Shown here: positions 1 through 46,017 of the stretch, one piece after another | Position numbering within the stretch: the stretch's first letter is position 1 | Layout: the number at the start of each line of letters is the position of its first letter | Assembly: GCA_902634075.1 (NCBI GenBank) | Contig: CACPJA010000009.1 | Span: forward strand, 1-46,017 | From: an uncultured Gammaproteobacteria bacterium | Lineage (GTDB): Bacteria > Pseudomonadota > Gammaproteobacteria > Steroidobacterales > UBA11654 | Length of the DNA stretch: 46,017 nucleotides | Direction of reading: 5' to 3' | The notes under the pieces: generated by a model | What the model was told of the DNA's origin: nothing | Seen by the model: the letters and a program-made list of their open reading frames with translations, nothing else | Databases searched by the model: none | Program-made: the position numbers and the translations under genes

Positions 1-57
1 TCATCTTATCAGAAACCCAAACTTTGTGAATCTCAACAGTTTTGTTAGGATTTAGAC

Positions 58-2004
58 ATGAAAATACTCCTTCTTTTGCCCTGTCTTGTATTTATCACCT
101 TCTTGAGTGTAGGAAACACCCACGCTAGTGAGAGAACTGAGAATAATGGCAATTTAATCCTCAAAAATATTCCAGACATTCCAAACGGCATAAAAAGCGA
201 TCTTTCAAAATATCAAAATGTTCGCTCTGCCCCCTTCAGAGGCTTTACCCAATCTGGAGATGAAATTTACATCACTACTAGATTTGGAAATGTGAGTCAG
301 TTGCATAAGGTTAAAGAGAATGGTGGTGCAAGAAGGCAAATAACATTCTTTGATGAGCCAATCGGATCTTCAGCTAGACAGCCTTCAGGACACTTAATTG
401 CTTTTACAATGGATGCCGGAGGCACAGAGAATAACCAAATTTATCTTTTGAACCCTGAAGATGGCTCTACAGCGTTACTCACTGATGGCGAATCCAGAAA
501 TGGTGGCCCTTTGTGGGAGAGAAGCGGTTCTCGCTTTGCCTATCAGAGTACTCGGAGAAATGGGCAATCAAATGATATCTGGATGATGAATCATAATGGC
601 CCTGATGCTGCTGAATTGATCCTTGAATCCCCTGATGGAACTTGGTGGGGCCCAAGCGATTGGTCTGATGATGGAGAAAAGATACTTATTCAAAACTATA
701 TATCCATCACTAATGCCAAGAGCTACATTCTAGATATTCAATCTAGAACAAAAGAGATCGTCTTGGGAGCAATTGGTAAGCAATCCTTTAACGCAGGATT
801 AGCCTTTGATGCATCACAAAAGGGTATTTTCTTTATTACCAATGAATTTGATGACTTTAATCAACTTGCATACAAGAATTTGATCACGAATGAAGTTAAT
901 GTCCTAACAGAATCAATTCCATGGGATGTAGACGGTTTCGCGATTTCAACTGATCGACAGAAAGCCACTTTTACAGTTAATGAGAATGGTTTCAGTTCTC
1001 TGTATTTACTAGACACCCAGAGCAAGCAATTTAGTAAGGTTGATGGGATACCAATTGGTCTTATCGGTAGTATGCAGTTTAGTGAAGATGGGGATAAGTT
1101 AGGCTTAACATTAAATAATTACCAATCGCCAGCTGAGAGTTATGTGCTCGATCTGAAAGACAATCCTCTGCTTTATGGAGATCTAACACGATGGACGTTC
1201 TCAGAAGTTGGTGGCTTGGATGTTTCGAAATTCATAGAACCCGAACTCATTTCTTTTCAAACGTTTGACGATAGATCCATACCAGCATTCCTTTATGCTC
1301 GAGAATGCAAAGATCCTCAACCGGTCATTATCTCAATCCATGGAGGTCCTGAGAGCCAGTCTAGACCATCTTTCAGTCAAACAATCCAATTGTGGATTGA
1401 ACGATTGGGCGCTGCTGTAATTAGACCTAATGTTAGAGGCAGTGATGGTTATGGGAAGCAATACCTAGGCCTTGATAATGGGTTCCTGCGTGAAGATTCT
1501 GTTCGCGATATAGGTGCATTGCTTGATTGGATCGAGAAACAGCCTTGCCTTGATTCAAAAAGAGTGGCAGTCATAGGAGGATCCTATGGAGGTTATATGG
1601 TTCTTGCCAGTGCCACAAACTATAGCGATCGACTCAAAGCTGCAATAGATATTGTGGGGATCTCAAATTTCGTCACATTTTTGGAAAATACTGAAGATTA
1701 TCGACGTGACCTGAGAAGAGTGGAATACGGCGATGAAAGAGATCCTGAAATGAGAGCCTTTCTTCAATCCATTAGTCCGAACAATAATATTGAAAAAATC
1801 AATGTGCCCATTCTGGTTGTTCAAGGTGAAAATGACCCTAGAGTTCCAGTAACTGAATCAGAACAAGTCGTGCAATCTCTCGAGCAGAACGGCAAGACCG
1901 TATGGTATATGAACGCATTAAATGAAGGGCATGGGTTCCGAAAAAAAGAAAATCGTGATATCTATGAACAAACGGTTATTTTATTTTTAGAAAAATATCT
2001 CTGA
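58..2004 (+). CDS. Exported S9 family peptidase (prolyl oligopeptidase / acylaminoacyl-peptidase type)
   Basis: Serine peptidase of the S9 clan, expected to cleave short peptides outside the cytoplasm. The N-terminal 23 residues form a signal peptide (Lys then a hydrophobic stretch, ending near THA). Residues about 50-390 contain WD40/TolB-like beta-propeller repeats, and residues about 400-648 form the alpha/beta-hydrolase domain. The catalytic triad is visible: Ser509 in GGSYGG, Asp593 in GENDPRVP and His625 in EGHGF. The oxyanion-type HGGPES motif lies about 80 residues before the serine. Length (648 aa) is usual for the family. The ATG is preceded by AGGA about nine bases upstream. It converges on the secreted protease gene 16 bases away. 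Substrate cannot be read from the sequence. Dipeptidyl-peptidase and acylaminoacyl-peptidase activities are both possible. Confidence 0.9.
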   Translation: MKILLLLPCLVFITFLSVGNTHASERTENNGNLILKNIPDIPNGIKSDLSKYQNVRSAPFRGFTQSGDEIYITTRFGNVSQLHKVKENGGARRQITFFDEPIGSSARQPSGHLIAFTMDAGGTENNQIYLLNPEDGSTALLTDGESRNGGPLWERSGSRFAYQSTRRNGQSNDIWMMNHNGPDAAELILESPDGTWWGPSDWSDDGEKILIQNYISITNAKSYILDIQSRTKEIVLGAIGKQSFNAGLAFDASQKGIFFITNEFDDFNQLAYKNLITNEVNVLTESIPWDVDGFAISTDRQKATFTVNENGFSSLYLLDTQSKQFSKVDGIPIGLIGSMQFSEDGDKLGLTLNNYQSPAESYVLDLKDNPLLYGDLTRWTFSEVGGLDVSKFIEPELISFQTFDDRSIPAFLYARECKDPQPVIISIHGGPESQSRPSFSQTIQLWIERLGAAVIRPNVRGSDGYGKQYLGLDNGFLREDSVRDIGALLDWIEKQPCLDSKRVAVIGGSYGGYMVLASATNYSDRLKAAIDIVGISNFVTFLENTEDYRRDLRRVEYGDERDPEMRAFLQSISPNNNIEKINVPILVVQGENDPRVPVTESEQVVQSLEQNGKTVWYMNALNEGHGFRKKENRDIYEQTVILFLEKYL

Positions 2005-2007
2005 TTC

Positions 2008-2024
2008 TTAATTTTCTAAATTAA
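2008..2024. repeat. Short perfect inverted repeat between convergent genes
   Basis: A 7-bp arm TTAATTT, a 3-base loop and the matching arm AAATTAA occupy the gap between the S9 peptidase stop and the stop of the secreted protease. The right arm contains the TAA stop of the minus-strand gene. It could act as a weak bidirectional terminator, but the stem is entirely A/T, so a chance palindrome is equally plausible. Confidence 0.25.
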
Positions 2025-5000
2025 CCAAGCTCTGAAGTATAAATCAAATCTTCTTGCAAAATTTCTAGGTGAATGATTTCTTCATAATTAAGCAATAGCT
2101 CGTATTGTTCTTTAGGAAAAGCATTATTATTAGAAATTATTTGACTTGAATTATGAGAAACGGGGCTGTCAGGTAGATGATTAAAATAAAGAAGATCGGT
2201 ATCCTCAGAAAGCTCTTCCAATAAAACATTAGAAAGTTCTGTTCCATCTAACGCAACAGTAGTTTGAATCTCATAATCAGTTATCTCTGGAAAGACTATA
2301 GGGCCCTCATATTGATCTAAATCGACTATAGGAAACTCTTCTTTAGATAGTTCGCCATCTATTTCATTGGTGGTCTTGCACATTTTACATCCACACGGTC
2401 CAACAGGCTTATGTTCAGTATAATCATCGTTGACCACTCTAGGCTGACTCGGTTGACTATAGTCTGAGTCTTCATCGCCAATGTCTTTGTTATAAGCTGC
2501 TGTAGGAGTACTGCCATCATAGGAATAAGTATTAAGATTTTTTGCGCCTAAAGCAGATATCTCGACCACACTGGTTCCACTATTGACAGCAAACCAGATC
2601 GTCCCGTCACTAGATTTATAATAGTCGTAACCTTCATAGACATTATCATCATCGACCACTAGACCTTCCACTAATGTCCAACCCTCTTGATTGACTTGTA
2701 TTTCATCAATGGATGCATCGTCATAGGTGTAAATATAATGAACAATCTCTAGCATCCCGTCACCGTCTATATCCCTGGTATAACTTCCCTCAAGGTCTCT
2801 TAAAGCTTGCTCAGAAATCTGGAGGATTGTGGCTTTACCATCGTTGATATTAATGTCCTCGATACCCGTTATATGAAAGTCTGTGAAACTTCTAAGATCA
2901 ATGGTTTGATCGGCATAGACTCCAAAAAAGTATAAGGAATCGCCTTCACCGCCGGCTACACTGGTTCCAGTTCCTCCGTCAATAAGTCCGAAATCAAATG
3001 AATCTATAAAAAAATTATCGTAACCGTTCCCCCCATAAATAACATCATTGGTCCCGATGTAATATGTATCATCGTTTCCAGAACCGCAGGTAATATTATT
3101 ATTTGCGCTGTTACAAAAAATCGTGTCATCTCCACTTCCTAAAACAGCGTTCTCGATAATGGTGCCTTTTTCAATTGTGAGAGGAAACCCAGTGTCTTGC
3201 CAATCCCACTCCCAACTTCGATTGCCATAAGGAACCTCAAAATCCAATTCATTGGTACCAATGTATGAAACGCTACCTGGTCTAAGGTCCAATGTGGTGT
3301 TGATTGTGTAAGCGCTTAAATCAATGGTGTCATTGCCCTGAGTATCGTAAATAGTGGTGTAGACTGGTCCCGAAAAAGTATAGGTGGTAGGCCCTGGGTT
3401 GCTGAATGGTCTCATGCCATAAAGATGCTGTATTGTTGCTATGTCATTCATCATTGGCTGATAGGCAGGAAACCAATCGCCAGCTTCATAGCCAAAATCG
3501 ATCCAATCATCATTGTTAAAATTCCCCCAGCCGATATACGACATAACAGAGTAGATATTGGTGTTCTCTTCCGCTGTAGATCGATAACCGTTGTCGTGAG
3601 TATGAGCTAGACCAATGGCATGACCAATCTCATGAATTAATATCAACGGACCATAGACAGAGCCATAGACGATAGGATCATACTGTTGTCTTATCCAGAT
3701 ATCGTTGGCTGTGCTGTTGTTTTCTCCTTGATAATAATAAGGCACATTAGCCCATCCGCCTGCTCCCCCGAAATCTCCAGTCGAAAGCCCTACTCTAATA
3801 TCGCCACACATGTTGGCATTATCATCAACTCTAACAAATGTTATCCCTGAGACTTCACCCCAATACTCAAAAGCTTGGACCACCATAGCTTCCCATTCCG
3901 CAGAATAATCAGATCTATTATCATAAACATCTTGATCCCAGCCGTTATCATAGTTGTCCCCCAAAACAGAGTTTGAATCGATAAGGCTGTAAGTGATCAC
4001 CAACGGAGTATTCGGATCATTGTCATGAACAAAAATGAGACTGCCTTCACCGTCTCCTCCATAGGTCCATTGGAGCGCTTGAATGCTTGGATCGTCAGAT
4101 ATCGGTGCAACATAATCACTTTCCACTTCGGTGTGATAAGGATTACCGTAATGAACATCGTTAACATAAATGTTAAATGTTTTTTGGAGGCTAAACCCAC
4201 CTTGGTCAATAACGGTGACGGTTACTGTATAAGCAGCCTTAGTTTCATAATCGAGCCAAGTCCCAGATTTAACCTTGAGAATACCATCGATAACCTCAAA
4301 CTTTGCTGCATCACTCCCACTTAGAACGTAGGTAAACTCATCATTGGTATTTGGGTCAAAAACCAGAAAGGCGCCCACAGAAGCTCCGATATAACTCTCG
4401 TCAACATCCATGCTATCAAGTGTTACTGCTGTTGGTGCAACGTTCACTTCGATCGTGTAGTCCTCAGCCCAACTCAACCCGCCCTTATCGGTGGTTGTTA
4501 TAGTGATTTGATAGTCACTTTGTATACTGCTGACAGCAGTGGCTGTATTTTTCAGCTTGAGTATGCCGTTAACAATTTCAAACGAAGAAGCGTCAGCTCC
4601 TGATATGCTATAGGTATGATTATCAACTGCATCCTCATCAATTGTTGTTATCTCCCCAACAGTGCCTCCTGTAACACCATCATTAACATATAGACTGCCC
4701 GTTATATCGATGCCTGTTGGAGCATCATTTATATCGTTAATGTTTACTGTGATATCCGTCGAAATTGATAAACCTCCTGAATCGGTGGAGGTCAAAGTTA
4801 GAGTGTAAGTATTTTTATCCTCATAATTTGCTGCAAAATTATCTTTCAACTTTAATTGACCATTAACTACTTCAAAATGTTCTGAGCCATCCCCAGATAT
4901 CGTATAAGTATGAGTGTCGCCTGAATCTTCATCTGCTGTTATCAAGGAACCAACAATTCCCCCAAACTGATTTTCATCAATTGCTGAAGCGGAAAGTGAG

Positions 5001-6610
5001 ATAGATGTAGGAGCGTCATTAACATCAACGACGTTAAACGGATAAGTGGTCGATTCTTCATTGGTTCCATCAGAAGCGGTGATCGTAATCTCATAGCTAT
5101 CAAGTACCTCAAAATTGGCGCTATAGGAGTCAATTAACTTTAATTGACCATTGACCACCTCAAAATTCTCAGAACCCTCTCCTGATATTGTGTAGGTTAT
5201 GTCGCCGCTTAAATCAGAGTCAATAACAGATAGATCGCCGATAATGGCGCCGGCTTTATTTTCTTCAAATTGAAGCGCTGTTATTTGCACTGTTCCCACA
5301 CTTAGAGTGAATTCTTCTTGATAAGTCAGACCGCCCTTATCAGTGGTGGTGACAATGACAGTAACTCTTGGCTCGGTAAGACTGTCAATCGTTATTCCTG
5401 ATTTAAGCCTTAATATTCCATCCACTACCTCAAAACGATCGTCATCTACACTGTAGCTATGGGTTTCGTTTCCATCTTCATCAACGGTAGTTACTGTTCC
5501 AACAACAGCAGCATCGCTGTTGTCCTTTAATGAGAGTCTCGATACCCCGATATCAGTAGGTGCCTCATTAATATCATTAATTGTAACTGAGAAATTTTGA
5601 GATACAGAAAGACCGCCGGTATCAGTTGCCGTGACTAAAACACTATAGGTGTTCTTTTCTTCATAGTTAGCACTGACTCCTTCTTTAAGTTTCAATTGAC
5701 CATCAACTACTTCAAACTTATCGGCATCATCCCCTGATAGAGAATAGCTGTACTCATGTGTGGCATTGATGTCATCAATTGCTGCTGTTAAATCTCCAAC
5801 CACAGCCCCGACTATATTCTCATCAATACTTGCATTAGAAATAGTTATACCCGTGACTACATCAGTAACGATAATATTAAACGTTTGTGTGGCAGAGCCT
5901 CCATTCCCATCATCAATCGTAATTTCAACGATATAAATATTATTTGCGTCGCTATCTTGTGCATTTTCAAAATCAGGACGATCTATAAACACCAGTGCAC
6001 CAGTGTCCTGATCTATAGTGAAGAAAGACTGATCCTCGCCTCCACTAATAGAATATGTAAGAGTATCTCCATCGATATCTGTTGCAGTAAAACCATTAAC
6101 ATCAGTGCGATTTTCCTCAATATTAAGATCAGGACCTGAAGTAAACTCTGGTGCATCATTGACGGGTGTAACGGAGATATTGACTGTTCCTGAGGTGGAT
6201 GTACTTCCATCAGAAACGCTGTATGTAAAAGAGCCAAAGTCAGTGTTATCGTCGTTCAGATTGGCATCTGGTGTAAAAATCAGTCCTGTGAGTTGAGAAA
6301 TGGATAAAGTCATTCCATTTGTAACTTCGTCGCCATCAGCTGTGAATAGGGTTCCCCCTGTGGGTAATCCGGTTACTGTGATTGTGAGACTGTCTCCATC
6401 GGCATCGGTGGGTGTAGAAATATCAAGTCCAAAATCAATGGCATCCTCGTCCATTGTTTTAGTCACGGTGCCTCCTGTGTTAGGAGCTCTATTTGTTGGG
6501 GGCGATGGTTGAACCATTGCTCCGCCGCCACCGCCTCCGCCACATGCGGTGAGAGTCAATGCTGCTAGAGTTGGAAAAGTTAGGTTTGTTTTATTTTTCC
6601 TAAGAGACAT
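2021..6610 (-). CDS. Large secreted serralysin-type metalloprotease with cadherin-like repeats and RTX motifs
   Basis: Modular 1529-residue extracellular protein. Residues 1-23 look like a lipoprotein signal (basic start, hydrophobic stretch, LTAC with Cys23) followed by seven glycines (24-30). Residues about 40-823 are eight cadherin-like domains of about 97 residues ending in NDINDAP-type linkers. Residues about 830-1080 are a metzincin peptidase: zinc site HEIGHAIGLAH with His993, Glu994, His997 and His1003, Met-turn SVMSY near 1020, and a following MMNDIATIQHLYG typical of serralysins. RTX-like nonapeptides (GSGDDTIFC, GSGNDDTYY, GGNGYDNFF) lie near 1157-1200. The acidic C-terminal part carries a CGCKMC cluster at 1406-1411. 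The divergent neighbour operon encodes a complete type I exporter, so this is its likely substrate. The lipoprotein-like N-terminus is odd for a type I substrate. Fold and peptidase assignment are firm; cell-surface retention versus release is unresolved. Confidence 0.9.
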   Translation of the reverse strand: MSLRKNKTNLTFPTLAALTLTACGGGGGGGAMVQPSPPTNRAPNTGGTVTKTMDEDAIDFGLDISTPTDADGDSLTITVTGLPTGGTLFTADGDEVTNGMTLSISQLTGLIFTPDANLNDDNTDFGSFTYSVSDGSTSTSGTVNISVTPVNDAPEFTSGPDLNIEENRTDVNGFTATDIDGDTLTYSISGGEDQSFFTIDQDTGALVFIDRPDFENAQDSDANNIYIVEITIDDGNGGSATQTFNIIVTDVVTGITISNASIDENIVGAVVGDLTAAIDDINATHEYSYSLSGDDADKFEVVDGQLKLKEGVSANYEEKNTYSVLVTATDTGGLSVSQNFSVTINDINEAPTDIGVSRLSLKDNSDAAVVGTVTTVDEDGNETHSYSVDDDRFEVVDGILRLKSGITIDSLTEPRVTVIVTTTDKGGLTYQEEFTLSVGTVQITALQFEENKAGAIIGDLSVIDSDLSGDITYTISGEGSENFEVVNGQLKLIDSYSANFEVLDSYEITITASDGTNEESTTYPFNVVDVNDAPTSISLSASAIDENQFGGIVGSLITADEDSGDTHTYTISGDGSEHFEVVNGQLKLKDNFAANYEDKNTYTLTLTSTDSGGLSISTDITVNINDINDAPTGIDITGSLYVNDGVTGGTVGEITTIDEDAVDNHTYSISGADASSFEIVNGILKLKNTATAVSSIQSDYQITITTTDKGGLSWAEDYTIEVNVAPTAVTLDSMDVDESYIGASVGAFLVFDPNTNDEFTYVLSGSDAAKFEVIDGILKVKSGTWLDYETKAAYTVTVTVIDQGGFSLQKTFNIYVNDVHYGNPYHTEVESDYVAPISDDPSIQALQWTYGGDGEGSLIFVHDNDPNTPLVITYSLIDSNSVLGDNYDNGWDQDVYDNRSDYSAEWEAMVVQAFEYWGEVSGITFVRVDDNANMCGDIRVGLSTGDFGGAGGWANVPYYYQGENNSTANDIWIRQQYDPIVYGSVYGPLILIHEIGHAIGLAHTHDNGYRSTAEENTNIYSVMSYIGWGNFNNDDWIDFGYEAGDWFPAYQPMMNDIATIQHLYGMRPFSNPGPTTYTFSGPVYTTIYDTQGNDTIDLSAYTINTTLDLRPGSVSYIGTNELDFEVPYGNRSWEWDWQDTGFPLTIEKGTIIENAVLGSGDDTIFCNSANNNITCGSGNDDTYYIGTNDVIYGGNGYDNFFIDSFDFGLIDGGTGTSVAGGEGDSLYFFGVYADQTIDLRSFTDFHITGIEDININDGKATILQISEQALRDLEGSYTRDIDGDGMLEIVHYIYTYDDASIDEIQVNQEGWTLVEGLVVDDDNVYEGYDYYKSSDGTIWFAVNSGTSVVEISALGAKNLNTYSYDGSTPTAAYNKDIGDEDSDYSQPSQPRVVNDDYTEHKPVGPCGCKMCKTTNEIDGELSKEEFPIVDLDQYEGPIVFPEITDYEIQTTVALDGTELSNVLLEELSEDTDLLYFNHLPDSPVSHNSSQIISNNNAFPKEQYELLLNYEEIIHLEILQEDLIYTSELG
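4141..6493 (-). repeat. Eight tandem cadherin-like protein repeats
   Basis: Within the secreted protease, about 97-residue units recur with the pattern DEN..GA.VG...DED, then TY.ISG..., FEVVNGQLKLK, TDxGGLS and NDINDAP. Approximate unit ends fall at residues 153, 250, 350, 440, 533, 630, 727 and 823. The first unit is longer (about 113 residues) and the most divergent. The FEVV-GQLKL segment is conserved also at DNA level in several units (around 4852, 5141 and 5691), consistent with duplication. Units of this type normally bind calcium through the Asp/Asn linkers and act as rigid extracellular spacers or adhesion domains. Confidence 0.85.
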
Positions 6611-6699
6611 TGATGAAAATCATAGCGTAATTATTGATGAGAAGAAAGTGAACTATTAAGGTTCTTTTTTGAATTTTTTATATAAAATTAGACAAGAGT

Positions 6700-8046
6700 A
6701 TGACTTTTAATAAAAAAGAAATAATTTTAGTGTTGCTAAGTTTGCTTATTGGGCAGACTGCTCTTACACAATCCATTGTGATTAGTGAATTTGAAATGAA
6801 CAAACAAGAACAAGAGGTTTTTATCGATTCGCTAATTTCCTCTATTCAAGATCATCCTGTTTACCTAGAATCTCTGGCAATAGTTGGATCAAGTAAAGCC
6901 TCTTTGGATATAGCCCAATCAGCAAATAGGCCACAGATACAGTTTCAGGGAAACTCTAGGAACAGCCTTAAACAAAAGTTTAATAATCCACTCAGTGCAC
7001 TTACGGAAAGTTCAAAAGATCAGCATAGAGCCGATGGAAGCTTGATAATGCAACAATCCTTATTTGACCCGATTATTAAAGAAGAGATAAGCAAGCAAGA
7101 ATATATACTCCAAGCTGACTATTACAATAATCAGCAAAAAGTCTCTGAGCTTACTCTGGATATGGCTATAGCCTGTCAAGACACCGCTGCGTATAAAATC
7201 ATTTCTGATCTGATTGATACTTCAATAGATAGCCATTCACAAATCGTCGGACGAATAAAAATGCGAGTTGAGAGCGGAAGAGCAGCTCAAGCGGAAATGA
7301 TGAGAGCAGAGGCTAGGTTGGCAGAAGCGCAGGCAAAAAAAATGACGATAGATCTTAAGCTTCAAAGTGCTAGGGCTAAATTCAGTCAATTAATTGTAGA
7401 CACTAAACCCTGTTTAAAATTTTTAAAGGTCGATTCAGAGCAACTAATTAATGATAGCAGCACAGTTAGGGATGCAATCGAAGAAAACTACTCTATCATG
7501 AAGGCCAATGAACTGATCAAAGCCTCTGAAAGAGAGTTGGAAAAGGCTAAGGCTGGCTTTAAACCCAAGATTAACCTAGAACTTAGAGGGGATAGGTATG
7601 ATCTTACAGGGGATCAAAATTATGATCTCTATGCAGGGGTAAATTTTAATGTAGATATTTATACCGGTGGCAAGAAAAAAGCACTGGTTAGACTGGCCGA
7701 GGAGCAATTAAATTCTTCTACACTAAAAAAAGAAATCCTTCTGAAAGAATTAAAAATAAAATCTGAAGCTAACTTAGCGGAGCTGGAAAACAGCAGCGAA
7801 AGATTAGCCATATTTAATAATGCGTTTGAAGCATATGAGCAAAGCAAAAATAAACTAAGTCTTCAATTTGAATCATCTAATGTTTCTCTATTAGAGTTAT
7901 TACAAGCTGAAAGGGACTATATTGAGTCCGCTGAATTATTAATTATCAATAAAAAAGAAATTAATTCCTCACAATTGAGACAACTGTTTCTCTTGGGAAA
8001 AATCATTAAATATTTTGACCAAGAAAATACCGAAAATCAATCCTAG
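6700..8046 (+). CDS. TolC-family outer-membrane efflux/secretion protein
   Basis: Outer-membrane channel of a type I secretion system. A signal peptide covers residues 1-24 (KKEIILVLLSLLIGQTALTQ). The mature protein shows the alternating long coiled-coil helices and short beta segments of the TolC fold: helical stretches around 150-235 and 340-445, with the conserved YTGGKKKALVRLAEEQL segment near residue 320. Length (448 aa) is in the family range. It is the first gene of a tightly spaced operon, with the ABC exporter starting five bases after its stop. A TATAAAAT box at 6681-6688 lies so close to the ATG that a very short leader would result if it is the -10 element. Operon context assigns it to export of the divergently encoded RTX protease. 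Confidence 0.87.
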   Translation: MTFNKKEIILVLLSLLIGQTALTQSIVISEFEMNKQEQEVFIDSLISSIQDHPVYLESLAIVGSSKASLDIAQSANRPQIQFQGNSRNSLKQKFNNPLSALTESSKDQHRADGSLIMQQSLFDPIIKEEISKQEYILQADYYNNQQKVSELTLDMAIACQDTAAYKIISDLIDTSIDSHSQIVGRIKMRVESGRAAQAEMMRAEARLAEAQAKKMTIDLKLQSARAKFSQLIVDTKPCLKFLKVDSEQLINDSSTVRDAIEENYSIMKANELIKASERELEKAKAGFKPKINLELRGDRYDLTGDQNYDLYAGVNFNVDIYTGGKKKALVRLAEEQLNSSTLKKEILLKELKIKSEANLAELENSSERLAIFNNAFEAYEQSKNKLSLQFESSNVSLLELLQAERDYIESAELLIINKKEINSSQLRQLFLLGKIIKYFDQENTENQS

Positions 8047-8051
8047 AAACG

Positions 8052-9749
8052 ATGAGTCAACAAAAAGGTAATCATTGGTTCAAAGCTGCCTTCAGCGAAA
8101 ATAAGAATTTATATTCTAGAGTTCTTCTGGCATCAGCTATGGTTAACCTTCTTTCTGTAGCTAGCTCTATCTTTATTATGGTGGTCTATGACAGAGTTAT
8201 ACCTAACGCTGCCTACTCTTCCCTCTTTGCACTCACTTTTGGAATGGCGATAGTTGTTGTATTTGATTTCATCTTAAAAAACTTAAGATCATGGTATATC
8301 GATCTTGCTGGACAAGATTTAGACCTGGGTGTTGGGGAAGAGATTTATTATCGCCTTCTTCACTCACCAATTGGTTCAATTGATAATTCGGTCGGAAGTC
8401 TTGCAAACACCTTCAAAGAATTCGATGCTCTTAAACAATTTTTTGCTTCTGCAACAGTTGCATTGTTGGTTGACTTGCCTTTTGTGTTTTTGTTTGTTTT
8501 GGTCATTTATCTCATTGCTGGACCTTTAGCGATTATCCCATTATCGGTCATTCCAATAATTTTAATAATCGGTATCGCTGTTCAACCTTTTATTGAGAAA
8601 CACAGCAAGACTGTCTCTGAGATGAACCAAAGTAAATACAGTTTATTGGTTGAAAGTTTAGGAGGCTTGGATGCTATACAGACCAATAATAGCTCTTCAC
8701 TATTCATCGATCGATACAGAAACAGTGTAAAGGACGGATCAAGCTCATCAAGAAAATCTAAAGTCCTCTCCCAGCTTGCAACTAACTCGGCTTCAAGCGC
8801 ACAACTTATTAGTCTTGTAGGGATTATTTTTTATGGAACTTATTTGATAGATTCTGGAGAAGTCTCTATGGGTGCCATGGTCGCTGCGGTTCTTCTCTCT
8901 TCAAGAGCCCTCTCTCCCCTAGCTCAAGTAGCGAACCTCTTTGGAAGATTGAATCATGCTAAGACAGCCTATAAAAAGATTGATTTATTGATGCATACAA
9001 TCTCAGATCAAAGCAATAATAATAAAGGGATGAAAATCCAAACATTGGGCAATCTTGAAATCAAAAATCTTAGCTTTTTCTATCTAAATTCATCTATTCC
9101 CTCGATCAATCAATTGACCGTAAAGATTAAAGAGGGAGAAAAAATTGCCGTTATGGGTAAAAACGGCTCAGGAAAAACGACCTTAATAAAACTTATTTCT
9201 GGAATTTACACACCTACACAAGGTTCATTAAGTTTTAATCATCTTAATATAGATGAAATTGATCAGGATACTTTCAGAGAAAAGTTAGCGGTTGTGCTTC
9301 AAGATTTCCAATTGTTCTCTGGATCCATTAAAGAAAACATCGTTATGGGAAGAAATTGGATAGAAGACAAAGCCATCCAGACTGCAATAGAACTGAGCGG
9401 TCTAAATAGTTTCCTGAATACGATTCCAGGAGGTCTGGAGTATACACTCTCGGATAAAGGTAAGTCTTTATCAAGAGGACAAATGCAGTCCATTGCATTA
9501 GCTCGGGCAATAGCAGGAGAACCTGAAGTTTTGCTATTGGATGAACCCACTGCATCACTCGATATCAATTCCGAGAAAGACCTTCTTGAAAATCTTAATT
9601 TAGGAGAGTTTAAAACAATCATAGTGGTAACTCATCGAATGTCTATGTTAGAACTGGTTGATCGCATTATTGTTTTAGCTAATGGATCGGTAGTTTTGGA
9701 TGGTGAAAAAGATGAAGTGTTAACGAAATTAAGACAGAAAAATGATTGA
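8052..9749 (+). CDS. Type I secretion ABC exporter (permease-ATPase fusion, PrtD/HlyB/LapB type)
   Basis: Inner-membrane exporter that powers type I secretion. Residues about 20-320 form the transmembrane domain with several hydrophobic helices (for example 20-45, 55-75, 130-180). Residues about 335-565 are the nucleotide-binding domain: Walker A starting GKNGSGKTT at 369, signature LSRGQ at 473-477 (variant of LSGGQ), Walker B LLLDEP with Asp497-Glu498, and an H-loop in VVTHRMS. There is no N-terminal C39 peptidase or C39-like domain, so it resembles the PrtD-type exporters of RTX proteases. It sits between tolC-like and hlyD-like genes and overlaps the latter by eight bases, so the three are surely co-translated. 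Substrate is inferred as the neighbouring serralysin. Confidence 0.92.
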   Translation: MSQQKGNHWFKAAFSENKNLYSRVLLASAMVNLLSVASSIFIMVVYDRVIPNAAYSSLFALTFGMAIVVVFDFILKNLRSWYIDLAGQDLDLGVGEEIYYRLLHSPIGSIDNSVGSLANTFKEFDALKQFFASATVALLVDLPFVFLFVLVIYLIAGPLAIIPLSVIPIILIIGIAVQPFIEKHSKTVSEMNQSKYSLLVESLGGLDAIQTNNSSSLFIDRYRNSVKDGSSSSRKSKVLSQLATNSASSAQLISLVGIIFYGTYLIDSGEVSMGAMVAAVLLSSRALSPLAQVANLFGRLNHAKTAYKKIDLLMHTISDQSNNNKGMKIQTLGNLEIKNLSFFYLNSSIPSINQLTVKIKEGEKIAVMGKNGSGKTTLIKLISGIYTPTQGSLSFNHLNIDEIDQDTFREKLAVVLQDFQLFSGSIKENIVMGRNWIEDKAIQTAIELSGLNSFLNTIPGGLEYTLSDKGKSLSRGQMQSIALARAIAGEPEVLLLDEPTASLDINSEKDLLENLNLGEFKTIIVVTHRMSMLELVDRIIVLANGSVVLDGEKDEVLTKLRQKND

Positions 9750-10668
9750 AGAAAGACAACTTAGAAATGCAAATATAATTCTATATTCAATATGCTTATT
9801 TTGGATCCTTATCCTAGTTTGGGCAAATTTTGCAACACTAGAAGAAGTAACAAAAGCACAGGGAAGAGTGGTTGCCTCTTCGAAGATACAGGTTATTCAA
9901 AACTTAGAAGGAGGAATAATAAAAGAAATTCTGACAAGAACTGGGCAATCAGTTTCTTCAGGAGATCCTCTAATAGTATTTGATAGTACCAAGTTTGAAT
10001 CGGAATTATCGGCCTTGGTAAAAGAAAAAAATGCAGCTGAAAACAATTTTGACTTACTCAATGAGGAGTTAGAAATACTTCAACCCCTTGTTGATTCTGG
10101 AGTGGAATCCAGAATGGAATTAATCCGTCTACTCCAGCGTATCTCAGATGCTGAAGCAGGATTAATGAAATCAGAAGAAACTCTTCCAATACTTCAAGAT
10201 AGGCTATTGAGAACAACTGTAATTGCTCCAGTGGATGGAATTGTAAATAGACTTTTGGTAAATACAACGGGAGGAGTTGCACAACCTGGAGAACCTTTGC
10301 TTGAAATAGTCCCTATAGATGATGACCTTATTATTGAGGTTGAGATTAACCCCAAAGATATTGCCTATGTTCTCCCAGGACAAGAGGCTATTATTAAACT
10401 TACCGCTTTTGATTTTTCTAAATTTGGCTCCCTGAATGGAGAGGTTATAACAGTAGGAGCTGACACAATTCAAAAAGAAGATGGCACTATTTGGTACATC
10501 TGCCAAATAGCTGTCGAGGAAAATGGTTTTACATCTTTAGGGAAAAACATACGAATTCTCCCAGGGATGGTTGCAGAAGCCGATATAGTTAGCGGTGAAA
10601 AAACTGTTCTGAATTATCTTTTACAACCTGTTACAAAAGTTGCTAACGAAGCATTTAGAGAAAGGTAG
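9742..10668 (+). CDS. HlyD-family periplasmic adaptor (membrane fusion protein) of the type I secretion system
   Basis: Links the ABC exporter to the TolC channel. One N-terminal transmembrane helix (about 10-30) is followed by the first half of the lipoyl domain (GRVVASSKIQVIQNLEGGIIKEI), a helical hairpin of only about 85 residues (about 88-165), the second lipoyl half (TVIAPVDGIVNRLLV), a beta-barrel region, and the typical end LLQPVTKVANEAFRER. At 308 residues it is clearly shorter than the usual 390-480 of type I secretion adaptors. Both ends are intact, so the difference is a short hairpin rather than truncation. Its ATG overlaps the end of the exporter gene, indicating translational coupling. 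Confidence 0.9.
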   Translation: MIEERQLRNANIILYSICLFWILILVWANFATLEEVTKAQGRVVASSKIQVIQNLEGGIIKEILTRTGQSVSSGDPLIVFDSTKFESELSALVKEKNAAENNFDLLNEELEILQPLVDSGVESRMELIRLLQRISDAEAGLMKSEETLPILQDRLLRTTVIAPVDGIVNRLLVNTTGGVAQPGEPLLEIVPIDDDLIIEVEINPKDIAYVLPGQEAIIKLTAFDFSKFGSLNGEVITVGADTIQKEDGTIWYICQIAVEENGFTSLGKNIRILPGMVAEADIVSGEKTVLNYLLQPVTKVANEAFRER

Positions 10669-10678
10669 TAAAAAAACA

Positions 10679-11464
10679 ATGAAGAAAATCCTACTTACAT
10701 CCCTAATTCTCTTCAGCTTTAATACATTTGGAGAAATAGCACCTGAAATAAAAGCACTTAAAGATAATCCAAAAAGTGTCTTATTTATTGGTAATAGCTA
10801 TCTATATTACAACGACAGTCTACATAATCACTTTAAAAACATGGCAAATGAAAGATTCGCCAACTTCAACGGTAGCAAGAATGTGAAATCGGCTACGATT
10901 GGAGGCTCTAGGCTAAAGCATCATGATGTTAAACGTTTAATCCAACCTCTTGCTATTAGCAGCATAGAAAAATTTGATCTGGTTATAATCCAAGGTGGAA
11001 GCGGCGAAGTACTGTCGGAAAGCGATAGAATTGAATTCGGTGAAGCAGCTCACCAGCACATTGAAACTATCAGATCAAAAGATATTGAACCTGCTCTTTA
11101 TATGACACATGCATACACAGAATCACATAAAGATTATGCCCCAAATCTAATTAGATCAATTGAGGAAATGTACACATTATCAGGGAATGCAAACCAAGCT
11201 TTAGTGATACCTGTCGGTTTGGCATTTGAGGCAGCTTACAAGGAAAGACCTGATATGAAGTTACATAAATTAGATGGAACACACCCAGATTTATTAGGAA
11301 CTTATTTAGCAGCATGCACAGTTTTTGCGAGTGTTTTCGGTGAATCACCTGTTGGAATTAATTATGACTATAACGGAAGTGTAAGCGCAGAAGACAAGCT
11401 ATTTCTTCAAAAAATAGCTGAGTTAACAGTTAATAATTACTATGGTCTATCTGGATCTGATTAA
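10679..11464 (+). CDS. SGNH/GDSL-type hydrolase-like exported protein (DUF4886-like)
   Basis: A 261-residue protein with an N-terminal signal peptide (MKKILLTSLILFSFNTFG) and SGNH-hydrolase features: block I GNSYLYY with Ser40 as presumed nucleophile, an IIQGGSGE segment near residue 105, and the block V acid/base pair in DGTHPD (Asp199, His202). Such enzymes are esterases or deacylases acting on esters of lipids or sugars. I chose the ATG at 10679 rather than the in-frame one 39 bases upstream, because the signal peptide begins there and AGGTAG lies just before it. It follows the adaptor gene by ten bases and is therefore probably the fourth gene of the secretion operon. Substrate unknown; it might modify the secreted protein, its surface attachment or an envelope glycan. 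Confidence 0.75.
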   Translation: MKKILLTSLILFSFNTFGEIAPEIKALKDNPKSVLFIGNSYLYYNDSLHNHFKNMANERFANFNGSKNVKSATIGGSRLKHHDVKRLIQPLAISSIEKFDLVIIQGGSGEVLSESDRIEFGEAAHQHIETIRSKDIEPALYMTHAYTESHKDYAPNLIRSIEEMYTLSGNANQALVIPVGLAFEAAYKERPDMKLHKLDGTHPDLLGTYLAACTVFASVFGESPVGINYDYNGSVSAEDKLFLQKIAELTVNNYYGLSGSD

Positions 11465-11898
11465 ACTGAGTAATCTCTAAGCATTTTTCTAAGCTCTAAG
11501 GAATGCTGTTCTTCTTGCCCTATCTTGTTTCTGGCGTATTCCTCTATAAAAACAGATCTACCTTCTACAACACTCAAAAGATCTTTGTATAGATCTAGTG
11601 CTTTTAGTTCATGCTCCAAACTTTCTTTTAAAATATCATCAACAGAATGCTTATGGGTTTCCTCGATGGGTGCAATTTGCTGTGAGGGATGACCTTCTAA
11701 GCCTGTTAACAATTCACCAGCTTCTTGAGCATGAAGAAGTGATTCTTGAGCTTGGGCTTGAAGAAATTCAACAATGGGTATTCTATAAGGTCCACTAACC
11801 ATTATTGAAGAATGGGTATATCGAACAACACCTGCTAGTTCGTATTCCATGATATTGTTTAAAATAGTACAGGTTGCCTCTACATCTAAGTCTTTCAT
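11461..11898 (-). CDS. Bacterioferritin-like / ferritin-like diiron protein
   Basis: Four-helix ferritin-like protein of 145 residues with the spacing of diiron ligands typical of bacterioferritins: Glu20 (EYELAG), Glu52 and His56 (ESLLHAQEAGE), then an ESLEHELKALDLY helix and GQEEQHSLEL near the C-terminus supplying the second Glu and Glu/His set. Likely roles are iron oxidation and storage, or oxidative protection. I prefer the ATG at 11898, with GAGGGA just upstream, over the in-frame TTG at 11910. The 3' end overlaps the SGNH hydrolase gene by four bases on the opposite strand. The gene upstream encodes a small membrane protein with a His-rich tail, so the two may be cotranscribed (42-base gap before the TTG). 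No heme-ligating Met can be assigned with confidence. Confidence 0.75.
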   Translation of the reverse strand: MKDLDVEATCTILNNIMEYELAGVVRYTHSSIMVSGPYRIPIVEFLQAQAQESLLHAQEAGELLTGLEGHPSQQIAPIEETHKHSVDDILKESLEHELKALDLYKDLLSVVEGRSVFIEEYARNKIGQEEQHSLELRKMLRDYSV

Positions 11899-11952
11899 TT
11901 CTTCCCTCAATCCATTTATTGACTATTTTAGCACAATTTATTATTAGTCTGG

Positions 11953-12333
11953 TTAGTGGTGATGCTCGTCATTTAAATCTTTCTCGATGTCCTCGTGATC
12001 TCCAACCATTATATGGCTTTTGCTCTTGGTGACATATTTTTCGAGTAATGGAATAAAAAGCAGTGGCAACAGGCCGCCTAAAACAATCCCTGCTGTTCTT
12101 GCTCTCATTGTCGGATCTATTAGTGCAGCTACTAGGTCAGCTATTACATGGGCTAAAGAAGCCCCAATAATTCCAGCTATATAACCCTTTGTGGCATTCT
12201 TTAAGAGTCGATTAATGCTCCAACCTGTATAAAAGCCTAGGATAACTAGACTGACATGAACGACCCCGAAAATAAATCCAGGTAAAATAGTTCCGTCTTG
12301 TATCAATCCTAGGTTTTCAAGAAGATGTTCCAT
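11953..12333 (-). CDS. Small membrane protein of unknown function with histidine-rich C-terminus
   Basis: I do not recognise this 126-residue protein. It has three hydrophobic segments (about 15-40, 50-72 and 80-98), several with glycine/alanine helix-packing motifs (GYIAGIIGASLAHVIADLVAAL), and a charged cytoplasmic or periplasmic tail of about 27 residues containing HIMVGDHEDIEKDLNDEHHH. The His/Asp/Glu tail could bind divalent metal. Downstream on the same strand lies a ferritin-like gene, so a role in iron or metal handling is conceivable, but this is inference from neighbourhood only. It is divergent from the prolyl oligopeptidase gene with only 44 bases between starts. Confidence 0.6.
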   Translation of the reverse strand: MEHLLENLGLIQDGTILPGFIFGVVHVSLVILGFYTGWSINRLLKNATKGYIAGIIGASLAHVIADLVAALIDPTMRARTAGIVLGGLLPLLFIPLLEKYVTKSKSHIMVGDHEDIEKDLNDEHHH

Positions 12334-12377
12334 AGATTTTCGTTTATCAAAATTTTATATTGAGCTAATATTTAGCC

Positions 12378-14498
12378 ATGAGCAAATACTATCCTTTATT
12401 AATTTATATTTCCTTGTTTATTTACTCGTCAGCGAGTCTAACAGAGAGTCTAGATTACCCTTTTTCAAAAAAGTCAGATGTTGTCGATAATTATCATGGC
12501 TACCTGATTGAGGATCCCTATAGGGATTTAGAAAATTTAGATTCAGTTGAAACTAAAACTTGGATTAAGAATCAGAATATTCTTAGTCAATCTTTCCTAG
12601 AAAGATTTAAAGAACAACAAGAGTTCAAGGAAATACTTGAAAATATTTTCAATAAAGAAACCCAATCTGCTCCCTTTAGAGAAAAAACAAAATTTTTCTC
12701 TTATTACAACGATGGCTCATGGGAGCAAAGCAAATTGTTTTATTCAGAAGATGTCAATTCAATAAAAACACTTTTGTTAGATCCAAACGATTTATCCGAA
12801 GACGGAACAATATCAATTAGCTCGATATCCATTAGCCCAAACGCAGAACTCCTTGCTTATTCAATCTCCGACGGAGGCTCTGATTGGAGAACTTGGAAAA
12901 TCAAAAATATAGAGACCAAAAAAGATTTATCAGACACAATCAATTGGTCAAAATTTAGTGGTGCTGAATGGGCTAAAGATAACTCAGGATTTTATTACTC
13001 AGGATATTCTGAACCTAAAGCAGGTGATGAATACGAAGAATTAAATCAAAATCAAAAACTCTTCTTTCACACAATCGGTCAAGCTCAAACTCAAGACAAA
13101 CTCATTTATGAACGACCGGATAAGCCTGAATGGGGCTGGGGTACAACTGTTAGTGAAGACGGTAGCTATCTAATCCTTTCGGTTAGTCAAGGCACAGATG
13201 AAAGAAACAGAATCTTCTATCAAGATTTGAGAAATAATAATGAATCCTTTGTAGAGCTTATCCCAGAATTGATTGGTCAATTTATTTTTCTGGGAAATAT
13301 TGGTTCAGAGTTCTTATTTTTCACAGATTTTGAAGCCCCCAATGGCAAGATAATCTCCATTGATATTAATAATCCAGACCAAGTAAATTGGAAATTAATG
13401 GTTGCAGAGACTGAAAATGCTCTAACACGTGTTGAATTATTGGAAAACTTTATTTTGTGTCAATATCTTAATGACGTCTCCACTGAAATCTTTCTTTACA
13501 ACAAGCAAACGCTGGCTAAGAAAAAATTAAGCTTTGACAAAAAAGGGGTTATTTCAAGTATTTCTTCTAACCATGATTCTGATGTTTTTTATTTTACGTT
13601 CACCAACTACATCAAGCCAAACGAAATCTATGAATACAACGGAAGAAATGGCTCAACTCGTCTCTTATGGAAAAAAGAAGTCCCTGATTACAATTCTGAA
13701 GACTTCATTACAAGACAGATATTTTATCCGAGTAAAGACGGTACATTAATCCCTATGTATGTGTCACACCAGAAAGATTTAAAGATAAATCAAAACACAC
13801 CTTTACTCTTATATGGTTATGGTGGATTTGATATCTCAATACTCCCTAGCTTTAGAGAACGATATCTTGCATGGATGAAAATGGGAGGCATCCTTGCAGT
13901 GCCCAATCTTCGAGGCGGCGGTGAATATGGAGAAGAATGGCATCGACAAGGTATGTTAGATAATAAACAAAATGTATTTGATGATTTTATTGCAGCGGCT
14001 GAATACCTCCATAACCAAAAACTTTCAAGACCCGGAAGAACAGCTATCGAGGGACGATCAAATGGAGGTCTTTTGGTCGGAGCAACAATGCTTCAAAGAC
14101 CAGATTTATTTGGTGTAGCGCTTCCCGGTGTCGGTGTTATGGACATGCTGCGATTTAATAAATTTACCATTGGCTGGGCCTGGGAGAGCGATTATGGATC
14201 ACCTGAAGATGAAGAGGGGTTTGAAACTCTAGTGAAATACTCGCCCTATCACAATATTAAGAAAGGCGAATGCTATCCACCAACATTGGTGACAACCTCC
14301 GAACTCGATGATCGCGTGGTTCCATCTCATTCTTATAAATTTACAGCTAGACTTCAGGAAGCACAAAGTTGCATTAACCCAATTTTAATAAGAATTGAAA
14401 CCAGAGCTGGGCACGGTGCTGGTACCCCAAGAAACAAAACCATCAATTACATTTCTGATGTTTATGGCTTTGCTTTACATTATTTATTACAAAATTAG
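12378..14498 (+). CDS. Prolyl oligopeptidase (S9A), exported
   Basis: Serine oligopeptidase cleaving after proline in short peptides. A signal peptide occupies about residues 1-20 (YYPLLIYISLFIYSSAS). The family hallmark YPFSKKSDVVDNYHGYLIEDPYRDLE follows, then a seven-bladed propeller (about 75-430) that restricts access to oligopeptides, and the hydrolase domain. The catalytic residues are Ser561 in EGRSNGG, Asp644 in SELDDRVVPSHS (with the substrate-binding Arg two residues later) and His679 in RAGHGAG. The 706-residue length matches S9A enzymes. It precedes the amidohydrolase gene by 39 bases on the same strand. With the S9 enzyme at 58-2004 and the DUF885 lipoprotein, it makes this region rich in exported peptide-degrading enzymes. 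Confidence 0.93.
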   Translation: MSKYYPLLIYISLFIYSSASLTESLDYPFSKKSDVVDNYHGYLIEDPYRDLENLDSVETKTWIKNQNILSQSFLERFKEQQEFKEILENIFNKETQSAPFREKTKFFSYYNDGSWEQSKLFYSEDVNSIKTLLLDPNDLSEDGTISISSISISPNAELLAYSISDGGSDWRTWKIKNIETKKDLSDTINWSKFSGAEWAKDNSGFYYSGYSEPKAGDEYEELNQNQKLFFHTIGQAQTQDKLIYERPDKPEWGWGTTVSEDGSYLILSVSQGTDERNRIFYQDLRNNNESFVELIPELIGQFIFLGNIGSEFLFFTDFEAPNGKIISIDINNPDQVNWKLMVAETENALTRVELLENFILCQYLNDVSTEIFLYNKQTLAKKKLSFDKKGVISSISSNHDSDVFYFTFTNYIKPNEIYEYNGRNGSTRLLWKKEVPDYNSEDFITRQIFYPSKDGTLIPMYVSHQKDLKINQNTPLLLYGYGGFDISILPSFRERYLAWMKMGGILAVPNLRGGGEYGEEWHRQGMLDNKQNVFDDFIAAAEYLHNQKLSRPGRTAIEGRSNGGLLVGATMLQRPDLFGVALPGVGVMDMLRFNKFTIGWAWESDYGSPEDEEGFETLVKYSPYHNIKKGECYPPTLVTTSELDDRVVPSHSYKFTARLQEAQSCINPILIRIETRAGHGAGTPRNKTINYISDVYGFALHYLLQN

Positions 14499-14537
14499 TT
14501 AAGATTACTTATTATTAGAACAAGGAAAGAAAGAAAC

Positions 14538-15557
14538 ATGAAAAAATTTATACTAAGAGCAATTATATTGATTATTTTAGGCGGAGTTGCCTATAACTAT
14601 CTTTTGAAGGATGACACCGTCACCTACGGGATAACTGTAGATGGGGTTGATATCGATATCATTGATATGCATCTTCACACTGGAACATGGGAAGCTCTTA
14701 CTGAGCCCTACAAGGAAAGATATTCAGAACGAGTCCCAAAGCCTTTTAAATTCCTAATGAGTGGACTATTGGGCAGTGGTTTAACCTCTGAAGGTATCCT
14801 TAAACAAATGGATAATGCAGGCATCAGGAGAGGTGGTGTTTTTGCTGTCTACAGTCCTGACACAACCGGGATAGCCAGCAATGAATTCTTGCACGAACAA
14901 ATCAAAGATCAACCTGAAAGAATGTTTGGATTTTATAGCATTCGGACCGATCATTGGAACATTGATTCTGAGATGCAACTGGAAAAATTAGAGGCCGACC
15001 TGCTCAAGTATAATGCTCATGGAATCAAATTAGCACACGCTCATCAGCAAATGCGATTGGACGATAAAAGATTTGATGGCATCTATGAAATTGCAGGTAG
15101 ACTCGATAAACCTTTATACATTCATACAGGAACGAGCCCTAATCCCTACACAAGAAAAGAGCCACCTTATGTTGATCCTCTGTATCTAGAGGAATCTATT
15201 ATTAAATACCCAGACGCAAAGTTTATTCTGGGTCACAGTGGTTATGACAGTGCTGAAGTTAAGTTAACCTATCTCAACTCCTGCATAGAGTTGGCAAAAA
15301 AATACGATAATGTTTTTTTAGAGCCTGGGGCATTGGGTGCAAGGAAAGCCAGTGAAATACTCCCCGAGTACCTAAGGATTATTAAAGAAGAAGAGTTGAT
15401 AGGAAAAGTTATATACGGCTCCGATGGTCCACAATTTCCAGGCTATACTGGTAGCCATCTAAACAACTTCCTTGAAGCCATGGAGGCCAATGAGTACTCA
15501 TCCATGGAAATGAAATCACTTCTTCAAACTAATTTTGAGGATTTATTTAACCTCTAA
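14538..15557 (+). CDS. Membrane-anchored amidohydrolase (amidohydrolase_2, TIM-barrel metal hydrolase)
   Basis: Metal-dependent hydrolase of the amidohydrolase superfamily (PF04909 type). Residues 5-24 form a hydrophobic signal anchor, placing the enzyme outside the cytoplasm. Metal-ligand candidates are His45 and His47 (MHLH), His196 (YIHTG), His233 (LGHSGYD) and Asp296 (YGSDGPQF), in the order expected for the barrel strands. The family includes decarboxylases and hydrolases of cyclic amides or lactones; no specific substrate can be named. The ATG has AAGGA upstream. Its 3' end overlaps the convergent DUF885 lipoprotein gene by 15 bases. It probably belongs to one transcript with the preceding prolyl oligopeptidase. 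Confidence 0.82.
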   Translation: MKKFILRAIILIILGGVAYNYLLKDDTVTYGITVDGVDIDIIDMHLHTGTWEALTEPYKERYSERVPKPFKFLMSGLLGSGLTSEGILKQMDNAGIRRGGVFAVYSPDTTGIASNEFLHEQIKDQPERMFGFYSIRTDHWNIDSEMQLEKLEADLLKYNAHGIKLAHAHQQMRLDDKRFDGIYEIAGRLDKPLYIHTGTSPNPYTRKEPPYVDPLYLEESIIKYPDAKFILGHSGYDSAEVKLTYLNSCIELAKKYDNVFLEPGALGARKASEILPEYLRIIKEEELIGKVIYGSDGPQFPGYTGSHLNNFLEAMEANEYSSMEMKSLLQTNFEDLFNL

Positions 15558-17279
15558 AAGATAAGTCTCTATATTTTCTTCAAGAACTGCTAATGGAAGC
15601 GCGCCTTGGCTTAGGACAGCATGATGAAACTCTTTGATATCAAAATCATCACCAAGCTGTTTTTTAGCTTTATTTTTCAGTTCTAATATCTTCAACTGTC
15701 CAATCTTATAAGCCAGCGCTTGTCCAGGCATAACCAGATATCGATCAATCTCATTTATGATATCTTGTTCGGTTTTAGCTGCATTAGCAGTAAAGAAATC
15801 GATCGCTTCTTGTCGAGTCCAGCCTTTATAATGCATCCCTGTATCCACAACTAGACGAACGGCTCGCCACATGTCATAAGTTAGAGCACCAAATCTAGAA
15901 TACGGATCTGAATAGAGTCCGATATCGTAGCCTAAACTCTCACTGTATAAGCCCCAACCCTCGACATAAGCCGTGTAACCAGAATATTTTCTAAAATTAG
16001 GTATGCCCTCAAGTTCCATAGCTAGAGCTATTTGAAGATGATGCCCGGGAACAGCCTCATGAACAGATAGGACTTCAATTTCATACTTAGGTCTAACCTC
16101 AGGTCGGTATAGGTTGACATAGTAATACCCAGCTCTAGATCCATCAGCTGCGGGTCTCATGTAATAAGCTGTAGTAGTATCAGGTGCTGATTCCATTGGT
16201 ATAGGCTTGATACCATAAGGTGTTCTGGGTAAGACTTTGAAAAGGCTAACCATCTCTGGATCAATTTTCTTGGATGTGGCTAAATAGGCCTCGAGTAATT
16301 CATCCTCAGTTTCATAGTAGAATTGCGGATCAGTTCTCAAGAAGGTCAAAAAATCATTGAAACTTCCGTCAAATTCTAAAGAATCTATCACTTCTTGCAT
16401 CTCGGAGCGAATACGTTCGACTTCAGATAAACCAATCTCATGAATCTCATCGGGAGTTAAATCAGTGGTGGTGTGGTATCTGGCTAAATTCTCATACCAT
16501 TCAAATCCATTTGGTAAATCAAGAACGCCGTATGTGGTTCTAGAAGCAGGGAGATATTCTTCAGTGAAAAAATCATTGAGCTTGTAATAGGCAGGAATAA
16601 CCTTACTCTTTATTACATCCCTAGCCATCGATTGGATTGTTTCACGATCTTGAATGTTTTCAGGGATATCTATAAACACTTTAAAGAATGGGCTTTCCTC
16701 TGAGTTATCAACCAATTGAAGCTGTATCTGATTGGCCACTCGTTGCATTAGGATATTTGGAGCTGTGATTTTTCTTTCTATGCCAAGCCTACCAAGATTG
16801 ATGTGTTGATCGATTAATGCGGGTAATTTCTCCAGTCTGACCAGCCAGTCTTTGTAGTCCTGTGAAGTATTAAAACTTAACCCTTCAGCAGTTTCATGTT
16901 CTAACTGAATACCTCCCCTTTGACCAAATGTAAGTAAATGACTATCAAACTTTTGTGCACGAACAGATCGCTCGTAATTGTATAAGAATAACCTGTAATT
17001 AAGTTGGTTCTCAATGGAGAGGCTCTGTGGATCAATTGATCTTATCTGCTCAAGCACCTCTCGAGTTTTCTTCTGTCGCTCTCTGACAGCACTTTCAGAA
17101 ATATCGGGCCAATCCTGATTAGCAGACTTGTCCCCCATAGAAGAGGCATAAACTGGGTTCTCTTGGATGCCTCTCTTCCATTCATCATCAAGAATCTGAT
17201 TAAAAGACTCATCATTACCTGTACCACAGGCACTAATAATTATAGATATCAGGGTAGTTAATAGAAATTTACTTTTCAT
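15543..17279 (-). CDS. DUF885 family lipoprotein (putative metallopeptidase)
   Basis: A 578-residue DUF885 protein with a lipoprotein signal: MKSKFLLTTLISIIISAC, giving a lipidated Cys18. The family signature HEAVPGHHLQ lies at residues 407-416 (His407, Glu408, His413), followed by the conserved YVEGWGLYSESLG segment whose Glu may be the third metal ligand. This HExxxGH-like arrangement suggests a zinc peptidase fold, but activity of the family is poorly defined. The start codon overlaps the stop of pgsA by four bases (ATGA), so it is read on the pgsA transcript. Presence with two S9 peptidases and an amidohydrolase supports a role in exported peptide breakdown, as inference. Confidence 0.85.
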   Translation of the reverse strand: MKSKFLLTTLISIIISACGTGNDESFNQILDDEWKRGIQENPVYASSMGDKSANQDWPDISESAVRERQKKTREVLEQIRSIDPQSLSIENQLNYRLFLYNYERSVRAQKFDSHLLTFGQRGGIQLEHETAEGLSFNTSQDYKDWLVRLEKLPALIDQHINLGRLGIERKITAPNILMQRVANQIQLQLVDNSEESPFFKVFIDIPENIQDRETIQSMARDVIKSKVIPAYYKLNDFFTEEYLPASRTTYGVLDLPNGFEWYENLARYHTTTDLTPDEIHEIGLSEVERIRSEMQEVIDSLEFDGSFNDFLTFLRTDPQFYYETEDELLEAYLATSKKIDPEMVSLFKVLPRTPYGIKPIPMESAPDTTTAYYMRPAADGSRAGYYYVNLYRPEVRPKYEIEVLSVHEAVPGHHLQIALAMELEGIPNFRKYSGYTAYVEGWGLYSESLGYDIGLYSDPYSRFGALTYDMWRAVRLVVDTGMHYKGWTRQEAIDFFTANAAKTEQDIINEIDRYLVMPGQALAYKIGQLKILELKNKAKKQLGDDFDIKEFHHAVLSQGALPLAVLEENIETYLLEVK

Positions 17280-17848
17280 AAGTTTTCGCCTTTAGATATT
17301 ATCGGCCATGCTTTAAATAGATAAATAAACATGGTCCAAAGAGTAAGTACAACAGAACCAATAAGACAAATGGTTCCAATAAGATAAATGTCGATCCCAA
17401 AAAGAGGCTTTGAGAATAACATACAGGATAACCCAAGCATCTGAACAATAGTTTTAAGCTTAGCAAAGCCGATCACAGAAACATGATGTCTTTCTCCTAG
17501 TTCTGCCATCCACTCGCGAAGAGCAGAGATAGTAATTTCTCGACCTATAATAATTGATGCAATCAGTGCATTAATTAAAGAGGGATCACTCTGTACAATT
17601 AAAATTAAAGCAACAGACACTATCAGTTTATCTGCAACTGGATCAAGGAAAGCCCCAAACCTTGAAGACAAATCATATTCCCTAGCAACCCATCCATCAA
17701 ACCAGTCGGTCAATGCAGCTAGAATAAAAACAATTGCTGCGATAGGTCTAGCATTGTCAATCGGTGAAAAAAATAAAGCTGCAATCAAAGGGATGCTTGC
17801 GATCCTGAATAGAGTTAATAGATTTGCGAAATTAAGAGTTGTTTTCAT
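17276..17848 (-). CDS. pgsA: CDP-diacylglycerol--glycerol-3-phosphate 3-phosphatidyltransferase
   Basis: Inner-membrane enzyme that makes phosphatidylglycerol phosphate, the first committed step of acidic phospholipid synthesis. The CDP-alcohol phosphatidyltransferase motif is complete: Asp48-x2-Asp51-Gly-x2-Ala-Arg-x8-Gly65-x3-Asp69-x3-Asp73. Four or five hydrophobic helices and a length of 190 residues fit PgsA. It lies 32 bases downstream of uvrC on the same strand, the classic uvrC-pgsA gammaproteobacterial order. The tRNA genes that often follow pgsA in gammaproteobacteria are absent here; a DUF885 gene overlaps its end instead. Confidence 0.93.
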   Translation of the reverse strand: MKTTLNFANLLTLFRIASIPLIAALFFSPIDNARPIAAIVFILAALTDWFDGWVAREYDLSSRFGAFLDPVADKLIVSVALILIVQSDPSLINALIASIIIGREITISALREWMAELGERHHVSVIGFAKLKTIVQMLGLSCMLFSKPLFGIDIYLIGTICLIGSVVLTLWTMFIYLFKAWPIISKGENL

Positions 17849-17880
17849 TTCTTGATTATAATATCTAATTTTTAAAATAA

Positions 17881-19707
17881 TTAACTAGCATTAAAGTGTT
17901 TGTATATTTTTTTGGCCAGATTGTCGTTAATACCTCTAACCGTCATTAAATCCTCCACAGAAGCTCTTTTAATCTCTTGCATACCTCCAAATTGTTTTAA
18001 TAAGTTTCTTTTTTTACTAGGCCCAATTCCATCGATCGATTGTATATCTGAAGTCAGTAATCGTTTTCGTTTCTTATTCCGATGTCCCGTGATTGCAAAC
18101 CGATGTGCTTCATCTCTTATTGATTGAACTAAAAACTTAGCTGATGAGTTCTTTGACAATCTAAGGGGCGTTTTATTGTCGTTCAAAAACACACGATCTT
18201 GACTTGAATGACGTCTAGACCCTTTAGCAATCCCCAAAACAGGAATTCCTATGATTCCTAAGTCTTTTAGCACATTCATCGCAATATTCACCTGACCCTT
18301 TCCCCCATCGACAAGAACGATATCAGGTAATGCTCTAGATTCTTTTATACTCCTAGAATAATGACGATTCAGAGCTTGTGACATTGCTGCATAATCATCC
18401 CCTTTTTTTATCCCACTAATATTAAATCGCCTGTAATCTTTTTTGTTAAACCCTTCTCGATTAAATGACACGCATGAAGCAACACATTTATCACCCATAA
18501 TATGGCTTACATCAAAGCATTCAATGTGCTGAACAATTACTTCATTATCGATGATTTCAGAAAGATCAAATAGTTGTGCCTCTATCGAGGCTTTAGAAGC
18601 TAATTTAGATTTTAATGATTCAACTGCATTCGATGTCGCGATCTCTAACCACTTTCTTCTATATGATTTAACGCGATGTTTTATCTTTACTTTAACCCCA
18701 GATTCATCAGTAATAGCTTCGCTTAAAAGTTTTATATTTCCTAAATTAAAATTGACTAGGATTTCTTCAGGGGGTTGATGCTCAGAGTAATATTGCATTA
18801 GAAATGATTCGAGGATCTCATCAGGATCAGTCATCCTTGTCCTCTTTGGATAAAATGATCTGTTGCCTAAGATTTGTCCTTTCCTAATAAAAAGGACTGA
18901 AATACAAAACATCCCAGAGGACTCACAAAGTGATATGGCATCAACATTAATGATATTCGAACCATCGACAAACTGATGCGATTGAATAACTTTAAGTGAG
19001 CTAATTTGATCTCTAAAAAAAGCGGCTTTTTCATAGTCTTGCTGTGAAGAAGCATCATCCATTTTTGCAATAAATTTATCAATAATAGATTGATCGTTGC
19101 CTTTTAAGTAATCTAGAGCCTGATCAACATTAAACCGGTATTCTTCCTCTGAGACCATGTTGACGCATGGACCTGAGCATCTTTTAATTTGAAACTGCAA
19201 GCACGGTCTAGATCGATTTCTATAAAACGACTCGTCACAATTTCTCAATAAAAAAATCTTTTGTAATTGGCTCAAGGTATTTCTCACAGCATTCACATTC
19301 GGGTAAGGCCCAAAATATTCCGATTGTTTTATATTCTTTTTACCTCGATGAAAAGAGAATCTTGGAAATTGATGTTTAGTATTTACCTCAATGTATGGGT
19401 AACTCTTCCCATCCTTAAGTAAAACATTGAACTTGGGACTGTGTTTTTTTATAAGTGTATTTTCTAGAATTAATGCCTCTCTCTCGGTACGAGTTACTGT
19501 AACTGATATTGAATCAGTATCTTTTAAGATGGCTTCTTGCTTCTCCTTAGAATTATTCGAAGTGAAATAACTGCTGACTCTTTTTTTCAGATTTTTTGCC
19601 TTACCGACATAAATTACCACCTCTTTTGTGTTCATCATACAATAAACACCTGGTCTATTACTGAGACGCTTTGAGTAATTTTTAAGGGTATTTAATCTTT
19701 GATTCAT
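17881..19707 (-). CDS. uvrC: UvrABC excinuclease subunit C
   Basis: Dual-incision nuclease of nucleotide excision repair. The N-terminal GIY-YIG domain is clear (GVY at 20-22, IYVGKAKNLKKR at 32-43, catalytic Glu in REALILEN). Four cysteines with the spacing C-x11-C-x7-C-x3-C in the NCDESFYRNRSRPCLQF...CSGPC region match the iron-sulfur cluster site known in UvrC. A UVR/UvrB-binding region follows (about 205-240), then the RNase H-like nuclease domain with DVSH and VDGGKGQ motifs, and a C-terminal double helix-hairpin-helix (about 550-605). Its 608 residues are the normal length. Starts four bases after the mazG stop and leads into pgsA. Confidence 0.97.
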   Translation of the reverse strand: MNQRLNTLKNYSKRLSNRPGVYCMMNTKEVVIYVGKAKNLKKRVSSYFTSNNSKEKQEAILKDTDSISVTVTRTEREALILENTLIKKHSPKFNVLLKDGKSYPYIEVNTKHQFPRFSFHRGKKNIKQSEYFGPYPNVNAVRNTLSQLQKIFLLRNCDESFYRNRSRPCLQFQIKRCSGPCVNMVSEEEYRFNVDQALDYLKGNDQSIIDKFIAKMDDASSQQDYEKAAFFRDQISSLKVIQSHQFVDGSNIINVDAISLCESSGMFCISVLFIRKGQILGNRSFYPKRTRMTDPDEILESFLMQYYSEHQPPEEILVNFNLGNIKLLSEAITDESGVKVKIKHRVKSYRRKWLEIATSNAVESLKSKLASKASIEAQLFDLSEIIDNEVIVQHIECFDVSHIMGDKCVASCVSFNREGFNKKDYRRFNISGIKKGDDYAAMSQALNRHYSRSIKESRALPDIVLVDGGKGQVNIAMNVLKDLGIIGIPVLGIAKGSRRHSSQDRVFLNDNKTPLRLSKNSSAKFLVQSIRDEAHRFAITGHRNKKRKRLLTSDIQSIDGIGPSKKRNLLKQFGGMQEIKRASVEDLMTVRGINDNLAKKIYKHFNAS

Positions 19708-19711
19708 CAGA

Positions 19712-20482
19712 CTATTCAGTTGCTTTTACCTGCTCCCATAAATCATCAAGTTCTCTAGATGACATATTTGAAAACTCCTTGTTAGATTGCTTTAACAATT
19801 GTTCCATAGCTCTGAAACGTCGTTCAAACTTTCTATTAGCCTTTCTTATTGCGGTTTCAGGGTCAATTGAAGTATGCCTTGATAGACTCACGACACTAAA
19901 TAAAAGATCGCCAGCCTCCTCTTCAATATCTGTTTTATTTCCGTCTGTTATAGCCACTTTAAGTTCGTCAATTTCTTCTTCAATTTTATTAATCACACCA
20001 CTAACATCATTCCAATCAAAACCAACTGAACGAGCCCTCTTGCCGATCTTATAGGCTCTATTTAACGCAGGCTGATTTGAACCTACATCATCTAGAACAC
20101 TTTTAATGTCTTTCTTTTGTTTTCTTTCCTCAATTTTAATCCGCTCCCAATTGTCTGTCTGTGTCTGAGCATCTTTTATTGATTTGTCTGCAAACACATG
20201 TGGGTGTCTTTGAGTTAATTTTTCAGAAATTGAATCAACAACATCATCGAAAGTAAATAAATTCATTTCTTCTGCCATGCTCGAATGAAATGTCACTTGA
20301 AACAATAGATCGCCTAATTCATCTTTAAGCGAGTCATAGTCCTTGTTTTCTATTGCCTCAACAACCTCGTAGGCCTCTTCTATTGCACAATGAGCAATAG
20401 ACTCAAATGTTTGCTCCCTATCCCAAGGACATCCCTTATCAGGATCTCTAAGTTTTGAGGTGATTTGGTGTAATTTTTTCAA
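19712..20482 (-). CDS. mazG: Nucleoside triphosphate pyrophosphohydrolase MazG
   Basis: Hydrolyses nucleoside triphosphates to monophosphate and pyrophosphate, cleaning the pool or tuning ppGpp-related responses. Two MazG domains are seen: the first with CPWDREQTFESI, EEAYEVVEAI and DELGDLLFQVTFH, the second with EEIDELKVAI and EEEAGDLLFSVVSL. The 256-residue length is that of the E. coli enzyme. The start is TTG at 20482; it is supported by GGAGG on the minus strand five bases upstream (20488-20492) and by the standard N-terminus MKKLHQITSKLRDPDKGCPWD. Part of a minus-strand run Nudix-mazG-uvrC-pgsA. Confidence 0.94.
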   Translation of the reverse strand: MKKLHQITSKLRDPDKGCPWDREQTFESIAHCAIEEAYEVVEAIENKDYDSLKDELGDLLFQVTFHSSMAEEMNLFTFDDVVDSISEKLTQRHPHVFADKSIKDAQTQTDNWERIKIEERKQKKDIKSVLDDVGSNQPALNRAYKIGKRARSVGFDWNDVSGVINKIEEEIDELKVAITDGNKTDIEEEAGDLLFSVVSLSRHTSIDPETAIRKANRKFERRFRAMEQLLKQSNKEFSNMSSRELDDLWEQVKATE

Positions 20483-20487
20483 TATTC

Positions 20488-20492
20488 CCTCC
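20488..20492 (-). promoter_or_regulatory. Shine-Dalgarno site deciding the TTG start of mazG
   Basis: On the minus strand GGAGG stands five bases before the TTG at 20482. This is optimal spacing and explains initiation at a TTG codon. Confidence 0.7.
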
Positions 20493-20494
20493 CG

Positions 20495-21106
20495 TTATTG
20501 AATTGAACTGCAAAATTTTCTTATGATTTGTGCCGTAAGACCCCAAATATAATATTGCTTATAGGTGTAACTATATACAGACCATTTTATTTGGTCATAA
20601 ATCTTATATTCGTGCATAAGATTTTCCTGATCTATGAAAAAATCTATAGGCACATGAAAAATTTCCTCTACTTCATCTTCATTTGCAACAGGCTTAAAAT
20701 CATTTGTTATCAAAGCAATTACTGGGGTAACTATAAATCCTGTTCCTAAGCTGATTTGAGGAGGAACAAATCCTATGATTTCTGATGATTGCTGTGACAA
20801 ACCTATCTCCTCATAAGCCTCTCTCTTCGCTGTTTCTATAATACTATTATCATGTGTTTGATCAAAAGAGCCCCCTGGAAAACTAATCTCTCCCGCATGA
20901 TTCTTAAGTTTAGTTGCCCTCTTAGTGAATATTAAATCCATTCCTGAAGTGGATTGCTGAAGACCCAAAAGAACACCCGCATGCTTTAGTTTTATATTTT
21001 GCAAATAACCTTTAACTATATGCTCTGGCAATCTATTCATTACCTCAGAAACAGGATCGTCAGAAGGTCGTGTATGTTGAAAACTCTCTCTTATCTTATT
21101 CAACAT
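20495..21106 (-). CDS. Nudix hydrolase, CoA pyrophosphatase-like (NudL type)
   Basis: Cytoplasmic Nudix enzyme of 203 residues. The Nudix box is complete (G-x5-E-x7-REAYEEIGL) and is preceded by the KNHAGEISFPGG segment characteristic of the NudL/CoA-diphosphatase group, which cleaves coenzyme A or its derivatives to phosphopantetheine and 3',5'-ADP. The C-terminal half (VPIDFF, WGLTAQIIRKF) also fits NudL. It lies 12 bases upstream of the mazG TTG and 14 bases downstream of fumC on the same strand. Substrate assignment is by motif only; other nucleotide diphosphate substrates cannot be excluded. Confidence 0.87.
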   Translation of the reverse strand: MLNKIRESFQHTRPSDDPVSEVMNRLPEHIVKGYLQNIKLKHAGVLLGLQQSTSGMDLIFTKRATKLKNHAGEISFPGGSFDQTHDNSIIETAKREAYEEIGLSQQSSEIIGFVPPQISLGTGFIVTPVIALITNDFKPVANEDEVEEIFHVPIDFFIDQENLMHEYKIYDQIKWSVYSYTYKQYYIWGLTAQIIRKFCSSIQ

Positions 21107-21120
21107 GAGACAGAGAATTA

Positions 21121-22497
21121 TTATCGGTTTTGAGTAAGTTTAAGAGGGTCCAGAATATCTTTTAAGGTTTTCTCGTCAAGATCTGTTTCTTCAAGTGCTA
21201 CATCGATAATCGATCGTTTTTCTTGATAAGCTTTTTTTACAATTTTGGCGCCTGCTTCATATCCAATCTTGGAGTTAAGAGCTGTGACTAATATTGGATT
21301 CTTACCTAAGACTTCGTTGATATTATCAAGATTAACTTCAAATCCTTTAATAGCTTTATCTGCCAATGCATAACATGAGTTGGTTAATAATTTCATTGAT
21401 TCAATAAGATCATAAGCAATGAGGCTTAACATCAAATTGAGCTGAAAATTTCCAGACTGAGCTGCTCGACTAACCGTGGCATCATGTCCAAAGACTTGAG
21501 CAGCTACCATACAAACAGATTCCGGTATAACAGGATTAACTTTTCCAGGCATTATACTGCTCCCAGGTTGTAAAGCTGGCAATGTGATCTCGCCAAGTCC
21601 GCCTAGTGGGCCACTGCTCATCCATCTAAGATCATTCGCAATCTTTGTAAGAGCAACTGCAAGACTCCTGTTAGCTGATGAAGCTAATAATGATCGATCT
21701 TGAGAGCTTATAGCATGGAATAAATCGCTTGAAGGCTTGAAATTAAGTCCAGTTTTTTTATTCATTAATTCGCATGCTCTTATTCCAACATCAGGGTGTG
21801 AATTAACTCCAGTACCAACTGCAGTTCCACCTATTGCTAGTTCCTGGATTTCTTCTAGCGCATTCTCAAACTGTTTTATGGAATCACTGACTGAAGCCGA
21901 CCAACCGCCCATTTCCTGAGCCATAGTTATTGGCATTGCGTCTTGTAAATGAGTGCGACCCATCTTCACGACTGAAGTTAGTGTAGATGCTTTGTCATTA
22001 ATTGTTTTTTCTAGATGAACTGCGGCTGGAATCATATGTTCATGAAGGTAAATTGCCACAGATATGGAGAGCGCCGATGGAATAACATCATTACTACTTT
22101 GCCCAAGATTAACATCATCATTGGGATGGATTTCAATATTGTCATTCGAGCCAAGATTTGCAATGACTTCGTTCATATTCATGTTAGTGCTGGTTGCGGA
22201 CCCTGATTGAAAAACCTCAACAGGAAACTGGTCAGCAAATTCACCTTCCGAGATCTTTAGGGCAATATCTTTTATAGCGTCAGCTTTTTCAGAGGGTAGT
22301 AAATCTAATTCAGAGTTAGCTGATGCGAGAGACCATTTTAAGAGTGCCAGAGCTTTAATATATTGTTCTGGCATCATGTAACCGCTTATTTGGAAGTTCT
22401 CAACTGCTCTTTGTGTTTGAGCACCCCATTTTTTATCAGCTGGTACTTTGAGTTCGCCCATGCTGTCTTTTTCTATTCTAAAGTCTTTATCAGCCAA
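21121..22497 (-). CDS. fumC: Class II fumarate hydratase
   Basis: Interconverts fumarate and malate in the TCA cycle; oxygen-stable, iron-free tetramer. The 458-residue protein shows the fumarase/aspartase signature GSSIMPGKVNP, the upstream GSATSTNMNMNEV and GRTHLQDAMPITM motifs, and the N-terminal DSMGELKVPADKKWGAQTQRAVENF typical of FumC. Start codon is TTG at 22497, backed by AGGAG on the minus strand six bases upstream; the first ATG inside would remove conserved sequence. Divergent from purB, sharing an upstream region of about 95 bases. Confidence 0.96.
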   Translation of the reverse strand: MADKDFRIEKDSMGELKVPADKKWGAQTQRAVENFQISGYMMPEQYIKALALLKWSLASANSELDLLPSEKADAIKDIALKISEGEFADQFPVEVFQSGSATSTNMNMNEVIANLGSNDNIEIHPNDDVNLGQSSNDVIPSALSISVAIYLHEHMIPAAVHLEKTINDKASTLTSVVKMGRTHLQDAMPITMAQEMGGWSASVSDSIKQFENALEEIQELAIGGTAVGTGVNSHPDVGIRACELMNKKTGLNFKPSSDLFHAISSQDRSLLASSANRSLAVALTKIANDLRWMSSGPLGGLGEITLPALQPGSSIMPGKVNPVIPESVCMVAAQVFGHDATVSRAAQSGNFQLNLMLSLIAYDLIESMKLLTNSCYALADKAIKGFEVNLDNINEVLGKNPILVTALNSKIGYEAGAKIVKKAYQEKRSIIDVALEETDLDEKTLKDILDPLKLTQNR

Positions 22498-22503
22498 AAT
22501 TAT

Positions 22504-22508
22504 CTCCT
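22504..22508 (-). promoter_or_regulatory. Shine-Dalgarno site deciding the TTG start of fumC
   Basis: AGGAG on the minus strand ends six bases before the TTG at 22497. It supports TTG over the internal ATG twelve codons later. Confidence 0.7.
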
Positions 22509-22593
22509 ATGAATATATGATAATACACAGAGAATAGCAGTCACAGAAGAAACTTTCGTGTATCATTCAATTTTAAGAATATAGGTGGTTGAA

Positions 22594-23958
22594 ATGAACG
22601 ACGATCAGCTACAAACAATTTCTCCTATTGACGGCAGATATATAGAAAAAACTGCACACTTGAGAGAATACTTTAGTGAGTCAGCGCTCATGCGCTACCG
22701 AGTGCTAACGGAAATAAGATGGTTAGTGTTTCTTTCTGAGCATAATGACCTGCAGCAAATTCCAACATTATCAGATGATTTAAAGAGACAACTCGATGAA
22801 ATCATTACTCAATTTTCAATCGATGATGCTAAAGCCATTAAATCCATTGAGAAAGAAACCAATCATGATGTAAAGGCGGTGGAATATTTCCTCCAAGAGA
22901 AACTTAGTAATCTATCAGGTGGAAAAGACTTAATACCGTTTATTCATTTTGCCTGTACCTCAGAAGACATAAACAATATTTCCTATGCAATCATGATAAA
23001 AGATGCGTGTAAGTCTCAATATAAAGAATTAAATCTACTGCGAGAAACATTGAGAGATTATTCTCATCAATGGGCAGAAGATGTAATGCTATCTCGAACT
23101 CATGGACAAGCTGCCAGTCCGACAACCATGGGCAAAGAACTTGCCAATTTTGTATCTCGTCTTGATCAGCAGATAACAGTATTAGAGGGGATAGAATATA
23201 GAGCGAAGATGAACGGTGCTGTTGGCAACTTTAATGCCCATAAAATTGCCTATCCTGAAATAAACTGGATTGACTTAAGCTCAGCATTTATTGAAAGCTT
23301 AGGATTAACCAATAACCTATACACCACACAGATTGAGCCTCATGATTGGATGGCAGAACTATTTCATGCCCTGATAAGAATTAACAATATCTGTCTAGAC
23401 TTAAGCAGAGACATATGGACCTATATCTCTTGGGGTTATTTTAAACAAACCATTAAATCATCAGAGGTTGGATCTTCGACGATGCCGCATAAAGTAAACC
23501 CGATTGATTTCGAAAACGCCGAGGGTAATCTGGGATTAGCCAATTCAATTCTGGATCATCTTGCTTCAAAATTAGTGATATCAAGACTTCAAAGAGATTT
23601 GAGTGATTCAACTGCACAGCGAAATATAGGATCTGCATTTGCCTATATGTCAATTGCGAACCAATCCCTAATAAAAGGCCTCAATAAGATAAAAATTGAT
23701 AAAGAGATGCTAAATGATGATTTAGATAAGAATCAGGAAATATTAGCAGAAGCCATCCAGACTATATTGAGAAGAGAGCAAATTGAAGATGCTTATGAAC
23801 ACTTAAAGAAACTCACAAGAGGCAGAACTCTCGATAAAAACACACTAATAACTTTTATCGATTCTCTGGAAGTGAGTGATTCAGTAAAAAATGAACTCAA
23901 AGACCTTTCACCTAAAAACTATATTGGGGTTGCCTCAAAATTAGCCAAAAAGATTTAA
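22594..23958 (+). CDS. purB: Adenylosuccinate lyase
   Basis: Catalyses two steps of purine synthesis: SAICAR to AICAR plus fumarate, and adenylosuccinate to AMP plus fumarate. The signature GSSTMPHKVNPIDFENAEGN, the TSEDINN motif and SRTHGQAASPTTMGKE are all present. The 454-residue length matches the E. coli-type enzyme (456). I start at the ATG at 22594, which has AGGTGG five to six bases upstream (22583-22588), rather than at the GTG three codons earlier that lies inside that ribosome site. The stop TAA touches the beginning of mnmA, which indicates coupled translation. Confidence 0.96.
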   Translation: MNDDQLQTISPIDGRYIEKTAHLREYFSESALMRYRVLTEIRWLVFLSEHNDLQQIPTLSDDLKRQLDEIITQFSIDDAKAIKSIEKETNHDVKAVEYFLQEKLSNLSGGKDLIPFIHFACTSEDINNISYAIMIKDACKSQYKELNLLRETLRDYSHQWAEDVMLSRTHGQAASPTTMGKELANFVSRLDQQITVLEGIEYRAKMNGAVGNFNAHKIAYPEINWIDLSSAFIESLGLTNNLYTTQIEPHDWMAELFHALIRINNICLDLSRDIWTYISWGYFKQTIKSSEVGSSTMPHKVNPIDFENAEGNLGLANSILDHLASKLVISRLQRDLSDSTAQRNIGSAFAYMSIANQSLIKGLNKIKIDKEMLNDDLDKNQEILAEAIQTILRREQIEDAYEHLKKLTRGRTLDKNTLITFIDSLEVSDSVKNELKDLSPKNYIGVASKLAKKI

Positions 23959-23969
23959 TTATAGTCGGT

Positions 23970-25046
23970 ATGTCGGGAGGGGTAGATTCTGCCGTAACAG
24001 CATCAATTCTAATAGAACAAGGTTTTGATGTTGAAGGTTTACATATGACCAATTGGAATGATGATGAGCCTTATTGCACAGCAGCTCAAGACCATCAAGA
24101 TGCAATGGATGCCTGTAAAGAATTAGGAATAACTATGCATCACGTTAATTTTTCAAAAGAATATAGACAGGAAGTTTTTGATACTGCATTAAATGAATTA
24201 AATACAGGGTTAACTCCCAACCCAGATGTTTTATGCAATCGCATGATAAAGTTCGATCGATTTGCTAAATACGCTGAACGTCTAGGGGGAAAAAGGATTG
24301 CTACAGGTCATTACGCAAGAAACCTTCAAAAGAATGGAAAACAAGAGCTCCATAAGGGTGTTGATAACAATAAAGATCAAACTTACTTCCTACATGCCAT
24401 TGATCCAAAAATACTCCCAAGGGTTCTTTTCCCAATTGGTGATATGAATAAATCACAAGTCCGTGAATACGCTTACAAAAAGGGTCTTCCAAACCATGAT
24501 AAGCCAGACAGCACAGGAATTTGTTTTATAGGAGAACGACCGTTTAAAGAGTTTATTCAAACATTTGTTCCTCCAAAACCAGGCGATATTGTTAATACAG
24601 ATGGGGAATTTCTAGGCAAGCATGATGGTTTAGCCTATTTCACTATTGGTCAAAGAAAAGATATCGGTATAGGTGGGATGAAAAATCATTCAGGGGAGCC
24701 CTGGTATGTTGCTGACAAAGATATGAATAGTAATAAATTAATCGTTGTACAAGGCAGAGATCATCCGCTCCTATGGAAAAAGAACGTTTTTGTGGGCTCG
24801 TTGAACTGGCTTGATGATGGAGTAGCAGCAACAATAAAAAATGGAGAAATTATTGAATGTGAGGCCAAGAGCAGGTACCGACAAGATGATGCTAAATGCT
24901 CCTTTAAGGCTCTTAATGATGGAGTAATTGTTGAGTTTAATGATTCGCAATGGGCCATAACAAAAGGACAATACTTGGTCTTTTACAAAGAAGGTAAATG
25001 TCTAGGTGGTGGAAAAATAATGTCTGAATCTTATTCAAGTGACTAA
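23970..25046 (+). CDS. mnmA: tRNA-specific 2-thiouridylase MnmA
   Basis: Thiolates U34 of tRNA-Lys, -Glu and -Gln. The PP-loop SGGVDS stands at the very N-terminus, with the catalytic cysteines in NPDVLCNRMIKF and STGICFIGERPF, and the family motifs TGHYAR, KDQTYFL and FTIGQRKDIG. From this first ATG the protein is 358 residues, but the usual first beta-strand (IIVG before MSGG) is missing. The in-frame codons immediately upstream encode exactly Ile-Ile-Val-Gly, and the frame is open back to a stop at 23913-23915 with no ATG, GTG or TTG. True initiation may therefore be the ATT at 23958, which overlaps the purB stop. Downstream acnA starts 51 bases on. Confidence 0.93.
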   Translation: MSGGVDSAVTASILIEQGFDVEGLHMTNWNDDEPYCTAAQDHQDAMDACKELGITMHHVNFSKEYRQEVFDTALNELNTGLTPNPDVLCNRMIKFDRFAKYAERLGGKRIATGHYARNLQKNGKQELHKGVDNNKDQTYFLHAIDPKILPRVLFPIGDMNKSQVREYAYKKGLPNHDKPDSTGICFIGERPFKEFIQTFVPPKPGDIVNTDGEFLGKHDGLAYFTIGQRKDIGIGGMKNHSGEPWYVADKDMNSNKLIVVQGRDHPLLWKKNVFVGSLNWLDDGVAATIKNGEIIECEAKSRYRQDDAKCSFKALNDGVIVEFNDSQWAITKGQYLVFYKEGKCLGGGKIMSESYSSD

Positions 25047-25097
25047 AGACAATTCTATGATATTCATATACAATCAAGCCCGGATTAAGGATATCTA

Positions 25098-27707
25098 ATG
25101 TCAAAACACATTCAATCATTAACTGTTGGCTCTAAGGAATATCAATACCTAGATCTCAAATCATTAGGCACAAATAAGCTAGATCAAATACCCTTTTCCC
25201 ATAAAATTCTTCTAGAAAATGCTCTTCGGCACAGTCTAGAGGATGAAACTAGAGAAAAAGACGTTGATTCCATACTCAACTGGGACGCAAAATCAGGTAA
25301 AGCTATAGAAATCTCGTTCACGCCAAGCCGCGTGATCTTGCAAGATTTTACTGGGGTACCGGCTGTTGTTGATCTAGCAGCAATGAGAGATGCTGTGGCC
25401 TCTATGAAGGGAGATGCGACTCAAATCAACCCCTTATCGCCTGCTGAACTTGTCATTGACCATTCTGTGCAAGTTGATCACTTTGGATCTATTGATGCTC
25501 TGGAAAAAAATAACAAAGTCGAATTTGAAAGAAATCAGGAACGTTATAAATTTTTAAGATGGGGGCAGGAAGCTTTCTCAAACTTCCAAGTTGTGCCTCC
25601 TAACACAGGGATCGTTCATCAGGTTAATGTGGAGTATTTAGGTAGAGTCATTTTCTCGAAAGAGAGCGATGACAATCTCTTAGCCTATCCAGACACGTTA
25701 GTTGGTACGGATTCTCATACAACGATGATCAACGGTATTGGTTGCCTTGGATGGGGTGTCGGTGGAATTGAAGCTGAAGCAGCAATGCTAGGACAACCCA
25801 TTACTATGCTTCTGCCTGATGTTATTGGTATCAGGGTTTCAGGCCAACTTAGAGAAGGCGTGACTGCAACAGATCTTGTATTAACGGTTACAGAAATTAC
25901 AAGAAATTACGGTGTTGTCGGCAAATTTGTTGAGTTTTTTGGTGACGGTTTGAAAAACTTACCCGTCGCTGACCGGGCAACCTTAAGTAACATGGCTCCT
26001 GAATTTGGGAGCACCTGTGCTATTTTCCCAATAGACGAAGAAACCATAAAATATCTTAAATTATCTGGTCGATCTGCATCACATGTAGAGCTAGTCGAAA
26101 AATATTCGAAAGCTCAAAACCTTTGGCGAACAGACGGGCAAGAGCCTGATTACACCGATGTTATAGAGTTAGATTTAAGCGCAGTAGAACCTTGCTTATC
26201 AGGACCTAAACGACCACAAGACAGGATTAACCTGAATCAGGTCCCAGAGGTAGTAAAACAAGAAATTAATGGGGCTGATAACTCTATTGATGAAATATCA
26301 AACGGATCAGTACTCATTGCTGCAATAACTAGTTGCACCAACACCTCAAATCCAGCAGTTATGATTGCTGCGGGGCTTGTGGCTAGAAACGCAAGATCTA
26401 GAGGCCTTCAAACTAGGCCCTGGGTTAAAACAAGTCTTGCACCAGGATCAAAAGTGGTTACAAAATACCTCGAAGAAACTGGCTTACTGGATGATCTTGA
26501 GAATATGGGCTTTAACATAGTTGGTTACGGATGCACCACTTGTATAGGAAATTCAGGACCATTAAACCCAGATATAGCTAAAGCTGTGAATGAAAAACAA
26601 CTTTTCACATCATCAGTTTTATCGGGTAATCGTAATTTTGAAGGCAGGATACATCCTTTAATTAAACATAATTTCTTAGCATCCCCTCCTCTTGTCGTTG
26701 CCTATGCTATTGCAGGATCGATGCTTGTTAATCTAGAAAAAGAACCCTTGGGTATTTCTGACGATGGAGAGGAAATATATTTAAAAGATATATGGCCAAG
26801 CAAACAGGAAATTGACAATCTTATCTCATCAACCATAAACCCTGAGATGTTTAGGAAAGCCTATGATGATTTACTTAAAGGTGACTCAGTCTGGCAGCAA
26901 CTTGAGATTCCAACGGGTGAAATATACGAATGGGACAACGATTCAACCTACATAAAAAAACCACCCTATTTTGATTCTATGACCTTAGATCTACCACAGA
27001 TGAGTACAGTAAGTAACGCTAGAGTGCTGGCTCTTCTTGGCGATTCAGTTACTACGGATCATATATCACCTGCCGGTAACATTGACCCTAAATCTCCAGC
27101 TGGTGAATATCTCTTGGAAAGAGGTATAGAAAGAAAGAGTTTTAATTCATACGGATCAAGGCGAGGCAACCATGAAGTTATGATGAGAGGAACGTTTGCT
27201 AATATCAGACTGAGGAATAAGTTGGCTCCTGGAACCGAAGGTGGATGGACTAAAATGGAACATGATCAGGAACCTATTTCGATATTTGAAGCCGCTGAAG
27301 AATTCCAAAAATCTGAAACGGATTTAATTGTCATTGCGGGTAAAGAATACGGGACTGGATCTTCAAGAGACTGGGCAGCTAAAGGCGTATCACTGTTAGG
27401 TGTTAAAGCTGTTATTGCTGAATCTTATGAAAGAATCCATAGATCTAATCTTATTGGGATGGGCGTTCTACCCTTGGAGTTCTTACCAAATGAAAATGCT
27501 GAATCCCTTTCAATCAATGGTTTTGAGTCATTCAGTATAGAAGATATCAAACCGGGTGATAAGACAGCTAAAATTATCATTTCAAACAAAGATAATAAAT
27601 CAGATACCTTTGAGGTAACTGTAAGAATTGACACGCCTAAGGAATGGGAATATTTCCAACACGGTGGCATCCTCCAGTATGTCATCAGAGGTCTAGTTTC
27701 GACTTAA
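25098..27707 (+). CDS. acnA: Aconitate hydratase A
   Basis: Monomeric [4Fe-4S] aconitase isomerising citrate and isocitrate. The cluster ligands are visible in ITSCTNTSNP and GYGCTTCIGNSGPL. Other hallmarks are TDSHTTMINGIGCLGWGVGGIEAEAAMLGQP, the swivel domain with GDSVTTDHISPAGNI, and GKEYGTGSSRDWAAKG with the active-site Ser/Arg. The 869 residues compare with about 890 in E. coli AcnA. ATG preceded by AAGGA at good spacing. With fumC nearby, two TCA-cycle genes flank purB-mnmA. The 3' end overlaps the convergent TPR-like gene by 15 bases. Confidence 0.97.
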   Translation: MSKHIQSLTVGSKEYQYLDLKSLGTNKLDQIPFSHKILLENALRHSLEDETREKDVDSILNWDAKSGKAIEISFTPSRVILQDFTGVPAVVDLAAMRDAVASMKGDATQINPLSPAELVIDHSVQVDHFGSIDALEKNNKVEFERNQERYKFLRWGQEAFSNFQVVPPNTGIVHQVNVEYLGRVIFSKESDDNLLAYPDTLVGTDSHTTMINGIGCLGWGVGGIEAEAAMLGQPITMLLPDVIGIRVSGQLREGVTATDLVLTVTEITRNYGVVGKFVEFFGDGLKNLPVADRATLSNMAPEFGSTCAIFPIDEETIKYLKLSGRSASHVELVEKYSKAQNLWRTDGQEPDYTDVIELDLSAVEPCLSGPKRPQDRINLNQVPEVVKQEINGADNSIDEISNGSVLIAAITSCTNTSNPAVMIAAGLVARNARSRGLQTRPWVKTSLAPGSKVVTKYLEETGLLDDLENMGFNIVGYGCTTCIGNSGPLNPDIAKAVNEKQLFTSSVLSGNRNFEGRIHPLIKHNFLASPPLVVAYAIAGSMLVNLEKEPLGISDDGEEIYLKDIWPSKQEIDNLISSTINPEMFRKAYDDLLKGDSVWQQLEIPTGEIYEWDNDSTYIKKPPYFDSMTLDLPQMSTVSNARVLALLGDSVTTDHISPAGNIDPKSPAGEYLLERGIERKSFNSYGSRRGNHEVMMRGTFANIRLRNKLAPGTEGGWTKMEHDQEPISIFEAAEEFQKSETDLIVIAGKEYGTGSSRDWAAKGVSLLGVKAVIAESYERIHRSNLIGMGVLPLEFLPNENAESLSINGFESFSIEDIKPGDKTAKIIISNKDNKSDTFEVTVRIDTPKEWEYFQHGGILQYVIRGLVST

Positions 27708-28427
27708 TTTAGCTTTTAGGTTTTTCGCCTTCTGATAGGTAGGCGCTATCTCTAGGGATCTATCAAGATACTTCGAAGAAATATCAAATTCTCTCTGCTG
27801 AAAAGCAATATTCGCAAGATGAAAAGAAGCAATGGCTATAACCAATGACGATTCTCTATCGTTATTACTTTTAGATAAATCAATGGCTTTTTTAAGGTAG
27901 GTAATTGCTCTGGATTTATTGCCTCCAGCAAAAGCTGGTCTGGTGTAATCACCGACACCTTTTATCATGTTGTTAAAGGAATTATCCGAATCAAGCTCAA
28001 GCGCTTTCTCGATCATTTTTCCTGACTTAGTCCCATGGGAGGCAGCTCTAAATAGATTAGTTTCTGCGCTAAGACCAAAACAAGCTGAGAGTATGGCATA
28101 TAATTCAGACTGAATATCACCCTGATCTAAAATATTCTCTGTGCTCTCGGTGCATAACCGACTGTATTTTCTCTTCACTTTTTTTGAAGACATATCGGCA
28201 ATTAAAAATTCATGAAACAGAATTTCGAGTTGCAGTTGTTTTTGATCCTGCTCTTTTAAGAGATTGCTAAGCTCTTGATGTTTAGCAATGAGTGCGTCTT
28301 GATTCTCAATTAAATAATATTCTAAGGCAGTGGTAACAGTTTCATTCTCGTGATCATCGGCGTTGACTGATGGCAAAAGAGTCATCAGAAGAAAAATTGG
28401 AATTATTTTTGTTAGAAAAGCCTGCAT
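27693..28427 (-). CDS. Exported TPR-like protein of unknown function
   Basis: A protein of about 244 residues starting with a signal peptide (MQAFLTKIIPIFLLMTLLPSVNA). The rest is helical, with TPR-type pairs near the C-terminus (KAIDLSKSNNDRESSLVIAIASFHLANIAFQQREFDISSKYLDRSLEIAPTYQKAKNLKAKL). It contains no catalytic motif I can name. The similarity in style is to periplasmic TPR scaffold proteins, but I do not recognise a specific family. The start is uncertain: an in-frame TTG at 28460 has AAAGGA only two bases upstream, while the ATG at 28427 begins the signal peptide but lacks a clear ribosome site. Convergent overlap with acnA, divergent from tatD. Confidence 0.65.
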   Translation of the reverse strand: MQAFLTKIIPIFLLMTLLPSVNADDHENETVTTALEYYLIENQDALIAKHQELSNLLKEQDQKQLQLEILFHEFLIADMSSKKVKRKYSRLCTESTENILDQGDIQSELYAILSACFGLSAETNLFRAASHGTKSGKMIEKALELDSDNSFNNMIKGVGDYTRPAFAGGNKSRAITYLKKAIDLSKSNNDRESSLVIAIASFHLANIAFQQREFDISSKYLDRSLEIAPTYQKAKNLKAKLSRN

Positions 28428-28492
28428 CAATGTATTATTTTTAAAAATGTATTGTAACAATATCCTTTAGAGACATACTGAAAAATCATTTT

Positions 28493-29296
28493 ATGCAAGA
28501 TTCATTCATAGATATAGGTGCTAATCTAACCGATCAAAGCTTTGATCAGGATAGAGATAAGATAATCGAAGACTCATTTAAAAATGGGATAGAGCAGATT
28601 ATTGTCACCTCCAGCTCTGTTAATGAGAGCCTTAAATCCATTGAATTAGCAAGATCTTACAAGGGTAAGATTTGGGCAACCGCAGGAATACATCCACACA
28701 ATGCCAGCGATGCATCCGAGAATTTCAAAGAGGATCTAATGGCAATATTAAACCATGACGAAGTTGTGGCTATCGGTGAATGCGGCTTAGATTATTTTAG
28801 AAATTTTTCATCGAAAGAAGAGCAAAGAAATATCTTTAAAGATCATTTAGAACTAGCCCATAAGGTAGATCTCCCTCTATTCTTGCATCAAAGAGATGCG
28901 CACGATGATTTCCTTGGCATGATTAAAGACTATGGCCCAAAAGAACTCAAGGGAGTTGCTCACTGCTTCACGGGGAATAAGGAACAAATGGAATCTTACC
29001 TTGATTTAGGACTATACATTGGTGTCACCGGATGGTTATGTGATAGTCGTCGAAACTCTGAACTTGTCGGAGCCATCAACTATATCCCAAAAGATCGACT
29101 CTTGATTGAAACAGATTCGCCGTATTTAATGCCAAAATCGTTGTCTAAATCATTAAAGACTAGAAGAAATGAACCACAATTTTTAGGTTATATTGCTAAA
29201 GAATTAGCCAGTCTTATGGAGATTAGCCTCTCTGAGCTCTCTTCGATAACGAGAACAAACACCCAAACTTTATTCGCAAAAATAAGAGCTTTATAA
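28493..29296 (+). CDS. tatD: TatD family metal-dependent deoxyribonuclease
   Basis: Metal-dependent 3'-5' exonuclease (TIM barrel) implicated in DNA repair or turnover of damaged DNA. The N-terminus FIDIGANLTDQSFDQDRD matches the distinctive DIGVNL form of E. coli TatD, which differs from the DTHCHL form of the paralogue YcfH. Other conserved segments are TAGIHPHNAS, AIGECGLDYFRNFS, FLHQRDAHDDF, VAHCFTGNKEQM, TGWLCDSRR and LIETDSPYLMPKSL. Its 267 residues fit the family. Convergent with the HNH nuclease gene (31-base gap), with no terminator-like hairpin seen. Confidence 0.92.
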   Translation: MQDSFIDIGANLTDQSFDQDRDKIIEDSFKNGIEQIIVTSSSVNESLKSIELARSYKGKIWATAGIHPHNASDASENFKEDLMAILNHDEVVAIGECGLDYFRNFSSKEEQRNIFKDHLELAHKVDLPLFLHQRDAHDDFLGMIKDYGPKELKGVAHCFTGNKEQMESYLDLGLYIGVTGWLCDSRRNSELVGAINYIPKDRLLIETDSPYLMPKSLSKSLKTRRNEPQFLGYIAKELASLMEISLSELSSITRTNTQTLFAKIRAL

Positions 29297-29327
29297 GTCC
29301 CTGTCAAGATTCACAAAGGTTGGTGTT

Positions 29328-29852
29328 TTAAATCTTTGCACCTTTCTTTGAGTTACAAGAAAAGCATAATGGCTGGATATTATCTATTGTGTTAGAACCA
29401 CCTTTTGATACAGGTATTATGTGATCCGCAGTCCATGCATTCTTTTTGTGAGGAGGTAAGGGAATATCTTCCCAAATTCTATTACAACTAGGACACTTAT
29501 CATGGTCTTTTAATAAATCATTAAATTCTTTTGTCGTAAAACTACCTTCACTTTTTAACATTCTTGCTCTTCTTACATGTCCAAAAACATACTTGTTGCA
29601 TTCTTTACAAGCTGAAAAATATGAACCATTACTTCTTCTTGTAAAATTCTCTGACGGTTGAAACCTCATGCATTTGTAGCATGTTCTGTGTGTATCAGTA
29701 TGTTTAAGTCTTTTGCTTGGATTCTCTAATTTCTTTTTCTGAACTTCTTCATTGCAGGTTTTACACATCCTGTAGTAGATGCCGTCTTTTCTTTGAATAA
29801 ATTCTTCCAGATTCTTTTCTTGATTACAGAGATAACATGTTTGGGAATCCAT
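29328..29852 (-). CDS. HNH endonuclease with duplicated zinc-ribbon units
   Basis: A 174-residue protein. Two similar N-terminal cysteine modules (Cys6/9/30/33 and Cys58/61/82/85) are followed by an HNH nuclease domain: Cys120/123, catalytic ADHIIPVSKGG with Asp143-His144, Asn158 in DNIQPL, and Cys163/166 completing the structural zinc site. Free-standing HNH proteins of this type act as nicking or restriction-like nucleases and are often mobile or phage-linked, but nothing else mobile is seen nearby. The gene sits between tatD and thrC. GGAGG lies about 18 bases before the ATG, which is long for a ribosome site. Biological role unknown. Confidence 0.82.
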   Translation of the reverse strand: MDSQTCYLCNQEKNLEEFIQRKDGIYYRMCKTCNEEVQKKKLENPSKRLKHTDTHRTCYKCMRFQPSENFTRRSNGSYFSACKECNKYVFGHVRRARMLKSEGSFTTKEFNDLLKDHDKCPSCNRIWEDIPLPPHKKNAWTADHIIPVSKGGSNTIDNIQPLCFSCNSKKGAKI

Positions 29853-29919
29853 TATAAAAGAGTAACAATCCCTCCCTGCATATACAAACTAGCAGCTGTC
29901 AACTGCTTCGAAAAAGTCT

Positions 29920-31224
29920 TTAATGCTCTAAATAAGGAATTAAGCTTTCTAAATCTTTTCCGATTGTATGATAAGACGTTTCCAGATTTAAAATAGTTTT
30001 TAAATTCTCAGGGATCTCTACTTTTGTAGCTATGATAGGCTCAACAATGTTCTCGAATTTTGCTGGATGAGCCGTTGAAACCAATACCCAGTGCGATTGA
30101 TTTAAAGCAGAGGAAGGTAAATTCTTAAAAGCATTAAAGGCAGTGGCAGTGTGAGGGCATATCGCAATATTGTTTTTTTCAAATACAGATAAGATCTCTT
30201 CATTAATTTGAGCATCCTCAACAATATACGCTTCAAGATTCTCCAATAATTTTTTTTCATCAGAGTATTGGTTAAAAAATCTTTCCATGTTACTTGGATT
30301 CCCAACATCCATAGCTGAGGCTAAGGTAGGAAGGGTTGGTCTTGGCTCCCATTTACCAGTTGCAATAAAATCAGGGATTGTTTTGTTGGCATTGGTTGCA
30401 AAAACAATTTGATGAATAGGAAAGCCCATCTCTTTTGCCATAAAACAGGCGAAAGCATTTCCCAGATTTCCAGTAGGGATTATAAAACTTGAAGAATCTT
30501 CATGAGCTTTGAATCGATTCAAAGCTGTCCACGCATAATAAGTTGACTGGGGAAGCAAACGGCCAATATTAATACTATTGGCAGAACACAGATTGTGCTG
30601 TTTTGAAAGCTGCTGATTATTAAAAGCCTCTTTGACAAGTCGTTGGCAATCATCAAACTCACCATCGACCTCTATTGATACCACATTATCGCCCCAGCAA
30701 GTTAATTGATGTTTTTGTCTTGGGGACACCCTCCCCTTTGGAAATAAAATCACCACTTTAAAATCGGTTTTATTGTTAAAAGCCGAAGCCACAGCACCGC
30801 CTGTATCACCCGATGTGGCAACCAGTATTGTGGTCAACGAAGATTCATTCTTATTCTTTGCCAACTCAGACATTGTGGAGGCTAGAAAACGTGCTCCAAA
30901 GTCCTTAAAAGCTGCTGTAGGGCCATGGAATAATTCAAGAACAGAATATTGTACTTCATCTTCATTGTATTCTTTTGAGACCACTGGAAAATTAAAGGCT
31001 TGGTTAACAATATCTTTTAAATCGTCCTCCAAACTCGAATCTTTAAAAAAATGGGATAAGAGTTGATATGAAAATTCTTGATAATTATCAATTGTCATCA
31101 ATTCTTCAATGTTAATCTTGGGTATAGATTCAGGCATGTAAAGTCCGCCGTCTTCAGAGGTTCCGCTCATTAACGCCTCTTCTATAGAAGCAATGGAAGT
31201 GCCTTTTGTGCTGATAAAATTCAT
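29920..31224 (-). CDS. thrC: Threonine synthase
   Basis: PLP enzyme converting O-phosphohomoserine to threonine. The lysine that binds PLP is Lys107 in FKDFGARFLAS; the phosphate-cradle and family motifs ATSGDTGGAVASAF, FPKGRVSP and NIGRLLPQSTYY are present. N-terminal MNFISTKG and 434 residues fit the E. coli-type (short) enzyme. The gene follows thrA by 20 bases on the same strand, so it is cotranscribed. The homoserine kinase gene thrB normally found between them in enterobacteria is absent. Confidence 0.95.
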   Translation of the reverse strand: MNFISTKGTSIASIEEALMSGTSEDGGLYMPESIPKINIEELMTIDNYQEFSYQLLSHFFKDSSLEDDLKDIVNQAFNFPVVSKEYNEDEVQYSVLELFHGPTAAFKDFGARFLASTMSELAKNKNESSLTTILVATSGDTGGAVASAFNNKTDFKVVILFPKGRVSPRQKHQLTCWGDNVVSIEVDGEFDDCQRLVKEAFNNQQLSKQHNLCSANSINIGRLLPQSTYYAWTALNRFKAHEDSSSFIIPTGNLGNAFACFMAKEMGFPIHQIVFATNANKTIPDFIATGKWEPRPTLPTLASAMDVGNPSNMERFFNQYSDEKKLLENLEAYIVEDAQINEEILSVFEKNNIAICPHTATAFNAFKNLPSSALNQSHWVLVSTAHPAKFENIVEPIIATKVEIPENLKTILNLETSYHTIGKDLESLIPYLEH

Positions 31225-31244
31225 CTGCTATTTATAAGTATTGT

Positions 31245-33689
31245 CTAATGTGTATTTAATAATGCCAATAAATCACTAAATATTCCTGCAGCTGTTACCT
31301 CGGGACCTGCACCTGGACCTCGATGAACCAAAGGGTAACTAGAATAACGCTCAGTGTTGTATTTTATAATATTTTCTGTGCCTTCTAATCCAAAGAATTG
31401 ATGGGCTTGATCTATGGCTTTAAGCGTAACTGAAGCTTTACCTTTACCATTTAGCTGGGCTATATAGCAAAGAGCTTTTCCTTCATTACTAGCTTCTTGA
31501 TATCTGCTTTGCATCATTTCGTCGTCATCAGCCATCGCTTTTAAATAATCCTCAACACTAAGATCTTGATGAGATTTATTGACTAAGTTTTCAATCTCAA
31601 CATCATCAACTTCAATAGATTGGCCCATTTCTCTAGCCAAGATCACTAATTTTCTCGCCACATCCATGCCTGATAAATCATCTCTAGGGTCGGGCTCTGT
31701 GTAACCTTGATCCTTAGCGTTAGAAACAATTTCAGAGAACGGTTTTTCACCATCAAAAGTATTAAATAAGTAGGCTAGAGTCCCAGAAAAGACTCCTTCT
31801 ATTTCCTTAATTTTATCCCCTGAAGCCTTAAAGTCTTTTACCGACTTTACAAAAGGCAGGGCTGCACCTGCTGTTGTTTCGTATAAAAAATTACACTTGT
31901 TCTCTTGGGCGGATTCTAGAATGTCTTTGTATCGATCTATTGATCCACTCAAACCCTTTTTGTTTGCAGTAATGACATTAATCTTTGCCTCAAAGCATCT
32001 AGCATAAAGATCTGGAATGACATCACTTGCTGTGCAATCAATTAGTGCTTTTATATTTCCTGGTGAATCGTTTAAAAATTTAATCATTTCTTCGACATCA
32101 GACGCTTGGCAGGATTGATCCTTTTCCTTAAGCGATGCTGCATCTGACTCAGAAATAGTGTCGCTAAGTATCATATGTGATGAATTCGACATAGCCACAA
32201 AATTTATTTCCACATTAAAATCTTTAAATATAGCTTCTTTTTGTGCATGAACTTGGCGATAAAATTCTTCCCCAACATTACCTAGTCCCACTAAACCTAT
32301 AATCAGTTTAGCTTTACCCGTAAAAAAAGAATTGTGAACAAATTGAACTGCTCGATGTAGATCATCCTTGCTGACCACCACTGAAATATTTTTCTCTGAA
32401 GAACCCTGTGCAATGGCCATAACATTAACTTCTGACTCAGTAATTGCCCTAAAAAATTGAGCAGCAATTCCTTTTGTCCCAGTCATTCCGGAGCCAACCA
32501 CTGCTATTACACTGGCATTGTTTTGTATCTCAATTTCTTGAAGATTGCCAATATTGAAATCATCACTAAACTCATCTTTTATAACCTCTTCAATTCGATC
32601 TGAGAACTGCTCATCTATGGCAAAACAAATTGAATGCTCTGAACTGGCTTGAGTCAAAAGGATGACAGAAATTCCAGCATCACTAAGACAAGAAAATAAA
32701 CGCTTTGCTGTTCCAGGAACCCCTATCATTCCCGAGCCTTCAATATTAACGAGCGTTATATTCTCAATAGTGGTTATCCCTTTAACGCTCTGCCCTTGAC
32801 CCACAGCGGATGAAATCTGAGTCACTTTTGATTCTGGGTTGAAAGTGTTCCGAATATAAATCGGTATATCTTTGTCAATCAACGGCGCCATCGTCTTTTC
32901 ATGGATGACTTCAGCACCAAAGTAAGCTAATTCTATTGCCTCGTCATAAGACATTTGCTCAATGGTTTTTGCAGACTCAATTTTGTTTGGATCAGCCGTC
33001 ATAATCCCATCTGTATCTGTCCATATAGAAACAGATTCTGCTTCAGCTAAAGAGCCCATTATAGAAGCAGAATAATCGCTGCCATTTCTGCCTAGATTTG
33101 TCGCTATTGAATCTGAACCCATAGCTATAAAACCTGCCATAATAAATACCCCGTTCTTGTCAGTCAGAGATTCGCTGAATAATTTCTTTGACTCTACCCA
33201 ATCAACATTGACACCCATTTCAGTTTTACAAAGGGTAATAATATCCAACGGATTAAGGAGATGAATATCTCTTTGATCTTTAGATTCATTGAGAACGGTT
33301 TGAATAAGCCTGGATGACCAAATCTCACCAAATCCTAAAATTTGATTTTCTTCTGTCTTAATTGATTTTTCCGAATAAGATTCTGCTAGCTCATTAATGA
33401 TTTTCAGATCATTTGAAAACTCATCCAGAAGCACTTCATGAATTGATTCTTCTTGGATCGTTTCAGTAATTGTTAATCGATATCGATCTTCTATTTCTTC
33501 CAAAATTGATTGGTTTCTTGATTCGGAATAATCCACAAGCTGATCGGTGACTCCTGCCATTGCAGAGACCACTACAATCAAGTTTTGGCTAGAGTTCTCC
33601 TTAATTAAATTGCAGACATTTAGGATGCAATCTGAATCATTTAAGCTACTTCCGCCAAATTTGTATATTTGCCAACTGTTTTCTTGCAT
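31245..33689 (-). CDS. thrA: Bifunctional aspartokinase / homoserine dehydrogenase
   Basis: Carries the first and third steps of threonine synthesis from aspartate. Residues 1-290: aspartokinase with YKFGGSSL, NLGRNGSDYSA and WTDTDGIMTADP. Residues about 305-455: paired ACT domains (VNIEGSGMIGVPGTAKRLFSCL; VAVVGSGMTGTKGIAAQFF), the usual site of threonine feedback. Residues about 465-814: homoserine dehydrogenase with GLVGLGNVGEEFYRQ, TANKKGLSG, YETTAGAALPFVKS and GTLAYLFNTFDG. Total 814 residues, as in E. coli ThrA (820). I looked for a leader peptide rich in Thr/Ile codons upstream and found none. Confidence 0.96.
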   Translation of the reverse strand: MQENSWQIYKFGGSSLNDSDCILNVCNLIKENSSQNLIVVVSAMAGVTDQLVDYSESRNQSILEEIEDRYRLTITETIQEESIHEVLLDEFSNDLKIINELAESYSEKSIKTEENQILGFGEIWSSRLIQTVLNESKDQRDIHLLNPLDIITLCKTEMGVNVDWVESKKLFSESLTDKNGVFIMAGFIAMGSDSIATNLGRNGSDYSASIMGSLAEAESVSIWTDTDGIMTADPNKIESAKTIEQMSYDEAIELAYFGAEVIHEKTMAPLIDKDIPIYIRNTFNPESKVTQISSAVGQGQSVKGITTIENITLVNIEGSGMIGVPGTAKRLFSCLSDAGISVILLTQASSEHSICFAIDEQFSDRIEEVIKDEFSDDFNIGNLQEIEIQNNASVIAVVGSGMTGTKGIAAQFFRAITESEVNVMAIAQGSSEKNISVVVSKDDLHRAVQFVHNSFFTGKAKLIIGLVGLGNVGEEFYRQVHAQKEAIFKDFNVEINFVAMSNSSHMILSDTISESDAASLKEKDQSCQASDVEEMIKFLNDSPGNIKALIDCTASDVIPDLYARCFEAKINVITANKKGLSGSIDRYKDILESAQENKCNFLYETTAGAALPFVKSVKDFKASGDKIKEIEGVFSGTLAYLFNTFDGEKPFSEIVSNAKDQGYTEPDPRDDLSGMDVARKLVILAREMGQSIEVDDVEIENLVNKSHQDLSVEDYLKAMADDDEMMQSRYQEASNEGKALCYIAQLNGKGKASVTLKAIDQAHQFFGLEGTENIIKYNTERYSSYPLVHRGPGAGPEVTAAGIFSDLLALLNTH

Positions 33690-33738
33690 TTACTTTTAGC
33701 TTATCCAAAAAATTACTGTTATAAAAAGTCGCCCATGA

Positions 33739-33795
33739 TACCCTTTTTCTCGAAAAATTATCATAATGAGCACAGGAAACCATAAAAAAGGGGTA
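33739..33795. repeat. Inverted repeat in the thrA upstream region
   Basis: TACCCTTTTT at 33739-33748 is matched by AAAAAGGGGTA at 33785-33795, with one unpaired base and a spacer of 36 bases. It lies in the longest non-coding gap of the window (33690-33822), between the divergent thrA and NTPase genes. It could be an operator half-site pair or an RNA stem for the leader of thrA. No recognisable riboswitch or attenuator is present. Confidence 0.35.
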
Positions 33796-33822
33796 ATCTA
33801 GTTAGAATTAGAGATAAATGAT

Positions 33823-34671
33823 ATGAAAACCACAGTCGAAGAATTTTCATCACAACCTAATAAAGCAATAACCTTATTAGGGATGTCTGGCATTGGCAAG
33901 ACAACGCTCGCTAATAAGCTGCCAAAGAGTGACTGGTTTCATTATTCTGGAGATTACAGGATAGGCACTAAATACCTAGAAGAACCAATACTCGATAATA
34001 TAAAAGAACAATCGATGGAAATAGATTTTTTAGCTGAATTGCTAAGAACAGACTCGATTTATATCTCCAGTAATATTACTGTGGACAATTTGCTGCCAAT
34101 CTCGACTTTTCTTGGGAAAATTGGTGATAAAACCAAAGGGGGCTTATCTCTTGATGAATTTCTAAAACGTCAAAAAATGCATAAAGATGCAGAAATCAAA
34201 GCGATGTTGGATGTGCCAGAATTTATAGAAAAGTCTAGGCGAATTTACTCCTACGATCACTTCATCAATGATGCGGGTGGGAGTATTTGCGAGTTAAACA
34301 ACACCAAGGCAATGGAAACCCTTATCGAGCATACACTTATTCTCTACATCGAAGATGATGAAGAGATCAGAGATGCCTTAATAGAAAGAGCAAGGAAAAA
34401 TCCGAAACCAATGTACTACACTGAAGAATTCCTCATTGAGCATTTGGACAATTATTGCAATAAAACAGGTGAGACCAATAAAGAGATTGACCCCGATGAT
34501 TTTGTAAGATGGGTCTTTCCGAAATTACTCGATTACAGAAAAGAGAAGTATGAAGACATTGCAAACAATTACGGTTACCGAGTAACGGCCTCAGATGTGG
34601 CTTCTGTTGAAAATGAATCCGATTTTCTAAACCTGATCAATAACTCCATTAAAGATAAAGACAATGGATAA
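33823..34671 (+). CDS. P-loop NTPase of unknown function
   Basis: A 282-residue protein with a clear Walker A motif, GMSGIGKTT, at residues 20-28. Beginning with a beta-strand (AITLLG), the motif context resembles small-molecule kinases (shikimate or adenylylsulfate kinase style), followed by SDWFHYSGDYRIGTKY. I see no certain Walker B; candidates are LILYIEDD and SIYISS. The C-terminal third (DDFVRWVFPKLLDYRKEKYEDIANNYGYRV) is helical. I do not recognise a named family. The last eight bases overlap the haloalkane dehalogenase start, so the two are translated together, which hints at a linked role, but no function follows. Confidence 0.7.
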   Translation: MKTTVEEFSSQPNKAITLLGMSGIGKTTLANKLPKSDWFHYSGDYRIGTKYLEEPILDNIKEQSMEIDFLAELLRTDSIYISSNITVDNLLPISTFLGKIGDKTKGGLSLDEFLKRQKMHKDAEIKAMLDVPEFIEKSRRIYSYDHFINDAGGSICELNNTKAMETLIEHTLILYIEDDEEIRDALIERARKNPKPMYYTEEFLIEHLDNYCNKTGETNKEIDPDDFVRWVFPKLLDYRKEKYEDIANNYGYRVTASDVASVENESDFLNLINNSIKDKDNG

Positions 34672-35521
34672 AAAGAAAGTCTTGATTGATGGCAAAGAGA
34701 TTGCCTATCATCATCAAGGTTCAGGCGAACATATAGTCTTTCTTCATGGGAACCCAACTTCGTCTTATTTGTGGAGAAATATAACACCGTACTTACACGA
34801 TCAAGCTTCTTGCATCTCTATCGATTTAATTGGGATGGGAGACTCTGACAAGCTAGACAACCCTGACACAAGCTCCTATCGTTTTGAGGAGCATTTCTAT
34901 TATGTTCAAGAAGCTATTAAAACATTAACCAATAATGAAAAAATAACCCTAGTTATTCACGATTGGGGCTCTGCTTTGGGCTTTCATTGGAGTTACATGC
35001 ATCCTGAGCTAGTAAAAGGTATAGCCTATATGGAAGCGATTGTAAAAGAGATTACTTGGGACGATTGGGATAAGAACGCTAGAAGTATATTTCAAGGCTT
35101 TAGATCGGATGCAGGTGAAAACTTAATTTTAGAGAAGAATTACTTTGTTGAGAAAGTGCTCCCAGGTTCAATCATCAGAAGGTTAGAATCTGATGAAATG
35201 AATGAATACAGAAGACCATTCCTAAGCTCAGGTGAAGATCGGCGACCTACTCTATCGTGGCCACGCGAAATACCAATTGAAGGTCAACCTGCTAATGTGT
35301 GTAAGATTGTTAATGAATATGCTGAATGGATGAAAACAAACAATATACCCAAACTATTCATCAATGCAGAGCCGGGCTCAATTATTACAGGGAGAATTAG
35401 AGATTTCTGCAGGACTTGGAAAAATCAAACTGAAGTAACGGTTAATGGTATCCATTTCATTCAAGAAGATTCTCCTGATGAAATTGGAAAAGCATTATCA
35501 AAATGGTATAAGGAACTCTAA
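34664..35521 (+). CDS. Haloalkane dehalogenase (HLD-II / DhaA-LinB-like)
   Basis: Alpha/beta-hydrolase of 285 residues predicted to hydrolyse carbon-halogen bonds to alcohols. All key positions are visible: Asn30 in HGNPTSSYLWRN (halide-binding), nucleophile Asp100 in HDWGSALG with Trp101 as the second halide ligand, catalytic acid Glu124 in AYMEAIV (the subfamily II position) and base His264 in GIHFIQED. The nucleophile is Asp, not Ser, which separates it from ordinary esterases. ATG overlaps the end of the NTPase gene. Natural substrates in marine bacteria are uncertain; brominated or chlorinated alkanes are the family norm. Confidence 0.9.
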   Translation: MDKKKVLIDGKEIAYHHQGSGEHIVFLHGNPTSSYLWRNITPYLHDQASCISIDLIGMGDSDKLDNPDTSSYRFEEHFYYVQEAIKTLTNNEKITLVIHDWGSALGFHWSYMHPELVKGIAYMEAIVKEITWDDWDKNARSIFQGFRSDAGENLILEKNYFVEKVLPGSIIRRLESDEMNEYRRPFLSSGEDRRPTLSWPREIPIEGQPANVCKIVNEYAEWMKTNNIPKLFINAEPGSIITGRIRDFCRTWKNQTEVTVNGIHFIQEDSPDEIGKALSKWYKEL

Positions 35522-35548
35522 TAGGCTACAAAAAGGTAGACTGAATAT

Positions 35549-36754
35549 ATGAATAAAGCGAAACAAGACAAGCCATTAAGCGGAATGAGAGTCATTGAAA
35601 TGGGTCAATTGATTGCTGGTCCTTTCACCGGCAGCGTCTTGGGTTATTTTGGTGCAGAGGTTATTAAAATAGAACCCATTACTGGCGACCCAGTCAGGTA
35701 TTGGAGATTAACTGAAAATAATACCTCCTATTGGTGGCACAGTGTTTCTCGCAACAAAAAATCAATCACGCTCAATCTAAAATCAGATGAAGGAAGACAA
35801 ATTGCTAAAGATCTAATCCTGAAGTCTGATGTCTTAATTGAAAATTTTAAACCCGGCACTCTAGAGAGATGGGGAATGAGCCCTGATGATCTAAAAAAAG
35901 ACAATCCTGGATTAATCTCAGCAAGAATCTCTGGTTATGGCCAAACTGGACCGAGATCACACCTACCTGGTTACGCTTCAGTCTGTGAGGGTTATGGGGG
36001 TTTCAGATACGTAAATGGTTTTCCTGATAGACCTCCAGTCAGACCAAATTTAAGTATTGGGGATACGCTAGCAGGCTTGCATGCTGCCATGGGAGTAATG
36101 CTGGCCTACATTCAAAGAGAGAAAGACCCTGACGGAAAGGGACAAGTTGTCGATGCAGCTATCTATGAATCCGTCTTTAACCTAATGGAAGCTGTTGTGC
36201 CGGAGTATTCTGGCTGCGGTGCAATTAGAGAACCTTCTGGATCAACAATCACAGGTATTGTCCCAACAAACACTTACCTCACATCGGATGATAAGCACGT
36301 AATCATTGGCGGTAATGGAGACTCCATTTTTAAACGGCTAATGATTGCCATAGGTAGGCCTGATATGGCTGAAGATCCTAGGCTTGAGCAGAATCAAGGA
36401 CGGGTTGAGAATGAAAAAGAAATCGATGCAGCCATTGAGAAATGGACACGAGAGCATACCTCAGATGAAGTCTTGACCACAATGGATGAAGTATCTGTGC
36501 CAGCTGGACCAATTTTAAGTGTGGAAGACATGATGAACGATGAGCATTATATTGCCAGAGGCATGTTTCAAGAGGTTGAGGCTAACGGAAGAACCCTTCA
36601 TATTCCAGCGATGCTTCCTATATTAACTGAAACACCTGGTAGCACAGAGTGGCCCGGTCCAGAACTTAGTGAGCATACTGCAGAGGTGTTAACCGAGCTC
36701 TTAGGAAAAGATGAGGGAGAAATAACCCAATTAAGAAAAGACGGTGTGGTTTAG
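35549..36754 (+). CDS. Class III CoA-transferase (CaiB/BaiF family)
   Basis: Moves CoA between carboxylic acids. The family start LSGMRVIEMGQLIAGPFTGSVLGYFGAEVIKIEP and the NLKSDEGRQIAKDLILKSDVLIENFKPG segment are typical. The catalytic aspartate is Asp172 in SIGDTLAGLHAAMG. Length 401 fits. AAGGTAG precedes the ATG. It lies 27 bases after the dehalogenase, so NTPase, dehalogenase and CoA-transferase probably form one operon; a degradation route whose acid product is activated to a CoA ester would fit, as inference. The acid substrate cannot be read. Confidence 0.9.
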   Translation: MNKAKQDKPLSGMRVIEMGQLIAGPFTGSVLGYFGAEVIKIEPITGDPVRYWRLTENNTSYWWHSVSRNKKSITLNLKSDEGRQIAKDLILKSDVLIENFKPGTLERWGMSPDDLKKDNPGLISARISGYGQTGPRSHLPGYASVCEGYGGFRYVNGFPDRPPVRPNLSIGDTLAGLHAAMGVMLAYIQREKDPDGKGQVVDAAIYESVFNLMEAVVPEYSGCGAIREPSGSTITGIVPTNTYLTSDDKHVIIGGNGDSIFKRLMIAIGRPDMAEDPRLEQNQGRVENEKEIDAAIEKWTREHTSDEVLTTMDEVSVPAGPILSVEDMMNDEHYIARGMFQEVEANGRTLHIPAMLPILTETPGSTEWPGPELSEHTAEVLTELLGKDEGEITQLRKDGVV

Positions 36755-36755
36755 T

Positions 36756-37754
36756 CTAAGCTCTCTTCTTTCTTCTTCTTATCAAATAAATAATTGCCAG
36801 TAAAATCACTAATGGGGTTAACCAATAGGTTGTGGGTAAATCACCGGTGGCAATCTTGCCAAATTCGCCCTCTTTTAGATTTATAAACTCATCTTTCCAT
36901 GCCTCGATAGGTAGGGATTCATCGTTAATGACTTCAAAGGTTTTATTCGAAGCATCGTCATTAAAAATTGATTCAACCATTACAGCAGCAACGTCACCTC
37001 GTGGAATCCAGCCAATGACTTCATCACCTTGCTCAAAACGAATGCCCAGTGCACCTGGCTCACCCCTTAACCCTCCTGGTCTAACAATAGTAAAATCTAT
37101 TCCGCTATTCCTTATATAGTCCTCGCCCAGCGATTTCCATTTCATGGTCTTGTTAGCAACAAGATTTAGAATGACCGTGCTAAAGTTTTCTGCGCCACCT
37201 GCGCCTATTGAAGACATGTAAATAATCCGACTAACACCAGTTTCTTTAGCTGCTTCAACAAAATTAATTGAGCCTTCATAGTCGATCATTTCGGAGTTAT
37301 CTCCCCCGGTTGATCCTATAGTTGATATGAGAATATCTACACCTTCAAATGCTAGTAAGAGACTTTTTGGATCGGTTACATCAGCAGGTACCCACTCAAA
37401 ATCACCGTCAACTTTTTGTTTAGCAGTTTCAATATTCCTTGAAAGGGCTCTTATATCAACATCTCTCGATTTCAGCTCTTCGAGAACATAAACGCCCGTC
37501 CTGCCTGATGCGCCTAAAACGGCAACTAAAGGACGATCGGCTGCACTCATAGAACCAGTTGAATCATCGGTAAATAGAGAAGCTTGAGGTTCTAACATTG
37601 TTCTATTAACAGCTAATGACCTAGGGATAAGTCGTTCAATACATGGCCTGTTGAACTCATTATTTGTTGGTTCTAAGCATTCGCTGTTATGTGAGACAGC
37701 AGTTTGTGAAAACAGCAAGAGTATCGCTGTGGGTAAAATCTTTCTCAAATTCAT
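36756..37754 (-). CDS. Exported NAD(P)-binding-fold (NmrA/atypical SDR) protein with C-terminal membrane anchor
   Basis: A 332-residue protein of unusual build. Residues 1-21 form a signal peptide (MNLRKILPTAILLLFSQTAVS), and residues 22-74 are a linker with two cysteines (26, 38). Residues 75-300 are an NAD(P)-binding Rossmann domain of the NmrA/atypical SDR type, with GASGRTG at 81-87, ADVTDPKSLLLAFEGVDILISTIGS, and YMSSIGAGG. Near 310-325 there is a transmembrane helix followed by the basic end RRRKKRA. The topology suggests a periplasmic domain, where NAD(P) is not expected, so substrate or cofactor is uncertain. One base separates it from the convergent CoA-transferase gene. It diverges from the TonB receptor. 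Confidence 0.8.
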   Translation of the reverse strand: MNLRKILPTAILLLFSQTAVSHNSECLEPTNNEFNRPCIERLIPRSLAVNRTMLEPQASLFTDDSTGSMSAADRPLVAVLGASGRTGVYVLEELKSRDVDIRALSRNIETAKQKVDGDFEWVPADVTDPKSLLLAFEGVDILISTIGSTGGDNSEMIDYEGSINFVEAAKETGVSRIIYMSSIGAGGAENFSTVILNLVANKTMKWKSLGEDYIRNSGIDFTIVRPGGLRGEPGALGIRFEQGDEVIGWIPRGDVAAVMVESIFNDDASNKTFEVINDESLPIEAWKDEFINLKEGEFGKIATGDLPTTYWLTPLVILLAIIYLIRRRKKRA

Positions 37755-37836
37755 AATTGGGTCTCTTAATTATTACTGGCTAAATATTCTAGCTTAAAAT
37801 AACATCCAATTAGTATTAAAAAAAGTAAGTACGAAC

Positions 37837-40452
37837 ATGAGAAATTATTTTTATCTATATACCTTCTTTGTTCTTATAATCTCTAACAACTTATTTGCTC
37901 AAGAGATTGAAGAAATAACCGTAATTGGAAGTTATATTGGTTCAAAATCTGACAAGATAAGTGTCGAAGTTATTGGTGAAACTGAATTCAATAATTTAAA
38001 CATTTCTACTGTTGGTGAAATAAGTAAGTATCTTGCAAGTTCTGCGGGCTCGCACTTTCAATCCAACACACTTGATGGCGTTGACCAAGGTATGTCTGCA
38101 ATCACCTTGAGAGGCCTTGATCACGCGTCAACACTGGTTTTACTCAACAAAAAAAGACAAACTTTCGCAGGAACCCCTTCTCACGAAGGTGAAGGCTACA
38201 TCGATGTAAATATCATTCCTGAAATAGCGCTTCGTCGGACTGAAATTCTGAAAGAAGGTGCCACTTCTCTTTATGGGAGTGACGCCGTTGCTGGTGTCAT
38301 CAACTTTATCACTCACGATGAGTTTACTGGAACTAGAATCAGACTTGGTCATCAGGAAACAACGGGCTATGATCAATCCGATAAAACTATTGGCATTATC
38401 TTTGGTAAAGAGTTCAACAATGCAAACTTAGTCTTAGCTGCAAATTTTTTAGACCGAAGCCCTCTATCATCTTCAGAAATACCAAAAATAGCAGAAAACG
38501 GCTTAAGCACTCTAGGTAATACTTTTAAGGTCAGTGAGGGTGATTCAGTTCTGTCGGGAGACTACGCTGGTGAATATACTGCTGGGCAATGGGTGCCAGA
38601 TCCAAATTGCGAAATAAACGGTGGGGTGTTAGCCGGACCATTTTGTAAATTTCTCTACGGAACAAGATTCAATATTGTTAACGACGAGGATCATAAAAAA
38701 TTCTACCTAAGCTTCAAGAAAGACAATGATAATTTAAGTTATAAATTAACTGCTATCGTTGCCAATATTGATGTCAATGACAATCCTCAATCGCCTTCTT
38801 ATCCAGCCCTTTCTTTTATGTCAAAAAAGATAATGCCAGGACAAGGTGGAAGTCCATTTAATGTACCAGTAACTTGGTACGGTAGGCCTTTAGGATCAGC
38901 TTTCCCTTCTCCTCTATCTCCAAAGGATATAGACCAGTATCACGTCAGTGGCGTTGTTAATTTGAGTCTCAATGAAAACATTGATCTTGAATTATCAATT
39001 ACACAAAGCAAGCATGAGAATTTTCATAATCGACCAGACACAATCAATTCAAGAATGGAAAATGCTATTTCGGGAAATGGGGGAAGCAATGGGAATCAAA
39101 CATGGAATATTTTTGACCCCTTATCAAATTCAGAAGATCTTATTCAATACATAAAAGGCTCAGAGCAAAGTTTAAGAACAGGCAAGTTAACCTCCCTCGA
39201 TGCCATTCTTAGAACAAAATTTAATAATAATAATATTGCCATTGGTCTACAACTCAATGATGAAGCATTGGATGTGAAATACAATAAACTAGCTAGATCC
39301 GAATTTGATCAGTCAGGGAACCTTATTAAAGGTGCGGACCTTCTTTTTTTAGGTGGGGGTAAAAATATTTCTTCAGATAGAAATAAAAAAGCTCTTTTCT
39401 TTGAGCTAGAAAAAATATTCTCAGAAAATCTTGATGTTCTTTTTGCTACAAGATATGAAAAAGTAGAGAACGATTCTTCTTTTGATCCAAAGCTGTCAAT
39501 TAATTTCAGACCTAATGATCAATTATTAATAAGAGGCTCTGTGGGAACTTCATTTTCAACGCCTTCGATGGCTCAGCTTTTTAGCTCAGAAATTGCCTTA
39601 GGTGGTGTAAGAGATGTCATCAATGGTGTTGAGCAATCCAGTTCACTTTTTGTAAGGGTCATTCAAATGGGTAACCCTAATCTCAAACCTGCCACTTCCA
39701 CCAACAGTAATTTAGGGTTATTTTGGAATTTAAACGACAACATCTCTTTGTCTGCTGATTTTTGGAAAATAAACTACAAGGATCGTCTTGAGCTTGAGGA
39801 TGCACAAACCAAGATCATAGAGAACCCAGACAATCCTGACATTCAAAGGAATGAACTCGGTGATATCACAGCAGTGAGCACAACATTCTTTAATGAGGAA
39901 AAGACAAAAGTTAAGGGTTTAGATATCAACTTTAATTACAAGAAGACATTAAGCAATCAGACAGTTTTAGACCTAGGAATCAATGCCACACATCTTTTTG
40001 ACTACCTTACACCTGAACATGAAGAAGCAGGAGATCATGAAGATGAACACGGATCACACATGGTCAATAGAGTCGGAAGATTTAATTACAACGCTCATAC
40101 ACATTCACTTCCTCGACTTCGATTAAACGCATTTTTTGGTTTAACCCATAATGGGATTCGCTATTCAGTAAACACCAGATATTTGGATGGCTATACAAAT
40201 CTAAGGCCATTACCAGCTGCCGCTGTCTCAAGCGGGTATGAAAACGAAGTGGATTCTTTCTTGGTGTTTGATATTGGGGCCAGCAAGATCTTTCAAATAG
40301 AGAACGGTGAACTAAAATTAGGACTGCATTTAATGAATGCTTTTGATGAATCAGCACCATTACTCTATGATTCACCAGACTTTAGTTTTGATACAAGACT
40401 TCATGACCCGAGAGGTCGTCTAATTAATCTCTCTTTAGATTATAAATTCTAG
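37837..40452 (+). CDS. TonB-dependent outer-membrane receptor
   Basis: Outer-membrane beta-barrel importer of 871 residues. A signal peptide ends near residue 22 (NNLFA). It is followed by a TonB-box-like EEITVIGSYI, a plug domain (about 40-165) with the conserved ITLRGLDHASTLVLLNKKR and EILKEGATSLYGSDAVAGVINFIT, and a barrel ending in an aromatic residue (LSLDYKF), as required for assembly. An extracellular or periplasmic loop near residues 728-744 is rich in His, Glu and Asp (PEHEEAGDHEDEHGSH). The iron-siderophore, vitamin and carbohydrate receptor classes cannot be distinguished here. No TonB, ExbB or ExbD gene is in the window. Confidence 0.93.
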   Translation: MRNYFYLYTFFVLIISNNLFAQEIEEITVIGSYIGSKSDKISVEVIGETEFNNLNISTVGEISKYLASSAGSHFQSNTLDGVDQGMSAITLRGLDHASTLVLLNKKRQTFAGTPSHEGEGYIDVNIIPEIALRRTEILKEGATSLYGSDAVAGVINFITHDEFTGTRIRLGHQETTGYDQSDKTIGIIFGKEFNNANLVLAANFLDRSPLSSSEIPKIAENGLSTLGNTFKVSEGDSVLSGDYAGEYTAGQWVPDPNCEINGGVLAGPFCKFLYGTRFNIVNDEDHKKFYLSFKKDNDNLSYKLTAIVANIDVNDNPQSPSYPALSFMSKKIMPGQGGSPFNVPVTWYGRPLGSAFPSPLSPKDIDQYHVSGVVNLSLNENIDLELSITQSKHENFHNRPDTINSRMENAISGNGGSNGNQTWNIFDPLSNSEDLIQYIKGSEQSLRTGKLTSLDAILRTKFNNNNIAIGLQLNDEALDVKYNKLARSEFDQSGNLIKGADLLFLGGGKNISSDRNKKALFFELEKIFSENLDVLFATRYEKVENDSSFDPKLSINFRPNDQLLIRGSVGTSFSTPSMAQLFSSEIALGGVRDVINGVEQSSSLFVRVIQMGNPNLKPATSTNSNLGLFWNLNDNISLSADFWKINYKDRLELEDAQTKIIENPDNPDIQRNELGDITAVSTTFFNEEKTKVKGLDINFNYKKTLSNQTVLDLGINATHLFDYLTPEHEEAGDHEDEHGSHMVNRVGRFNYNAHTHSLPRLRLNAFFGLTHNGIRYSVNTRYLDGYTNLRPLPAAAVSSGYENEVDSFLVFDIGASKIFQIENGELKLGLHLMNAFDESAPLLYDSPDFSFDTRLHDPRGRLINLSLDYKF

Positions 40453-40454
40453 GT

Positions 40455-41483
40455 TTATTTGAAGCTGGGAAGGACTTCAGTAGCAAAGATTTCTGTTTGT
40501 TCTACCATAGCCCTAAGCCTTGCATCGCGAGGTTCCGCCACAGGTGAGCCACCGAGTAAATACACATGATCAAGGCCTAGATCAATCAATTCTCCCAATC
40601 GGTCAATGCATTTTTGTGGTGATCCTGCTATAGAAAACCAGTCAATGAATGCATCATCAATAAGATCAAGATGCTCACCCTTCTCACTGGAATGATTCAT
40701 CATGTCGTAATCTGTCTGAAGTTTTTCAGTTATAGGTTTTAGTTGATCAGGTAAATGCTCTGTCGGAGCTTGCTTCATGGCTGTAAAATGTGCAACAAGA
40801 CCTGCCAACATTCTTGCCATAGATATAGCTTTCTTTTCATCAGGATCACAGATCAGATTAATATAAGCCCCTATTTTTAAATCGTCTCTAGATCTCCCGG
40901 TTTCCTCTAGTCTTTCCATAGCAGTGTTCATGGCCCACTCTACTCTTTCGGTTGCGCTTCCCACAGCAAAAGAAACTTGATCAGCAACATCACAAGCCAT
41001 AGCTATTGTTTTAGGGCCTGTGCATGCAATATCAATTGGTACAGGTTTAATAATTTCTGGATCAATCCACCGAATAGGAGATTGCATTTTCCCCACATCA
41101 ATAGCTTGACCCATAAAATAGTTCTTTATTGTCAATACAGAACTCCTCAGTTCTTCAGTGGTTGCCTGTCGCTTACCAATATGAGCAGCCGATGAATCGC
41201 CTCGTCCAATCCCACAGATCGCTCTACCATCAGATTCTTCCTGTAATGTAGCCATAGCTGAAGCAGTCACAGCAGCTTCTCGAGTAACTGGGTGTGTAAC
41301 TCCAGTGCCCATTTTTATTCTAGAAGTCGCGTTGGCCATCAAAGAGAGTTGGCCATAAGGATCGGCTGATAGATTTTGTGTATCGGGGCATAAAATGGAA
41401 TCAAAACCCATCTCTTCTATCAATGATGCCATATCTGCTGAACACTTTGGAACAGGCTCCATTACTACACCAATTTCTGTCAC
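40455..41483 (-). CDS. LLM-class flavin-dependent oxidoreductase (luciferase-like)
   Basis: A 342-residue TIM-barrel protein of the bacterial luciferase-like group, using reduced FMN or F420. Typical segments are EEMGFDSILCPDTQ, IKMGTGVTHPVTREAAVTASAMATLQEESDGRAICGIGRGDSS, and the C-terminal IAGSPQKCIDRLGELIDLGLDHVYLL. The start is GTG at 41483, preceded by AAGGAG seven bases upstream on the minus strand. The same-strand neighbour is the VOC protein, with a 33-base gap. Substrate unknown; members oxidise alkanes, aldehydes or heterocycles, or act on F420-linked alcohols. Confidence 0.88.
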   Translation of the reverse strand: MTEIGVVMEPVPKCSADMASLIEEMGFDSILCPDTQNLSADPYGQLSLMANATSRIKMGTGVTHPVTREAAVTASAMATLQEESDGRAICGIGRGDSSAAHIGKRQATTEELRSSVLTIKNYFMGQAIDVGKMQSPIRWIDPEIIKPVPIDIACTGPKTIAMACDVADQVSFAVGSATERVEWAMNTAMERLEETGRSRDDLKIGAYINLICDPDEKKAISMARMLAGLVAHFTAMKQAPTEHLPDQLKPITEKLQTDYDMMNHSSEKGEHLDLIDDAFIDWFSIAGSPQKCIDRLGELIDLGLDHVYLLGGSPVAEPRDARLRAMVEQTEIFATEVLPSFK

Positions 41484-41516
41484 AATCCTTCTCCTTTGAA
41501 TTAGAAAATTATATCT

Positions 41517-42494
41517 TCATTCTTCTAGCAAATAAATGAGTGCCTGGCTGCCAGGGCATTTCAAGCGAATAGCTTTCAAGTCATGATCTTGTTTAAGGTG
41601 AATGAAACATTGCTCTGAATTATTTAGGTCATTCTCTGAAATAACCTTTTGAATATCAGGGATAAGAAAACCTTGTCCAAAATATCCAATATTTGGCGGA
41701 CAGGCATTACTGATATTATTTGGTACCGAGTAATTAATAGGTTCAGAAAGTGCAATCTTTCCATAAAAATGGCTCCCTTGCATAAACGTGACTAAGGTTC
41801 TTCCATCATCGGGTCTTCTAAGAAATTGATTGGATATTTTACTTGAGAGCTCATCGCTAAACATTTGATGCATTCCTAGAGCCCCCGAATAAAATTCCTT
41901 GGCTGCTTTTGTGTTGCTGACACAATGAGATGTTGTCACAATCTCTGTAAAACCTTTTTCAGTGGTCCCATTGGCATTAAAATATTTGCACATTTCTTGT
42001 ATTGATTGATTTTCTGAGTTCTTTGGCAATTGAACTAAATTAATAGCGATACCGTCAGGACCATCAACAATAACTTCTATCGGGGTCCCTACGTTATCCC
42101 CTATTTGATGCTCTGCGGGTTTAGACCATGAAAGATAGCCCTTACTCTCTAATACTTCTACTGACTTGAGAATATCTTGTACATAAAAATTAATATTCCA
42201 AAAGCCTCTTACCATTCCCGCATCAAGATCACTTCTTATGTATTCACCTTTAAGGTCTGGGAACTCTATTAACAATAACTGGCCAATCTCACTTTTCTCT
42301 CTTCGGCAAATGGATTGTCTTATCTGGGTTCCTTCAGGAACATTCCAGATATTATTTTCTTCAGCTTGATACTCAAAGATGGGCGATGCTTTTAACCCAA
42401 TAATCCCTGAATAAAATTCAATCGATTGAGCAAGATTCTCTACACAAACCATTGCAAAATTCAATTGGGCTTGATTTGCTTCAATTTTTGACAT
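41517..42494 (-). CDS. Two-domain VOC (glyoxalase/extradiol dioxygenase fold) protein
   Basis: A 325-residue protein of two vicinal-oxygen-chelate domains, about residues 8-135 (AQLNFAMVCVENLAQSIEFYSGIIGL, KGYLSWSK, DGPDGIAINLVQLP) and about 165-323 (TTSHCVSNTKAAKEFYSGALGMHQMF, IRLKCPGSQALIYLLEE). Domain pairing resembles extradiol dioxygenases, but I cannot place the His-His-Glu metal triad with certainty, so the activity may be isomerase, lyase or dioxygenase. It lies upstream of the LLM oxidoreductase on the same strand and is divergent from the methyltransferase fusion, 44 bases away. Confidence 0.8.
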   Translation of the reverse strand: MSKIEANQAQLNFAMVCVENLAQSIEFYSGIIGLKASPIFEYQAEENNIWNVPEGTQIRQSICRREKSEIGQLLLIEFPDLKGEYIRSDLDAGMVRGFWNINFYVQDILKSVEVLESKGYLSWSKPAEHQIGDNVGTPIEVIVDGPDGIAINLVQLPKNSENQSIQEMCKYFNANGTTEKGFTEIVTTSHCVSNTKAAKEFYSGALGMHQMFSDELSSKISNQFLRRPDDGRTLVTFMQGSHFYGKIALSEPINYSVPNNISNACPPNIGYFGQGFLIPDIQKVISENDLNNSEQCFIHLKQDHDLKAIRLKCPGSQALIYLLEE

Positions 42495-42538
42495 AAAACA
42501 TTCCTTATATAAATCATAACAATGAACTAATTAGAAAG

Positions 42539-43900
42539 ATGACGCAAGAATTACAAACTGAGATTGAACAAGTCTTCAAAGAAGCTGAACGTATTTGGGA
42601 TTCACAAAAGTATGGCGATCTAAAAAGACTCTGGGATGAGGATGATCCTGATCCATTTTATTTAGCCGAGGAACAAGCGGACTGGAAAATCGGCTGGGAT
42701 GAGCTAAAAAAATATTGGGAACCTGTACCTGGTAAGAGAATGCTTGAAGCTATTCGTATGAGATTTTATAACATTAAAGTCAAACCTTTGTCGGATGATT
42801 TCATTTTTGCGGTCGGCTGGGTCAGACACGATATGAAAATGAGAGGCCCAATGAAAGCTTGGGGCGGAGATGCAAGAATCAGCGCCCTGTTTAGAAAAAA
42901 AGAGGACGGTTGGAAATTTATAGCCTACACGGAAAGTCATAAGACTCCTGTAATTTATATGCAAGAGCTGTATGCAAAATGGTCAAAAATACCTCTAATC
43001 CACACGATTACAAAACGTTTTCTTATGCAACTCTATGAAAGAAATGTTCATCCTAAATTTGAACCCTTCAGACGAAGGATCATGGACGATGAGAACAAGG
43101 AATACAAAGTCAGTATAAAAAGGAGATTAGGCTTTTTAAAACCTATTCTGATTAACCTTTACAACAAGATCATTGGAAAGAAGGTGATACCAAAAGCCTA
43201 TATACCTGGGCTAGTTCCTTGTCTAAATGGAAGAGGCTTTATGGAAGAAGACCTTAATGATGTTTCTCAGTCCTTTGTTGAAGAATCTTCAAAAATGGAT
43301 GGGCTATCACTTGATGTTGGCTGTGCTTATGGAATCGCAACGATTGCTGCTTTAGAAAAAGGAGCTGAAGTGCTTGCATCGGATATGGATCAGGGCCATC
43401 TTGACCTTCTTTTAGAAGAAACTCCAGATGAACTAAAACCTAAATTAAAAACTAAGGCAGGGAAACTACCAGATATTGATTTTGAAAATGATTCATTTGT
43501 TTCAATCCATTGCTCTAGATGCTTACACTTTTTAAAGCCAGATGAATTAATTGAGACCATACAGAATATGTACGCATGGCTTAAACCGGGAGGTAGAGTT
43601 TATTTAATTACTGATACCTGTTTCTCGGGACCATGGAAAAACTATCTTCCAGAATATGAAAAGAAATTAAAAGCCGGAGACCCTTTTCCTGGATTTATTG
43701 AAGATGTTTTAGATTGTTTACCCGTGCCAAGAGTACCCAAAGGTATGACACCCCATATGAACTGTTTAGACCCAGATACTCTATCCAGAGAGTGTAAATC
43801 TGCTGGATTTGAAATAATCACAGCAAAATTCTTTGGGCCTGCAAGAGCTAGTTCTGATTACGGTAAGGACCATGCAGGGATAATTGCAGTAAAAAACTAA
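42539..43900 (+). CDS. Fusion of an NTF2/SnoaL-like domain and a class I SAM-dependent methyltransferase
   Basis: A 453-residue two-domain protein. Residues about 5-150 look like an NTF2/SnoaL-like fold (RIWDSQKYGDLKRLWDEDDPDPFYLAEEQADW, then GWKFIAYTESHKTP at its end). A basic, helical linker of about 90 residues follows. Residues about 240-453 are a class I methyltransferase: motif I LDVGCAYG with Asp259, ASDMD at the ribose-binding acid, CSRCLHFLKPDELI and LKPGGRVYLIT. Both domains are read in one frame with no sign of a frameshift. The family combination is not one I recognise. The 3' end overlaps the BolA gene by four bases on the other strand. Confidence 0.77.
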   Translation: MTQELQTEIEQVFKEAERIWDSQKYGDLKRLWDEDDPDPFYLAEEQADWKIGWDELKKYWEPVPGKRMLEAIRMRFYNIKVKPLSDDFIFAVGWVRHDMKMRGPMKAWGGDARISALFRKKEDGWKFIAYTESHKTPVIYMQELYAKWSKIPLIHTITKRFLMQLYERNVHPKFEPFRRRIMDDENKEYKVSIKRRLGFLKPILINLYNKIIGKKVIPKAYIPGLVPCLNGRGFMEEDLNDVSQSFVEESSKMDGLSLDVGCAYGIATIAALEKGAEVLASDMDQGHLDLLLEETPDELKPKLKTKAGKLPDIDFENDSFVSIHCSRCLHFLKPDELIETIQNMYAWLKPGGRVYLITDTCFSGPWKNYLPEYEKKLKAGDPFPGFIEDVLDCLPVPRVPKGMTPHMNCLDPDTLSRECKSAGFEIITAKFFGPARASSDYGKDHAGIIAVKN

Positions 43901-44175
43901 TCGGACTCCAACTCTTCTATCGTTTTCAATTCTAAAGATAGCGCATGCAATTCATCCTTTAGAAATTCTGCCAACAGAGAATAAATTATTTGGTGTCGTT
44001 GAATAGGAGATGAATCTAAAAAATCATCGCTCACTATTGAAATTCTTAAATGCATTTTTCCTTCATTGGCAGCTTTGTGACCTTTATGTAAGTGGCCCTC
44101 ATCCTCAATGAGGAGTTCATGAATGTTGAGTTCCTGACGAAGGGTTTGTTCAATAATTTCAATGCGACTATTCAT
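43897..44175 (-). CDS. BolA family protein
   Basis: A small protein of 92 residues with the BolA fold: EGHLHKGHKAANEGKMHLRISIVSDDFLDSSPIQRHQIIYSLLAEFLKDELHALSLEL matches the conserved GHxxH, the invariant RHR-like turn and the HAL near the C-terminus. BolA proteins act with monothiol glutaredoxins in iron-sulfur or iron regulation, and some bind DNA. I chose the ATG at 44175 over an in-frame TTG at 44199, because the core family start (NSRIEIIEQTL) follows it directly. No glutaredoxin gene is in the window. Confidence 0.87.
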   Translation of the reverse strand: MNSRIEIIEQTLRQELNIHELLIEDEGHLHKGHKAANEGKMHLRISIVSDDFLDSSPIQRHQIIYSLLAEFLKDELHALSLELKTIEELESD

Positions 44176-44255
44176 TTCTTTTTTTATTTTAAACTTCAAT
44201 ATTAATAAAGATCATATAAGATTAGCCTTGTTGATGTAAGGAAAGTATCTATCAA

Positions 44256-45251
44256 GTGAAAAAAATTAGCCTAAAAAAACTTCTCAATGGATCTGATTCT
44301 AAAAATCAATCCGTTGAATCAAAAAGATTAAAAGATGCAATGACAGAAGACTGTTATTTTCTCCTCGTCGACCATGGCATTTCAGAAAAAATAATTGATG
44401 ATGCTTACGAACAATCAAGGATGTTTCATAATTTAGATGACTCAGACTCAAAAAAGCAGGCTGCTCATTATCGCCATGCCTATTCAGGTCGAGGATGGTC
44501 CCCATGCGGTGAGGAACCTGCCTACTCAGCAAACACAAAAGCTACCTGCTCAGCCTTTGATATGTGTTATGAGATTAAAGAAATTGACGAAGAATTTGAA
44601 AACTTTGGTCCAAATTTATGGCCGCCAAAAATGCCAGAATTTAGAGATGCGGTCTATAAATATTATTTGGAATTTTCTAAAGTTGAGAAAAAATTAGCCA
44701 ATCAAATAGAAGAGACATTTAACCTAGATAAAAACTTTATATCATCAAAGATGACTGAAAAGTCTCCATCTACGATGAGGTTAATATATTACCCTGCAGT
44801 GGAAGGCACACCAGAAGATAATCTGTTCGGTATTAGTGCTCACACTGATTATGAGGTTTTCACACTCCTGACACAATCTGAGAAGGGATCACAGTTAAAA
44901 CATAGATCAGGAGAATGGCATTTAGTTGACTGTAATCGTTATGAAATAATAGTCATGCTAGGAGACATGCTTGAGGTGATGACAAACGGTCTTGTCAAGG
45001 CAACTCCTCATCGAGTTCCGCCAACACCATGGGAGCGATATTCTATTACAAGATTTTGTGCCATAGAAGGTCATTACGAAATTAGCCCGCTAGAACAATT
45101 TGTAGATGCAACTAAAGGTCCCTTGTATGAGCCAGTCAGTCAGCAAAAAAATATCAAAGACGGTCTAGCTCAAGCCTCTGCTAATTCTGAAGCCATGCTC
45201 AAAGAAAGCAGGGTTGATGAAAGATTCAAGAATCAGAAAGACAGTCTATAA
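44256..45251 (+). CDS. Isopenicillin N synthase-type 2-oxoglutarate/Fe(II) oxygenase
   Basis: A 331-residue non-haem iron oxygenase. The N-terminal DIOX_N part (DAMTEDCYFLLVDHGISEKIIDDAYEQSRMFHNL) precedes the jelly-roll core with iron ligands His196 and Asp198 (SAHTDYE) and His252 (ATPHRVPP). The 2-oxoglutarate-binding Arg261-x-Ser263 follows (ERYSI). The length and RxS motif fit 2OG-dependent hydroxylases of this fold, including ethylene-forming and gibberellin-type relatives. GTG start, with TAAGGAAAG about 13 bases upstream, so a somewhat loose ribosome site. Substrate unknown. It converges on the membrane protein gene four bases away. Confidence 0.88.
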   Translation: MKKISLKKLLNGSDSKNQSVESKRLKDAMTEDCYFLLVDHGISEKIIDDAYEQSRMFHNLDDSDSKKQAAHYRHAYSGRGWSPCGEEPAYSANTKATCSAFDMCYEIKEIDEEFENFGPNLWPPKMPEFRDAVYKYYLEFSKVEKKLANQIEETFNLDKNFISSKMTEKSPSTMRLIYYPAVEGTPEDNLFGISAHTDYEVFTLLTQSEKGSQLKHRSGEWHLVDCNRYEIIVMLGDMLEVMTNGLVKATPHRVPPTPWERYSITRFCAIEGHYEISPLEQFVDATKGPLYEPVSQQKNIKDGLAQASANSEAMLKESRVDERFKNQKDSL

Positions 45252-45255
45252 AATA

Positions 45256-45867
45256 TTAATCTGAGAACATCGCCCATTTTGCAAAGGGTGTTACCCAAGC
45301 AATCTTAATGACCATACAACAAATAATATAGAGAGTTAAAACTGTCCCAATATTACCGCGAATCGCTCCACTGATCATTCCATGTTTAGGGTCACCTGAG
45401 TTTCGATTCCTGCCGTAGCGAATAACATCCGGAGTGATACTTATTGCTGCCATTAACCAGAATGCAAAATAACCATTCCAAGCCCAAGGGGCATTGTGCA
45501 AACCCCCCCAAGATTCAATAAGCATTAATCCAGATATTGGAATAATAATCGAGGTAGTCATTGTGATAGACAAGGCACCTTTTCTTAAAAAAGACCTGGC
45601 CCAAATACCCACTTCTTTGGGTTGATGGAATCGAATTTGCATGGCCCATATGTTTGAGAAAAACGTATGGCCAAAAAAGAGGAAGCCAGAAAATTCATGA
45701 ATAAATAATAGTAATAAATAATTAATGCCTAAATCACTAAGTCTTAAACCGAATAAAGGCAATGCACTAACAAAGGTAATTGATAAATAGATGAAGTACC
45801 AAAAAAAACGGTTAGGATCATCGTGTTGCATTGTTTCTGTATCGTTTTGAATTGCTTCTGAATTCAC
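45256..45867 (-). CDS. Multi-span membrane protein, possibly DUF2269-like
   Basis: A 203-residue membrane protein with four to five hydrophobic helices (about 21-42, 48-68, 94-115, 127-148, 173-195). Histidines sit in membrane segments (LLFIHEFSGFLFFGHTFFSNIW), a layout seen in haem-binding or DUF2269-type proteins, but the assignment is tentative. The start is GTG at 45867; AGGAAG ends five bases upstream and overlaps the stop of the preceding gene, so the two are translationally coupled. Function not recognised. Confidence 0.65.
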   Translation of the reverse strand: MNSEAIQNDTETMQHDDPNRFFWYFIYLSITFVSALPLFGLRLSDLGINYLLLLFIHEFSGFLFFGHTFFSNIWAMQIRFHQPKEVGIWARSFLRKGALSITMTTSIIIPISGLMLIESWGGLHNAPWAWNGYFAFWLMAAISITPDVIRYGRNRNSGDPKHGMISGAIRGNIGTVLTLYIICCMVIKIAWVTPFAKWAMFSD

Positions 45868-45876
45868 TCTAACTTC

Positions 45877-46017
45877 CTAAAATTTAACAGAGGGTGCAAC
45901 ATTTGCGGTTGCCCATACATCAAATGGAACGATCTTGCTCGCAAAAGGGTCAGAAAATAATTGATCTATTAGCCAGCTTTTCCTCATCTTCTCTTGAGCA
46001 ATTAAATCTTCCTGAGT
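45877..46017 (-). CDS. C-terminal end of an unidentified protein, cut by the window edge
   Basis: An open frame of 46 codons and a TAG stop runs to the right edge. The residues read TQEDLIAQEKMRKSWLIDQL and then a hydrophobic-aromatic end finishing VAPSVKF. The stop lies nine bases upstream of the GTG of the membrane protein, so the genes are coupled. Too little is present to name a family. Confidence 0.55.
   Translation of the reverse strand, partial: TQEDLIAQEKMRKSWLIDQLFSDPFASKIVPFDVWATANVAPSVKF

What the first reader, a model, noticed from the sequence alone, without database searches (positions are those of the whole stretch)
42539..43900. NTF2/SnoaL-like domain fused to a SAM methyltransferase
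One frame joins an NTF2-like domain, a basic helical linker of about 90 residues and a methyltransferase with clear motif I. NTF2-like domains in biosynthesis serve as cyclases or binding pockets, so the fusion could methylate a substrate held by the first domain. I do not know a described family with this layout.
Basis: partly seen in the sequence, partly recalled or inferred. Interest (0 to 1): 0.5.

Follow-up and report, generated by a model that had tools for sequence, protein, structure and literature searches.

The report
NTF2-like domain fused to methyltransferase
One marine bacterial lineage carries a real, conserved gene that joins two ordinary protein families, a cup-shaped NTF2-like domain and a probable small-molecule methyltransferase, which a related lineage makes as separate proteins; it is a modest new domain combination whose substrate is unknown.

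Summary
Confirmed: ORF 42539-43900 (+, 453 aa) joins an NTF2-like domain (Pfam SnoaL_3, residues 9-133) to a class I SAM methyltransferase (Pfam 258-352). AlphaFold2 gives an NTF2 cone for residues 1-135 (best Z 14) and a class I methyltransferase. The "90-residue linker" is mostly the NTF2 family's C-terminal tail plus a 21-residue insertion; the junction is about 25 residues. The full-length fusion is in 6 of 11 held genomes of the window's family; the other five lack it cleanly, most simply by one loss. It was not found in 40 genomes of related family f15, where the halves are separate genes, nor elsewhere in order, class and phylum samples, at strict thresholds. The nearest unfused methyltransferases (group B) had no NTF2 gene nearby (0 of 15 loci); sister group A did in 3 of 10. 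One methyltransferase relative is a domain of a PKS/NRPS megasynthase. The LLM neighbour is inherited synteny; the VOC neighbour is partial (4 of 6 fusion genomes, 0 of 5 others). Best reading: a tethered small-molecule methyltransferase whose NTF2 cup binds or processes the same substrate. Substrate and coupling are untested. No Pfam or NCBIfam model found covers both halves. Interest is modest.

The parts
42539..43900 (+). fusion gene, 453 aa (ATG 42539, stop 43898-43900)
   Evidence: intact orthologues in 5 other genomes of the family
42539..42943 (+). NTF2-like (SnoaL_3-type) domain, residues 1-135
   Evidence: Pfam SnoaL_3 9-133; AlphaFold2 model of 1-200, VIA-align Z up to 14.0 over 1-135 against NTF2-like structures
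42965..43027 (+). 21-residue insertion (143-163), absent from the four nearest unfused NTF2 proteins; helical in the model
   Evidence: alignment A2; helices 137-147 and 152-167 in the model, low confidence
43028..43108 (+). C-terminal tail of the NTF2 family, residues 164-190
   Evidence: aligned with the tails of unfused NTF2 proteins L068-L071
43109..43183 (+). junction, residues 191-215, basic (net +7); the least conserved stretch in 4 of 5 pairwise comparisons
43184..43897 (+). class I SAM methyltransferase, residues 216-453; motif I LDVGCAYG at 258, acidic DMDQ at 282
   Evidence: Pfam Methyltransf_25/11/23/12; Foldseek E 1.5e-10 to MtfA 3g2p; motif positions
41517..42494 (-). two-domain VOC/glyoxalase-like protein, divergent from the fusion with a 44-base gap; accessory partner candidate
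   Evidence: present at the locus in 4 of 6 fusion genomes and 0 of 5 fusion-less ones

Best explanation
It is a lineage-specific gene fusion that makes a tethered small-molecule methyltransferase. The C-terminal class I domain transfers a methyl group from SAM to an O, N or C atom of a small organic substrate. The N-terminal NTF2 cup binds that substrate, or carries out the neighbouring step on it, and the fusion keeps the two together. Shown: the two domains, the intact fusion in one frame, purifying selection, and the separate existence of both halves in a related family. Inferred: SAM-dependent activity (from the fold and motif I), a small-molecule substrate (from relatives, one of which is a domain of a PKS/NRPS megasynthase), and cooperation of the two pockets (from the fusion itself and from a few gene neighbourhoods).
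For: Domains and folds. Conserved fusion in 6 of 11 held family genomes. Purifying selection on both domains. Halves as separate genes in family f15. Unfused NTF2 and methyltransferase genes about 5.7 kb apart in two Chromatiales-labelled MAGs (L070, L071), and a more distant NTF2 relative 2 kb from the methyltransferase in G080 (L042). Methyltransferase relative (39% identity, E 3e-56) at residues 2449-2697 of a 4523-aa megasynthase with KS, AMP-binding, FMO-like, KR and carrier domains on an Agrobacterium vitis plasmid. Family-wide residues in the NTF2 part (W20, W32, D33, P39, Y41, E45, W53, Y59, R113, W125 in 21 of 21 unfused relatives).
Against: The fused methyltransferase groups with group B relatives (support 94/86, below the starred threshold), and 0 of 15 group B loci have an NTF2 gene nearby; the linked cases (3 of 10 loci) all involve the sister group A. 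Five genomes of the genus live without the gene. No substrate, no activity and no model of how the domains face each other: 134-199 and 214-240 are under pLDDT 50.
Confidence: 0.5

Rival explanations
1. The NTF2 domain is an assembly hub, not a pocket. As in the CaMKII association domain, it makes the methyltransferase a dimer or higher oligomer, and chemistry occurs only in the C-terminal domain.
For: CaMKII hub structures are among the best structural matches (Z 13.3 to 2w2c, 12.7 to 1hkx) and among the top Foldseek rows.
Against: Tailoring-type proteins and ring-hydroxylating dioxygenase beta subunits match equally well (Z 13-14), and Z differences under 1 are ties. The family keeps many polar residues, more than a mere interface would be expected to need (inference).
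Confidence: 0.25
2. The NTF2 domain is a catalyst in its own right (dehydratase, isomerase or cyclase) and the protein is a true two-step enzyme.
For: Structural neighbours include LinA, a putative scytalone dehydratase, a bile-acid 7-alpha dehydratase and ActVI-ORFA. D33, E45 and R113 are kept in 21 of 21 unfused relatives, R119 and E132 in 20 of 21.
Against: H97 is kept only in the nearest relatives, and position 21 is Asp or Asn among them. Active-site positions of the known enzymes were not mapped on the model, because no coordinates were available.
Confidence: 0.2
3. The fusion is a near-neutral by-product of genome compaction: two independent enzymes translated together in a small genome without functional coupling.
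For: Genomes of this family are listed at 1.1 to 1.6 Mb. The gene is dispensable in five of eleven genomes, and the nearest unfused methyltransferases are not linked to NTF2 genes.
Against: The fused frame has been kept intact in both genera of the family, and over amino-acid divergence down to 68% identity.
Confidence: 0.2

Closest known systems
SnoaL_3 (PF13474) within the NTF2-like superfamily
   Same: Sequence match just above the Pfam cut-off at 9-133 and the same fold
   Different: Fused to a methyltransferase. The review of the superfamily (PMC3924330, passages found by term only) has no occurrence of 'methyltransferase' in its main text; for the domains it treats it names fusions to kinases, peptidases and other hydrolases
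Class I SAM methyltransferases (Methyltransf_25/11); structures MtfA, CypM, TehB
   Same: Fold and SAM motif I
   Different: About 16-20% identity to these in the structural alignment; no named NCBIfam equivalog reaches its cut-off (best CpaM, 37 bits of 180 needed)
Methyltransferase domain of the A. vitis pRvVAR031a PKS/NRPS megasynthase (WP_180641731.1)
   Same: 39% identity over 250 aligned columns, E 3e-56
   Different: Embedded in an assembly line, next to a carrier domain; no NTF2-type domain among its Pfam matches
Separate NTF2 and methyltransferase proteins of family f15 (e.g. L070, L071)
   Same: NTF2 55-58% and methyltransferase 40-41% identical to the fusion, encoded about 5.7 kb apart
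   Different: Two genes; that methyltransferase belongs to group A, not to group B with which the fusion groups

Membership tests
NTF2-like superfamily / SnoaL_3 | Pfam gathering score reached | tested here: met
   22.7 bits whole protein, 25.3 bits N-terminal part, cut-off 22
NTF2-like superfamily / SnoaL_3 | cone-shaped NTF2 fold | tested here: met
   model m9c08b1ce2328 (mean pLDDT 62.6): Z 14.0, rmsd 2.2 A over 120 residues to Caci_6494 6p77; range 1-135
SnoaL-type polyketide cyclase | catalytic acid/base and cyclase activity | not testable with these tools
   no coordinates to map the active site; no assay
LinA / scytalone dehydratase type enzymes | Asp-His catalytic dyad (recalled, from no call) | tested here: inconclusive
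   fold matches; H97 and D21 are not family-wide, but the dyad was not mapped onto the model
Class I SAM methyltransferase | Rossmann-like fold with SAM motif I | tested here: met
   Pfam Methyltransf_25 50.6 bits against cut-off 27; the 50 best Foldseek rows shown are methyltransferases; LDVGCAYG at 258
Class I SAM methyltransferase | methyl transfer from SAM | not testable with these tools
   needs an assay
CpaM, TehB, BioC, UbiG and other NCBIfam equivalogs | curated score cut-off | tested here: not met
   best 37 bits against 180 (CpaM); all 17 families listed are below their cut-offs
PKS/NRPS methyltransferase domains | domain inside an assembly-line protein | tested here: not met
   sequence relative only; no synthase domain in P0001

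The most novel reading that the evidence does not exclude
A two-step enzyme in which an NTF2 cup and a SAM methyltransferase share one substrate, evolved by fusing members of two separate families, and used together with the divergent VOC enzyme in a small-molecule pathway of small-genome marine bacteria that has not been described.
Probability: 0.2. Interest if true: 0.5.

Novelty: new variant of a known kind. Interest (0 to 1): 0.25.

Why it matters
A fusion points to partners: it suggests that a group of mostly unassigned NTF2-like proteins in these gammaproteobacteria works together with a group of unassigned methyltransferases. It gives a single construct with which to look for their common substrate. 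Otherwise it is an ordinary combination of two common folds.

Tried and rejected
Linkage with the LLM gene as evidence of function: rejected, because LLM, BolA and the 2OG-Fe(II) gene stay in place in the five genomes without the fusion. The 90-residue dedicated linker: rejected. The group A cluster (type II DMSO reductase family, nitrilase-type enzyme, SDR, VOC, sometimes NTF2) as the parent neighbourhood of the fusion: not supported, because the fused methyltransferase does not group with group A. Substrate from named families: none reached a cut-off for the methyltransferases. Sequence relatives of the NTF2 part in the PDB: none meaningful (best E 1). NTF2 part on plasmids: no match. Fusion on plasmids: 40 records match, 0 cover 80% of the query. 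Promoter and terminator scans: no excess of promoters over shuffles (4 found, mean 6.7), though one 10-of-12 match (42488-42517, +) lies just upstream of the start codon; 3 terminator-like sites (mean 1.3), all inside the gene.

Limits. Literature: searches are search listings; PMC3924330, PMC8851701 and PMC5300972 were seen only as passages found by term. None shows an NTF2-methyltransferase fusion. The named-genome scan used only two peptide patterns, both in the NTF2 part, so it is narrow. Genome searches used strict thresholds (1e-55 in order and class, 1e-40 in phylum, 1e-75 in f15), and in the samples of order, class and phylum at most four first-look candidates per genome were scored, so distant independent fusions could be missed. 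Some of the 25 f15 loci are short on one side because the contig ends (L100 most of all; also L099, L111), so the zero for group B is a lower bound; L107 was put in group B through its similarity to group B genes and their neighbours, not by a tree row of its own. Rows dropped before the trees: 86 methyltransferase hits became 44 after removal of near-duplicates and 43 after removal of one fragment (L024); 50 NTF2 hits became 26, so that the NTF2 tree and residue counts hold 5 of the 6 fusions. The single loss rests on rooting by the other genus: without a root the tree also allows one gain.

Full report
What is there. The frame 42539-43900 (+) encodes one protein of 453 residues. Pfam finds SnoaL_3 at residues 9-133, just above the curated cut-off, and Methyltransf_25 and its sister models within 255-428. 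No NCBIfam equivalog reaches its cut-off.

The fold. AlphaFold2 with twelve sequences gives mean pLDDT 66.8; most ten-residue blocks of the methyltransferase after residue 240 score 71-95, while 134-199 and 214-240 lie under 50. The Foldseek rows shown are methyltransferases, led by MtfA. A separate model of residues 1-200 (mean pLDDT 62.6) matches NTF2-like structures over residues 1-135, best Z 14.0 at 2.2 A over 120 residues. Polyketide-related proteins, a putative scytalone dehydratase, dioxygenase beta subunits and CaMKII hubs are all within about one Z unit.

The linker. Aligned with unfused relatives, residues 164-190 belong to the NTF2 family's tail, 143-163 are an insertion, and methyltransferase homology starts near 209 (G170, G173). 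Residues 136-215 carry net charge +11, of which +7 lies in 191-215. Three more distant unfused NTF2 proteins (L043, L044, L049) have extra residues in the same place, so the insertion is not unique to the fusion.

Distribution. The full-length fusion is in 6 of the 11 held genomes of the window's family, covering both of its genera. In the order sample of 396 genomes the same six are the only full-length matches at 1e-55. In class (369 genomes, 1e-55) and phylum (398 genomes, 1e-40) samples only the window's own genome has it; these samples overlap in part. In the 40 held genomes of family f15 no fusion was found at 1e-75; the two matches cover the methyltransferase part only. Named records of the fusion are MAGs labelled Gammaproteobacteria (four) and Woeseia sp. 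(one).

History. In a tree of four neighbouring proteins the six carriers and the five others fall on two sides of one branch (100/100). The genome of the other genus (G010) is a carrier, and the five without the gene are in the window's own genus; rooted on G010 the pattern is one loss. In the five, BolA and LLM are direct neighbours, so the gene is cleanly absent rather than unassembled. Selection is strongly purifying: dN/dS 0.03 for the whole gene against G009. For more distant pairs dS is near or beyond saturation, and in those four comparisons the junction is the least conserved part.

The separate halves. Family f15 carries NTF2 relatives and at least two groups of methyltransferase relatives. 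The fused methyltransferase groups with part of group B at support 94/86, just under the starred threshold. Of 25 f15 loci fetched around methyltransferase genes, 3 hold an NTF2 gene: L042, and L102 and L103, which are the same places as L070 and L071. All three are group A (3 of 10 loci); of 15 group B loci none does. L102 and L103 come from one genus (g45), so there are two independent cases at most. This is weak support for cooperation and tells against a simple origin from neighbouring genes.

Neighbourhood chemistry. Group A genes sit with a molybdenum enzyme close to the type II DMSO reductase family (857 bits, below that model's cut-off of 985), its iron-sulfur subunit (502 bits, above the cut-off of 481), a nitrilase-type enzyme and an SDR. 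Several group B genes sit beside FtsX-like permease and ABC-transporter genes; others beside thiolase, SDR and Rieske oxygenase genes, and one beside S-adenosylhomocysteine hydrolase. A relative with 39% identity is a domain of a PKS/NRPS megasynthase in A. vitis, and another match lies in frame in a 4828-aa reading frame of R. lusitanum. Together these favour a small-molecule substrate; they do not name it.

The window's own neighbours. The divergent VOC gene, 44 bases away, accompanies the fusion in G000, G005, G009 (with frame breaks) and G010. It is absent at the locus in G001 and G007 and in all five fusion-less genomes; four of these five have a distant homologue (36-39%) elsewhere. It is a candidate partner, not a proven one.

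Verdict. It is a new variant of a known kind. Function beyond 'probable small-molecule methyltransferase with an NTF2 cup' is open.

Noticed in passing
L031 (G009:C1:86000-104000): The 98%-identical relative has several neighbouring genes (2OG oxygenase, VOC, LLM, TonB receptor, NmrA-like) split by frame breaks while the fusion is intact; probably assembly indels.
   Followed up: partly
L070, L071, L042, L112-L114, L118: Cluster in family f15 with a type II DMSO reductase-like enzyme (distantly like ethylbenzene dehydrogenase), iron-sulfur subunit, nitrilase-type enzyme, SDR, methyltransferase and VOC, sometimes NTF2; not every locus holds every gene.
   Followed up: partly
L127:4657-18228; L128:3814-18300: Very large synthase genes on rhizobial plasmids with an inline methyltransferase related to the finding; the one scanned (L127) is a PKS/NRPS hybrid that also has an FMO-like domain.
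   Followed up: partly
G005:C1:58679-59113 (L050): A second, unfused NTF2 relative (39%) in a genome that also has the fusion.
   Followed up: no
families f13 and f15 of the order: Many unfused NTF2 relatives, several copies in some genomes, next to varied genes (copper amine oxidase, cytochrome c, DUF1838 and others).
   Followed up: partly
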